A stretch of DNA of 50,043 bases, taken from Bdellovibrionales bacterium (lineage in GTDB: Bacteria; Bdellovibrionota; Bdellovibrionia; Bdellovibrionales; UBA1609). Where the stretch lies: positions 1 through 50,043 of the forward strand of contig JAIBAM010000018.1 of NCBI GenBank assembly GCA_019695175.1, read 5' to 3'. Positions within the stretch are counted from its first letter, which is position 1; every line of letters begins with the position of its first letter. The notes beneath the pieces are model-generated. The model saw only the letters and a program-made list of their open reading frames with translations, was not told the origin of the DNA and made no database searches. Position numbers and translations under genes: made by a program. Below are positions 1 through 50,043 of the stretch, piece by piece.

Positions 1-1451
1 CCTCCTGAAACACTCACATCTCCAGTTACTGAAATATTGGCATCGCTTCCCGCAAAATTCCCAGAGCTTTGAGTCCAGCCACTAGAGCCAACAGTTATTG
101 TTTGAGATGAGCTTTGCGTCACAGTTCCGGTATACCCTACATCAAAACGAATTCCTCCCACTGAGATATTGCTATTTACGATGGCATCACAGTGAGCGCA
201 GACGGGATTAAAAATAGCTGTTTGAGAACTATTGGGAGCGGATCCTCCATACCAGTTGGCCCCCGTCGTCCAATTGGTGTCGGGAAAAGCATTACCTGTC
301 CACATAAAGGGATCCGAATCATTGTCAGTGATGGTTCCTGTGGCTGTTACAACACCTGCTGTCGCACCAGTAAGCCCACTGACGGTAATGCTAAATTGTT
401 CGCTCAACTCCGCTATCGAGTCATTCATTGTTGGGACACTGAGTGTAATTTGTGTTGTCAAAGCGGGAATTGTGACCAATGTGGGAGCTTGTGTAGTAAA
501 ATCACTGCCGCCCACCGCTGTGCCATCATTTGTTTGCCAAGTAAAAGTGATAGGAACTTCACTGGGACTGGAAATATCAATTACAAAATCCACATTTTGA
601 CTTTCTGTGGCTGAAACATTGCTGATAGAAAATGTGGGTGATGTATCGTCATTAACGATGGTACCAACCCCTGTGTTATCCACAATGTTGGCGGTGCCAG
701 GGTTTGATAAAACCACATTCATCAACTCGTCTTGTTCGTAAGTTGAATCCTGAAGGGTGGTTACAGAGAGAGTTGTTGTCAGAGATCCTGCAGGAATTGT
801 CGCCGTGGTCGTACTGAGGGCGGTGTAGTCTCCTGGGGAAACAGCCTTATTTGCTCCTGTTCCATCCTGGGTTACATAATCAAAAGTCACTGGGTATTTA
901 GAAGCATGACTTAAGGAGACCGTAAAAGAAAGAGTTCCACCCTCAGTGACAGAAGCGTCTGCAATACTAATATCTGGAACACTGTCATTGTCTGTAATAG
1001 TTATTTGCTTCGATAAGGTGACTGGACCCATGTCTGCATTATTAACGGCTGAAATTTCAAAACGGAATGTTTCATTCCCTTCATAAACAGAGTCATCGAC
1101 AATATTTATTGAGACAGTTCCAGAGCTTTGACCTGCAGGTATGGTTAAAATTCCTGTGGCTCCAATATAATCTGCAGGTGATGTGGCCGTTTCATCTACC
1201 ATAGTGTAAGCCACGGTCACAGGCAAGGTGGTCGGCTGACTTAAACTTACGGTGAATGAACCAATGCTGCCTTCTGTAAAGCTCGTGTCTGAAATTGAGA
1301 CAGTGGGGGTGGTGGACTCTACCTTGGAAGCTAAATCTTCAATAGAAGTTGAAAGTGTGCATCCTGTGGAAAAAATAATTGATACGAGAAGAGAGCTTAT
1401 CGCTTTCAGAGATAATCTTAAGAATGGATTTTCCAGATAACGTACCGCCAT
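1..1451 (-). CDS. Calx-beta repeat surface lipoprotein (3' end outside window)
   Basis: An open frame runs on the minus strand from the ATG at 1451 off the left edge, giving at least 483 codons without a stop. Residues 20-31 form a hydrophobic segment ending in a lipobox (STGC, Cys31), so the protein is probably a lipid-anchored, exported protein. Three Calx-beta-type repeats of about 110 residues follow (roughly 45-370), each beginning near a VSISDxSFTEG-like strand and ending with an acidic ITDNDS turn, the usual calcium-binding edge. After them comes a W-x-G...NW segment and a Ser/Gly/Thr-rich beta region like those in autotransporter-type beta-strand repeats. The SD is weak. An in-frame GTG at 1472 is an alternative start, but the ATG gives a compact signal peptide. 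Likely role is adhesion or surface structure (inference). The C terminus is unseen. Confidence 0.88.
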   Translation of the reverse strand, partial: MAVRYLENPFLRLSLKAISSLLVSIIFSTGCTLSTSIEDLASKVESTTPTVSISDTSFTEGSIGSFTVSLSQPTTLPVTVAYTMVDETATSPADYIGATGILTIPAGQSSGTVSINIVDDSVYEGNETFRFEISAVNNADMGPVTLSKQITITDNDSVPDISIADASVTEGGTLSFTVSLSHASKYPVTFDYVTQDGTGANKAVSPGDYTALSTTTATIPAGSLTTTLSVTTLQDSTYEQDELMNVVLSNPGTANIVDNTGVGTIVNDDTSPTFSISNVSATESQNVDFVIDISSPSEVPITFTWQTNDGTAVGGSDFTTQAPTLVTIPALTTQITLSVPTMNDSIAELSEQFSITVSGLTGATAGVVTATGTITDNDSDPFMWTGNAFPDTNWTTGANWYGGSAPNSSQTAIFNPVCAHCDAIVNSNISVGGIRFDVGYTGTVTQSSSQTITVGSSGWTQSSGNFAGSDANISVTGDVSVSG

Positions 1452-1620
1452 AGTTAACTTTTCGGACGGCACTCACAAATCTTAAAGTATTTGTTGTAAA
1501 TATAAAAAATCGTTTCTAATGGATCCTTTTGAAACAGTTAATTCTTTTGACGCAAATTCTGGGGGATGCTTTTTATTTGTGTATTTGATGAATTTTTTTA
1601 AAAAGGGTTAATTTAAATAT

Positions 1621-3357
1621 TTAGGGACTATGTAGAACAGTCTTTTCCACCAGTTCTCCGTTTTGATAGAACATGGTTTCGATTCTTCTAGGAATAGGAG
1701 CTCCACCCTTTGAGCAAGAAGACATCCAATGATGGGCTCGAGTCCTGCATTGCTCTTTAGAAATATGAGCTTCCGCTCTAAAATCTACCCCTAAACCGTC
1801 AGGGGAAAAGTGGTTTTTCATGCGTGGGCAATAGTTTGCTTTTACAATGCACCCATGTCCAGCGATGAATTCATGGGCTTTACCCTCCTGGACATAAGTT
1901 GTTCTGGCAAAGCGGACACTTGTATCCAATCGCGAACAAGAACTGTACCAACTTTTCACCCTTCCTTCGCAAACATTTTCGGCGGTGTGTCCCGCTTCAT
2001 AATGGTCCATAAAAGCAACAAAATCCTCTCTGGCCATTCGGGGGCAATTTTGCAAATCCACAACACAACCTTTTCCGAAGCTGCCTCTTTGGGTAAACTG
2101 ATTTTCAAATTCAAAGGAAGATCGATAAACTTCTAGGGGATTATGGGATCTCCTGGTGCAAGAGGAGTAATAGTCTGAGGGTCGTTTGGAGCATACTTCA
2201 GGATCTGACTGAGCCTCTTGTGATAAGTAATCAAGAGTCGGGGAGTTTGTTTTTAATTCAAAATCATCGCACTTTTGCAGCGGTAAAATACGACATTGCC
2301 CTTGAGAGATATCAATATTTTTATGTGCAATAAAAACTGGTTCCTGTCTTAGGGGCGGGCATAGGGAGGATTGCTCTGTTGGTAAGATATAATCCTTAAT
2401 TTGATTTACATTTTTAAAATCGTTACTTTTCACGATGTTTCTGAAGCTAGGGCACTCAAGGTGGTTTGGGTTGGGATCATTTTTGTCAAACCACGAAGAA
2501 ATTCCGTATTTGTTATTTTTAGTTTCATCAGCGAAAGAATTAAAGGAAATAGTATTGCGGTGAGAGCTATTTCGAATTCGAATCCAATCCCCTGTCGATC
2601 TTAAAAAGGTATTGTGGCTTATTGTATTATTTGATGAGTGATGGGCTAAATAAAAAGCATGCAATAAAGATCCTTTGGGAAAGTTAGGTGCAGGATCGCT
2701 ATTTATATCGATAAATTTATTTTTTATAAAATAAGAATTCGCTACATTTTGCACTCGAATAACTGCGTAAGAAAATTGGTCTTTGATTGCATACCGATTT
2801 CCTATTTCTTTAAATTCACAATTTTCAATGCGATGTCCTTTGATTGTTGTTGCACCCAAATAAGAATTGCTGTCTCCAATAGTGAGCGAGATTGCTTCAT
2901 TGTAGTGTTCGATCTTTAAACCTCGAATGGTTACTGGGAAAAGATTTCTTGAGGGTTTTACTTTTAAAAAAGTATGAACGTTTTCACCAATGAAACGGGG
3001 TTTTCTATTTAAATCCAAAGCTCGAATTGTAATGGGAAGTTTTAAATTAGAGTCATCTAAAGTCAGAGATTCACCTGAATAAGTTCCAGAATCTACTTTA
3101 ATTTCAATCCGTGTCGGAGCACGTCGTGGTAAAATATGAGGGTCGAAGGTGTTGGCGATGTGTGCAAGAGCTTCCGTGAGAGTTCGGGTGTTGAAATCAG
3201 CCTCATTTAAAGTTTGAGTTTTAGAGACAAAAATTAAATAGACTCTATTGGGTCTTGATCCGCGCGATTCAATGGCTGCCACGAGATCAAAATTTTGAAA
3301 AAGGATAATTAAAGTAGAACAAATCATGATATAAAAAGAATATTTTATCGTTTTCAT
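1621..3357 (-). CDS. Exported right-handed beta-helix protein with three C-terminal Cys modules
   Basis: The 578-residue protein starts at the ATG at 3357; an upstream in-frame TTG at 3375 would only add a hydrophilic tail before the signal peptide. Residues 1-29 are a signal peptide. Residues about 80-315 carry Asn-, Ile- and Ser-rich strands (NTISHNTF, NTISFNSF, NSYFIKNKF) typical of the parallel beta-helix / pectin-lyase-like fold of NosD and polysaccharide lyases. The remainder holds three copies of a four-cysteine unit, C-x(6-7)-C-x(24-26)-C-x10-C, with cysteines at 355/363/389/400, 431/438/463/474 and 503/510/537/548. The last cysteine of each copy sits in a (Y/W/M)-S-S-C motif. Fold and export are well supported. 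The substrate is unknown, and I do not recognise the Cys module. Carbohydrate binding or degradation at the cell surface is possible but unproven. Confidence 0.85.
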   Translation of the reverse strand: MKTIKYSFYIMICSTLIILFQNFDLVAAIESRGSRPNRVYLIFVSKTQTLNEADFNTRTLTEALAHIANTFDPHILPRRAPTRIEIKVDSGTYSGESLTLDDSNLKLPITIRALDLNRKPRFIGENVHTFLKVKPSRNLFPVTIRGLKIEHYNEAISLTIGDSNSYLGATTIKGHRIENCEFKEIGNRYAIKDQFSYAVIRVQNVANSYFIKNKFIDINSDPAPNFPKGSLLHAFYLAHHSSNNTISHNTFLRSTGDWIRIRNSSHRNTISFNSFADETKNNKYGISSWFDKNDPNPNHLECPSFRNIVKSNDFKNVNQIKDYILPTEQSSLCPPLRQEPVFIAHKNIDISQGQCRILPLQKCDDFELKTNSPTLDYLSQEAQSDPEVCSKRPSDYYSSCTRRSHNPLEVYRSSFEFENQFTQRGSFGKGCVVDLQNCPRMAREDFVAFMDHYEAGHTAENVCEGRVKSWYSSCSRLDTSVRFARTTYVQEGKAHEFIAGHGCIVKANYCPRMKNHFSPDGLGVDFRAEAHISKEQCRTRAHHWMSSCSKGGAPIPRRIETMFYQNGELVEKTVLHSP

Positions 3358-3751
3358 TCTTAAATAATAGCGCAATAACTTTACAGTTTTAATTAAATTT
3401 TCTTTAAATTAAGTTTTAAGCGAAGACTAAATTTTACTTGAGTCATTATGGAGCAATAAAATAATAACGTTTACGAAATTAACACTGAACAAAAAATAAT
3501 CATGTTTAGGCTCGTTCTTTGGAACTTTTTACAAATCCATTTGAAAAAATGAAAAACCCACCCATAAAATCCTTGCGTAGCCTTGTCGTTCTCGGGGTCA
3601 GTCTTGAGTGCCAGAACCCCTTTGGGAGTCAGATTGGGAAACACTGAAAACTCGACTGTTATCAAGGATCTCTTGACTTCAATCAGCGACAGAAGTTTTA
3701 AAAAGCATGAGAATATTTGGGTTGGTTTAGTTTTTGCTAGGACCTTAAATC
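3358..3751. other. Intergenic region between divergent genes, with an IS scrap
   Basis: About 390 bases separate two divergently transcribed exported-protein genes. The only recognisable content is a 36-base piece matching the N-terminal part of the decayed transposase near 30 kb. The sequence on either side of that piece shows no gene I can support. A 64-codon minus-strand frame (3471-3665) crosses it and was not called. Confidence 0.6.
3534..3569 (+). mobile_element. Short fragment of an IS1634-like transposase 5' end
   Basis: These bases match the reverse complement of 29970-30006 with one substitution and one missing base, including a shared exact run of 19 bases ending in CCCACCCATAAAA. 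At 30 kb the segment encodes the N-terminal part of a DDE transposase just before KTIRSLG. Here the continuing text reads SLRSL and then diverges. It is a decayed scrap, read on the plus strand, with no functional capacity. A match this long inside 50 kb is unlikely by chance, although AT-rich runs contribute to it. Confidence 0.55.
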
Positions 3752-4735
3752 ATGGTTAAATGTAGAAATAAGATGTTTAAGGTCCATCTGTTTTTTGTTG
3801 TTTTTTTTCTGCTAAAGGCTTTACCGGCACTTGCGGCCCCTTTGATTTCGAGTGCTGGGTTGTGCGGTCGATTTGTTAATCCTCCAACAATGGGGGATCA
3901 AAGTGAGGGGGAGATATCACATGAAACCCTCTTTAAAGTTTTTGAAAAATTAGAAAAAGAAATCGATCGATTAACTCAGCAGACAACTCTTTATTTGAGC
4001 AGTAATTTTAGGTTTAAGGAAATCCTGGTCGTCCTAATAAGAAAAATTGAGGAGCAGTCTGCACGACTGAGTGGTGTTGGTGAAAGATTATTGCGCTTGG
4101 AGGAAGAAGGTGTAGCGGACGCAGTTACTACAAGCGCAGAAACGCTTGAAGATATTAAGAAACAATTAGAAGAAATAGATCGGGAAATTTCATTTATAAC
4201 AATTGGTCATAGCTGTGACACCAAGCGTTCAGCTGTTTCCGGTGGAGAAGTCTCTGATTGTCATTCCACTTTGTTGCTAAATACGTTGATTCAAAATCCT
4301 CATTTAGTTGAACCTGAAACACCCTATTTAACTATAATGACTGGTGGTACGAACCCAGAAAGAGAACTCAGAGTCGTATTTTCCAACAAAGTAGTAAAAG
4401 AATTGCTGCGGAATGCGAAAATAAATAGGGATATTTTAACTAAAATATTAGGAAAAATTAAGCTCGGAATTTTTGGTGAGAACTATAAAGGAGATGGTGT
4501 TATTGTGGTATCTGAGGGTCAATTTGGTAATGAGGGCTTTAAGGTCGTTAAAGTGAGGAACACTAGAGATACTCTTAGGATCTTTGGCTATTTGAGGGAT
4601 GATAGTATGGGTCAGAAGTACTTTCATGTAGTGAGCTATTCCAGAAGTTCAAATCATGATATCGCCAATATTAGAGCAATGGCAAAATTGGTTATTGAAT
4701 CTTTTAAAATACGTTGCGCAGCGGGACTACATTAA
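3752..4735 (+). CDS. Exported protein of unknown function
   Basis: 327 residues from the ATG at 3752, preceded by AGGA at 3739-3742 with a 9-base gap; a second ATG at 3773 would start directly at the signal peptide core. Residues 8-29 are a hydrophobic signal peptide ending ALPALA. Residues about 50-150 are Glu/Lys/Leu-rich and probably form a coiled coil (EKLEKEIDRLTQQ, EDIKKQLEEIDREI). The C-terminal 130 residues form a mixed alpha/beta segment with a basic stretch (FKVVKVRNTRDTLRIFGYLR) that faintly recalls the core strands of RelE-type proteins, but no catalytic pattern can be confirmed. Four cysteines could make disulphides. I do not recognise the family. A candidate intrinsic terminator follows about 170 bases downstream. 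Confidence 0.75.
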   Translation: MVKCRNKMFKVHLFFVVFFLLKALPALAAPLISSAGLCGRFVNPPTMGDQSEGEISHETLFKVFEKLEKEIDRLTQQTTLYLSSNFRFKEILVVLIRKIEEQSARLSGVGERLLRLEEEGVADAVTTSAETLEDIKKQLEEIDREISFITIGHSCDTKRSAVSGGEVSDCHSTLLLNTLIQNPHLVEPETPYLTIMTGGTNPERELRVVFSNKVVKELLRNAKINRDILTKILGKIKLGIFGENYKGDGVIVVSEGQFGNEGFKVVKVRNTRDTLRIFGYLRDDSMGQKYFHVVSYSRSSNHDIANIRAMAKLVIESFKIRCAAGLH

Positions 4736-4901
4736 CAACGGGGACAGAAATGTGTAGTGCGCAATACTTGATCTGACAGGACCTCGACCGAAGTCTATAA
4801 AAAAAAGGCCTCGATTTTGGGTTGTCTGTTTGATCAATACTGTGTGAAGAAGAAGGGAAAAATAGGGGACTTCTATCCAGCCGATCCTTTCATTAAAGGG
4901 A

Positions 4902-4932
4902 AAAGAGGATCATTTATTTCTCCTCTTTTTTT
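4902..4932 (+). terminator. Intrinsic terminator candidate
   Basis: AAAGAGGA at 4902-4909 pairs with TCCTCTTT at 4921-4928 around an 11-base loop and runs into further T residues. It would end plus-strand transcription from the exported-protein gene at 3752, and it overlaps the 3' end of the converging response regulator gene. Confidence 0.6.
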
Positions 4933-5429
4933 AGCTCGATTAAAGTGCTCACGGTTTTTTTCATTTTTTCTATATCAAATGGTTTTTTTATAAAGTCATC
5001 AGCTCCTGAAAGGAAGGCTTGTTTCACATCGGTTTCCTGATCCCGTCCTGAGAGAAAGACAATGGGAACATTTTTTAATCCTGGGTGTTCTTTAATAAAA
5101 ACAGCTAATTCAAAACCATTGATCCACGGGAGACCGATGTCTAATAAAATAAGATCAAAAGAATTTTCCTGTATGGCGTAGGGGATTTGTGTTCCGTCAC
5201 TGACCACTGTGACACTGTAGCCCTCTTCCTCAAAAATTCTTTTCAGTCCCAAGCGGAGGGAATCATCGTCTTCCACCACAAGAATTTTTGATTGTTTTTT
5301 TTGAGATAAAACCTGGCGAATTTCTGATAAAAAAACCACTTTTTCTTGGGACATACGCTGACGGACAAGTTTGGCAATTTTATTTGCTAAAAATTGGGTG
5401 TGAATTTTATGGTTGTGGCTTGCCACCAT
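4914..5429 (-). CDS. Stand-alone response regulator (receiver domain with N-terminal helix)
   Basis: A 171-residue CheY-like receiver domain occupies residues 48-168. The acidic pocket is E53-D54-D55, the phospho-acceptor is D97 in LILLDIGLP, the switch residue is S127, and the conserved lysine is K149 in KKPF. The first 45 residues are basic and helical, an extension not needed for a simple receiver; there is no DNA-binding or enzymatic output domain. It therefore probably signals by protein contact. An AAGGGGG sequence sits just before the ATG, with a GTG as the next codon, so either could initiate. The gene lies next to trxB on the same strand with 78 bases between them and may be co-transcribed with it. 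No partner kinase is adjacent. Confidence 0.9.
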   Translation of the reverse strand: MVASHNHKIHTQFLANKIAKLVRQRMSQEKVVFLSEIRQVLSQKKQSKILVVEDDDSLRLGLKRIFEEEGYSVTVVSDGTQIPYAIQENSFDLILLDIGLPWINGFELAVFIKEHPGLKNVPIVFLSGRDQETDVKQAFLSGADDFIKKPFDIEKMKKTVSTLIELKKEEK

Positions 5430-5507
5430 TCCCCCTTACAGAACTTAATGATACTTATTTATATTAAGAACGGCCAGAGGTATTTATATAGTAAATTTAT
5501 TTAAAAT

Positions 5508-6467
5508 TTACTTAGGCCCGTTGGGCTCCTGACGCTCCAACCATTTTTCGGCATCGAGTGCTGCCATGCACCCTGTCCCCGCGGCGGTAATGGCTTGTCT
5601 ATATATCGGGTCTTGAACGTCTCCGGCAGCAAAAACTCCAGGGATCGAAGTTGCGGTACTTTTAGCTTTGGTGATCAAATACCCAACCTCATTCATTTCC
5701 AACTGACCTTTAAAGAGATCTGTATTTGGCTTATGACCAATAGCTATAAAAACTCCCTCTACGGGAAGATCCTGCTCGACTTTAGTTTGGACGTTAGTGA
5801 GCCGAAGGGACTCCACCACTTGATTTCCAACAATGTCGAGTACGGCAGAATTCCAAATAACTTCAATTTTGGGGTTACCTAAAACTCTGTCGGCCATAAT
5901 TTTTGAGGCTTTAAATTGGTCTCTCCGGTGGATTAACCAAACTTTTTTGGCAAAACGGGTTAAGAAATGGGCTTCCTCCATGGCTGTGTCTCCGCCACCA
6001 ACGACGGCTACATTGGCATTTTTAAAAAAGGCTCCATCACAGGTGGCACAGGCCGATACCCCTCGTCCTAAGAATTTCTTTTCCGCACTTAGACCAAGAT
6101 ACTTCGCGCTAGCTCCCGTGGAAATAATAACCGATTGGCTTAAATAGAGTTGATTGTCCACTTTCACTTGTAATGGCTGTTTACTAAAATCAACTTGGGT
6201 GACGTGTTTTGAAATAATCTCGGTGCCGAAACGAAGGGCTTGTTCACGCATGGTTAACATAAGTTCTGGACCCATGATTCCCTTGGCAAAACCAGGGTAG
6301 TTTTCAACCTCCGTAGTGGTCATCAGTTGGCCACCGGATTCATCTCCCTCAATGAGTAGAGGAGATAAATTGGCGCGCGCGGCATAAATTGCAGCGGTGA
6401 GTCCGGCTGGACCAGAGCCAATAATAGTAATATTACGAACTTCGGGTTTGTCTTGATTTTTGTTCAT
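5508..6467 (-). CDS. trxB: Thioredoxin reductase
   Basis: This 319-residue flavoprotein transfers electrons from NADPH through FAD and a redox-active disulphide to thioredoxin in the cytoplasm. It shows the FAD-binding GSGPAG at 17-22, the active-site C140-A-T-C143 motif, the NADPH-binding GGGDTA at 157-162 with HRRDQFKAS at 180-188, and the C-terminal FAD motif around G282-D283 (FAAGDVQD). Length and domain order match the low-molecular-weight bacterial family. It lies upstream of the response regulator on the same strand and divergently from the DUF2203-nadE pair, with a 284-base gap between them. Confidence 0.97.
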   Translation of the reverse strand: MNKNQDKPEVRNITIIGSGPAGLTAAIYAARANLSPLLIEGDESGGQLMTTTEVENYPGFAKGIMGPELMLTMREQALRFGTEIISKHVTQVDFSKQPLQVKVDNQLYLSQSVIISTGASAKYLGLSAEKKFLGRGVSACATCDGAFFKNANVAVVGGGDTAMEEAHFLTRFAKKVWLIHRRDQFKASKIMADRVLGNPKIEVIWNSAVLDIVGNQVVESLRLTNVQTKVEQDLPVEGVFIAIGHKPNTDLFKGQLEMNEVGYLITKAKSTATSIPGVFAAGDVQDPIYRQAITAAGTGCMAALDAEKWLERQEPNGPK

Positions 6468-6751
6468 AAGAATCCTTTGTTGGAACAGGGTCTGAGTTCT
6501 CTTTTTTTATCATTAAAGTTTGGTAGTATGAAAATAAACTCGGGTTTTACAGATCCATAGAGTGGCTCTGCGGTCGATTTTCTACTTTGAAAAAAATATA
6601 GAAACCTGTTTCAAGTTGCAACATCTTATCTACAACGCTAATTTTTTTATGGATTGTTTGGAAAAACACAGAAATTTCAATAACATTTATAGCAAACAAG
6701 CCAGATCTGTCGGGGGACAGAGAGTTTTAAATTTAGGGGGAGGGGGAAGGA

Positions 6752-7213
6752 ATGTGTGATCATGAACTGATTGCGATTCGGGGGAATCGTCTTTTTAGTT
6801 TCAGTCAAGCGCAGCAAGTACTGCCAATTATTCGGCGGATTACAGGTCGGTTTTTTGAACCCGTTGAAAATCTTATTCATCAATTGGAGAGATCAAAAGA
6901 CTCACCTGCGGTAAACCTCAGGGATCTTGAAGCCAAGTTAGATTCTTTGATTTTAGAGTGGCATCGGAAGGTCATAAAACTGGGTGGGCAGCCAAAGGGT
7001 CTTTGGATGGTTGATTTTAATTCCGGGGATGGGTACTACTCTTGGTCCTATCCTGAGATGGAATTGGAATATTGGAGAAAGCATAACACTCGGTTTGAAG
7101 AACGAGGCAAAATTTCTCAGCCACTTGAAGTCTCGGATTTTAATTATTTAAAATCATCGGGAAATTTTGTTTCCGTGGAGGCTTTCATTGAAAGTGGGTT
7201 TGGCACAAATTAA
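6752..7213 (+). CDS. DUF2203 family protein
   Basis: A 153-residue protein of the DUF2203 family. It has the N-terminal FSFSQAQQVLPIIRRI helix (compare the family pattern F-x-x-x-x-A-x-x-L-L-P), a central helix ending in WHRKVIKLGGQPKG, then MVDF, and a C-terminal Y-x-W-x-Y-P-E-x-E-x-x-Y-W segment with a following FEERG. The biochemical function is unknown. A very strong purine-rich SD (GGGGGAGGGGGAAGGA) directly precedes the ATG. The 3' end overlaps the proposed nadE start by 26 bases, so the two genes are probably translationally coupled. Confidence 0.85.
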   Translation: MCDHELIAIRGNRLFSFSQAQQVLPIIRRITGRFFEPVENLIHQLERSKDSPAVNLRDLEAKLDSLILEWHRKVIKLGGQPKGLWMVDFNSGDGYYSWSYPEMELEYWRKHNTRFEERGKISQPLEVSDFNYLKSSGNFVSVEAFIESGFGTN

Positions 7214-8816
7214 TTCTTGGCTTGGGGATTTTGCCGGCAATCGAAAAAAAATGCTTCAGTTTATCCAAAAATCTCAGTCGATTGGCTGTGATTTGGTTGT
7301 ATTTCCTGAAGCCAGTCTTTTTGGTTATCACCCTTGTGATTTGTTAGAAAGGCCCAGTGTGGTTCGGATGCAACTCAAGGAACTTAGTAAACTGAGTAAA
7401 CAAATTCCTCAGAATATAGGAGTTTTTGTTGGAGCAATCACAAACAACCAAGAAAAAAAGGGGAAACCCTATCTCAATGCGGCAGTTTTTTTAGAAAAAG
7501 GGAAAAAGCCAAAAATCTTTGCAAAGCAATTGTTGCCAACTTACGATGTTTTTGATGAGAGTCGGCATATCGAACCAGGAAAACTCAAAAATAATGTGTT
7601 GAAGTGGCGGGGGAAGAGGCTTTTAATTACCATTTGTGAAGACATTTGGGCTTGGCCCCAAGCTCGAGCTCCGCGATTTGCGACCTATAATCACAATCCT
7701 TTAAAAGATGTGAGTCAGAAAATTGATTTGATTATTAATTTATCGGCTTCACCTTTTACAGAGACAAAATTGAAAAAGCGTCAGGGCGTGGTGCAAACAA
7801 CAGCGCGGCATTTTAAAGCCCCGATGGTGTATGTGAATATGGTGGGAGCTCAAGATGAGTTGATCTTTGATGGGGGGAGTTTTGTTGTTGATTCTCAAGG
7901 TAAAATTGTGGCTCAATGTGGGAGGTTTGTTGAGGATTTTCAAACAATTCAATTTGATGACAAAAAAATAATTAAGCCAAACAAAGTTCTGAAATTGTTG
8001 GACCAACCTTCCCATAAAGTGGGTTCACAAAGAGAAGCTTTGGTTTTAGGTTTAAAAGATTTTGTGATTAAAAATGGTTTTTCCCAAGTTCACTTAGGTT
8101 TAAGTGGTGGTATCGATTCCGCTGTTGTAGCTTGCTTGGCAGTAGAAGCTTTAGGTTCTGAAAATGTTAATGGAATGATTCTTCCAGGTCCATTTTCCCA
8201 TGGGGATAGTTCGCGATTAGCTCAGCAATTGGCTCAAAACTTAGGAGTGCAAACAACCCAGTTCGACATCAGTCCTTTGTATTACGAATTTATCTCATTA
8301 ATAGAAAGGGTTTGGGGCGAAATTCCTTTTGGGATTGTCCATGAAAATTTGCAAGCTCGGCTGCGTGGAATTTTTTTGATGGCTCATGCCAATAAAAATA
8401 AATCTTTATTGCTAGCCACCAGCAATAAGTCGGAGCTCGCTACAGGATATTCCACACTTTATGGTGACATGTGTGGCGCTATTATGCCCTTAGGTGATTT
8501 ACTAAAAGGGGAAGTTTACCAATTGGCAGAGTCTTATAAAATTCCACAGGAAATTATCAATCGTGCTCCCACCGCCGAGCTTCGTCCTAATCAAAAAGAT
8601 GAAGACACACTGGGCTCTTACGAACAATTGGATCAGATCATTGTGACTTTGGTGGGCGGATTAAAACCAGCCAAATCGAAAGAGGAAAAACGAGTTCTTC
8701 AGTTACTTATGGGTAGCGAGTTTAAGCGCTGGCAGTCCCCGCCCATTCTTAAGATTTCTGATCATGCCTTTGGTAGAGGGCGCAGGCTTCCGTTAGCTCA
8801 TCGGGGAAAGTTTTGA
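7188..8816 (+). CDS. nadE: Glutamine-dependent NAD(+) synthetase
   Basis: 542 residues. The enzyme makes NAD from deamido-NAD, ATP and glutamine. The N-terminal nitrilase-type glutaminase carries the E41-K113-C150 triad (FPEASLFGYHP, AKQLLP, ITICEDIW). The C-terminal synthetase has the PP-loop SGGIDS at 306-311 and the ATSNKSELATGYSTLYGD signature. I chose the TTG at 7188, preceded by GGAGG at 7177-7181 with 6-base spacing, because the protein then begins MKVGLAQIN as family members do. The upstream ATG at 7167 would add seven unlikely residues. The start lies inside the DUF2203 gene, implying coupling. The next gene converges. Confidence 0.95.
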   Translation: MKVGLAQINSWLGDFAGNRKKMLQFIQKSQSIGCDLVVFPEASLFGYHPCDLLERPSVVRMQLKELSKLSKQIPQNIGVFVGAITNNQEKKGKPYLNAAVFLEKGKKPKIFAKQLLPTYDVFDESRHIEPGKLKNNVLKWRGKRLLITICEDIWAWPQARAPRFATYNHNPLKDVSQKIDLIINLSASPFTETKLKKRQGVVQTTARHFKAPMVYVNMVGAQDELIFDGGSFVVDSQGKIVAQCGRFVEDFQTIQFDDKKIIKPNKVLKLLDQPSHKVGSQREALVLGLKDFVIKNGFSQVHLGLSGGIDSAVVACLAVEALGSENVNGMILPGPFSHGDSSRLAQQLAQNLGVQTTQFDISPLYYEFISLIERVWGEIPFGIVHENLQARLRGIFLMAHANKNKSLLLATSNKSELATGYSTLYGDMCGAIMPLGDLLKGEVYQLAESYKIPQEIINRAPTAELRPNQKDEDTLGSYEQLDQIIVTLVGGLKPAKSKEEKRVLQLLMGSEFKRWQSPPILKISDHAFGRGRRLPLAHRGKF

Positions 8817-8838
8817 GGGCGGTTTCAAGAAGAAGCTC

Positions 8839-9462
8839 TTAGAAAAGAGAATCAAAAAGATCCAATTGTTTTGGAACTCTTTTGATTTGCGGGAAACGAA
8901 TCTCTCCTTTACCAGAGAGAGCAATTAAATTTTCAATTGGGGGCAGTAGATTTGCTGAGTTTAAAATTCGTTGGCAGAGTTTAATAAAAACTTGTCCACA
9001 GGAATTAGCATCAGCTTCAGCGCGATGGAATTCATTGGCTGAAATTTGTAGGTGTTGAACCAAAGTGCCCAGCTTGTAGTTGGCCATTCCTGGAAGGACT
9101 TTTTTTGCCATGGAGTAGGTGTCTAAGACTAAACCCTTCGGAGCTTGGGTTTGGTATTTTTTGATGTCTTCTGCTAAAAACTGAAAATCAAAAGGTGCAT
9201 TGTGCGCCACCAGGACATCTCCCGCGCAAAACTCAGCAAATGACGGCAATAGTTTTTCTATGGTGGGCTTGCCTTTAACCATTTCATTAGAAATTCCATT
9301 TACCTTTTGGGCGGCTTCGGGAATGGCTTGTTGTGGATCCACTAGAGTGGAATAAACGGCATCGATTTCACCATTGACAAAACGAATGGCCCCAATCTCC
9401 ACAATTCGATCACGACCCGGTAATATTCCTGTTGTCTCTAAGTCAAAGCTGATAAACCGCAT
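8839..9462 (-). CDS. DnaQ-like DEDDh 3'-5' exonuclease
   Basis: A 207-residue single-domain exonuclease with all five DEDDh residues: D7 and E9 in FDLETTG, D92 in NAPFDFQFL, H146 and D151 in HRAEADA. This is the fold of the DNA polymerase III epsilon proofreading subunit and of related repair or RNA-trimming nucleases. The polymerase-binding C-terminal tail of classic epsilon is short here, so it could be either the replicative proofreader or a stand-alone nuclease; I leave the symbol blank. It converges on nadE (22-base gap) and diverges from trmL across 85 bases. Confidence 0.9.
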   Translation of the reverse strand: MRFISFDLETTGILPGRDRIVEIGAIRFVNGEIDAVYSTLVDPQQAIPEAAQKVNGISNEMVKGKPTIEKLLPSFAEFCAGDVLVAHNAPFDFQFLAEDIKKYQTQAPKGLVLDTYSMAKKVLPGMANYKLGTLVQHLQISANEFHRAEADANSCGQVFIKLCQRILNSANLLPPIENLIALSGKGEIRFPQIKRVPKQLDLFDSLF

Positions 9463-9547
9463 GGGAATATTGATACTTAAAAAAAAGATAAAATTCTATA
9501 AAAAATTTTTGAGACTCTAATTTTAAAAATTCATAGGTGGTTTTAAA

Positions 9548-10036
9548 ATGGTAGCGTATCCCCACACGAACTTTAACGTGGTCCTTATTGAGCCCGAAAT
9601 TCCCAATAACACAGGTAACATTGGAAGAACTTGTGTGGGAAATTTTTGCCAACTGCATTTAGTAGGTCGACTGGGTTTTGAGATTACAGATAAACAACTT
9701 AAACGGGCTGGGCTCGACTATTGGCAACATTTATCTTGGTATCATCATAAAACCTTTCAAGATTGGTATGAAAAAGTTCCAGATCCTTCGCGGGTCTTTT
9801 TTTTCTCAAAGAAAGCCAGCAAAAGTTTTTACCAAGTAACGTTTCAAAAAGGGGACTGGTTAGTCTTTGGAAAGGAAACCAAAGGACTTAATTCTGAGAT
9901 CTTGAGCCACTACAGCAGTCAGCTTTTACAAATTCCATTCACTGGACCTATTCGGAGTTTAAATTTAGCCACAGCTGTGGCTATAGTAACTTACGAGGGT
10001 CTAAGACAGACATGTTTTACTTCTGCAAAAAATTAA
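9548..10036 (+). CDS. trmL: tRNA (cytidine/uridine-34 2'-O)-methyltransferase
   Basis: A 162-residue SPOUT methyltransferase that methylates the wobble ribose of certain tRNA-Leu species using S-adenosylmethionine. Motif 1 is EPEIPNNTGNIGRTC near the N terminus, motif 2 is LVFGKETKGL, and motif 3 is IPFTGPIRSLNLATAVAI, which forms the knotted cofactor pocket. Length and motif spacing match TrmL/YibK closely. It stands as a single gene ahead of secA with a 122-base gap. Confidence 0.93.
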   Translation: MVAYPHTNFNVVLIEPEIPNNTGNIGRTCVGNFCQLHLVGRLGFEITDKQLKRAGLDYWQHLSWYHHKTFQDWYEKVPDPSRVFFFSKKASKSFYQVTFQKGDWLVFGKETKGLNSEILSHYSSQLLQIPFTGPIRSLNLATAVAIVTYEGLRQTCFTSAKN

Positions 10037-10158
10037 CAGATTTATCCTTTGTGCATTTTTTTCGTAGCGTATTTATAGAGGATACCCAGGATTGGACAAT
10101 TTTACGATTTGACACATCGATCTAGACATTGGATGCCAAAACCGGCTATTCTCATCTC

Positions 10159-12879
10159 ATGATTGGAAAAGCACTAACTAAAATATTTGGTACAAAACAC
10201 GAGCGCGACATGCGTAAACTTCGTCCTCTGATCAATCAAATCAATGATTTTGAGGAACGACTTCAAAATTTAACCGACGTTCAGCTTCAGGCTAAAACTC
10301 CAGAGTTCAGAGAACGTCTAGCCAAAGGTGAAAAACTGGATGCTCTTCTTGCAGAAGCGTTTGCTGTTTGCCGAGAGGCCTCAAGAAGAGTTTTGGGCAT
10401 GCGTCACTACGACGTGCAAATGATTGGTGGGATTGTCCTTCATCGTGGAGGAATTGCCGAAATGAAAACGGGGGAAGGAAAAACTCTTGTGGCCACTCTC
10501 CCAGTTTATTTGAATGCCCTCGAAGGTCGTGGTTGTCATGTTGTTACAGTGAACGACTATTTAGCAAAACGTGATAACGAGTGGATGGGAAGATTATACA
10601 ACTGGCTGGGTTTAACGACTGGAACTATTGTTCATGATCTTACCGATGCTGAACGTCGTAAGTCCTACGGCTCTGATGTGACCTATGGAACCAACAATGA
10701 GTTTGGTTTTGATTATTTACGCGACAATATGAAATTCTCTCTAGAAGATTATGTTCAGAGAGAATTAAATTTTGCCATTGTGGATGAATGTGACTCGATA
10801 TTAATTGATGAGGCCAGAACTCCGTTGATTATTTCGGGCCCAAAGGAAGACTCCACAAGTAAGTATTATGAAGTAAATAAAATAATACCTAAACTGCAAA
10901 ATGGCGTTCACTTCACTATGGAGGAAAAAACTAAGACAGCTTCCTTAACCGAAGAAGGAAACAGTAAAGTTGAAGAACTTTTGGGGGTGGAAAATTTGTA
11001 TGATCCCCAATTTATTGATTTGCTTCACCATGTATACCAGGCGCTTAAAGCTCACCATCTCTATAAGCTGGATGTGGACTATATGATCAAAGATGGTGAA
11101 ATTGTTATTGTGGATGAATTTACGGGTCGTTTGATGCCGGGGCGACGTTGGAGTGATGGATTGCATCAGGCAATTGAAGCCAAAGAGGGCGTGGAAGTAA
11201 AAAACGAAAATCAAACCCTGGCTACGGTGACTTTTCAGAACTTTTTTAGAATGTACAATAAACTTTCTGGAATGACGGGAACCGCGGACACGGAAGCTGT
11301 GGAGTTCAAAAAAATATATAATCTTAGTGTAAATGTCATTCCACCGAACCGTGGAATCAAAAGACAAGACCTGGACGATATTGTTTATAAAACAGAAAAA
11401 GCCAAATTTAAGGCCATAGTCGCTGATATAAAAAATCGACGGGAAAAAGGACAGCCCATTTTGGTGGGTACGGTGAGTATTGAAAAGTCCGAAAGAATTA
11501 GTACAGCGCTTAAAAACGAGGGAATAAATCACAAAGTCCTCAATGCCAAACATCATGAAAAGGAAGCTGAAATTATTGCTCAGGCAGGACGCAAAGGTTC
11601 AGTTACTATTGCGACAAACATGGCTGGTCGCGGGACTGATATTTTACTTGGAGGAAATCCGGAATTTATGGCTCGACAGGAGCTAGGTAAGGACTTCACA
11701 GAGGAACAATGGGCCCAAGCTCTGCATAAATATAAAGAAAAGTGTTCTATGGAACATAACGAAGTGGTTCAAAGTGGGGGTCTTTATATTATTGGGACAG
11801 AAAGGCATGAATCCCGTCGAATTGATAATCAGCTTCGTGGTCGAGCAGGTCGTCAAGGGGACCCTGGAGAATCCTGTTTTTACCTTTCCTTAGAAGATAA
11901 TCTTATGCGCATTTTCAACGGAGAGCGGATTCAATGGATAATGGGAAAACTCAATATTCCAGAAGATGAACCTATCATGGCACCCATGGTTTCCCGTGCG
12001 ATTGAAGGGGCGCAACGCAAGGTAGAAGGTCATAACTTTGATATTCGTAAGCATTTACTGGAGTACGACAATGTTATGAATCAACAACGAACTGCCATTT
12101 ATAATTTAAGAAAACAGGTGCTTAAGGGTGAGAATGTAGATCGATTGATTTTGGATATGTTGTCAGAAGTGACATCTGATTTATTAGATCAATATGCCAA
12201 TGCAAATATTCGTCAGGAGGATTGGGATCTTTCGGGTCTTCAGTTTGCGGTGCATCGGCAATTCGGTTTGAATTTGAATCTTGTAAATCAGGAGAATTTA
12301 AACGCTGAGAAATTGACCCAAATTGTAAGTGCCGACGTGAAAGATCTCTATGAAAAACAGAAACAATCCCTAGGCGAATTTTTTGAACAACTGGCGCGTA
12401 TGATTTTCTTACAGACGATCGACGTTCGTTGGAAAGAACATTTGGAACGCATAGATCGTGTGAAGGAGGGGATCAATTTGCGTGCTTACGCTCAGAAGGA
12501 TCCTCTCATTGAGTATAAAAAAGAAGCGTTTGCATTGTTTCAAGAAATGAATAATTTAGTTAAATCTGAATCGGTGGAAAAATTAATCCGGGTAAAAATT
12601 GTCACTCCAGAACGTGCGAAAGAAGCTTTATCCCATAGACATGATTTAGATGAGCTGGATTTAAATTATAGTGGGGCATCTGAATCCACCGAACCATTTC
12701 TTGGAGCTGGACCTGGGTCCGTAGGGTCTGAATCTTCTTTTAAAAATAAGGAAAGAGCTCCTCATATGGAATCTCATCAAAATATGAGTTTTGATGAATC
12801 TCCGGAGCAAAAGTTAAATCGCTCCCAACGGCGACGGTTTGAAAAGTCCTCAGGAAAAAAGAAAAAACTTAAGGTCTAA
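10159..12879 (+). CDS. secA: Preprotein translocase ATPase SecA
   Basis: 906 residues. The motor drives secretory proteins through SecYEG at the inner membrane. Walker A is MKTGEGKT at 102-109, the DEAD-type box reads DECD followed by [13 protein letters not shown], and motif VI is seen in [13 protein letters not shown]. The start is set at the ATG at 10159, giving [20 protein letters not shown], which aligns with SecA N termini; an in-frame TTG at 10129 is the other choice, and neither has a clear SD. The C terminus ends in a basic [10 protein letters not shown] tail and lacks the zinc-binding CxCxSG...CH motif that contacts SecB and phospholipids in many bacteria. A 203-codon antisense frame inside it is a shadow. 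Confidence 0.97.
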
Positions 12880-12901
12880 AGCTAATTTATCGATGAGGGA
12901 T

Positions 12902-12942
12902 ACAGGGTTTACTTCCTTTAATTTATAGAGGGAGCTCCCTGT
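12902..12942 (+). repeat. Overlapping inverted repeats ahead of the zinc-ribbon gene
   Basis: AGGGAGCTCCCT at 12929-12940 is a perfect 12-base palindrome. Its right half also belongs to a longer inverted pair, ACAGGG at 12902-12907 with CCCTGT at 12937-12942, so two alternative folds exclude each other. They lie between secA and the next gene, just before its GGAG. This could be a protein-binding site or a leader structure; there is no T-run for termination. Confidence 0.35.
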
Positions 12943-12959
12943 GGAGAGCTTGAAATCTT

Positions 12960-13691
12960 ATGTCCCAATGTCCTGTTTGCCAACATCAGCTGCCTGATGA
13001 TTTTGGGTTGATCGACTGTGAAGGTTGTGGCCAAGGTCTGTACATTGAATTTGATGGCTCTGTTCGACTTAGAGAAGAAATTAAAAATGAAGAAATTAAC
13101 AACGAACCACCGGAAAGAGAAGAACTAAAAGGCCTTGCTGAGGATCCCGTAGAACCATCAATGCTAGGGTCAGAAAGTTTAGAAAATTCAGAGCTCAATC
13201 CATCCCAGATTCCAAATCCAGTCCCTGAAAACTCGGCGGAGAACTGGACGATAGTTGGGGATCAAGAGGTTGCAGCTCAAAAGGAAGTCAGAGTCGAATC
13301 CAGTGAAGCTTTTAACTTTTCTTCCCAAAGTTTACCAGAGCCGGAATTAGTGCCGCCCTTTCAATTTACAGAGGTGGCAACGTCTTCTCCGAATTCATTG
13401 GGGGAGTTAAGCGATTTTGCAAACTCGGAACAATCGACAGCTCGGGATGGAGCCTATAAATATGATATATTTATATCTGGTCTTGATTCTGTTGATTTAA
13501 AACAGGAGGTTAAAGCCCTTTTGTCAGATCCGCTATTTTTGTTTAATGTGGAAAGTTTGATGTCTGACCTTCACTTAGGTGAATTAAAGCTCCCCTTGAT
13601 ACTTCCGGTGAAAGCCGTTTTGTTAATTCATCGTCTTAAAGCCATTCCTGTAAATATAAGGTGGGTGCAACATGCTGTGGTCGAGTTGTAG
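12960..13691 (+). CDS. Zinc-ribbon protein of unknown function
   Basis: A 243-residue cytoplasmic protein. It opens with a zinc ribbon, C4-x2-C7 and C20-x2-C23 (CPVC ... CEGC), followed by a long acidic, Pro/Ser/Glu-rich linker (about 40-160). The last 75 residues form a compact hydrophobic segment rich in Leu and Val (LKLPLILPVKAVLLIHRLK). No enzymatic motif is visible. The stop overlaps the next gene by 20 bases, suggesting that the two proteins are made together. Regulatory or scaffold use is a guess from the architecture only. Confidence 0.75.
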   Translation: MSQCPVCQHQLPDDFGLIDCEGCGQGLYIEFDGSVRLREEIKNEEINNEPPEREELKGLAEDPVEPSMLGSESLENSELNPSQIPNPVPENSAENWTIVGDQEVAAQKEVRVESSEAFNFSSQSLPEPELVPPFQFTEVATSSPNSLGELSDFANSEQSTARDGAYKYDIFISGLDSVDLKQEVKALLSDPLFLFNVESLMSDLHLGELKLPLILPVKAVLLIHRLKAIPVNIRWVQHAVVEL

Positions 13692-14370
13692 TCAGCCCAT
13701 GAAATGCTTTTTGGTTACGCAATTATTTTTTGGAAATTTTATTTTCCCAGTTTCTACTTGGGCTAATGAAAGTGGGTCTTCCCATGAAAATAAAGCATCA
13801 GGCACTGAAGCTGAAAAAAAAGAAAGTGAAGGGGAAAGGTCCGAAGGGGCCAATGAATACAATAAGCTCAAAGGAAGGCTTCAAACTTTGGAAAATAAAA
13901 TTGAAGAAGCCGAGCGTCAGTTTGAGGATTTAGTGGGTACAAAATCTCATCTTGGAACGGATAAAAGTAAAAACTATGAACAAATCTTTGAATTAACAAA
14001 AGAGAAAAATAAATTGCAAGAGGAAGTTAGAACGGTAAGGGAAGAGATGCGCTTTAAATATCCAAGTCAGGGCTTTCATTTAGAAAAAAGATTTGGGGTT
14101 CACGAGGAAAAAAAAGGCCATGAAAATGGATCTCTAACAGACCTGGATATGCAGTTACTGGCCTTGAAAAAAAAGGTCTTTAAAAAATACGCTCCACTCT
14201 TACAAGCGGACTTGCAAAGATCCGAAAGGGCAAGGTCTCCAGCATCCCATGACAATATGGAAAAAAATGAGCTTGAATTGGAACCGAAGTCCTTTGAGAT
14301 AAAAATAAACGAAACAAGAGAACAGCAAACTTCACCGGAAAAACCCAAAAAAATAAGATTAATTAAATAA
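13672..14370 (+). CDS. Exported coiled-coil protein
   Basis: A 232-residue protein with a hydrophobic signal sequence at about residues 10-31 (MKCFLV... ending VSTWA), followed by charged helices with heptad character at about 62-130 (YNKLKGRLQTLENKIEEAER). The ATG at 13672 has a good SD (AAGGTGGG, 7-base gap) inside the upstream gene. A later ATG at 13699 would start right at the signal peptide but has no SD. The C-terminal third is basic and probably disordered. No family recognised. Translational coupling to the zinc-ribbon gene suggests a linked function. Confidence 0.7.
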   Translation: MLWSSCSQPMKCFLVTQLFFGNFIFPVSTWANESGSSHENKASGTEAEKKESEGERSEGANEYNKLKGRLQTLENKIEEAERQFEDLVGTKSHLGTDKSKNYEQIFELTKEKNKLQEEVRTVREEMRFKYPSQGFHLEKRFGVHEEKKGHENGSLTDLDMQLLALKKKVFKKYAPLLQADLQRSERARSPASHDNMEKNELELEPKSFEIKINETREQQTSPEKPKKIRLIK

Positions 14371-14494
14371 GATTTAAAAGCGTTTGACGCGGAATTCCCA
14401 TTGCTTTATTTGGGTTGTAAAGAAACGTGACTGTTATTTTTCTGAATGGTACGGTTCATAAAACTAACCTTTAGCTAATTTGCGGTAGAAAAAT

Positions 14495-15040
14495 ATGCAA
14501 ACCGGTGACACATACAATCGTGGTGGACTCATTGCTTTTGTCTTTTCCATGTCTTTTTCTCTTTTGTTTTTTGTTTATATTGCCCTTATTCATCCTGGCG
14601 TTGATTTAAAAGAAGTCCCAGATGAGGCCCGTGTGGAGGTCTCTGCAACCGCTTCAAGTGGGGCCATAGAAACATTGGATGTGAGCAAAATTGAAAAAAT
14701 GTGGGTTCCAAATGAAAAGGTGATTGCCTACGGTCAAGGAATTTTTAAAACAAACTGCTCAGCATGCCATGGAGAAAAAGGAATGGGAGATGGACCTGCT
14801 GGGAAGTCTTTGGTTCCACCCCCCCGTAATTTAGTTGAAGGAAAATGGAAACAAGGTGGTACCAGCCAGGAACTGTTTAAAACTTTACAAACTGGAATTC
14901 CCGGTTCTTCAATGGTGGCTTTTAAATCTCTTCCTGCGAAGGATCGTTGGGCTTTGGTGCAATTCATTCGATCCATAACCAAAAACAAATCTGCTGATGA
15001 TGCCAAAAAACTGGATACTTTTGGTCCAACGGGAGAATAA
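14495..15040 (+). CDS. Membrane-anchored mono-haem cytochrome c
   Basis: 181 residues with an N-terminal membrane anchor at about 11-32 and a class I cytochrome c domain. Haem attaches at C88-x2-C91-H92 (CSACHG), and the likely distal ligand is M140 in PGSSM. The sequence GEKGMGDGPAGKSL after the haem motif is typical of small respiratory cytochromes. As first gene of the oxidase operon it probably feeds electrons from the quinol side to the CuA domain of CoxB in the periplasm. The 124 bases before it are the only sizeable gap ahead of the operon and should hold its promoter, but I see no convincing -35/-10 pair. Confidence 0.92.
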   Translation: MQTGDTYNRGGLIAFVFSMSFSLLFFVYIALIHPGVDLKEVPDEARVEVSATASSGAIETLDVSKIEKMWVPNEKVIAYGQGIFKTNCSACHGEKGMGDGPAGKSLVPPPRNLVEGKWKQGGTSQELFKTLQTGIPGSSMVAFKSLPAKDRWALVQFIRSITKNKSADDAKKLDTFGPTGE

Positions 15041-15052
15041 AAACTCTTTACC

Positions 15053-15925
15053 ATGATGAGAGCAATGGACTTTCTTATTTATCTTTTTTTGAAGCGTATG
15101 GTTTCAGCAGTGCTGTTTTTATTTATTTTATCTCTTGGAACATTAGCTGGAGCTTATGAAGCGGAAAAAGTGGTTGTGGGTAATTCGACACCTGAGGCTC
15201 TCAAGAATATTGGAATAGAAGAACGACTAGGCCAACATGTGGACCTTACTTTACCATTTATTTCTGATAGTGGGAAACCCGTAACTCTAGCCAGTTACTT
15301 CACTGGCCATAAGCCAGTTTTGTTGTCCATAGTTTATTTTGAATGTCCTTCCTTGTGTAATTATCACTTGAATGGAGTGCTTGAAGCTTTAAAAGAGCTT
15401 AACTGGACTGTGGGAAAAGATTTTGATGTGGTCGCTGTTAGTATGGATTCTCGTGAAACGGCAGAAATTTCTGGTCCCAAAAAAGCCAATTATGTTAGAG
15501 CTTATGGTCGACCTCAAACAGAGAATGGGTGGCATTTTTTAACTGGTGAAGAAAAAAATATTCAAAAGTTAGCGCAGCAGGTGGGCTTTAAATTTCGTTG
15601 GGATAATGAAACACAGCAGTTTGCCCACGCCTCAGCAGCAATAGTTGTTTCCCCCGAAGGCAAAATCTCGCGGTATTTGCATGGCATTCAACCGGATCCA
15701 AAGGTTTTGCGAATGGCCTTACTTGAAGCCGGTCAAGGCAAAATTGGTTCGGTGCTGGATCAATTTGTAATGTTCTGTTTTCATTTTGATCCAAAGAAAA
15801 GCAAATATACACTGTATGCTTGGAACATCATGCGAATTTCGGCACTAGCTATGGTTTTAGTATTATTTGCGATGTTGTTCCCTGTTTGGTGGAGACAAAG
15901 ACAGCGGCAAAATTCAGCAGCATGA
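15053..15925 (+). CDS. SCO1/SenC-type copper chaperone
   Basis: 290 residues with a thioredoxin-like fold. It inserts or reduces copper for the CuA centre of cytochrome oxidase. Copper ligands are C98-x3-C102 (ECPSLCNYH) and H192 (FAHASA). An N-terminal membrane segment or signal lies at about 15-35, and, unlike many SCO proteins, there is a second membrane segment at about 258-280 near the C terminus. The start could also be the third Met (residue 5). It sits directly ahead of coxB, whose SD overlaps this gene's stop. Confidence 0.92.
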   Translation: MMRAMDFLIYLFLKRMVSAVLFLFILSLGTLAGAYEAEKVVVGNSTPEALKNIGIEERLGQHVDLTLPFISDSGKPVTLASYFTGHKPVLLSIVYFECPSLCNYHLNGVLEALKELNWTVGKDFDVVAVSMDSRETAEISGPKKANYVRAYGRPQTENGWHFLTGEEKNIQKLAQQVGFKFRWDNETQQFAHASAAIVVSPEGKISRYLHGIQPDPKVLRMALLEAGQGKIGSVLDQFVMFCFHFDPKKSKYTLYAWNIMRISALAMVLVLFAMLFPVWWRQRQRQNSAA

Positions 15926-15938
15926 AGGAGTTGTGAAC

Positions 15939-16892
15939 ATGTTTTGGCCCAGTAGCGCTCAGGCGAGTACATTCATGCCAGTTCAGGCATCAAAAATTGC
16001 AATGCACGTGGACTCACTTTATGAGTTTTTGTTATGGGCATCGCTGATTTCCTGTGTTCTGGTTATCGGTGGATTTATTTTATTTTCTATAAAATATAAA
16101 AGAAAGTCAGAGTCCGATCGAACGCCCTATATCAGTCATAATAACTTGTTGGAATTTTTATGGAGTTTTATCCCTTTCGTGGTTTTTATGGTTGTCTTTG
16201 CTTGGGGTTTTTTTGTTTACCGAGAAATGCGAACCATGCCTCAAGATGGGTTGGAAATCCTGGTAGAAGGTCAAAAATGGAATTGGACTTTCTATTATAA
16301 AAGCGGAAAAATTTCTGCTGGCGAACTCTGGGTTCCTGAAAATACCCCAATAAAGTTGGTCATGACGTCAAAAGATGTCATCCATAGTTTTTATTTACCA
16401 GCATTTAGAAATAAACAAGATGTGGTTCCTGGCCGTTACACCGCTTTAACTTTTAATGCTGAAAAAAAGGGGGACTATCAGGTCTTCTGTACGGAGTATT
16501 GTGGAGATCAACACTCTGCTATGTTGGCAAAACTTCATGTAGTTACGCGTGAGGAATTTGATCGATGGTTAGCAAATGATCCCTATAAAGGGTTGTCTCT
16601 AACAGAAATTGGTCAGAAGGTTTACGGTTCGCGATGTGCCATGTGCCATAGTCAATCAGATGTCAAGATGGTGGGTCCGGGATGGAAAGGTCTTTACGGA
16701 TCTTCTCGAACGTTTGTCAGTGGCGACCCTGTTGCTAAAGTGGATGAAAATTATATTCGAGAATCTATTTTAAATCCCAATGCTAAGGTTGTAGTTGGAT
16801 TTGGACCAGCTTCTGCCATGCCGACCTTCGCGGGGCAACTAAGTGAGCAAGAAATTATGGCAATTATTGAACTTATAAAAGGTCTTAAATAG
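15939..16892 (+). CDS. coxB: Cytochrome c oxidase subunit II fused to cytochrome c (caa3 type)
   Basis: 318 residues. Two N-terminal membrane helices (about 30-51 and 72-94) lead to a periplasmic cupredoxin domain with the full CuA ligand set, H149, C184, E186, C188, H192 and M195 ([12 protein letters not shown]). A C-terminal cytochrome c domain follows, with C233-x2-C236-H237, the hallmark of caa3 oxidases. The start is the ATG at 15939, with AAGGAG overlapping the SCO stop codon and 8 bases of spacing; a longer frame from 15867 would add 24 residues without an SD. It accepts electrons from the cytochrome c and passes them to subunit I. Confidence 0.96.
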
Positions 16893-16900
16893 GAGTTCTT

Positions 16901-18493
16901 GTGGGAACGGCAATAGTAGATAAAAACAAAAATTATTTAAATGAAAAAAGTGGCTTATGGTCATGGTTAACAACTTTGGATCATAAAAGAATTGGAATTA
17001 TGTACATGATAGCCGTCATGTTTTTTTTCCTTTTGGGTGGAATTTTTGCCATGTTGATTCGGGCCGAATTATTTAAAGTGGGACCGACTTTATTTACTTC
17101 ACCACAGTACAATCAGGTGATGACTTTGCATGGAGCCATCATGGTTTTTATGGTCATCATCCCTGGAATTCCAGCTTTTCTGGGTAACTTCTTTCTGCCC
17201 ATACAATTGGGAGCAAAGGATGTGGCCTTTCCGAGAATTAATTTATTAAGCTGGTACTGTTTGATTGTTGGAGCCGCAGTTGTTTTTTGGTCCTTACTTC
17301 ATCATGGTGTGGATACGGGATGGACCTTTTACACTCCTTACTCCATATCTACGAGTAACGGGACGACTTGGGTTGTGGCTGGGGCCTTTATTATAGGTTT
17401 TTCCAGTATTTTGACGGGACTTAACTTCATAGCCACGGTTCATAAACTTCGTGCACCTGGAATGAATTTTTGGCGAATGCCCTTGTTCGTTTGGGCTCTT
17501 TATTCCACTGCTATTTTACAAGTTTTAGCCACACCAGTTTTGGGTATTACGCTTTTATTGCTGGTGGCAGAACGGGTTATGGGGATTGGAATATTTGATG
17601 CTAAATTAGGTGGAGATCCAGTTTTGTTTCAACACTTTTTTTGGTTTTACTCCCACCCCGCAGTTTACATTATGATTCTTCCCGCCATGGGTGTGGTCAG
17701 TGAACTTATTGCCACCTTCTCAAGAAAGACAATTTTTGGATACAAAGCGATTGCCCTTTCCAGCGTGGGAATTGCAGCTGTTAGTTTTTTTGTTTGGGGC
17801 CATCATATGTTTGTCAGTGGTCAATCTGAAGTTGCAGGGATTATCTTTTCATTCTTGACTATGTTGGTGGGAGTTCCAACCGCCATTAAGGTCTTTAATT
17901 GGGTAGCTACTATCTACAAGGGGTCCGTTCGATTTGATACACCTATGCTCTACGCTTTAGGTTTTCTATTTTTGTTTACTATCGGAGGAGTTACAGGAAT
18001 TATTTTAGCCACAATCGCAACGGATGTTCACTTTCATGATACTTATTTTGTGGTGGCCCATTTCCACTATGTGATGGTAGGTGGAACCCTCATGGCTATC
18101 ATGGGTGGTATCTATTACTGGATCCCTAAAATGTTTGGTCGTATGTACAATGAGTACTGGGCACGCATCACTTTTGTTCTTATTTTTGTTGGTTTTAATG
18201 TGACCTTTTTTCCCCAGTTTGTCTTGGGTGCTTTAGGAATGCCACGGCGTTATTTTGATTATCTTCCGGTTTATGAGCCTTTAAATCGGATTAGCTCTGT
18301 GGGGGCTTGGACTATAGGAGTGGGCTTCCTTATCGGATTGTTCGTCATTATTCAGGCCATTTTTAAAGGTGAAAAAGCCCCGGAAAACCCTTGGGGTGGG
18401 AAGACTTTAGAGTGGCAAACGGCATCACCTCCACCCCATGAAAACTTTCATAATCAACCCGTAGTTACGGCAGGACCATATGAATACCGCTAA
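16901..18493 (+). CDS. coxA: Cytochrome c oxidase subunit I (A2-type)
   Basis: 530 residues with about 12 membrane helices, holding haem a, haem a3 and CuB, where oxygen is reduced and protons pumped. Ligands seen are H77 and H389 (low-spin haem), H387 (haem a3), and H252, H301, H302 (CuB), with Y256 as the cross-linked tyrosine. The helix-VI motif reads YSHPAV (250-255) in place of the xGHPEV of A1 enzymes, so the D-channel glutamate is replaced by the Tyr-Ser pair that defines the A2 subfamily. The start is GTG at 16901, with AGGAG 5 bases upstream. The 3' end overlaps coxC by 14 bases. Confidence 0.97.
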
Positions 18494-19136
18494 TTCAACA
18501 AAACATCATTATGCCCACCACTTTGAAAGCGCTGAGCACGAATACCAGACAAGTAAATTTGGTTTGTGGTTATTTTTGTGTACTGAAATACTTATGTTCG
18601 GAGGGCTTTTTGTCGGGTACGCTATTTTTCATCATAAATATCCTGAACTATTTAAAGCCGGGTCCCATTTTCTCGATTGGCGTTTGGGGAGTCTTAATAC
18701 CGTTGTTCTTCTCATAAGCTCCTTTACGATGGCTTTGAGTATTTATTACGCTCAAATGAATGACCGAGCAAAAACCCTGATCAATCTGTATATAACGCTC
18801 ATTTGCGGTTTTATTTTTATGGGAGTTAAATTTTTTGAATACTCCCATAAAATACATGAGGGACTTTTACCAGGGCATTTATTTCACTATGCGGGGGAAG
18901 GAGCCAATGCCGTTGCTAATTTACCGCTTTATTTTTCTTTTTACTTTTGCATGACAGGACTGCATGGAACCCATGTTTTAGCGGGCTTGTTTTTGATTGC
19001 ATGGTTGATCGTTCGTACCCATCGGGGTGAATTTGGTCCAAAATACTATACACCTTTAGAGTGTGTGGGTTTGTTTTGGCATTTGATAGATCTGATTTGG
19101 ATTTATTTATTCCCCTTACTTTATTTGGTCGGTTAG
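18480..19136 (+). CDS. coxC: Cytochrome c oxidase subunit III
   Basis: 218 residues with about five membrane helices and family signatures such as [18 protein letters not shown] near the start, [10 protein letters not shown] in the middle and [12 protein letters not shown]. This length is typical of the five-helix bacterial subunit III. It stabilises subunit I and its proton uptake. Translation begins inside coxA, with an AGGA close before the ATG, indicating coupling. Confidence 0.96.
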
Positions 19137-19147
19137 AGGAGGTTCTT

Positions 19148-19453
19148 TTGGGCTCATCAAATCATCACGTTATTCCTTTCCGGGTCTATTTAAACATACT
19201 TTTGATTCTTTTGCTGTTCACTGTAGTTACCGTGGTGGTTTCACGGATTGATTTTGGCGCAGCAAATGCTTTTATCGCCATGTTCATTGCCTCTATTAAG
19301 GCGGGATTGGTTTTGCTCTATTTTATGCACTTAAAATATGACGATAAACTTTTTCCCACAGTATTTTTTATCAGTATTTTCTTTTTACTCGTCATGTTTG
19401 CTTTTAGCCATTTGGATATTATTACCCGTGTGCTGGAAAACAATATTTTGTAA
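19148..19453 (+). CDS. coxD: Cytochrome c oxidase subunit IV
   Basis: A 101-residue protein with three membrane helices, similar to the prokaryotic subunit IV of caa3 oxidases (RIDFGAANAFIAMFIASIK, LLYFMHLKYDDKLF). The start is a TTG at 19148, preceded by a full AGGAGG at 19137-19142 with a 5-base gap. A frame extended to 19061 would run back through the coxC coding region and is rejected. It lies 11 bases after coxC. Confidence 0.92.
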   Translation: MGSSNHHVIPFRVYLNILLILLLFTVVTVVVSRIDFGAANAFIAMFIASIKAGLVLLYFMHLKYDDKLFPTVFFISIFFLLVMFAFSHLDIITRVLENNIL

Positions 19454-19487
19454 AGAGCTTTAGCTGTCTGATGTGAGAGTGTGATTC

Positions 19488-20363
19488 ATGCGTATATTCT
19501 TAAACTTAACAAAATCCGGTATTGTTTGGTTCGTTTTGCTTTCTGCTTTTATTGGTTTCGCCATGGCTATTTCCATGGGAAGAGAATGGGACTCTTCCTT
19601 GATGGGAGTCTTATTAGTAAGCCTCTACTTAGTGAGCTCCGGTAGTTTTACTTTGAATCAAGCTCAGGAATGGAAAGTCGATGCATTAATGAATCGAACT
19701 AAAAACAGACCCATTCCCAGTGGAATTATTCTTCCTTGGCAGGGTTTTTTTGTAGGCTGCCTTATGGTGTTATTAGGTCTGCTTTTGTTAATGCTCATTC
19801 AACCCTTTGCGGCTTTTTTATCACTGCTTACGGTGATTATGTACAATGGGCTTTACACTCTTTATTGGAAAAAACACTGGAGCTTTGGGGCTGTTCCTGG
19901 GGCTATTCCAGGGGCGATGCCCGTTCTAATTGGATTTTCAGCGGCGGGGGGATCGGTTCTTTCGGCTGAAGCGCTTTATTTATTTATGTTAATGTTCCTA
20001 TGGCAGATGCCCCATTTTTGGTGTCTTGCGATTCGTTTCAAAGATGATTATTCCCGGGCTGGCATTCCAGTTTTGCCGGTTCACTTAGGCGTGAACCGTA
20101 CTCTTTACCATATTGGACTTTATGTGTTTGCTTATGTGGGATTGGCGTTGGCGGCACCTTGGTTTTTTAAGACCCATGTGGCCTACATTTTACTGGTTGT
20201 CCCCATTGCAATTAAATTATTGTTTGCATTTTTTCAGTACTTTAGCAGTCAAGGGGAAAGGAGTTGGCTCCCATTCTTTCTTTGGACAAACATTAGTATG
20301 CTCGCTTTTCTAGCTGCACCTGTAATTGATCGCTGGCTTTTCTTGTGGATGTTGAGTTACTAA
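19488..20363 (+). CDS. ctaB: Protohaem IX farnesyltransferase (haem O synthase)
   Basis: A 291-residue UbiA-type prenyltransferase with about nine membrane helices. It adds a farnesyl group to haem B to make haem O, the precursor of haem A for CoxA. The first metal-diphosphate motif is N57-x3-E61-x3-D65 (NQAQEWKVDALMNRTKNRP), with Glu instead of the usual Asp at its middle position. The second motif region lies around LYWKKHWSFG. It overlaps or abuts the following ctaA gene. Confidence 0.94.
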   Translation: MRIFLNLTKSGIVWFVLLSAFIGFAMAISMGREWDSSLMGVLLVSLYLVSSGSFTLNQAQEWKVDALMNRTKNRPIPSGIILPWQGFFVGCLMVLLGLLLLMLIQPFAAFLSLLTVIMYNGLYTLYWKKHWSFGAVPGAIPGAMPVLIGFSAAGGSVLSAEALYLFMLMFLWQMPHFWCLAIRFKDDYSRAGIPVLPVHLGVNRTLYHIGLYVFAYVGLALAAPWFFKTHVAYILLVVPIAIKLLFAFFQYFSSQGERSWLPFFLWTNISMLAFLAAPVIDRWLFLWMLSY

Positions 20364-20368
20364 ACTCC

Positions 20369-21304
20369 ATGGAAAAAAATAGATATGAGTTATCAAACTC
20401 TAAAATGACAAAGGCCTACGGTTGGCTTTCATTCTGTATCTGGCTGTTAATCGCATTAGGTGGATCCGTTCGAGCCATGAACGCGGGGTTGGCATGCCCA
20501 GATTGGCCCTTATGCTTTGGGGAATTCATTCCGGATTATCATCCACAAGTATATTTTGAATTTATTCATCGGGTTTTTGCTGGGGGAGTCAGTGTTGTTG
20601 CTGTCTTGTTGGCTTGCCTGGGTTTTAGAAAGAAAGTTTTTAAAACCTATCAGCGTTGGATTGTGATTTTCAGTCTTATTTTATTGGCAACTCAAGTCGT
20701 TTTCGGTGGATTAACTGTGATTTTAAAGTTGCAGGAAATGGTGGTGACCACGCATTTATTTTTGGGGACACTCTTTTTCTTGCTCAATTTATTTATATAT
20801 TTGGATTTAAAAGGAAGACCCAAACCAAGTCCGCTGCGGGTCTCTTTTCTTTATATATATTTTTTATTTATATTTGCCATGATTTACCTTCAGGTTTTGT
20901 TGGGTGGGCTTGTGGCTTCCCATATGGCAGCACGATTGTGTACTGACTTTCCCAAATGTAACGGGGAATGGATTCCCACGCTGAGTGGAACTCTGGGTCT
21001 TCATGTATGGCATCGTTTGGTGGCCTACGGGGTTGCTTTGCTTATTTTAAGTTTATTTATTTTAGCCAAAATTTTTAAAGAAAATAAAATCTTTCAAAGT
21101 GCGACTCGACAACTGGTGTACATTGTTTTAATGCAGGTGGCCTTGGGTGTGATAAATGTTTTGGCACACACCCCACCCTTAATCACTGTGCTTCACTTGG
21201 CCAATGCAGTGGTATTATTGGGTTGGAGTTTACAGATGGCTCGAGCTTGGTGGCCTACGGCGAAGGGGGAGTATCAGGTTGGTGGAATGGATCAGCCTGT
21301 ATAA
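20369..21304 (+). CDS. ctaA: Haem A synthase (COX15/CtaA family)
   Basis: About 311 residues with eight membrane helices in two related halves. It oxidises the methyl group of haem O to give haem A. Each half keeps a pair of His-bearing helices (EFIHRVFAG, VTTHLFLG, LGLHVWHRL, TVLHLANA). Each half also has a cysteine pair in its first outer loop, ACPDWPLCFGE and LCTDFPKCNGE, as in type-1 CtaA. The ATG at 20369 lacks a clear SD; GTG at 20345 and ATG at 20405 are alternatives. The 3' end overlaps the convergent maiA by 50 bases. Confidence 0.93.
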   Translation: MEKNRYELSNSKMTKAYGWLSFCIWLLIALGGSVRAMNAGLACPDWPLCFGEFIPDYHPQVYFEFIHRVFAGGVSVVAVLLACLGFRKKVFKTYQRWIVIFSLILLATQVVFGGLTVILKLQEMVVTTHLFLGTLFFLLNLFIYLDLKGRPKPSPLRVSFLYIYFLFIFAMIYLQVLLGGLVASHMAARLCTDFPKCNGEWIPTLSGTLGLHVWHRLVAYGVALLILSLFILAKIFKENKIFQSATRQLVYIVLMQVALGVINVLAHTPPLITVLHLANAVVLLGWSLQMARAWWPTAKGEYQVGGMDQPV

Positions 21305-21932
21305 ACTCCGGGTGAGATAAACAATTTTTACTTATTTTTGAAATTAAAGGAAACCCGCTGAAGTCAAAGTGAAATCTCTTGGCGGTGTAGGTTTGCGGGA
21401 CTAAATAGAGGTCTGCTGCAGAGAGCTCGTTTCCAAAGCTGTAAACACCAGAGACCTGTTCTAATTTTTTTTCTAAACTCGTAAAGCCTCGTTCAATCCA
21501 GTGTTGGACCCAGGTATCTTTGGCAATGGAATCGGCGCCAAATTGGGAAGACAGTTTTTGTAAAACCTTAAGGTTTTGTAAGGGATGAATTCCTGAGTTG
21601 ATGATTTCGCACAATTCAATGACTTGGGCTTTTTCCCACGTGGATTTAGGGAACAATGCTGGGTTGGGGAATGTTTCTTCTAAAAACTGAATAATAGCCA
21701 TGGACTGAGCTATATTCAGGGACTTTCCTTGGCTTAAAACGCTCAGGGTGGGAACCTCTGCCATGGGATTTTTTACTTGGTAGTTAGGTTGGTACTGTTG
21801 ACCTCCGTCTTGTAAAAGGTGGACGGAACGATAAGTATAATGAAGTTTTTTGATATTGAGGGCAATGCGAACGCGGAAGGCCGCGCTGCTACGGAAATAA
21901 CTGTAAAGCTCCAAAGAGATGGCCTGTGACAT
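21255..21932 (-). CDS. maiA: Maleylacetoacetate isomerase (zeta-class GST)
   Basis: A 225-residue glutathione transferase fold protein. The N-terminal domain opens LELYSYFRSSAAFRVRIALN, the zeta-class glutathione site; the usual SSCS-type motif reads SSAA here. The loop KNPMAEVPTL, with its cis-proline, and the NIAQSMAIIQFLEE segment bind glutathione. It would isomerise maleylacetoacetate to fumarylacetoacetate in tyrosine/homogentisate breakdown, and the divergent neighbour belongs to the next step, which supports the name. Its 3' end overlaps ctaA. Confidence 0.9.
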   Translation of the reverse strand: MSQAISLELYSYFRSSAAFRVRIALNIKKLHYTYRSVHLLQDGGQQYQPNYQVKNPMAEVPTLSVLSQGKSLNIAQSMAIIQFLEETFPNPALFPKSTWEKAQVIELCEIINSGIHPLQNLKVLQKLSSQFGADSIAKDTWVQHWIERGFTSLEKKLEQVSGVYSFGNELSAADLYLVPQTYTAKRFHFDFSGFPLISKISKNCLSHPEFIQADPFHQPDTPPSP

Positions 21933-22001
21933 AGAAGTTGAATTTGAACTAATTTTAGTGTTCTGTCAGGCAAAAAATAATATGAAAATTGGGAGATGGT
22001 T

Positions 22002-22982
22002 ATGAAGTTGGGTACGCTTAAAAATTCTAAATCTAGAGATGGGGATCTTGTCATTGTCAGTCAGAATAATCAATTGGCCGTTAGAGCTGGTTTTATTTCG
22101 CCCTGTCTTCGTCATGCATTGGAAAACTGGACTGAGACACGTCCTCAATTGGAAGCTCTATATAAAGAATTGAATGAAGGTCAACGATCAGATTCTTTTC
22201 CCATTAATTTTGCAGATTTTCATGCGCCACTGCCCAGAAGTTTTCAGTGGGCCGATGGATCTGCATTTTTGTTTCATGTGAAATTAGTGCGTATGGCACG
22301 GGGTGCAGATTTACCGGAAACCTTAGAAAAAGTGCCCTTGATGTATCAGGGAGGAGGGGACGATTTTTTACCTCCACTTGGTGACATTCCTCAAATTGAT
22401 TTCAGTCATGGAACTGATTTTGAGGGTGAAGTGGGAGTTATTGTTGACGATGTTCCCATGGGGATTTCACCCGAAGAAGCTTTGAAACATATAGTGCTGA
22501 TTGTGCTCATTAATGATGTGTCGCTTCGAGGTCTCATCCCAGAAGAGTTGGCTCAGGGTTTTGGCTTTTTTCAGAGTAAACCCTCCTCCAGCTTTGCTCC
22601 CCTAGCTCTGACTCCAGAAGAGTTGGGACTGTCTTGGCGACAAGGTAAACTCCATCTTCCTTTGCTTGTGGAGTATAACGGGGAAAGGTTCGGCAATCCT
22701 GATGCAGGGCAAATGCATTTTCACTTTGGTCAACTCATTGCTCACGCCGCTCGTACTCGAAATTTAAAAGCTGGGACCATCATCGGCAGTGGCACTGTAT
22801 CCAACGAAGATACCCGTCGTGGTTCCAGTTGCTTAGCTGAAAAAAGAATGTTGGAAAAGGTGAATGAGGGAGTGATTAAAACCCCCTTTATGAAGGTAGG
22901 GGACACGATTAAAATTGAGATGTTGGACGCTCAGGGAAATAATTTATTTGGAACGATACATCAGAAAGTGGTTCGTTCTTAA
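22002..22982 (+). CDS. Fumarylacetoacetate hydrolase family protein
   Basis: 326 residues. The C-terminal FAH domain shows the metal-site pattern with DFEGEVGVIVDD, a following NDVSLRG, and the substrate loop GTIIGSGTVSNEDTRRGSSC. The N-terminal 100 residues form the usual lead-in domain. It probably cleaves fumarylacetoacetate to fumarate and acetoacetate, working with the divergent maiA, although family members also hydrolyse other diketo acids. The second of two close ATGs (22002) is preferred because GGGAG then lies about 7 bases upstream. Confidence 0.88.
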   Translation: MKLGTLKNSKSRDGDLVIVSQNNQLAVRAGFISPCLRHALENWTETRPQLEALYKELNEGQRSDSFPINFADFHAPLPRSFQWADGSAFLFHVKLVRMARGADLPETLEKVPLMYQGGGDDFLPPLGDIPQIDFSHGTDFEGEVGVIVDDVPMGISPEEALKHIVLIVLINDVSLRGLIPEELAQGFGFFQSKPSSSFAPLALTPEELGLSWRQGKLHLPLLVEYNGERFGNPDAGQMHFHFGQLIAHAARTRNLKAGTIIGSGTVSNEDTRRGSSCLAEKRMLEKVNEGVIKTPFMKVGDTIKIEMLDAQGNNLFGTIHQKVVRS

Positions 22983-23105
22983 TAACCACTTTATTGGCTA
23001 GGTGTGGGACGTTGGTAAAGCATGGGCCTCTTTCCGTGCTTCATGAGAGGAGCATAACTGAGAAAGGTTCCCTACCTCATCATTAAATAATGATAAAAAA
23101 ATAAT

Positions 23106-24263
23106 TCAAATGGTAAAGTGGACGATGAATTCATCGTTTTCACTTTCAATATGCAGTGCAGAGTGGTGGGCTTTAAGCAGAGCTCGACAAATGCTCAAGC
23201 CCAATCCTGTTCCCGTCGAATGATGCATAATGTTTTCGTCTAAGGTGAAGGGTTTTAGAATTTTCTTTATGGAGTCTTGGGAAAGGATCTTTCCAGGGTT
23301 TTTTAAAATAAACTTTAATTGTTTTTGCTGATCCTGCACACCAATAAATTGGATGGTGGAATTTTCTTGAGTAAACTTGATCGCATTATCCAATAAACGG
23401 TGCAGAATAGATTGCAGCACTTTCCTGTCAGCCATGAATAGGCATTCAGTGAATTGGGTGGAAAGGGTGAGGTTCTTTTTTGTCAATGCTGGATGAAATT
23501 TTTCTTTTACTGAATGGAACAGTTCAGTTAAGGAAATTCTTTCTTTTTGAACCTTAAGAGTGGTCTCTGCCGTGATTAACTCTAAGACGTCGTTGATGAG
23601 AGTCTGCAAGCGCTCGGTTGCTGATATAATGCGATTAAGGAAGCGTGCTTGATCGGGGTCGAGCTGAGTGTCGTTGAGTAGTTGTAAATAACTTATAATT
23701 ATAGTGAGCGGGGTCTTAAGCTCATGATTGACTAGCATCATAAAATTATTTTTGGCTTGATCTAAACTAGTGAGCTCTTTGAGTGCTTCTGTTAATTGGG
23801 AATTTTTATTTGCCAGCTCGTGCCAGAGTTCATAACGTTCAATGGCTTTGTCCACAGAAATTTCCAGATCATAGGGATCCCAGGGTTTGGTAATATATTT
23901 ATAAATTTGGCCCGAATTTACTGCTTCAATGACGGACTCTATATCGGAGTAGCCTGTGAGTAAAATTCTGAGGGCTTCGGGTTGGGTTTCCATGGAACGG
24001 GACAGAAACTCCACTCCACTCATTTGGGGCATTTTTTGATCACTTATAATCAGTGAGATGGGTTGAACTTTAAGTAAGTTAAGCGCCTCAAGTCCGTTGG
24101 TGGCTTTAAAAATGTTATATTTTTTTCTTAAGAGTCTTTCCAAAGCGTCGACGATATGGGTTTCGTCGTCCACAATCAATAAATTATGCCGGACTTTCGT
24201 TGAGATAAGGTCCGGTGGAGTGGATAAAATGGGCTCCATTGGCTTAGAAAAGTTATTTGCCAT
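23106..24263 (-). CDS. Receiver-histidine kinase hybrid
   Basis: 385 residues. Residues 25-140 form an N-terminal receiver domain with D32/D33, phospho-acceptor D75 (SDQKMP), T104 and K126 (YITKPW). A linker helix follows, then a HisKA dimerisation domain with H180 (NHELKTPL). The ATPase domain shows LLDNAIKFT (N box) and GTGLGLSICRAL (G box). It has no membrane segment, so it is a cytoplasmic kinase controlled through its own receiver, probably by an upstream kinase. It is divergent from the Gly/Met-rich protein gene with only 66 bases between. The target is not identifiable here. Confidence 0.92.
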   Translation of the reverse strand: MANNFSKPMEPILSTPPDLISTKVRHNLLIVDDETHIVDALERLLRKKYNIFKATNGLEALNLLKVQPISLIISDQKMPQMSGVEFLSRSMETQPEALRILLTGYSDIESVIEAVNSGQIYKYITKPWDPYDLEISVDKAIERYELWHELANKNSQLTEALKELTSLDQAKNNFMMLVNHELKTPLTIIISYLQLLNDTQLDPDQARFLNRIISATERLQTLINDVLELITAETTLKVQKERISLTELFHSVKEKFHPALTKKNLTLSTQFTECLFMADRKVLQSILHRLLDNAIKFTQENSTIQFIGVQDQQKQLKFILKNPGKILSQDSIKKILKPFTLDENIMHHSTGTGLGLSICRALLKAHHSALHIESENDEFIVHFTI

Positions 24264-24298
24264 ACTTTAGGGTCTGGAAAATTAGGGTTTGAGTCAAG

Positions 24299-24327
24299 AT
24301 AAGCTTTTGAACTGTCGAAAAGCTTAT
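24299..24327 (+). repeat. Perfect 10-bp inverted repeat at a translation start
   Basis: ATAAGCTTTT (24299-24308) and AAAAGCTTAT (24318-24327) pair perfectly around a 9-base loop. The right arm runs into the ATG at 24326, and the presumed start ATG at 24330 follows at once. No SD is visible outside the hairpin. It may mask initiation in the mRNA or be an operator shared by the two divergent genes. Confidence 0.6.
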
Positions 24328-24329
24328 GA

Positions 24330-26051
24330 ATGAAACGTTCAATGTTATTTTATATATGTTTAGGTTTTGCTTTCAGTAGCAAAGTTGTTTTTGCCCAATG
24401 GGGTGCGGGAATCTCAATGGGAATGCAAGCTTGTCCCTATGGTATGTATAGAGGGGCCGGGTCCTACTCCGTTTCTGACGAACTATATGCCGCATGGAAA
24501 GAAAAAAACGATAAAAATAATGATTTTCGTTCCGCCAAAAAGAAACTCCAAAGTGCGACGCAACGGCGTAAAAATTATGAAAATAAACTCAAATCCCGAC
24601 TGTCAGGCGATATCGTCCAAGATGTCATCAATCATATTTGTAATTCTAGCGCTAAAACTGCAACACAAAGTGCGTGTAATAATGTTGCCTCGGGCGGTAC
24701 TAAAGATACTCCAGCAGTTTCAAGAGACAGTTCATCTCATAACTGTACTTGGGTTGAGTATGCTTCGGACAAAGGCGGAGTGAATGATCAGATTTGTGAA
24801 AATGAAAATTTTGTCAAAGGCAACTCCGAATCCCACAAATACGAGTGTAAAACCGGGATTAAGTATTTTGGGGATGCTTGTAGTAAAGAAAAGGATGCAG
24901 AAGTCAAAAAAGGTGAAGCTGAACAAGAATACTACGAAGCAAAAGAAAAGTATGAAATGCTAAAAGATGAAGTAAAAAATGATCGTGATGATGATGAAGA
25001 TACGATTGAAGGTGTGCCCTGTGTTGACTGTGTTTTAGCGGCGAGGAAGCGTAGGGAATCCAGTCTGGTTTCCCAAATCGGGAGTTTAGCTCTTGGTGGA
25101 GCTGCCTTGGGGGGATCGCTCTATTTATTGAATCAGTCGATGAAAGCGGATTCCCGTTTGGGATATCCTGTTCAGGGCTACGCTGCACCTATTATGAATA
25201 TGGGGCTGCCATTTCTAATGGCTGGAGCTTATGGAGCTATGGGTGGTGGGGGTATTGGTGCCGGAGGTTTTGGTTGCGCTCCCACAATAGGAAATTATGG
25301 TGCGTATCCCATGGGAAATTTAGGAATAATGGGTGGGCAATTGGGGATGAATCCCGGAATGATGGGTGGGGCTTTTGGTTACCCATCCATGTTTAGGGGA
25401 GCTCCAGCGGCTCTCGGATTCCCCTATGCTGGAATGGAAGGAAGGATGAACCCTGCCTTGATGGGGAACCCCTTGTTAGGGAACCCTCTAGCGCTAGGTA
25501 ATCCCATGTTTGGCGGAGGCGGCGGAGCTCCCAATGTTTTACCTTATATGGGCGGTGCTTTGGGCAACGGATTAGGTGGCAATCCATTTGGGGGTGGTCT
25601 TGGGACTCCCGGAATCCTTCCTATGATGGGTGGTCTAGGTGGACTTGGGGGAGTGGGCGGTTTCAACCCAAATAGCTTAGCTTATCAAGCAGATATGATG
25701 AATCAAGCTTTGCAAATGCAGGCTCAGCAAGCTCAGGCTCAAATGGCCAGTCTGAATGATTATTTACGTCGAGCTGAAACGGTAAACAGTTTGCAAAATG
25801 AAATTGTTCGCATGCAGCAACAAATAATGCAGATATCTTCAGGTGGATATTACTCAGGGTCTTACAGTGGTGCCCCCAATGTTCTCCCCTATATGGGTTC
25901 TTCAAACAGTGCAACAAGCTCATCGCCGTTTTCAAATAACAATTACTCCTTACTTCCAGGAGGAACTTCATTGTTACCCGGAAGTTCTACGACAGTTCCA
26001 GGCTCTTCAACAACGACTCCTTCGGTGCTGCCTTACATAAGAGGACGATAA
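24330..26051 (+). CDS. Large exported Gly/Met-rich protein
   Basis: 573 residues with a signal peptide (1-22, ending VFA). The part from about 45 to 235 is charged and helical with eight or more cysteines and an acidic DRDDDEDTIE patch. From 255 on it is rich in Gly, Met, Pro and Asn with low complexity (GGGGIGAGGFG, MNPALMGNPLLGNPLALG). Residues about 445-500 form a Gln/Met-rich helix (QALQMQAQQAQAQM). A short motif recurs four times: APNVLPYMG twice, TPGILPMMGG, and TPSVLPYIRGR at the very C terminus. It is probably a surface or envelope structural protein. No family recognised. Confidence 0.8.
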   Translation: MKRSMLFYICLGFAFSSKVVFAQWGAGISMGMQACPYGMYRGAGSYSVSDELYAAWKEKNDKNNDFRSAKKKLQSATQRRKNYENKLKSRLSGDIVQDVINHICNSSAKTATQSACNNVASGGTKDTPAVSRDSSSHNCTWVEYASDKGGVNDQICENENFVKGNSESHKYECKTGIKYFGDACSKEKDAEVKKGEAEQEYYEAKEKYEMLKDEVKNDRDDDEDTIEGVPCVDCVLAARKRRESSLVSQIGSLALGGAALGGSLYLLNQSMKADSRLGYPVQGYAAPIMNMGLPFLMAGAYGAMGGGGIGAGGFGCAPTIGNYGAYPMGNLGIMGGQLGMNPGMMGGAFGYPSMFRGAPAALGFPYAGMEGRMNPALMGNPLLGNPLALGNPMFGGGGGAPNVLPYMGGALGNGLGGNPFGGGLGTPGILPMMGGLGGLGGVGGFNPNSLAYQADMMNQALQMQAQQAQAQMASLNDYLRRAETVNSLQNEIVRMQQQIMQISSGGYYSGSYSGAPNVLPYMGSSNSATSSSPFSNNNYSLLPGGTSLLPGSSTTVPGSSTTTPSVLPYIRGR

Positions 26052-26065
26052 GTTTTATTTATCCT

Positions 26066-26110
26066 AACAGAGAAATTTTGGCGCGCTTGTAAATTAGCTT
26101 TTCTGTTTTC
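26066..26110 (+). terminator. Possible terminator after the Gly/Met-rich gene
   Basis: AACAG plus AGAAA near 26066-26075 can pair with TTTTCTGTT at 26099-26107 (one bulge), followed by a short T-rich stretch. The loop contains the palindromic GGCGCGC. The position just after the stop codon fits, but the stem is imperfect. Confidence 0.35.
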
Positions 26111-26133
26111 ATTTATTCCCTCAGGGACAAGCT

Positions 26134-26226
26134 CTAGATCCGAATCACAATGTCGTCGTTGATGACGATTCGTTCTCCAACGGATCGATATAGAACTGCG
26201 GTTCGTTTTTTGTTTTCGTTGCTCAT
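26134..26226 (-). pseudogene. Truncated CsrA-like reading frame
   Basis: A 30-codon frame begins at the ATG at 26226 behind a strong SD (AAGGAAGGAAC) and ends at a TAG. Its second half, VLYRSVGERIVINDDIVIRI, matches the first strands of the RNA-binding translational regulator CsrA (compare L-x-R-K-x-G-E-x-I-x-I-x-D-x-I-x-I). The remaining half of CsrA, about 30-40 residues with the third strand onward and the C-terminal helix, is missing in all frames downstream. A longer frame from 26322 would add 32 residues unlike CsrA. It is most likely a gene remnant at the edge of a segment visibly richer in GC than its flanks; a functional mini-protein cannot be excluded. Confidence 0.5.
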
Positions 26227-26330
26227 GTTCCTTCCTTTGAGCCCAGAAGGCGGACGCACCATTGCGGCCGGTCTCTGAGTCTCGCCAAAAGCTTTAGGAA
26301 GGAGCCTCTTCAGGGAGTCCATTGTTCTGG

Positions 26331-26383
26331 TTTGGTGGCGTGTGTTCTTCTTTAGTGGCGTGTGTTATTCTTTGGTGGCGTGG
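26331..26383. repeat. 20-bp tandem repeat, 2.6 copies
   Basis: Units start at 26331, 26351 and 26371: TTTGGTGGCGTGTGTTCTTC, TTTAGTGGCGTGTGTTATTC and a partial TTTGGTGGCGTGG. The first two differ at two positions. The array lies upstream of the CsrA-like remnant on its strand. Confidence 0.85.
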
Positions 26384-26446
26384 TTAATTTTACGGTTCAG
26401 ATCTTAACCAGAGTTGGGCGACGATAAGTGCCGCGCCAGATGTGAA

Positions 26447-26472
26447 CCTTCTAGCCCCTGATATATCACAGA
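26447..26472 (+). repeat. 26-bp direct repeat, left copy
   Basis: The sequence from CCTTCTAGCCCC to ATCACAGA recurs at 27151-27176 in the same orientation with one T/C difference. It contains the palindrome TGATATATCA. This copy lies just upstream of the AraC-type pseudogene. Confidence 0.85.
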
Positions 26473-26833
26473 CAACTTTTTTACATCGACTAGATGTGTT
26501 TATTTAGGGAGTTGACAGGTGAATTGGTGTTGGTCCGTACTTTAATTTCTCTGAATCTCGACAAGACACCCCTGGTTTCCCTAGACAGTCAGGATTTGGT
26601 TTATGGAGTTCGGTTTCAAGGGGAGATGCGTGCTTTTAAGGATACCGGCCCACACAGACACGATGTCGCTTCGATTGGTTGCGTAGACTCCGGAATGATT
26701 TGTATTCAAAACGAAAAAGAATCCTTCATCGTCACCGCGGGAATGGTGGTTTTCACGTCTCTGGATTGCGTTCATATTGAAGCCGGTATGGGTTGTCCTG
26801 TGACAGACCGGGTGGTTTTGGTTCCGACCGACC

Positions 26834-26865
26834 GAGTGAAATTCATGCCGAGTGAAATTCATGCC
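26834..26865 (+). repeat. Exact 16-bp tandem duplication inside the AraC-type gene
   Basis: GAGTGAAATTCATGCC occurs at 26834-26849 and again at 26850-26865 without mismatch. Sixteen is not a multiple of three, so this duplication alone causes a frameshift. The lack of divergence between copies suggests it is recent. Confidence 0.95.
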
Positions 26866-27150
26866 GAGTGAAGTTACGATCCTTGAGACGTCAGACGTGC
26901 TTCTATCGCTTTCGAAGCGAATCGTTTCTTGGGGAAAGCTTGATAAACAAAAGAAAACTCCAGCCCAACGAAGATTGGTCAAGACGTATCTCGATGAGCT
27001 GAGTATCGCGAAACCTGCCGCGCCACTTATGATTCCGACGCCGACACGAAAAGAGCTTAGAATTGTAAGCTCACAGGCGTTGAAGAATCCTTCAGACACG
27101 CAGTCACTTGATCACTGGGCGAGTGTTGCCGGAATGTCCCGACGTTCATT

Positions 27151-27176
27151 CCTTCTAGCCCCCGATATATCACAGA
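27151..27176 (+). repeat. 26-bp direct repeat, right copy, interrupting the HTH
   Basis: Same sequence as 26447-26472 except C for T at one position. It sits between codons for SRRSF and YFREETGL, where related regulators have only about two residues, so about 20 extra bases break the HTH frame. Confidence 0.8.
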
Positions 27177-27440
27177 ATATTTTCGCGAGGAGACTGGTCT
27201 GACTTTAGCGAAGTGGCGACAGCTGGTGTAGCTCAAGGAATCTTTAAGTCAGCTTTGCTGCGGAAAATCGGGTACCGAAATATCTTTTGATCTCGGTTAC
27301 GACAGTGTCAGTACCTGGATTTTAAGGTCACCAGAATACATAGGCCCAAAAGCCTTGAAAGCGTTCGCTCGTGAAGCACCACCCTTAGCTGTAACTTTCA
27401 TAAATTTGTTCATAGAGGAGTGAAGGAGGGAAGGAGGGAA

Positions 27441-27497
27441 ATGATTTTGTTTTTGGGTCTAATCATGAAGCAGATTTTTCTAAAATTCAGTTTTTGA
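27441..27497 (+). CDS. Possible 18-residue hydrophobic peptide
   Basis: A tiny frame, MILFLGLIMKQIFLKFSF, stands directly behind a purine-rich run (AAGGAGGGAAGGAGGGAA) that would be an excellent SD. The peptide would be a membrane-inserting helix with two lysines. It lies just after the AraC pseudogene and about 90 bases before a candidate structured RNA. It could be a leader peptide, a small toxin or chance. Only the SD and composition support it. Confidence 0.25.
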   Translation: MILFLGLIMKQIFLKFSF

Positions 27498-27583
27498 AAA
27501 TAAGAGTTATAAAACCACCAGTGTGTAAATGTGTCTGGATTTGTAATTCATGGTAAAGATTAAATATTAACTTGGGTCGTAGG

Positions 27584-27608
27584 ATCTTAACTGAATTAGA
27601 GTTAAGAT
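27584..27608 (+). repeat. 9-bp inverted repeat
   Basis: ATCTTAACT (27584-27592) and AGTTAAGAT (27600-27608) are perfect inverted copies with a 7-base loop. The repeat abuts the candidate structured RNA that begins at 27609. Confidence 0.7.
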
Positions 27609-27705
27609 AAAGTCCTCGGTTTCGACTCAATCCATGCGTCATACCTGTCCAATCTGCTGGGATTGGACAATCCATGAGTGAACTTTGCCAAAACGAGGAC
27701 TTTTT
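27609..27705 (+). ncRNA. Candidate structured RNA with nested stems
   Basis: Three nested pairings can be read directly. The outer stem is AAAGTCCTCG (27609-27618) with CGAGGACTTT (27694-27703). The middle stem is ACTCA (27625-27629) with TGAGT (27675-27679). The inner hairpin is TGTCCAATC (27646-27654) with GATTGGACA (27661-27669) and a 6-base loop. The outer stem closes into TTTTT at 27701-27705, as an intrinsic terminator would, which favours the plus strand. The region lies between pseudogenes and an intact minus-strand gene that converges on it. I do not recognise a known RNA family. It could equally be a DNA-level structure such as an element end. Confidence 0.4.
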
Positions 27706-27738
27706 ATAAAAATTTGGTTAATCTACGGAGAGGTTTTT

Positions 27739-28422
27739 TTATCGGAAGATGCAATCAATCGTTTTTTCAGCTGTCTTGTAATTTTTAGTTGGATCGTAAT
27801 GTCCATGTGAATACGTAAACGTAATAGATGTACGCACTTGTGTTACTTTGTGTTCCTCATTAAATACAACAGTAATTTTATTACTGGTAACATCCCATGG
27901 GGTTTTAATACCTATTGCACTTGATAAGTCAGGTTTAGGGGGGGGACTAAAAACTAAAGAAGGAAGACTAACCTTGGTTCTAGGTGTTTGTAAGATTTCA
28001 GTTCTAGCATCCTCTGTATTTATTTTAAATTCGTTGACTTTGTTACCCTTAGGATCAGTGGTCCAAAAGCTAACCATGTAATCGGGGTTGAATGGAGCGG
28101 TTTCCAAATATTCTTTCGAAACTTTAGCGATATTTAAATAACAATTTTCTCCAGTTATTTCAGTTTTACCCCCAATAGTTTTACTATTTAGGTCGTCGTA
28201 ACTTTTAGGAGTTTCAACAGTTTCGCTATGGGGGAATGAATTAAAAATTTTATCGATCTGCGCGATTGCCTGAGATCGTGAGTACACAGCATTTAGTAGA
28301 CGAATTAATATATGGTCAATTGCTTTCCCATCCGTTGTTGTGACTCCATCCTCATCCACAGCGTAAGCCGAGTGGGTTAAAATCGTTGTCATGGCCATAG
28401 CCACTAAAAACATTTTTTTCAT
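27739..28422 (-). CDS. Exported protein of unknown function
   Basis: 227 residues from the ATG at 28422, which follows a clear SD (AAGGAG with 5-base spacing). A frame extended to 28476 adds 18 hydrophilic residues before the signal peptide and is rejected. Residues 1-22 (MKKMFLVAM...HSAYA) are a signal peptide. The mature part has two cysteines, one near the middle and one four residues from the C terminus (TIDCIFR), which could form a disulphide. A Pro-rich turn FSPPPKP lies at mid-length. No family recognised. It is the only intact gene between 26.1 and 30.4 kb. Confidence 0.75.
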   Translation of the reverse strand: MKKMFLVAMAMTTILTHSAYAVDEDGVTTTDGKAIDHILIRLLNAVYSRSQAIAQIDKIFNSFPHSETVETPKSYDDLNSKTIGGKTEITGENCYLNIAKVSKEYLETAPFNPDYMVSFWTTDPKGNKVNEFKINTEDARTEILQTPRTKVSLPSLVFSPPPKPDLSSAIGIKTPWDVTSNKITVVFNEEHKVTQVRTSITFTYSHGHYDPTKNYKTAEKTIDCIFR

Positions 28423-28722
28423 ATAGGCTCCTTTTTGTCGGAAGGATCCGACAGGTTTGTTTGTATTGGACCACAAAGTGCAGAATTCAGGCCATGGGGC
28501 CCAACAATTTTTTATTGGTTTTTTTTACTATCTTGACCGTTTATCCAATTGCACTCTGGCAAGATGAAAAAAAACGGTAGCTAAAAAAACGGTTCAATTT
28601 TTATACTAAGCAAGTTATGTGCCGTCAAATTAAGCAATTTTAGCATATTAAAACCAATTTAACTTCAAATTGGGCTTATCGAGGTGCCGCTGGCTGTTTT
28701 TTGTTCCTTCCTTTAGTGACGA
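28423..28722. other. AT-rich intergenic region
   Basis: Three hundred bases lie between the exported-protein start and the transposase remnant. It should contain the promoter of the minus-strand gene, but no clear -35/-10 pair stands out. A GGGCCC-centred segment and several T and A runs are present (near 28497-28545). No gene is supported. Confidence 0.5.
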
Positions 28723-28791
28723 TTAAAGCCTGATTCTATCCACACTTATTTTTACTCCAGTATCATTTAGTTTTTTTCTGATTTGCACCAT

Positions 28792-28847
28792 CATACTAAA
28801 CTCCAGATAACAAATAGCACATACTAAACGCCAGATAACAAATAGCA
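28792..28847 (-). repeat. 28-bp tandem duplication near the transposase 3' end
   Basis: Units 28792-28819 and 28820-28847 differ at one base (T/G in CATACTAAACTCC versus CATACTAAACGCC). The duplication repeats the codons for ICYLAFSM and shifts the frame, since 28 is not a multiple of three. Confidence 0.9.
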
Positions 28848-29261
28848 ATGTGAGCCTCAATTCGAGAACGTTTCCAGTGAAATATCGGTCGCATTTTTAA
28901 GTCTGTTTTGTTTATTCTAAAGGCTTCTTCTATTCACCAATAAACCAATTTGTACCCAGTTACTCAGCCCTAAGTTTCGAGCTAACGATGAGAGCAACTC
29001 TTGGCCAGACTCCTCTTTGGCATTAGTAATCATACCGTGCAAACCGTCCCAAAGACTGTCTTCTTGTATTTTTGACTCATTCAAAGACGCGGTCAGTTTG
29101 TTACAAATATTCAGATATTTTTTTGCTCCTCGGTTTTTGAGGCACTGACTTAATTCTATTTGATTTGTTTTATCCAACTGTTTCCTTATACGAGTGACAA
29201 TTCGTTCTCTGTCACTAAGCTCATTTTTGGGGTCTTTTTTGGGGGTCCTTTTTGGCTCGAA

Positions 29262-29311
29262 GGCAAGAGTAGTTTACAATAAGATCGGAAAGAGAAGTTT
29301 ACAATAAGATC
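29262..29311 (-). repeat. 25-bp tandem duplication in the transposase
   Basis: Units 29262-29286 and 29287-29311 share 23 of 25 bases, including AGTTTACAATAAGATC exactly. On the coding strand the unit encodes DLIVN-F/Y, a core strand of the DDE domain, so the duplication repeats that strand and shifts the frame. Confidence 0.9.
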
Positions 29312-30060
29312 CCGTTTTTGAGCCCGGGTGGTTCCCATTTTATGAAATTTTACGAAGACATCGGCCTTCCAATTCTTTCTCCATAGCGGCGAATCCTTTT
29401 TTATCCGTCGTTGATTTTATCCACCGTTGAGGCGAAGTTGAGCATCTCTTGCTTAACCTCAGAGGACATGGACTTTAATTTGGCTGCAACCACATAATGA
29501 ACTCCCAAGGAATCCATAAGGTCCAAATGTTTTGGTTAAACATGGCTCTATCTGCCACAAGAAATACTTTTCTCAGTTTAAACTTTTCTTTGTGGTTTTG
29601 AACCGCAACAAGTAAGAGTTTTACCCTCATAGGTATCGCCGAGCCGATAACTTTTGACCTTGTTCCATTCTTGATAAAGTTCATAACCTACAGGGATACC
29701 TCCTTGTGCGGTTTGTAGGGCGAGCACAACTTGAGTTTCTTTAAACCGACAGTTTTTACTAAAGCCCAATCTTCTTAACTCATCTTCTGAAAAACTCTCA
29801 AAGTGAAGCGTGGTGACGTCACGGGGTTTGACTTCATAAAACTCCATGGGGTCAAAAATGGGCAGGAGTCGGTTCTAATTTTCTTTTATAGCTGCGATAA
29901 AGGCCGGGGCTGACTTTAATATGATTTCAAGTTCGTTTTCATTGGTGGCTGTGCCGAGACTACGAATAGTTTTATGGGTGGGTTTTTCCATTTTTTCGAA
30001 TGGATTTCACAATAAGTACGGTGGTTTTACCATGGGTTTTTTAATTTGTTTTACAAACAT

Positions 30061-30394
30061 AAACCCCAATTGAAATTAAAAATTCCTAAAAAGCAAAATA
30101 AATCAAAAAAACGCCAGGTCCCTACAAGGGCAGTTTAAAAAAATTAAGACCTATTCTTCGATTAAAGATCTGTTCAGACCTTTCTACAAAAATAACTTTT
30201 TTAAATCGACGAAGTCAGAAGTAATAAGGCCTAAGGCTAATGGTCAGAGAATAGAAGTTACTCTAAGGGTAATCCTCTGCTTTAAAGCTCAACGGATTAA
30301 CTTAAATTTGCGGTTATTTGGGGGATGGGGCGAGGGGAAACGGGGTTTCATTTATTGTTTTGTGATTTTATCGAACTGATGAGATAACTTTTTC
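30061..30394. other. Intergenic region between the IS remnant and the amidohydrolase
   Basis: About 330 AT-rich bases. A small CCCT-ACA-AGGG hairpin (near 30118-30130) and imperfect inverted text around GTTACTCTAAGGGTAA are visible. The promoter of the plus-strand gene should lie here, but I see no convincing motif, no gene, and no clear end of the insertion sequence. Confidence 0.5.
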
Positions 30395-31744
30395 ATGTTT
30401 ACCTCTTTGATTCCCCATTGTCGAGACAGTCATGTGCATTGGTTAGCTACCGGTGAGGTCTCTCTACAACTCAAACTTTCTGGTCTGAGATCTCCAAGTG
30501 ATGTTTTTAAACTTCAAATTAAGCCGCATCATTTTCGTCAAAACTGGCTTCTTGGATTTGGATGGGATCAGAACTTTTGGCTTCAGAAAGAGTTTCCCCA
30601 TCGCAAAGTTTTAGATGAATGTTTTGGTTTTGATTTTCCTGTGGCCTTTACTCGAAAGGATGGTCACGCTCTATGGGTAAATACCACTGCCATGAAATTG
30701 GCGGGGGCAAAAAACGGCATAGTGTGGGAGTCTCTCAAAGATAATTTCTTAGGAGGACGAATTGAACGAGAACAAAGTGGCATTCCCTCCGGGGTTTTTA
30801 TTGATGAGGCTATGAAGTTTATTGATCAGATGATTCCTCAGGCGACTCCCAGTGAACAGCAACGATCCTTGTTGAAGGGAATGAATATTTTTAATCAAGC
30901 TGGGTTTACCCATGTGCGGGATATGACTTGTAATGAAGATCAATTCCAGTCAGCCATTCATTTGGAACAAAGTGGAATATTGACATTGGCAGTGGAGCAA
31001 TTTTTTGAAGTGTCTCCAAGACAAACTTTTTCCCAGGCTCTTGATTTGGCTGTAAGGGCTAAAAAACAAAATTTGAGACTCATTCGTCCTTTAGGGATTA
31101 AAGTTTTTATGGACGGAGCTTTGGGGTCAGAAGGGGCATGGCTAGGTTGTCAATACAAAAGCGGCTCCGGTCATGGGTTGACTCTGCTTTCTTTAGACTC
31201 CCTTGGCGAGATTTTTCATTCCACCTGGGATCAAAATTTACAATTGGCAGTTCATGTTATTGGTGATGAGGCCGTTCACCAAGTGATACTAACTTACCTC
31301 AGGATTAAAGAAGAACGATCCCGTACGAGAAAGTTTATTGGTCCATTGCATTTGGAACATTTTGAACTGGTTCGAGAAGAAACACTTCTTTTAATGAAGG
31401 GTTTAGATATTCACTGTCATTTGCAACCTTGCCACTGGCTTTCAGATCACAAATGGTTGAATCAAAAAATTAATTTAAATAAAATTTGTTTTTTTCCTTG
31501 GCGAAATTTACAAAACCTTAATCTCCCCTTCAGTTTTGGGAGCGACAGTCCCATTGAGTCCCCTAGCGTGGGGCAAAATTTATTGGCGCTAGAACAAAGT
31601 TCCCATGCCGGAGTTAAAAGCTTATTAGGAGATCCGTTAATTTATCATTCCCACCCAGATGTATCTTGGGTGCCCAACTGTTACACTCACTTTGCAGATG
31701 GAGTTCCTACGGAAGTGGTGTTTGATGGTGTCCACTTAAAATAA
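30395..31744 (+). CDS. Amidohydrolase family 3 protein (YtcJ-like), short form
   Basis: 449 residues. Metal and catalytic positions of the amidohydrolase TIM barrel are seen: H13-x-H15 in DSHVHW, K236 in KVFMDGALGS (the lysine that is carboxylated in the family), H287 in AVHVIGDEAV, H322 in LHLEHFELV and D384 in FGSDSPIE. Relatives are usually about 530 residues long. This one begins almost at the HxH motif, so the N-terminal strands of the small beta-sandwich domain are missing, and the C-terminal part is short as well. No SD precedes the ATG. It may be a compact variant or an N-terminally reduced gene; substrate unknown. It converges on the pilus-type operon. Confidence 0.85.
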   Translation: MFTSLIPHCRDSHVHWLATGEVSLQLKLSGLRSPSDVFKLQIKPHHFRQNWLLGFGWDQNFWLQKEFPHRKVLDECFGFDFPVAFTRKDGHALWVNTTAMKLAGAKNGIVWESLKDNFLGGRIEREQSGIPSGVFIDEAMKFIDQMIPQATPSEQQRSLLKGMNIFNQAGFTHVRDMTCNEDQFQSAIHLEQSGILTLAVEQFFEVSPRQTFSQALDLAVRAKKQNLRLIRPLGIKVFMDGALGSEGAWLGCQYKSGSGHGLTLLSLDSLGEIFHSTWDQNLQLAVHVIGDEAVHQVILTYLRIKEERSRTRKFIGPLHLEHFELVREETLLLMKGLDIHCHLQPCHWLSDHKWLNQKINLNKICFFPWRNLQNLNLPFSFGSDSPIESPSVGQNLLALEQSSHAGVKSLLGDPLIYHSHPDVSWVPNCYTHFADGVPTEVVFDGVHLK

Positions 31745-31769
31745 ATAAATTCTATATATATTATAGAGA

Positions 31770-32846
31770 TTAAAACCCGTATTGGGTGCTGGGGTTTTGC
31801 GAACGGGTTTCCTTTTGATTGAGGGTATAAATTCCAGCTCCTAAGACTCCGATAGAAATCCACAACCATTTGTTTTTCCATAGTGACTGGGGGGAGGTTG
31901 GAGAGGGAGTTGAAAGTTTAGATAAAGGAATTGTCTTTAAAGACAATTCCTTTAAGGAAGAATGATTTGCGTTCGATATAATTTTAGGAACTTGTAGTGT
32001 CTTTCCTTGGGGACATTGGTCTGAAAAAAATATTTTATAATTTATATTTGGTGTGGAGTTTTGTGCCCAACTCCAATGATCACAATCGCCATCTACCCAG
32101 GAAATTGGGTTCGGGTTCCAATTAAAAAAATCTTCCCATGTTACAATTCTAGAGAGAGGGGGGGCATGATCAAAGACTAAGGTGAAGCGATGCTTTAAGT
32201 TGTCGCGGGGGATTTGTAGGGGTTTAATTGATGGATAGGGATTCCCATCAATCAAAAGATAGCGCACCATCGGGAATATATTTTCTAAAAGAATATTTTC
32301 TAAGGATTTAGCATTAAATTGAGATGCACTAAATTCCTTCCAGAGCGGAGGTGGGAACAAGCTTGGGTCCAATTTCAAATGGAGACCTCGACGAGCTTTT
32401 TGCACTAAGTCCCTCTTAGCTTCTGGTTGGTACTCCAATTGGGCGAGTCGAAGGTAGGCGTAGGAAAATATTTTTCTTTCTTCTCTGCGCCAATCCTCAG
32501 TTAACTCCATTTCAGTGAGTTGAAGTAATAATTTTTTTGCCTTTAAGAGATTGCCATTCAAATACTCTTCTTGAGCTTTTTCAAAGCGGACTTGGAGTTC
32601 TTTTTCTGTCGCTAAAGGAATTCGATTTTTAAGCCACCAGGCGGAAAAACTTTCGAGGCCTTCATTGCTGTGGGCTTTTACATAGGCGTTGAAATCGGAT
32701 TCATTAGCTGTTCCTGCTTGTATTAAAACTACGTTTTCTTGAGCTTTTAAGTGGGGAGTCAGCCCTAAAATAATAAGTATAAATTTGATTTGGAACATTC
32801 TGGTCAGTCGCCCTCTGTTTCTTTTTTGTGATTTGTTACCAATCAC
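31770..32846 (-). CDS. Exported membrane-anchored protein of the pilus-type operon
   Basis: 358 residues from a GTG at 32846 that overlaps the stop of the CpaB-like gene by four bases; an internal ATG at 32798 would start directly at the signal peptide (MFQIKFILIILGL...KAQ). Residues about 85-180 are helical and TPR-like (EKAQEEYLNGNLLKAKKLLLQL). A central beta-rich domain contains several Trp and two cysteines (WVDGDCDHW, FSDQCPQG). A membrane helix lies at about 330-345 near the C terminus (KNKWLWISIGVLGAGI). Family not recognised. Its position as last gene suggests a role in assembly of the structure. Confidence 0.75.
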   Translation of the reverse strand: MIGNKSQKRNRGRLTRMFQIKFILIILGLTPHLKAQENVVLIQAGTANESDFNAYVKAHSNEGLESFSAWWLKNRIPLATEKELQVRFEKAQEEYLNGNLLKAKKLLLQLTEMELTEDWRREERKIFSYAYLRLAQLEYQPEAKRDLVQKARRGLHLKLDPSLFPPPLWKEFSASQFNAKSLENILLENIFPMVRYLLIDGNPYPSIKPLQIPRDNLKHRFTLVFDHAPPLSRIVTWEDFFNWNPNPISWVDGDCDHWSWAQNSTPNINYKIFFSDQCPQGKTLQVPKIISNANHSSLKELSLKTIPLSKLSTPSPTSPQSLWKNKWLWISIGVLGAGIYTLNQKETRSQNPSTQYGF

Positions 32847-33361
32847 TCATCATCCTCATCATATATGATTTGAAATGGCCTTGTTTTTGATCCTTTTTCA
32901 ATTTTTATACCAGTTGGTGCGGTTTCCTTTATGTTGCGAATAACAACATAAAAGGGTCCCCCTTTTTGTACCACTTGAGGCGCGTGCTCTATTGGTAATA
33001 ACACTCCAAATTGACTGGGATTTTTAGGAGCTCGCAGCATTTTTACCGCCCTAGCAACAAGAAGCGAAGGGGCTCCTGTTGAGCTTTCTTGGGCGTATAG
33101 ATCTACAACGCCGTGATTTCCAAAAATTGAGTCCACACTTTCAAAATTTTGTACAGCAATGGGGACTAGAACCTGACCGGGGGGAATATAAGTGTCCAAA
33201 TTAAGATCCTCAGATTTTTCTGTTTCTACCATTGAGGAGGGACGATTTAGGATCAGAACAAAAACTGAAATAATAATGACTGCAATGGAAATCATCATAG
33301 GTTTTTGATTGTCTTGGGTCGATAAATACTTTTTAAATAGAATAAATTTATTTTTGACCAT
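32843..33361 (-). CDS. CpaB/RcpC-like pilus assembly protein (tentative)
   Basis: 172 residues from the ATG at 33361 with SD AAGGA five bases upstream; a longer frame to 33451 would run through the preceding mini-prepilin gene. One membrane helix lies at about 22-42 (MMISIAVIIISVFVLIL). The following segment YIPPGQVLVPIAVQ and NHGVVDLYAQ resembles the SAF-like region of CpaB, which handles the periplasmic part of Flp pilus export. The protein is shorter than typical CpaB. The C terminus ends in an acidic DEDDE run. Its operon position among prepilin-like genes supports the call. Confidence 0.6.
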   Translation of the reverse strand: MVKNKFILFKKYLSTQDNQKPMMISIAVIIISVFVLILNRPSSMVETEKSEDLNLDTYIPPGQVLVPIAVQNFESVDSIFGNHGVVDLYAQESSTGAPSLLVARAVKMLRAPKNPSQFGVLLPIEHAPQVVQKGGPFYVVIRNIKETAPTGIKIEKGSKTRPFQIIYDEDDE

Positions 33362-33521
33362 GATATCCTTTGTGCGAAGCGGGAGTTTCCCAGCGATTTT
33401 TTTGTGCCACCTTTTGTGCATTTTCATGTAACCGAACCATAAAAACTGCAAAACTAAACAGAATTAATATAATCCAAAGTAGTTCAATCAAAATTTGGCC
33501 GCGATAAGCTGTGGATACCAT
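33348..33521 (-). CDS. 57-residue prepilin-like protein
   Basis: A small gene easily overlooked. Its ATG at 33521 has a GAGGAG eight bases upstream. Residues 1-8 (MVSTAYRG) form a short leader ending in Gly, followed by QILIELLWIILILFSFAVF. This gives G8 at the cleavage site, Glu at +5 of the mature part and a long hydrophobic helix, the class III prepilin or TadE-like pattern. It overlaps the gene before by 34 bases and the CpaB-like gene after by 14. It probably joins the same pilus as a minor subunit after processing by a prepilin peptidase. Confidence 0.75.
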   Translation of the reverse strand: MVSTAYRGQILIELLWIILILFSFAVFMVRLHENAQKVAQKNRWETPASHKGYHGQK

Positions 33522-34231
33522 TTTTTATTCTCCTCAAAAAGACTGGCTGTACATTGTCCTGTAAAAAAAAGTTTTTGTTCCGGTAAAATAAATTTTAAAA
33601 TGGAATCGTATTTAGTAAATAAATTCACCTTATACCGTAAGGTTAATTTTTGTTGTTGTTTGAAATTGGATTGCAGGAGGTAGTCCGGTGAGGGTGACTC
33701 TGGGGGAGATTCAACCACGGCTAGTGAATTCACTTTACTGTGATGGTGTAAGGATTCCATTTCAATTTTTGATTTTAATTTTTGTACTTGGGAAAATGCT
33801 TGCGACCGACTTTGGGTGGCCTGTAGTAACCAGCTTAATTGCAGATGTCGCAATTGTTTTTGTTGTATTTGGACTGCGGTCAAACGGACTTGAGCGGCAA
33901 GGATGGCTGGGGGATCCAAGCTGATTTGCGCCGCTTTCAATTCGGCCTCGGCTACTTTTCTTTTAATTCGTAGGGTTTGAGCTCGAGAATTGAGTTTTAA
34001 AAGTTGTTTAAGTTGTTTTCCCATGGATTCTTGTGCAACCCAAATGGCTTTTCTGCATTCTGATGAAATGAGATTCAAGTTTCCGATGGCAAGAGCCAGT
34101 GCCGTAGTGCCACCGGCGATAATCAATAGGACGGGGATTAATAGAGCCAGTTGGGTCAACATCATTCCTTTTTGGCATTTAAGTTTAAGTGTTGCAGAAG
34201 AGTGAGTTCCAATTGCCCAAATCCTTTCCAT
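33488..34231 (-). CDS. TadE/TadG-like pseudopilin with long helical domain
   Basis: 247 residues. A basic leader ends in KCQKG, followed by MMLTQLALLIPVLLIIAG, like the TadE/TadG pattern G-x-x-x-x-E-x-A-L-x-x-P but with Gln at the usual Glu position (+5). Residues about 70-165 form a Lys/Gln/Ala-rich helix (coiled coil likely), and the C-terminal part is beta-rich. The ATG at 34231 keeps the leader and is used here. An ATG inside an ATGA overlap with the upstream stop (34165) would remove it, so the start is uncertain. Confidence 0.7.
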   Translation of the reverse strand: MERIWAIGTHSSATLKLKCQKGMMLTQLALLIPVLLIIAGGTTALALAIGNLNLISSECRKAIWVAQESMGKQLKQLLKLNSRAQTLRIKRKVAEAELKAAQISLDPPAILAAQVRLTAVQIQQKQLRHLQLSWLLQATQSRSQAFSQVQKLKSKIEMESLHHHSKVNSLAVVESPPESPSPDYLLQSNFKQQQKLTLRYKVNLFTKYDSILKFILPEQKLFFTGQCTASLFEENKKWYPQLIAAKF

Positions 34232-34512
34232 TTAATTTCTCCATAACCTTTTGTTGGACCGGATGAAAAGAGCCTAATATGGGTTTCTGTCGTTCCTACG
34301 GGAATGAGGTTCACTTTTTGGAGTGCTTCTTTTTTACAATCAATTTGATTTTCCGCTTGGCAGATGAGAGCTTGATAAAGAATATGATTTAACCATAAAT
34401 GGGCCAGAGTGAGTCGGGAGATTTGTAAAATTCCCCCAGTCAAAGCTGTCAGTAGGGTCAAACCAACAAGATATTCAATCAGACCGCTACCCTGTTGAGA
34501 TTTAATTTTCAA
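34162..34512 (-). CDS. Prepilin-like protein with class III leader
   Basis: 116 residues. The leader MKIKSQQG ends in Gly8, with S9-G-L-I-E13 giving the +5 Glu, then a hydrophobic helix (YLVGLTLLTALTGGIL). The mature part is small, with a cysteine pair (CQAENQIDC) that could form a disulphide. The ATG overlaps the upstream gene's stop by four bases (ATGA), so the two are translationally coupled. Probably a minor pilin of the Flp/Tad-type system. Confidence 0.8.
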   Translation of the reverse strand: MKIKSQQGSGLIEYLVGLTLLTALTGGILQISRLTLAHLWLNHILYQALICQAENQIDCKKEALQKVNLIPVGTTETHIRLFSSGPTKGYGEIKWKGFGQLELTLLQHLNLNAKKE

Positions 34513-34829
34513 TGTTGGGAGCCCTGAGCGGCTCCATTTATAAAATCGCTCAAATCTCTTTTTTTAACAGTCCGTTCATCAAAGGATTCTGTACGTACAG
34601 TTTTATTTGAACCTTGAATTGCATAAAGTGCATTGGCAAAACGAGTTTGCACGACATAACTTAGGGACCTTACCACAGCGATGGTTGAAACAGCCATTAA
34701 AGCCACCAGGATAAGATACTCTATTAAACTCTGTCCTTTTTGTTTATTTATAATGATCCCTGTTTTGGCATTCAATAAAAGGGAGTGTCGGTTGACCCAG
34801 ATCCATGGGTTCCATTTATCAAATTTCAT
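34509..34829 (-). CDS. Flp-type major pilin candidate
   Basis: 106 residues. A long leader (32 residues) ends in KQKG, followed by QSLIEYLILVALMAVSTIAV, the Flp prepilin signature with Glu37 at +5. The C-terminal part is polar and short. GGAG in GGATGGAGAT precedes the ATG. As first gene of the minus-strand operon it is likely the main or founding subunit, although its mature size (74 residues) is larger than many Flp pilins. No ATPase (CpaF) or platform genes are in view, so these must lie elsewhere if the pilus is functional. Confidence 0.8.
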   Translation of the reverse strand: MKFDKWNPWIWVNRHSLLLNAKTGIIINKQKGQSLIEYLILVALMAVSTIAVVRSLSYVVQTRFANALYAIQGSNKTVRTESFDERTVKKRDLSDFINGAAQGSQH

Positions 34830-35173
34830 ATCTCCATCCTTTCATTAAAAACAAGTTCAAGGAAAAAAGGAGGGGGGGTACCTGCCTTTCTTCTCAAAAA
34901 TAAAAATGCAAAAAAGCAAACCAGTCCCTAATGAAGATAAATGGAAATAATATGGATGAGGTCCGAACTTGAGGTTCGAACTTCGGACGATAAGGTGTTT
35001 GTGGGGGTTAAGAAATCTCCTCTTTGTTTTGATCTAAGAATCAGATGATGACCTTAGAATTAGGTTCTCCAATCCTGCATTTATTTTACAATCATTGATT
35101 GCTGAATCGATAATTTTAAGATAACACTTGGCTCCATTATTCAAATAACCCACTGATTAATGGAGGCCCCCCC
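34830..35173. promoter_or_regulatory. Divergent control region between the pilin operon and glnA
   Basis: 344 bases without a gene. GTCCGAA (34961-34967) and TTCGGAC (34982-34988) form an inverted pair whose centre holds a second, competing pair, CGAAC/GTTCG (34964-34968 and 34974-34978). A further palindrome, CAATCA-T-TGATTG, lies at 35089-35101. These are plausible binding sites for a regulator of glnA or the pilus operon. No sigma-54 type GG-N10-GC promoter was evident. The glnA SD is GGAGG, with a C-rich spacer. Confidence 0.4.
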
Positions 35174-36589
35174 ATGCGCCCAGAAGATGTCATTGCCTTT
35201 GCCAAGGAACGAGGAGCCAAAATGGTTGACCTCAAGTTCATCGATTTACCAGGAATGTGGCAACACTTTACTATCCCGGTGAGTGAGCTCACACCAACAG
35301 TTTTTTCAGAAGGTCTTAATTTTGACGGTAGTTCCATACGAGGATGGCGTAATATTCATGAATCTGACATGACAGTTTTACCTGATCCTACCTCGGTTAA
35401 AATGGATCCTTTTATGGAGGTTCCCACTCTCTCTCTTATTTGTGACGTGGTTCAACCAGATAGTTTTGAACCTTATGATCGTGATCCCAGACAAATTGCT
35501 AAAAAAGCCATGGCCTTTTTGCAAGGGACAGGAATAGCGGATACGGCTTTTTTTGGACCTGAAGCAGAGTTTTTTATTTTTGATGATGTTCGATATGAAC
35601 AAACTGCTTTTGGTGGATTTTATCAAGTGGACTCAGATGAGGCCTCCTGGAATTCGGGTCGTGATGAGAGCGGTCGAAATCTTGGTTATAAACCCAGACC
35701 TAAAGAGGGATACTTTCCCGCTCTTCCCACCGATACACTTCATGATTTGAGAACTGAAATTTGTTTGGAATTGGAAAAATGCGGCATCCCTGTGGAAAGA
35801 CAACACCATGAGGTTGCATCTGCAGGTCAAGGTGAAATTAACATTCGTTTCAGTACGATGGTTGACGTTGCAGACCGCATGATGTGGTTTAAATACATTG
35901 TAAAAAACGTGGCGCGACGTCATGGTAAAACGGCTACTTTTATGCCCAAACCCATCTTTGGGGATAATGGATCGGGTATGCATTGCCATATGTCCCTATG
36001 GAAAGATGGAGCCCCTCTTTTCGCAGGGGACAAGTATGCTGGTCTTTCTCAAACAGCGCTCTATTACATTGGTGGGATTTTAAAACATGCTCCCGCTCTT
36101 TGTGCTTTCACCAATCCTTCGACCAATTCCTATAAAAGGTTAGTTCCTGGATTTGAAGCTCCCATTAAATTGGCTTACAGCTATCGCAATCGTTCTGCCG
36201 CCATGAGGATTCCCAATACGGGTTCAAATCCTAAAGCAAAGCGTATTGAGTTTAGAACTCCAGATCCTAGCGCTAATGTTTATTTAGCATTTACTGCGAT
36301 GTTGATGGCGGGTATCGATGGCATTCTAAATAAAATTGATCCGGGTCAGCCTCTCGATAAAGATATTTATGGATTGTCTCAGGAAGAATCTGCTCGAGTG
36401 CCATCTGTACCTAAAACATTAGATGAATCTCTTTTGGCCTTAAGTAAGGACTATGAATTTTTGCTACGAGGTGGTGTGTTCAATAAGGATTTCATCGAAA
36501 CCTGGTTATCCTATAAAAATGATCGTGAAGTCATTCCTATGCAGCAACGACCTACTCCCTACGAATTTTATTTGTATTTTGATTTGTAA
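35174..36589 (+). CDS. glnA: Glutamine synthetase type I
   Basis: 471 residues. It condenses ammonia and glutamate with ATP in the cytoplasm as a dodecamer. The N-terminal beta-grasp carries [10 protein letters not shown], metal ligands include E131 and E133 ([10 protein letters not shown]), the catalytic loop contains [10 protein letters not shown], and [20 protein letters not shown] forms the ATP site split across the usual blocks. Y399 in [11 protein letters not shown] corresponds to the adenylylated tyrosine of class I-beta enzymes, so control by GlnE is likely. GGAGG lies seven bases before the ATG. Confidence 0.97.
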
Positions 36590-36715
36590 GGAGCTTTGGT
36601 TGTTGTGTAAAACAAAAATACAGTTTCTTTGCCGACCCTCCAAATTGACTCCAGGATTTTTTTGACTCTGGAAGATTTGGCGGGTGTGTCTTCTTACTTT
36701 TGGAAGGAGTTGTCT

Positions 36716-37078
36716 ATGGACGATTTAGTAACCTACATGGCTTACGAGTGGCTTCTTGTGGAAGATGGTGTGGTCACAATTGGAATCAATGAAGATGGTT
36801 TAGAGGAACTCAGTGAAATTGGTAAGATTAATCTTCCGTCTGTTGATGATGAAGTCAACACAGAAGAAATTTGTGGTGAAATCGAAACCGATTCAGGTCC
36901 TTTAAATTTATACAGTCCTGTCGATGGTCAAATAGTAGAGATTAATGAGGCCGTCATCGAGGACCCAAACTTAATTATCGAAGATCCCTATGGGGATGGT
37001 TGGCTTTTTAAAGTAGAGGCTAAGGATGCCAAAGAACTCGATGAAATCCTTTCTGCCTCCACAAATGATTCGGACTGA
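36716..37078 (+). CDS. GcvH-like protein lacking the lipoyl lysine
   Basis: 120 residues from the ATG at 36716, which has AAGGAG six bases upstream; a longer frame from 36629 is unlikely. The whole chain follows the glycine cleavage H protein: YEWLLVEDGVVTIGIN, the EIGKINLP strand, LYSPVDGQIVEINE and EDPYGDGWLFKVE. At the lipoylation site, where the family has ESVKAVSDLYSP, this protein has ETDSGPLNLYSP, so Ser60 replaces the lysine. It cannot carry lipoate there. It follows glnA by 126 bases on the same strand and no other glycine cleavage genes are near. The function is therefore open, perhaps regulatory. Confidence 0.82.
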   Translation: MDDLVTYMAYEWLLVEDGVVTIGINEDGLEELSEIGKINLPSVDDEVNTEEICGEIETDSGPLNLYSPVDGQIVEINEAVIEDPNLIIEDPYGDGWLFKVEAKDAKELDEILSASTNDSD

Positions 37079-37089
37079 ATTATAAAAAT

Positions 37090-37132
37090 CCAACAAACCT
37101 TTTTATGCATTGATTTTATCTGTTGGGTTTTA
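37090..37132. terminator. Possible bidirectional terminator
   Basis: CCAACA (37090-37095) pairs with TGTTGG (37121-37126). On the plus strand GTTTTAG follows, and on the minus strand the mirror arm runs into ATTTTTATA. The 25-base loop is long, and the converging gene's stop codon lies inside it. The location between two convergent genes fits. Confidence 0.4.
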
Positions 37133-38960
37133 GAGAGTGCGAAGGTGCGGGTTCTATTGGTAGAAGAGCCGTACATGGCTGTTCTACCATAGTTGCCCTG
37201 AACTTAATGAGGGCCAACGGATCTAAAGGATGTTTAGTTAATGAGGCTAAAGACTCTGCAACAGTGACTTGGTTGCCGTTGTTTTCTAATTGGATTAACA
37301 CCATCAATGCGGCATTTCTTAGTTGAGGACTTCTTCCTCGGATTAATTTCAATAGCACACGATACGTCTGTAGATTTGTAATTCTCCCCTGTGGACCTTT
37401 GCCAATAAAGGCTAAGATGTGAAGTGCTTGAAGACTTAACTCCCTATTAAAAATATGAGCCGAAAATAATCCAAACCGTCTTATAAGGTTGAATTTCCAA
37501 AGCAAAGTTTTAGCGAACGGAACGATTTCTCCTGCGCTCCAACGGGTTAACAGAGAGATTATTTCATGATCAAGGAACTCCAAATTTTGTGTAAAAGTTA
37601 AAGCCATTTTTAGGATGTCTGGATCAGAATAGAGTTCAATTGGAGGATTTGATAGAAGATGAAGTAGGTGGTGACGTGAGGCCGATCTTAGCCTTTCTTT
37701 TTCATCAATTCTCAGATGGCTAGGATTTAATATCCCGAAGGGGAGTCTAAGGACTTGGATAAAAAGTTCAAAATTTTTTGGGTCCTCATTTAAGCAAGCA
37801 GTAATCGTTTGGATGGTTATCTTGGTAGTCGTCTTACAATCAAGAGTGAGCCTTAAAGTGGGTGCAGTTCGAGAAATCACCCTTTGAATAGAACGAGGCA
37901 AATCTTTTATCTGTTGAAGCAAATTAAGATTCAAAATGGAACTTTCCAATATATCAATGGTGTGACCAATTTTAATGAGATCATCTGGTGAAAGGTGATT
38001 GCCTTGTTCTAAAGCAAAAGAGTGAAGTCTCTCAACCATTGTTTCTAGTAATTCATTTGGTATAAGCTTTAACGTTTTAATTTTATTTATTAAAATAATG
38101 AATGTGGGCATATCTAGATCCAAGCTGAAACCGGCACCTAATGGATGAAGATAGGGATCCAATGGCTGACCTGTAGGAGAGAAACCAATTATCCTATATA
38201 GAATTCCAAGGTGTAAAAGTGATCCTGGTGGAAATTTATCATTCGTATAAAAAACTACCAATTCATTAGGAGGAATGTCTTTTAAGATGAGGTGGATAAC
38301 TTCCAAAGCTCTTTGGGTCAATATCACTTCAGCTTGAGCCAGTTGGGTTTCACTCTGACTAAGTTCCCTAAATCTTAGGTCAGCGATCACCCATTTTTTT
38401 AAAGTTCTATAATTAATGTCTATATATGTCCCATGGTCAAAACTATCGGCGAATTGTCGGTATAAAGGCTTTGCATGATTCAAAGCTTCAATTCGAGCGC
38501 TCAAATTGGAGTTGTTCAAATTACCAAAAAACAGGGAATTCATTAAAAGTGTTTCAACTACTACTTTATAGTTGGGACTTGTTGGGGGGAGAGTCAGAGT
38601 GAGGATTCTGGACAAGGTTAAGGTTCGGTCCCTTAGAGTTTCGTTTTTTAGAAGCCCGTAAAGTCGTTCATTGATGGTTGAAAAATGAAAATATTCCAAG
38701 TTTGGATGATTGCCTAAAAAGTACTCTAAAGCCAGAAGTGCATGATCCAGTCCTATATCACGTGCTGTATAATCTGCAATACTTTGATATTGAATGGGAT
38801 CTCCTCCCAGACTTTTTATGAGATTAATGAGTTGCTCAGGTAAATTTAAATTATTTATGTCTTCTGTATTTCCATGCAATGGCAGGATTGTTAAGAAAAT
38901 ACTAAAAATAAGTGTAAAAAAACTTTGCTTAAAGTGAATTTTCTTTATTCTCTTCAGCAA
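37116..38960 (-). CDS. Exported helical-repeat protein, smaller paralog
   Basis: 614 residues from a TTG at 38960, chosen because GGAG lies six bases upstream and the protein then opens with a normal signal peptide (MLKRIKKIHFKQSFFTLIF...LPLHG). The longer frame from 39041 adds 27 residues before it. The body is almost entirely leucine-rich alpha helix, with HEAT-like text near the C terminus (QLRNAALMVLIQLENNGNQV). It is clearly related to the next upstream gene: both share an (N/D)RTLTL-x-RIL-x-LTLP block near residues 110-130, the HEAT-like C-terminal block and a final Cys. No known family recognised. Confidence 0.78.
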   Translation of the reverse strand: MLKRIKKIHFKQSFFTLIFSIFLTILPLHGNTEDINNLNLPEQLINLIKSLGGDPIQYQSIADYTARDIGLDHALLALEYFLGNHPNLEYFHFSTINERLYGLLKNETLRDRTLTLSRILTLTLPPTSPNYKVVVETLLMNSLFFGNLNNSNLSARIEALNHAKPLYRQFADSFDHGTYIDINYRTLKKWVIADLRFRELSQSETQLAQAEVILTQRALEVIHLILKDIPPNELVVFYTNDKFPPGSLLHLGILYRIIGFSPTGQPLDPYLHPLGAGFSLDLDMPTFIILINKIKTLKLIPNELLETMVERLHSFALEQGNHLSPDDLIKIGHTIDILESSILNLNLLQQIKDLPRSIQRVISRTAPTLRLTLDCKTTTKITIQTITACLNEDPKNFELFIQVLRLPFGILNPSHLRIDEKERLRSASRHHLLHLLSNPPIELYSDPDILKMALTFTQNLEFLDHEIISLLTRWSAGEIVPFAKTLLWKFNLIRRFGLFSAHIFNRELSLQALHILAFIGKGPQGRITNLQTYRVLLKLIRGRSPQLRNAALMVLIQLENNGNQVTVAESLASLTKHPLDPLALIKFRATMVEQPCTALLPIEPAPSHSLKPNR

Positions 38961-39280
38961 AAAGATCTCCAGTCTAGGAAATAAAATTAATAGTTTGAAT
39001 GACTTTTTTTGAAGAGCAAATTTTGGGCCAAAAATTCTCAAACTTAAAATAGAGCGGTTCTTAAAATAGGATTGCCAGCTTTTTATAGCACTGCCAGCGT
39101 TTCCTCGTAGTAAACCGTATCGAAAGGAGGTAGTTGCTTCATCGGATTGACTCAGGTCAAATTTTGTCTACTGTGTGCCGGGAGGGGGCATATCATATTG
39201 ACTTCCTGCTCCTTGGTATCCTTTTCTAAGGAGGTAATCGCTCCTCTTTGTGTCACTTTTGTGTCATTTACCCGTCTAAG
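38961..39280. other. Region between the two paralogs
   Basis: 320 bases. They contain the palindrome TTTTGG-G-CCAAAA (39021-39033), a direct repeat TGCCAGC at 39073 and 39092 (19-base spacing) around TATA-rich text, and a small AGGAG/CTCCT hairpin (39229-39245). The middle features could be the promoter and operator of the downstream paralog, which would then be transcribed separately. No gene is supported. Confidence 0.45.
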
Positions 39281-42019
39281 TCACCTATCACTTAAAACAG
39301 TATGGCAATTAATTTTAGATAATTCCCTGAATAATCTTAGAGCATTTGGGGGTAACGGTTCACCGTTAGTTGAAGCGTTTGTTGTTGCTGCTGTAAGTTG
39401 ACCTCCATTACTTTCGAGAATTTTCAAAGCATCAAGTGCCGCCTCTCTTAAGGCAGAGTTTTTACCTTGTAAAAAAACAAGAAGAACGCGGAAAGTGTTT
39501 GTATTATCGATGAGGTTTCGACTTCCAATGGAAGCAAGGGTATTTATGGCTTGGACTCTTATTTGCAAAATCTCTTCTCTGGCCAATAAATACCCAAAAT
39601 CCTGCCCAATAGTGAACAGCCACCGCCAATAGTGAAGTCGTGGAATGACGCTATTTTGAGCCCACTGGGTTAATAGGGTGATAAAATTTGGATCATTAAA
39701 TTCCATTTGTTCGACGAAAGTTATAACCAAACTGATATTTTCTAAATCGCGAATGTTTCTTGCCGGGGGTCGCTTTAAAAAGTTCAGCACTAATGTTTTT
39801 GAAGCGTCTCTTAAAGCTGCTTTTTGATTGGACTGCAAATTAGAAGAGTCTAATTGAAACTTCTCCAATAGAAGCTTAACTATATTTATGAGAGCATTTG
39901 CGTTGTCTTGATTATTATTTAGGTAAGTGGTGACTTCATTTATGGTTGGAACCGGGGATTGAGAATTGGTTTCGACCCTAAACCATAATGTAGGGGTCAA
40001 TTGAAAAATTTTTGTTTGGACAGATGTAGGCAAAGATCTGATTTGTGGAAATAAACTTGAATCAATGGGAAGATTTTTTAATAAGTGAATGACAGCTTCG
40101 ATATGAAGCGAATAAATACCAAATTCATTTTCAGCCACGGAGTTTAGTTCGGTTAGAATTTTTTCTTGTAAATCTAGAGGAACGAATTTCAGTTGGGATA
40201 TTTGACTTAAAAGTACCTGAAAAAATTTAAAATTGAGTTTCATATTGAATAAGATTTTTAATGCGTCTGCATCTAATGTGGTCACTTTTAAGATCGGTTT
40301 ATCATCAATTATGAAATTATGAGGGGGGTTGTATATTATCTGGACTAAAATGGTCCAAACCTCACTTGCCACGCTTGTTACTGAGTGGGTTTCCACTGGA
40401 ATGTTATTTGTGGGTTCAGTGGATGGAAATCTTTTTGCCAATTGAAAAAGCTTGTATCTTATTTCTGGGTCTAAATAAAGTAGGTACTTTCGAACAGCTT
40501 CAAGAGCGAGGGATATTCTTTGTAGTTCTACTGAACATTGCGATGGTGGGTATAAAAACTCGAGTGTAATTGTACTTAGAGCCTTTAATAAAATGAATTC
40601 TTTCTTTTTATCTGCAGAATAGTATCTTTGATCAATCCAATTTGGGAATAAATAAAGATCGTCTTTCTCGGGGTGTATAATTTTAAAAAGAATGAGCGTC
40701 TTTAGCACAAGATCTGAGGGGTATTTTTTATAACGCGTAAGTAAGGTTCCCAGTCGAATTGACTGTGGAGTTTGGTATAGAGATAAAATTTGAATGACAT
40801 CAGGGCGACGGGTAGATGGTGGAGAACCCACGTGGAGTTGTACGTAATTCCAAAGTAGATGATTTTGCATCACCTGGTTGGATTTACCGGCAATACTTTT
40901 TAGAAATAAAGGATGCGCTAGTATTTGTTGTATGTGAATCAAGTAATTTTCATAGTCAGGAAATTGAGCCAAAAAAGTAGAATAGGTAGCGACAAGTGCA
41001 GTTAAATTTTTATGGATTGGGGAATTCTCTGAGTAGAATTCTAGTTGTTCTATTAATAGCATCAGAACTTCAACTAAGGTTTTTACCAAACCATTTTGAT
41101 TATTTAAATAAATATCATTGGAATTTATCTCAACTATGGATGAGGAAAGGTATTTGAGATATTCTTCTAGATTAGGAAATATTTGTACGATTTGATCTTC
41201 AGTAACATGGGTGAAATGAGCCAATTGTAAAACTCTTTGTAAAGTCACTGTATGATTCCAAATGGAAAAAGTTATTCTTGTATCTGGTAAAAAATTGCTC
41301 AAACTAAAAATTTGGTTTTGGGTATTACAAAAATAAGTCAGAAGCTCATTTTTCAGATTTACTAAAGCCGTGGCTAAATTCTTTTGAGCTTGAATTTCCT
41401 CTGATTTGGCATCGATGTAATCAGTTATGTTAAGATTTTGATAATGGAGATAGGCTACAGTCCAATTTTTAATGGCTGAGCTTAGTTTTTCACCCACTCG
41501 GGGTTTGATTCTGAGTGTGTCTACTATATTTAGGACAATAGATGATTCAGAGGATAAACTTTCTGCAAAAACTCTTCTCCCCTGAGTTTCAATTTTGTGT
41601 GCAAATAATAAGTTTATAAGAAGTGTTTGAACAACCTCTTCATAAAGAGGGTTTGTTGTTGGTAGCGTAAGGATGAGGATTCGGCCCAATGTTAAAGTTC
41701 GATTCAGATTAAACTCTTTGCGGAGTAAAACCATCAGTTTAGGGTTTAGCTCTCTAAATAAATCTGGTTCTATAGTGGGTTTATGCGCAAGGTGACCCTC
41801 CAGTCTTAAAATCAGACCATCAATTACATGATCTTGAGAGTTCAGAAGAGGTACAGTGGCTGTGGATTTGCTTAAATCTAATACTAAATTAAGATTTGTA
41901 ACAACAGTTGCGAGATCGTTGGAAGGATCAGCGTGAAGTGGAAGAATTGTTGAGAGGTTCACCAAAAGACCGAGTGAAAAGACAAATTTAAATTGAATGG
42001 AGTTAAATAACTTTAACAA
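39281..42019 (-). CDS. Exported helical-repeat protein, larger paralog
   Basis: 912 residues from a TTG at 42019 with AAGGA six bases upstream. The signal peptide is at 1-30 (ending LPLHA). The protein is long, leucine- and isoleucine-rich and helical, without enzymatic motifs. It shares the NRTLTLGRILILTLP block at about 105-120 and the C-terminal ALREAALDALKILESNGGQL with its smaller neighbour, which also has the same TTTTTG start context; an ancestral duplication is likely, with about 300 extra residues in the middle here. Cysteines are few. A periplasmic or surface scaffold is possible (inference). Confidence 0.8.
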   Translation of the reverse strand: MLKLFNSIQFKFVFSLGLLVNLSTILPLHADPSNDLATVVTNLNLVLDLSKSTATVPLLNSQDHVIDGLILRLEGHLAHKPTIEPDLFRELNPKLMVLLRKEFNLNRTLTLGRILILTLPTTNPLYEEVVQTLLINLLFAHKIETQGRRVFAESLSSESSIVLNIVDTLRIKPRVGEKLSSAIKNWTVAYLHYQNLNITDYIDAKSEEIQAQKNLATALVNLKNELLTYFCNTQNQIFSLSNFLPDTRITFSIWNHTVTLQRVLQLAHFTHVTEDQIVQIFPNLEEYLKYLSSSIVEINSNDIYLNNQNGLVKTLVEVLMLLIEQLEFYSENSPIHKNLTALVATYSTFLAQFPDYENYLIHIQQILAHPLFLKSIAGKSNQVMQNHLLWNYVQLHVGSPPSTRRPDVIQILSLYQTPQSIRLGTLLTRYKKYPSDLVLKTLILFKIIHPEKDDLYLFPNWIDQRYYSADKKKEFILLKALSTITLEFLYPPSQCSVELQRISLALEAVRKYLLYLDPEIRYKLFQLAKRFPSTEPTNNIPVETHSVTSVASEVWTILVQIIYNPPHNFIIDDKPILKVTTLDADALKILFNMKLNFKFFQVLLSQISQLKFVPLDLQEKILTELNSVAENEFGIYSLHIEAVIHLLKNLPIDSSLFPQIRSLPTSVQTKIFQLTPTLWFRVETNSQSPVPTINEVTTYLNNNQDNANALINIVKLLLEKFQLDSSNLQSNQKAALRDASKTLVLNFLKRPPARNIRDLENISLVITFVEQMEFNDPNFITLLTQWAQNSVIPRLHYWRWLFTIGQDFGYLLAREEILQIRVQAINTLASIGSRNLIDNTNTFRVLLVFLQGKNSALREAALDALKILESNGGQLTAATTNASTNGEPLPPNALRLFRELSKINCHTVLSDR

Positions 42020-42153
42020 AAAGAATCCTTGAACTTTTACCTTTGGGCGGAATAATTTTTAGTTTTTTTTAATCTTAAGCAAGATTCAGGCCAAAAAAAG
42101 GCCGCTCGAATTTCTTCTTCGAACAAGCTCTTAGAGTCGGCTGGAACAGGATT

Positions 42154-43716
42154 TTAACTTTGACCACCCACGGGCAATTCACTGGCTGGATTTTGGTGAA
42201 ACTCCTTGCCGTCAAAACCAACTAACTTTTTTTCTCCATCCAATACTGTGGCCATATGGACGGGTCGAGTCCAAATTGAAAACAAATTTTTCATGGTTTC
42301 ATTCATGTAATCAGGTTGCATTTCTACCCCTTCAAATAGATGGGTAAGAAGGAGTTCTCCTCGGTTATTAAAGTTGGCATCCGCAACTGAAATAATGGGC
42401 TGGCCAAAATTAGTGAGTTGAAAGAGAAATTTTTTCTTAATCTCTGGAAAGTCTCTGGTGTCGACTTCAAATTGTTGGGTGCGCTTATTAAATTTATAGA
42501 CAAACATCTTATTTTTAACACAAAAATCTTCGGTTAGAAATTCATCAATAAATGTGACATCATTATAGTTTCGACGGACTTCAAATATTTTTTCTCGACC
42601 ACGACCTAGTTTTTGATCCCAGGTTTGTTTTGTGGTGAGGTTATCACATTCCTCCCATTCTTTACCAAACCGCCCCTTATTCCAACGATCCTCAATATCT
42701 CTAAATAATTCTATACCTACTTTGTAAGGGTTAAAACTTGTTGGCGACATAGCCATTGTTCCGCTGTGGCGATCGGCAAAATCCACAATTTCTGCATCGG
42801 ACATAATTCTTTCAGTCATAATTTTTGAATGCCAGTAGGAGGCCCAACCTTCATTCATTATTTTGGTCATGCCTTGAGGTGCAAAGTAATAGGCTTCTTC
42901 GCGGATGATGGACATAACATCCTGTTGCCAAGGAGCCAAAGGAGCATGGTAAATTAAAAACTGCAGGATATCTTTTTCGGGTTTTGCCGGGAATACCGGC
43001 GTTGTTTGCTGAGTTGAACGTTGTAATTCCTCTGCTTTTTTTAATAAGCTCGGCGGGTTGATAAAACTTTCCATGTACTCGCGATGAACAGGAAGGCGAC
43101 CGGGTATAAATTCTTTTAATTGAGTTTGAGACAAACTCTTTTGTGGAGAGTTTTCAACATCAAACTTAGGGTCTTCAAGACCTATTTCGGGGACTTGGAT
43201 TTTAATGTGATTGTAGGCACTGTAGCGATCAATTAAATTTTCCAAACTGAGACATTTATCAATAAATTCTTCAACGACTTCTTGGCCAAAGCGGTCGATG
43301 TAACGCCGAATTCTTGTGGCATGATTGGCCATTTCATCCATCATTTTGCGATGGGTGGGGGAAAACCACTGATTGTTTTTAAAAAAATCACAATGCCCAA
43401 ATACATGGGCCATAACTAATTTTTGATCTACGAACTCATTTCCTTCCATTAAATAGGCGTAACAAGGGTCATTATTGATAACTAATTCATAAATTTTGGA
43501 AAGGCCGTATTCATAACTTTTAGAGAGATGTTCGTACTCCATTCCAAAACGCCAGTGGGGATAGCGCACTGGAAATCCACCATAGGAGGCTATTTGATTG
43601 AGTTGGTCATATGTAACAATTTCAAAAATGGTTTCAAAAAAATCCAAACCGCACTGTCGTGCTGCTTTTTCAATTCGAACCCTTTCCTTCTCCAGTTCGG
43701 CGGTGAGATTGGCCAC
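42154..43716 (-). CDS. spoVR: SpoVR/YcgB family protein
   Basis: 520 residues matching SpoVR/YcgB. The start carries YPHWRFGMEYEHLSKSYEYG, followed by MAHVFGHCDFF with potential metal ligands, WFSPTHRKMMDEMANHATRI and MNEGWASYWH, all conserved blocks. The biochemical role is unknown. In non-spore-formers it is encoded together with prkA and the DUF444 gene and is linked to stationary phase or nitrogen stress. Here it starts two bases after the DUF444 gene, completing a three-gene operon. Confidence 0.95.
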   Translation of the reverse strand: MANLTAELEKERVRIEKAARQCGLDFFETIFEIVTYDQLNQIASYGGFPVRYPHWRFGMEYEHLSKSYEYGLSKIYELVINNDPCYAYLMEGNEFVDQKLVMAHVFGHCDFFKNNQWFSPTHRKMMDEMANHATRIRRYIDRFGQEVVEEFIDKCLSLENLIDRYSAYNHIKIQVPEIGLEDPKFDVENSPQKSLSQTQLKEFIPGRLPVHREYMESFINPPSLLKKAEELQRSTQQTTPVFPAKPEKDILQFLIYHAPLAPWQQDVMSIIREEAYYFAPQGMTKIMNEGWASYWHSKIMTERIMSDAEIVDFADRHSGTMAMSPTSFNPYKVGIELFRDIEDRWNKGRFGKEWEECDNLTTKQTWDQKLGRGREKIFEVRRNYNDVTFIDEFLTEDFCVKNKMFVYKFNKRTQQFEVDTRDFPEIKKKFLFQLTNFGQPIISVADANFNNRGELLLTHLFEGVEMQPDYMNETMKNLFSIWTRPVHMATVLDGEKKLVGFDGKEFHQNPASELPVGGQS

Positions 43717-43718
43717 TT

Positions 43719-44813
43719 TTATCTCCCTTTTCCCAGAAACTCTTTGATAGATTGCATGATTTTATCGCGACTCTCAATTTTGCTTAAAGTGAGTTTTTGT
43801 TCATCGGGCAAACCTTTTTCCAAATCTTTCAAAAATTGCCCACTCCCATATTTGCTTTCCACTTGACCATAACCAAACATATTAACGTTGGGTAAAAAGA
43901 ATTCCTGTAACATTTTAATACAGAGTCGAGTGTCTTCGCCACTCCAGTTGTCACCATCACTAAAATGAAAGGGATAGATATTCCAATCTGAAAGAGGATA
44001 GTCCTGCTCTATTATTTTTTTACAAAGTTTGTAAGCCGAACTAATAAGCGTTCCGCCGGACTCACTGGTGGAAAAAAATGTTTTTTCATCCACTTCTTTG
44101 GCTGCGGCATCATGGATAATAAAACGAGTGTCCAGCCCTTTGTAATTACGCTTTAACCAAGTGTTAATCCAAAAACTTTCTAAGCGCACAATTTCTTTTT
44201 GTTCATCCCCCATGGAGCCAGACACGTCCATCATATAAATGACTACAGCATTAGCGTGGGGTTTTGTGGTGCGACGAAAAGTCCGATAGCGGAAGTCTCG
44301 ACGAATGGGAACAATGATGGGGTTTTCAGCTTGATAAGTTCCACTGGAGATATGTCGTTTTAAAGCCTCTTTGTAGGAAGCTTTAAAATGCCGTAGACTT
44401 TCGGGGCCTACAGGGGCTCGGCCAGTGTATTTTGTCACCAAAGAGTCAACCGCACGATTTCCCTTTGGGTTAATTCTTGGCAATTGCAATTCTTCGCCAA
44501 GTATATCGGCCAACTCTTCAAATGTAATGTCCACTTCGAGTAAGTGTTCTCCGCTGGAGTTACCAGCTTTGCCGGCTCCTTCACCGTCACTATCGACTCC
44601 GTCCCCAGGTTGACCTTGGCCTTGACCAACGCCACCCATTTGTTTGGGGCCATATTTAAATCTTGGTGTGTCTATGGAAGGAATGGGAATTTTGACAAAA
44701 TCTTTTTCCCGTTTTCCAATCATTTCTCCATGACTAATGTATTTTTTAAAATTTTGGCGAATTCGACCCCTAACGATATCACGAAATCGATTGTGATCTT
44801 CGCGGATTCCCAT
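43719..44813 (-). CDS. yeaH: DUF444 / YeaH family VWA-like protein
   Basis: 364 residues. The N-terminal part is charged, with a Gly/Gln/Ser-rich linker at about 60-90 (GGVGQGQGQPGDGVDSDGEG). The C-terminal half contains a von Willebrand A-type fold with the metal-binding D196-V-S198-G-S200 motif (MMDVSGSMG). It is found with PrkA in most genomes and probably forms part of the same signalling complex. It lies two bases after prkA and two before spoVR, so all three are co-translated from one message. Confidence 0.95.
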   Translation of the reverse strand: MGIREDHNRFRDIVRGRIRQNFKKYISHGEMIGKREKDFVKIPIPSIDTPRFKYGPKQMGGVGQGQGQPGDGVDSDGEGAGKAGNSSGEHLLEVDITFEELADILGEELQLPRINPKGNRAVDSLVTKYTGRAPVGPESLRHFKASYKEALKRHISSGTYQAENPIIVPIRRDFRYRTFRRTTKPHANAVVIYMMDVSGSMGDEQKEIVRLESFWINTWLKRNYKGLDTRFIIHDAAAKEVDEKTFFSTSESGGTLISSAYKLCKKIIEQDYPLSDWNIYPFHFSDGDNWSGEDTRLCIKMLQEFFLPNVNMFGYGQVESKYGSGQFLKDLEKGLPDEQKLTLSKIESRDKIMQSIKEFLGKGR

Positions 44814-44815
44814 GA

Positions 44816-46903
44816 TTATTTTTTCTCTTTCACGTCACCACGAGCAAAAATACTTGCTACGTAATGAAGCACATCCGTCGCAGAAATTTCATCGTATCCG
44901 AACTCTTTAATCAAACGTGTTTTAACAATATCAATTTTTTCTTGAGTGTCCTTGTCCACAACCGAGGATACAAGAGAGGTGAGCTTTATCGTGTCTTTTT
45001 GATCTTCAAAAAGTTTAAGTTCTAAAGCTTTTTGAAGCCTCTCATTGGTTTTGTAATCAAACCGTTTTCCTTCAAGAGATAAAGCTCCAATGTAATTCAT
45101 AATTTCCCTGCGAAAATCATCTTTTCGAGATTCAGGGATTTCTATCTTGTCTTCGATGGAACGCATGAGTCTTTCATCTGGCTCTTCGTCACGACCGGTA
45201 AATTGGTTTCTTACTTTTTCTTTTTGTGTATAAGCCTTTACATTATCAATGTAATTTCCACAAAGCCTCTGTAACGCACCTTCATCCGCAGAAATGGCTC
45301 TTTGAACTTCGGCTTTAATTACTTCTTCGTATTCTTGCTTAACCACGCTGAGAAGCTCTTTATAGTCGCCACGAATTTCTTCGTTGGCAATTAATGAGTG
45401 GTGCTTGAGCCCGCCCTCAAGTTCGTTCAATACCATAAATGGATTCACAGAGCCTCGATTCATTTGTTGGGCGGTGACAATGGCATTGGAAATTTTATCT
45501 TGTATGTACCGGGGGGAGATCCCTTCTAACCCTTCTCTTTTGGCGTCTTTTCTAAGCTCTTTAATATTGTCTTCAGTATAATTAGGTAATGACTTACCAT
45601 CATAAAGTTTTAGTTTTTGCAATCGTGTGAGATTTGCTTTTTTAGGTTTTTCCAATCGAGACATAATAGCCCACATGGCTGCCATTTCAATAGTGTGGGG
45701 AGCTATACTCACTCCTCTGAGAATTCGACTGTTAAAATCCTTTTTATATATTTTGATTTCGTCTTTAAGCTTGGTGATATAGGGGATATCAATTTTGACC
45801 GTTCGATCTCTTAAAGCCTCCATAAATTCATTATCTTGAAGTTTTCGGTATTCGGGTTCGTTGGTGTGACCTATGATGACTTCATCAATATAGGTTTGAG
45901 CAAATTTTTTAGGTTTCACCCGGTGTTCTTGTGAAGCTCCGAGTAAATCGTACAAGAAAGCCACATCCAGTTTAAGGACCTCAACAAACTCGATCATTCC
46001 CCGGTTGGCTACGTTAAATTCCCCATCAAAATTAAAAGCTCTTGGATCTGAGTCAGATCCGTATTCTGCAATTTTGCGGTAGTTTAAATCACCGGTGAGT
46101 TCAGTACTATCTTGATTTTTTTCGTCCTTAGGTTGAAACGTTCCCACACCGATTCGATCCGACTCAGACAAAATAAGACGGCGCACTCTAACATGTTGTA
46201 AAACACGGTTGAGATCACCGCCGTATTTTTCCAAGAGCGATTTAAAAATGTAGCGACTGGGTGGACAGAGCTCCCCTTGAATATGAATGCGAAAGTCAGT
46301 TTTATTGCCTCGGTTGAGTTCGTCAATGATGGATTGGCGTATTTCCACTGGGATGAGGAGAAGGGGTTCTTCGTGCATAGGGCTTGGAAAAACGCGCACT
46401 CCTTTTCCAAAAACGTCCTCATGCTTACCATCTTCATCAATCCACTCAAAGGTGTAAAGGGCACCAGAATCTGAACGGGAATATCTTTCTAATCCTTGTT
46501 TGAGCAGTCTGCAGATGGTTGATTTGGCACTTCCTACAGGTCCGTGTAAGAGTATGACTCTTTTTTCAGTTCCATATCCTAAGGCTGCAGCCCTTAGAAC
46601 ATTGACTAATTTCATTAAAGGAAGGTCCGCACCAAAGACAGCGTCTTTGCCATCTTGATCCAAGTCATCGAAAAATTTATAATGGACTACTTGTTTTTTG
46701 ACATCGACGTACTCAACGGTGCCTTTCTCAGTAATCATATCAAACATTCTTTGAAAGGCGTTACGAGTGACTTTAGGATTTTCCCGAACCATATTTAGAT
46801 AATCAAAAAAAGACCCCACCCAATTTAGCTCATGAAAGCGGTTTGAGCCTTGTAAACTGGAAATTAGTTTTTCAAATTGATTTCGGTTGGAATCTGTCGC
46901 CAT
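44816..46903 (-). CDS. prkA: PrkA serine protein kinase / AAA+ protein
   Basis: 695 residues. The N-terminal AAA+ domain holds Walker A GPVGSAKS at 121-128 and a Walker B region near [13 protein letters not shown]. The C-terminal PrkA domain (from about 430) includes the [14 protein letters not shown] block. Family proteins phosphorylate or remodel targets during starvation or sporulation. An excellent SD (AAGGAGGACCC) precedes the ATG, and a promoter-like sequence lies about 80-110 bases upstream. First gene of the prkA-yeaH-spoVR operon. Confidence 0.96.
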
Positions 46904-46983
46904 GGGTCCTCCTTGGGGTGGGTAGTCTCAAACTACGACATCATTAATGGTATTAATGGGAAAAGGAACCAGAACCTAGCTTC

Positions 46984-47012
46984 ATTATGCCTAAACATCT
47001 GTTGACCAGCAA
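46984..47012 (-). promoter_or_regulatory. Candidate promoter of the prkA operon
   Basis: On the minus strand TTGCTG (-35; 47012-47007) and CATAAT (-10; 46989-46984) are separated by exactly 17 bases, about 80 bases ahead of the prkA start. The -10 matches the consensus at five of six positions, and the -35 only in TTG. Confidence 0.45.
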
Positions 47013-47121
47013 TCTAAGATAAATTTATTTCTAACTAAAATAAACTTGAAAGAGCTTTGCAGATGTCTATTCTTCACTTCAGGGTAAGACGTTCCAAATT
47101 GTGACACCTTCGTTTCAGAAT

Positions 47122-47748
47122 TCATCTCATGATCGGGAGGAAGGACTTTGGTGGATTTAATTGAAATAAGTTCTCTTGGTCCTCGACTTTGGGCTGGAAG
47201 TTCGTCACTTTAATCTGCACTTGGCTTTTTTCATGGTAGATTTCAAAGGACTTTCTAGAACCTCGTCTTTTCCATTTTATGAGAACTCCTAAAGTTTGAT
47301 TTTGACAATCGTTTACTTTTCCATGGGAGTCGTTTCTGCATTTCCATTGGGATGAGTCCAAATGTTTTTCAAAAAACACTAAATTTAATATTTGAGGATT
47401 TAGAGGTATGGGAAGAATGGGAAGCAAGGATTTTTCATTAGCTTCGCCGCGATAGTATTTCTTTTCATCAAAAAGTATATAGGTAAGTTGGGATAATTTA
47501 GGAGAAGTCATTACGAGACTTGCAATGGGTTGTCCGAGGGGAGAGGTCACATCCATTCGAAAACTTTCATTGAGCTTGGCGTTGACATCAAGACCCACAA
47601 CAGCAGACTTATGTGTTGCAATGTCTTTGATAAGGGCTTGAGCGTGCCAATAACCCTCGTCGGAGAGAGAGATATCTTTCTTTTGAGTGGTTTGACAGCC
47701 CTGTAAACTGAAAGATAGCGCCAATAAAACAAAGAAAAAACACTTCAT
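47122..47748 (-). CDS. LolB-like outer-membrane lipoprotein
   Basis: 208 residues with a lipoprotein signal, SFSLQGC, giving Cys18 as the lipidated residue. The mature part is beta-rich (LDVNAKLNESFRMDVTSPLG, LGVLIKWKRRGSRKSFEIY), with an order of strands like LolA/LolB or DUF4292 proteins, which hold lipid tails in a half-barrel. Similarity is structural in flavour, not a strong motif match. Its position directly after a TPR lipoprotein matches the tpr-lolB arrangement seen in many proteobacteria and supports the call. GGAG lies eight bases before the ATG. Confidence 0.6.
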   Translation of the reverse strand: MKCFFFVLLALSFSLQGCQTTQKKDISLSDEGYWHAQALIKDIATHKSAVVGLDVNAKLNESFRMDVTSPLGQPIASLVMTSPKLSQLTYILFDEKKYYRGEANEKSLLPILPIPLNPQILNLVFFEKHLDSSQWKCRNDSHGKVNDCQNQTLGVLIKWKRRGSRKSFEIYHEKSQVQIKVTNFQPKVEDQENLFQLNPPKSFLPIMR

Positions 47749-47823
47749 CCTGTTCGCTCCAATGTAGAATTACTAGAGTTGTAAGGATAAAAGAAAGTGG
47801 TAGGGGAAGATAGTCCCCATTTA

Positions 47824-49746
47824 TTATTTTAAGTCGTTGTCCTTAGTCACATCTTTAGAATTATCAGAGGCAGGCAATCGAGTTGTTGGTAAGAGCGGTA
47901 AACTTTGGTTTTGTGTGGCTAAAAGCTTGGTTTTGATTTTGGCTATTTTGTCTGCTTCTGATTCCAACTCGATGGCTTTTTGATACATGGTTTTGGCTTT
48001 ATTGATAAGTTGTTGTCTAAAATAAACATCACCCAAATGTTCGGCAATGATGGACTCATCTGGTTTGGCTTTAAAAGCTGTTTCCAAATATCTTGTGGCG
48101 ACTTCAATATTTCCCTTTTTATACAACACCCAACCCACAGTGTCTAAAATATAACCATCATCTGGTTTTAAAGTTAAAGCTCTACGAGCCAGCAACTCGG
48201 CTTCGTCCAACGAAACACTTTGCTCAGCATAAATGTAAGCCAGGAAGTTCATCGCTTGAATATGATCTTTTTCAATCTCGAGAACAGTTTTCATTTGATC
48301 AATGGCACGATCCATTTGACCTAATTTTTCTTCGATAGAACCTAAAAAAAAGTGCATTTGTGCATGTTGGGGGAATTTTTCTACGGCTTTATTTAACTGT
48401 TCTGCGGCCTTACTGTATTGTTTCATGTCATCGAGAAGTGAAGCTTGGTAAAGGTAAAATGAGGGATTATCGTCTCTTAAATGAATGGCTGAACTGATAA
48501 CCTCCAAAGCCTTTTCGTATTGGTTCCATGTTTTATAAATATGAGCCATGTGTATGACGGCATCAGAAAAATAAGTGCTTGAGGGAGGTACTTCCTTATA
48601 ATGAATCAGTGACAAATTTGGTTTTTTGATTTCTTCGTAAACAGCACCAAGGTAAAATCGAATTTTATCTAAAGTGGGAGCCTGACTTAAAATGTCTTCT
48701 AAACGATAAATGGCCTGTTCAAATTTTTCCTGTTTAATTAGAATCATGGCCATTTGAGCCCGAACACTCAAGTTGTCCCGTTCATTGTTTTCTAAAATTT
48801 CCATTTGAACATAAGCCCTATTGTAATCCTCTTTTTCCAGATAATGCTTGCTTAAGATTTTTGCGACTTCAGAATTAGGACCGAATTTATTTTGAAAAGA
48901 CTCTAGCAGCGCAACACTTTCTTTTTTTCGGTTTTGTTCCAAGAAAAGTTGATTTAGGGCAAGAAGAGCCTCTACAAAGTCCGGTTTAATTTTTAAGGAA
49001 TTCCCAAAAGATTTTTCTGCTTCTGCAAAATGGGGTTTTCCCAATTCGATTTGAATTCGCCCAATGTAGTAATAAGCTTTGTCTGCATTTTCTAAAGCAT
49101 TATTTTTGGTGATACGATGGAAGTATGCGATGGCTTCATTATATTTTTTTTGCTCAGCAAGTATAGCCCCAATGTATAAAAGACATTCAGAGTTTTCGGG
49201 ATGACGGCGTAGATGTTCCTGATATTGTTCAATGGCAGAGTCATACATTTTTAATGAGGTGTAAAGCCCCCCAAGAAGGTAACGTGCACTTTCTGAGTCT
49301 GGATCTATTTCAACGGCGCTTTGAGTTTGAGCAATGGCCTCACTGAACAGGCCCTGTCGGATATATTCAGCGGCCAAACGAGTCCTCACCGCCACGGATT
49401 TTGGATCATAGATAAGGGTCAACTTAAAAGCTTCGATGGCTTTATCAGATCGCCCTTCCAGACTCAGGGCTTCGCCCATAGTATAATGATAGTCGGCTTG
49501 GCTTTTTAAATACAATGGATTCAAAGTGGGGTCGCCGTTACCATCCACAAGGCTTGTGGGAGCTATGTTTTCAGAAACAGTGAAAAGACTTCCTTGTTTA
49601 TAACGTTGGGAGCTTTCTTCTTTTTTTGACATGAAAGCGCATCCACTCATAATGACAAGGTTTATGCTAAGTAGAATTTCATACCAGATTGGCTGAGGAA
49701 TGAAGTGCAGACGGTTTTTTATTTTGAGAAAGGGACCTAACTTCAT
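47824..49746 (-). CDS. TPR-repeat lipoprotein
   Basis: 640 residues. An N-terminal hydrophobic segment ends in VIMSGC (Cys36), a lipobox. About 14 tetratricopeptide repeats fill residues 85-615, for example ALSLEGRSDKAIEAFKLTL and YEKALEVISSAIHL, each with the usual small-residue and Tyr/Phe pattern. The tail is Thr/Lys/Asp-rich. Such proteins act as scaffolds for envelope complexes. It precedes the LolB-like gene by 75 bases on the same strand and is likely co-transcribed with it. The SD is modest (GAGG, 10 bases upstream). Confidence 0.9.
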   Translation of the reverse strand: MKLGPFLKIKNRLHFIPQPIWYEILLSINLVIMSGCAFMSKKEESSQRYKQGSLFTVSENIAPTSLVDGNGDPTLNPLYLKSQADYHYTMGEALSLEGRSDKAIEAFKLTLIYDPKSVAVRTRLAAEYIRQGLFSEAIAQTQSAVEIDPDSESARYLLGGLYTSLKMYDSAIEQYQEHLRRHPENSECLLYIGAILAEQKKYNEAIAYFHRITKNNALENADKAYYYIGRIQIELGKPHFAEAEKSFGNSLKIKPDFVEALLALNQLFLEQNRKKESVALLESFQNKFGPNSEVAKILSKHYLEKEDYNRAYVQMEILENNERDNLSVRAQMAMILIKQEKFEQAIYRLEDILSQAPTLDKIRFYLGAVYEEIKKPNLSLIHYKEVPPSSTYFSDAVIHMAHIYKTWNQYEKALEVISSAIHLRDDNPSFYLYQASLLDDMKQYSKAAEQLNKAVEKFPQHAQMHFFLGSIEEKLGQMDRAIDQMKTVLEIEKDHIQAMNFLAYIYAEQSVSLDEAELLARRALTLKPDDGYILDTVGWVLYKKGNIEVATRYLETAFKAKPDESIIAEHLGDVYFRQQLINKAKTMYQKAIELESEADKIAKIKTKLLATQNQSLPLLPTTRLPASDNSKDVTKDNDLK

Positions 49747-50043
49747 CCTGAACTTTCCTCTTTTGCAGGGTCTTTTCCGCCCTTCTTTTTTTAGAGATTA
49801 AACTGGTTTCGGATGGGATGACCTGGGTCTCAACGAGACCTTGGATAAGGAATCAAGGGTGGGTCCATGATACTGGTCCTACTGTGGGGGGTAAGGTCTA
49901 CTTCTCTCAAAGGGGCTTAAGTATTTTAATAAGTTCAGAAATGTGGAGTTCAGACCCTTGACAAGCCGTGGCGGGAGTGACTATCTTGCTGCAATAAACA
50001 TGCGGGGCTTCAGAGAAACTGCTAGAGCTAGAGGGAGGCTTTC
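49747..50043. other. Right-edge intergenic region
   Basis: About 300 bases without a gene. GGTCTC-AAC-GAGACC at 49826-49840 is a tight hairpin with partial extension on both sides. A strong promoter-like pair lies at 49958-49987 on the plus strand and points out of the window. The 56 bases after it are GC-richer than the surroundings. The TPR gene promoter should also be here. Confidence 0.5.
49958..49987 (+). promoter_or_regulatory. Strong promoter-like sequence pointing out of the window
   Basis: A consensus TTGACA (49958-49963) is followed after 18 bases by TATCTT (49982-49987). The spacer and downstream bases are rich in G and C, as in stable RNA promoters. No coding frame with an SD follows before the window ends, which would fit an rRNA or tRNA leader, but that is inference. 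Confidence 0.5.

Follow-up and report, generated by a model that had tools for sequence, protein, structure and literature searches.

Our analysis of a 50,043-nt stretch of contig JAIBAM010000018.1 from a Bdellovibrionales bacterium (hereafter the window) revealed six consecutive minus-strand genes (window 31770-34829) that probably form one half, pilins and alignment protein, of a second, platform-sharing Tad-like (type IVb/IVc) pilus. This pilus would include a minimal minor pilin and be distinct from the one encoded by the main tad locus of the same genome. Direct support for this reading comes from the order and conservation of the genes, their prepilin motifs, a predicted RcpC-like fold and linkage with a secretin-ATPase pair; the rest of the system we infer. 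A preliminary description had seen here a compact Tad-like export cluster; its observation was confirmed, and its interpretation was partly supported.

Organization and conservation of the gene set

Read as open frames, the six genes overlap by 4, 70, 34, 14 and 4 nt. All on the minus strand, they encode an Flp-type pilin of 106 aa (34509-34829; G↓QSLIEY); a TadE-like minor prepilin of 116 aa (34162-34512; G↓SGLIEY), whose TTG start overlaps the flp stop; a TadF-like pseudopilin of 247 aa with a prepilin motif (33488-34231); a minimal prepilin of 57 residues beginning MVSTAYRG↓QILIELLWIILIL... (33348-33521); an RcpC/CpaB-like protein of 172 aa (32843-33361), with one transmembrane helix and a predicted C-terminal RcpC domain without a SAF domain; and, as the last gene, a 358-aa protein (31770-32846) with a signal peptide-like start and a C-terminal transmembrane-like stretch. 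The Pfam and NCBIfam cut-offs were reached by none of these six proteins, and promoter and terminator scans at the gene set stayed at chance level. A simple prepilin filter, run over the window in all six reading frames, returned eight matches, namely the four cluster genes in a row and four scattered frames.

The set is flanked upstream by a gene reading away from it, which from its sequence alone we take to encode glutamine synthetase. The convergent plus-strand amidohydrolase gene on the other side (30395-31744; PF07969) is not part of the pilus, and a homologue was found in 45 of 89 relative loci, these loci being of unequal length. Overlapping short minus-strand frames at window 29186-29847 are, by their look, presumably a decayed transposase.

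Conservation, a stronger test than the motif filter, was assessed by reading the DNA around 89 relative CpaB-like genes in addition to the window. The four overlapping prepilin-type genes reported earlier at 33348-34829 are present as frames at these places, and the order flp, tadE-like, tadF-like, small prepilin, cpaB-like recurs in the loci read from relatives across Bdellovibrionales. Wherever more than 1500 nt of upstream DNA was available, the Flp gene was present (85 of 85 loci), and 80 of these 85 also had another prepilin frame mid-cluster. The CpaB-like gene gave one match each in 90 of 98 genomes including this one (71 of 73 near-complete genomes), and these genomes represent nine of the ten families searched. 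Across the phylum, a family profile of the CpaB-like protein detected members in 132 of 368 genomes, of which 129 belong to the order and three to the same class outside the order, with none elsewhere. The 33 loci that were given names, with L188 lacking a CpaB-like reference and three ending before flp, largely repeat genomes already counted and are not independent of them.

Flp, TadE-like and TadF-like subunits

The glycine, glutamate and tyrosine of the Flp motif were invariant in 30 aligned rows, and PF04964 was found at E <= 0.1 in all 30 Flp family members, the window member (E 8e-4) falling below the curated cut-off. A profile of the family matched chains of solved structures of Flp, PilA and geopilin. 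The start codon of the window gene is uncertain, either an ATG with a 32-residue leader or a TTG at 34775. Among the TadE-like members, PF07811 (TadE) was found at E <= 1 in 8 of 29, with a best value of 4.6e-7 and 0.023 for the window member; two cysteines were invariant in the 29 aligned sequences. L192 was omitted from both the 30-row and the 29-row alignment.

The TadF-like family has an invariant glycine at -1 and two invariant cysteines in 28 aligned rows (L206, L207 (masked stretch) and L213 omitted). The preliminary description had placed a glycine, followed by Glu or Gln at +5, in all four prepilin-type genes; these motifs are present in the window, but the glutamine at +5 of the TadF-like protein occurs in this genome alone. 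A TadF-like frame was found in 84 loci and its glycine site could be placed in 81; E, D or Q stood at +5 in 0 of 80 relatives, and Gln at +5 was therefore rejected as a family feature. In this count the site of L091 was misplaced, the site chosen by eye being also non-acidic. The glycine site was unplaceable in three relatives (L114, L149 and L178), and the frame was not found in L110, L135, L147, L155, L161 and L172. As with Flp, the start of the window gene is uncertain, lying at 34231 or at an ATG at the overlap with the preceding gene, which would drop the leader. PF16964 (TadF) was touched by 1 of 28 members (0.0046), and the window protein drew only a stray T3SS row (0.022) from Pfam and NCBIfam. 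Its predicted model (mean pLDDT 89) consists of a long helical hairpin and a C-terminal beta part, for which Foldseek returned nothing at E <= 0.001 and no convincing pilin match.

The 57-residue prepilin

The smallest gene of the set, with GAGGAG 8 nt 5' of its ATG, had been noted earlier as easily missed in automatic annotation; it is a real and conserved gene. A fixed rule detected a short prepilin frame close to where the CpaB-like gene starts in 77 of 85 loci with more than 1500 nt upstream, and in 80 of 88 with more than 400 nt upstream. Reading the eight rule-failing loci by eye brought the tiny frame to 87 of 88, open in relatives; its absence from these eight was rejected, since seven carry it. 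L124 was the sole locus among the 88 without a glycine in the small frame. By eye, the tiny prepilins of L099, L100, L122 and L173 (the start codon of L173 not settled) carry Glu at +5, and those of genus g19 (L119, L165 and L168) have Ser, Leu and Gln there instead. Gly at -1, Gln at +1 and Glu at +5 were invariant in an alignment of 32 rows, from which L192 (a near copy of L190) and L210 (G↓FLAIQ, Gln at +5) were left out. In this type of gene set the extra small prepilin measures about 47-100 residues.

Substitution counts were compared between relatives. The three pairs among G058, G069 and G071 differed by 3.0, 5.0 and 7.0 synonymous versus 2.0, 1.0 and 1.0 non-synonymous changes, over about 39 synonymous and 141 non-synonymous sites in a gene whose ends overlap other genes. 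The pair G063/G075 gave 11.5 synonymous versus 12.5 non-synonymous changes (42 and 141 sites), and in distant pairs synonymous sites were near saturation, and changes affected as many as roughly half of the non-synonymous sites. Judged by these counts, the small frame is under purifying selection in close pairs.

The 57-residue protein of the window matched no Pfam or NCBIfam family, and even at E <= 1 no Pfam family was found in more than 5 of 32 members of the small family, the commonest being TadF and TadE. The profile of the small family aligned to that of the Flp family over 30 columns (probability 94%), and the counterpart in G071 touched the NCBIfam entries ComGE (0.0032) and ComGD (0.009), far below their cut-offs.

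RcpC-like and 358-residue proteins

The CpaB-like partner recognized in the preliminary description is upheld by its predicted structure (mean pLDDT 81.5). Foldseek placed RcpC (9gzr) at the top (E 6e-3, probability 1.00), with nothing at E <= 0.001, and VIA-align likewise ranked 9gzr first, with a Z of 8.5 that lies only slightly above the values of unrelated models, the next entry scoring 4.3. The alignment covered 97 residues (rmsd 3.5, 19% identity) and residues 119-258 of RcpC. On this model the protein has an RcpC-like fold without the SAF part; the main CpaB of the same genome contains both RcpC and SAF, so that the SAF part is missing from the cluster protein. By sequence the relation lay below detection: the window protein had no Pfam or NCBIfam match, PF16976 was touched by 1 of 56 family members (0.09) in an alignment using 56 of 90 proteins, pairwise BLAST against the main CpaB gave no result, and the family profile matched no sequence of a solved structure.

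A homologue of the 358-aa protein was found in 56 of 98 genomes. The family, aligned from 23 of 28 sequences plus the window member, has a conserved cysteine pair; TPR_11 appeared at 0.0044 in 1 of 24 members and not in the window protein, which had no Pfam or NCBIfam match at all.

A secretin-ATPase pair linked to the cluster

A CpaF-like ATPase gene lies beside a secretin gene on another contig of this genome (C15:63679-66070), away from the cluster. The ATPase had one match each at E <= 1e-60 in 87 of 98 genomes, the secretin was matched at E <= 1e-12 in 87 of 98, and the two were neighbours in 81 of the 82 genomes having both, in a count whose secretin list omits G043 and the second matches of G018 and G051. 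The best NCBIfam entry for the ATPase was TIGR03819 (TadA family), at 219 bits against a cut-off of 373; the best rows for the secretin were GspD and PilQ, both below cut-off.

The pair bears on the statement in the preliminary description that no ATPase or platform genes lie near the cluster. This holds for this genome, and the absence of a nearby platform extends to eight relatives; it fails for the ATPase in 46 of 83 relatives with both genes, where secretin and ATPase lie 4-15 kb downstream (the ATPase 3.9-14.8 kb from the CpaB-like gene, on the same strand). These 46 relatives span all nine families that carry the cluster. The remaining 37 of 83 have the ATPase on a different contig, and no relative has it at any other place on the contig of the cluster. 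As many of these 37 assemblies are drafts, fragmentation may account for some of the cases, although in the present genome the separation is not a draft artefact because C15 is 366 kb long. With the pair on another contig in those 37 and in this genome, adjacency to the cluster is not obligatory.

In G049, G051 and G053 the cluster is followed by a receiver-kinase gene (tested with Pfam in G051, recognized by its first residues in G049 and G053), the secretin and the ATPase, with other genes between in two of the three. From its first residues we take a gene within about 2 kb of the ATPase, both here and in these three relatives, to be a likely aspartyl-tRNA synthetase. This shared neighbour suggests that it was the pilin half that moved, probably in the lineage of the window.

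Main Tad machinery and the platform

A search of the genome for cpaF, tadB, tadC and a prepilin peptidase, as proposed in the preliminary description, found all of them, and an absence of Tad machinery was not borne out. The ends of two contigs, C8 and C3, each carry part of the main tad locus, which comprises CpaA, three prepilin-like frames, CpaB, a secretin, a CpaE-CpaF fusion and TadB; TadC is on C45. Two PF01478 prepilin peptidase genes were found in the genome, one of them in the main tad locus.

On C45 (L023:12472-17702), TadC is followed by three genes that we take by their look to be FHA-like. A gene for TadC and relatives of these C45 genes were also seen in G029 (L219), about 2.7 kb from an flp3-type cluster and divergent from it. 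The peptidase of the main locus (L022:2946-3479, on C8) is CpaA/TadV-like, whereas TadV is given as missing from Bdellovibrio genomes in Avidan 2017 (PMC5430801).

The cluster Flp was rejected as the only Flp of the genome, since a motif scan found another in the main locus (C8:3763-3910, on L022) with Ala rather than Gly at -1. This protein was missed by PF04964 and by the glycine-based filter, and the detection of a single Flp by PF04964 was thus a matter of sensitivity. Besides that of the main locus, the genome encodes two CpaF-like ATPases, on C7 and C15. The one on C7 (L025:6172-7895) comes after a gene for a 206-aa protein, and no further pilus gene was seen around it; as a guess, it is possibly the counterpart of bd0793.

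No TadB/TadC platform gene was found near the cluster in eight relatives searched with PF00482 or in this genome, nor was a TadV or CpaE of its own seen there. Across the eight relatives, frames of about 400 aa contained a pair of PF00482 domains (two such frames per genome, three in G051) and frames of about 300 aa a single one (one in G049, two in the other seven), the latter taken as TadB and TadC. Additional occurrences were one frame of 326 aa in G053, two matches in G034 scoring 33 and 24 bits, and weak sub-cut-off matches in G058 and G071. With no platform gene near the cluster, we infer a platform shared with the main system; this conclusion draws on absence, and further PF00482 genes exist at other places in some relatives.

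Relation to known pili and to Bdellovibrio flp3

With the Tad/Flp pilus of Aggregatibacter and Caulobacter this set shares Flp and the RcpC fold, and probably also a TadE-like pseudopilin, a TadA-type ATPase and a secretin. It differs in having no TadB, TadC, TadV or CpaE nearby, an RcpC protein without SAF, an extra small prepilin and a TadF-like protein without an acidic residue at +5. The Kil Tips of Myxococcus (Herrou 2025, PMC12075869) are likewise minor pilin sets placed away from the motor genes in a predator; they include a large KilN/TadG protein, whereas the largest prepilin here has 247 aa.

The cluster Flp is very likely the orthologue of flp3 (bd3297) of B. bacteriovorus, an assignment that rests on taking the relative G071 for HD100. 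In G071 the cluster starts at 3,216,034, the best FliA match lies 17 kb on (3,232,822), and candidates for flp1, flp2 and flp4 occur at 106 kb and 2,641 kb. These positions fit bd3297 as flp3, bd3318 as fliA, bd0118/bd0119 and the bd2719-bd2720 gap of Avidan 2017 (PMC5430801). According to that study, flp3 is silent in attack and growth phase, its deletion is viable and it is dispensable for predation, whereas flp1, flp2 and flp4 are needed; flp3 was called not TAD-associated, and the main text, in the portions available to us, does not describe minor pilins, an RcpC-like gene, a tiny gene, a secretin or an ATPase with it. About 6-9 kb downstream of this set lie the secretin and ATPase genes, which the numbering of bd3306/bd3307 fits. 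Capeness 2013 (PMC3818213) names bd3306 ('pilQ') and bd3307 ('cpaF') as neighbours of an RHS gene and, in the passages available, does not tie them to flp3.

Among the papers listed in our literature searches, none joined flp3 with the secretin-ATPase pair or mentioned bd3296 or bd3298-bd3302; bd3297 and bd3303-bd3308 turned up in one paper each. We found no report of a filament of this system. Parts of the set are already in print, and joining them into one unit appears to be new, as we found nobody who had done so; a Tip is predicted for B. bacteriovorus in Herrou 2025 (PMC12075869) and may or may not be the same set. A Bdellovibrio kil-like gene map is given in PMC8460266, and a 2025 proteome (PMC12546842), as far as available, names Flp1 as the sole Flp. 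Bearing on a shared platform, tadC (Bd0470) is reported as needed for attachment (Duncan 2019, PMC6561027).

Proposed assembly and alternative explanations

In the proposed system, a prepilin peptidase would trim Flp, the TadE-like and TadF-like proteins and the 57-residue protein. The TadF-like protein, without an acidic +5, would prime the tip in concert with its TadE-like and 57-residue partners; the 57-residue protein is predicted to be little beyond an N-terminal helix and could act as adaptor or initiator. Flp would then form the shaft. The CpaF-like motor encoded on C15 would drive assembly on a single TadB/TadC platform common to the main system, and the RcpC-like and 358-residue proteins may align the inner-membrane part with the C15 secretin; the filament would exit through a secretin of this type. 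We extend this tentatively to the order: Bdellovibrionales may possess a second Tad-like pilus that has its own shaft, tip, aligner, secretin and motor and no private platform, such that two motors and two secretins would work on one TadB/TadC, and with a tip including a new prepilin family whose mature form would be almost only the N-terminal helix. One platform common to two motor-secretin pairs would be unusual for Tad systems. Given the silence of flp3 during the HD100 laboratory cycle, the pilus seems more likely to be used in settings other than standard predation, such as surfaces or starvation, although this is a guess. If the proposal is correct, the isolated 'silent' Flp gene of a model predator would become part of a conserved machine, the motor and pore belonging with flp3 would be named, and a prepilin family that annotation can miss would be added.

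The same genes might instead supply the main Tad machine with an alternative set of pilin and tip proteins, the C15 pair then serving another role. The main locus on C8 and C3 does have its own secretin, CpaE-CpaF, TadB and CpaB, and in Myxococcus four interchangeable minor pilin complexes are described on one Kil pilus (PMC12075869), but the cluster brings its own Flp and its own RcpC-like gene, contains no evident large TadG/KilN-like gene, and has the secretin-ATPase pair as a neighbour in 46 of 83 genomes; we consider this explanation unlikely. The locus could also be a relict that has lost any present function and persists in some lineages by chance. This would agree with the silence and dispensability of flp3 (PMC5430801), yet open frames and motifs persist in nearly all loci and the tiny gene appears to be under purifying selection in close pairs. 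The partner is moreover transcribed, given that bd3307 is listed with pilus genes whose levels in host-independent strains fall below those of attack phase (PMC3818213), all of which makes a relict highly improbable.

The platform-sharing pilus that we favor also has to be weighed against a pseudopilus for secretion or uptake, comparable to type II secretion, rather than a surface structure. In having no acidic residue at +5, the TadF-like pseudopilin resembles GspK, and the best rows for the secretin include GspD next to PilQ, below cut-off. The Flp-type subunit, the RcpC fold and the TadA-type ATPase nevertheless indicate Tad, and the secretin stands beside that ATPase in 81 of 82 genomes, leaving a pseudopilus rather improbable. 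The Tad-like character ascribed to the cluster earlier is upheld; an export cluster, as it was designated there, is less likely than a pilus.

Elsewhere in the window (42154-46903), genes for SpoVR, DUF444 and PrkA (Pfam) stand in a row, and an operon with SpoVR is discussed among attack-phase core genes in Avidan 2017 (PMC5430801).
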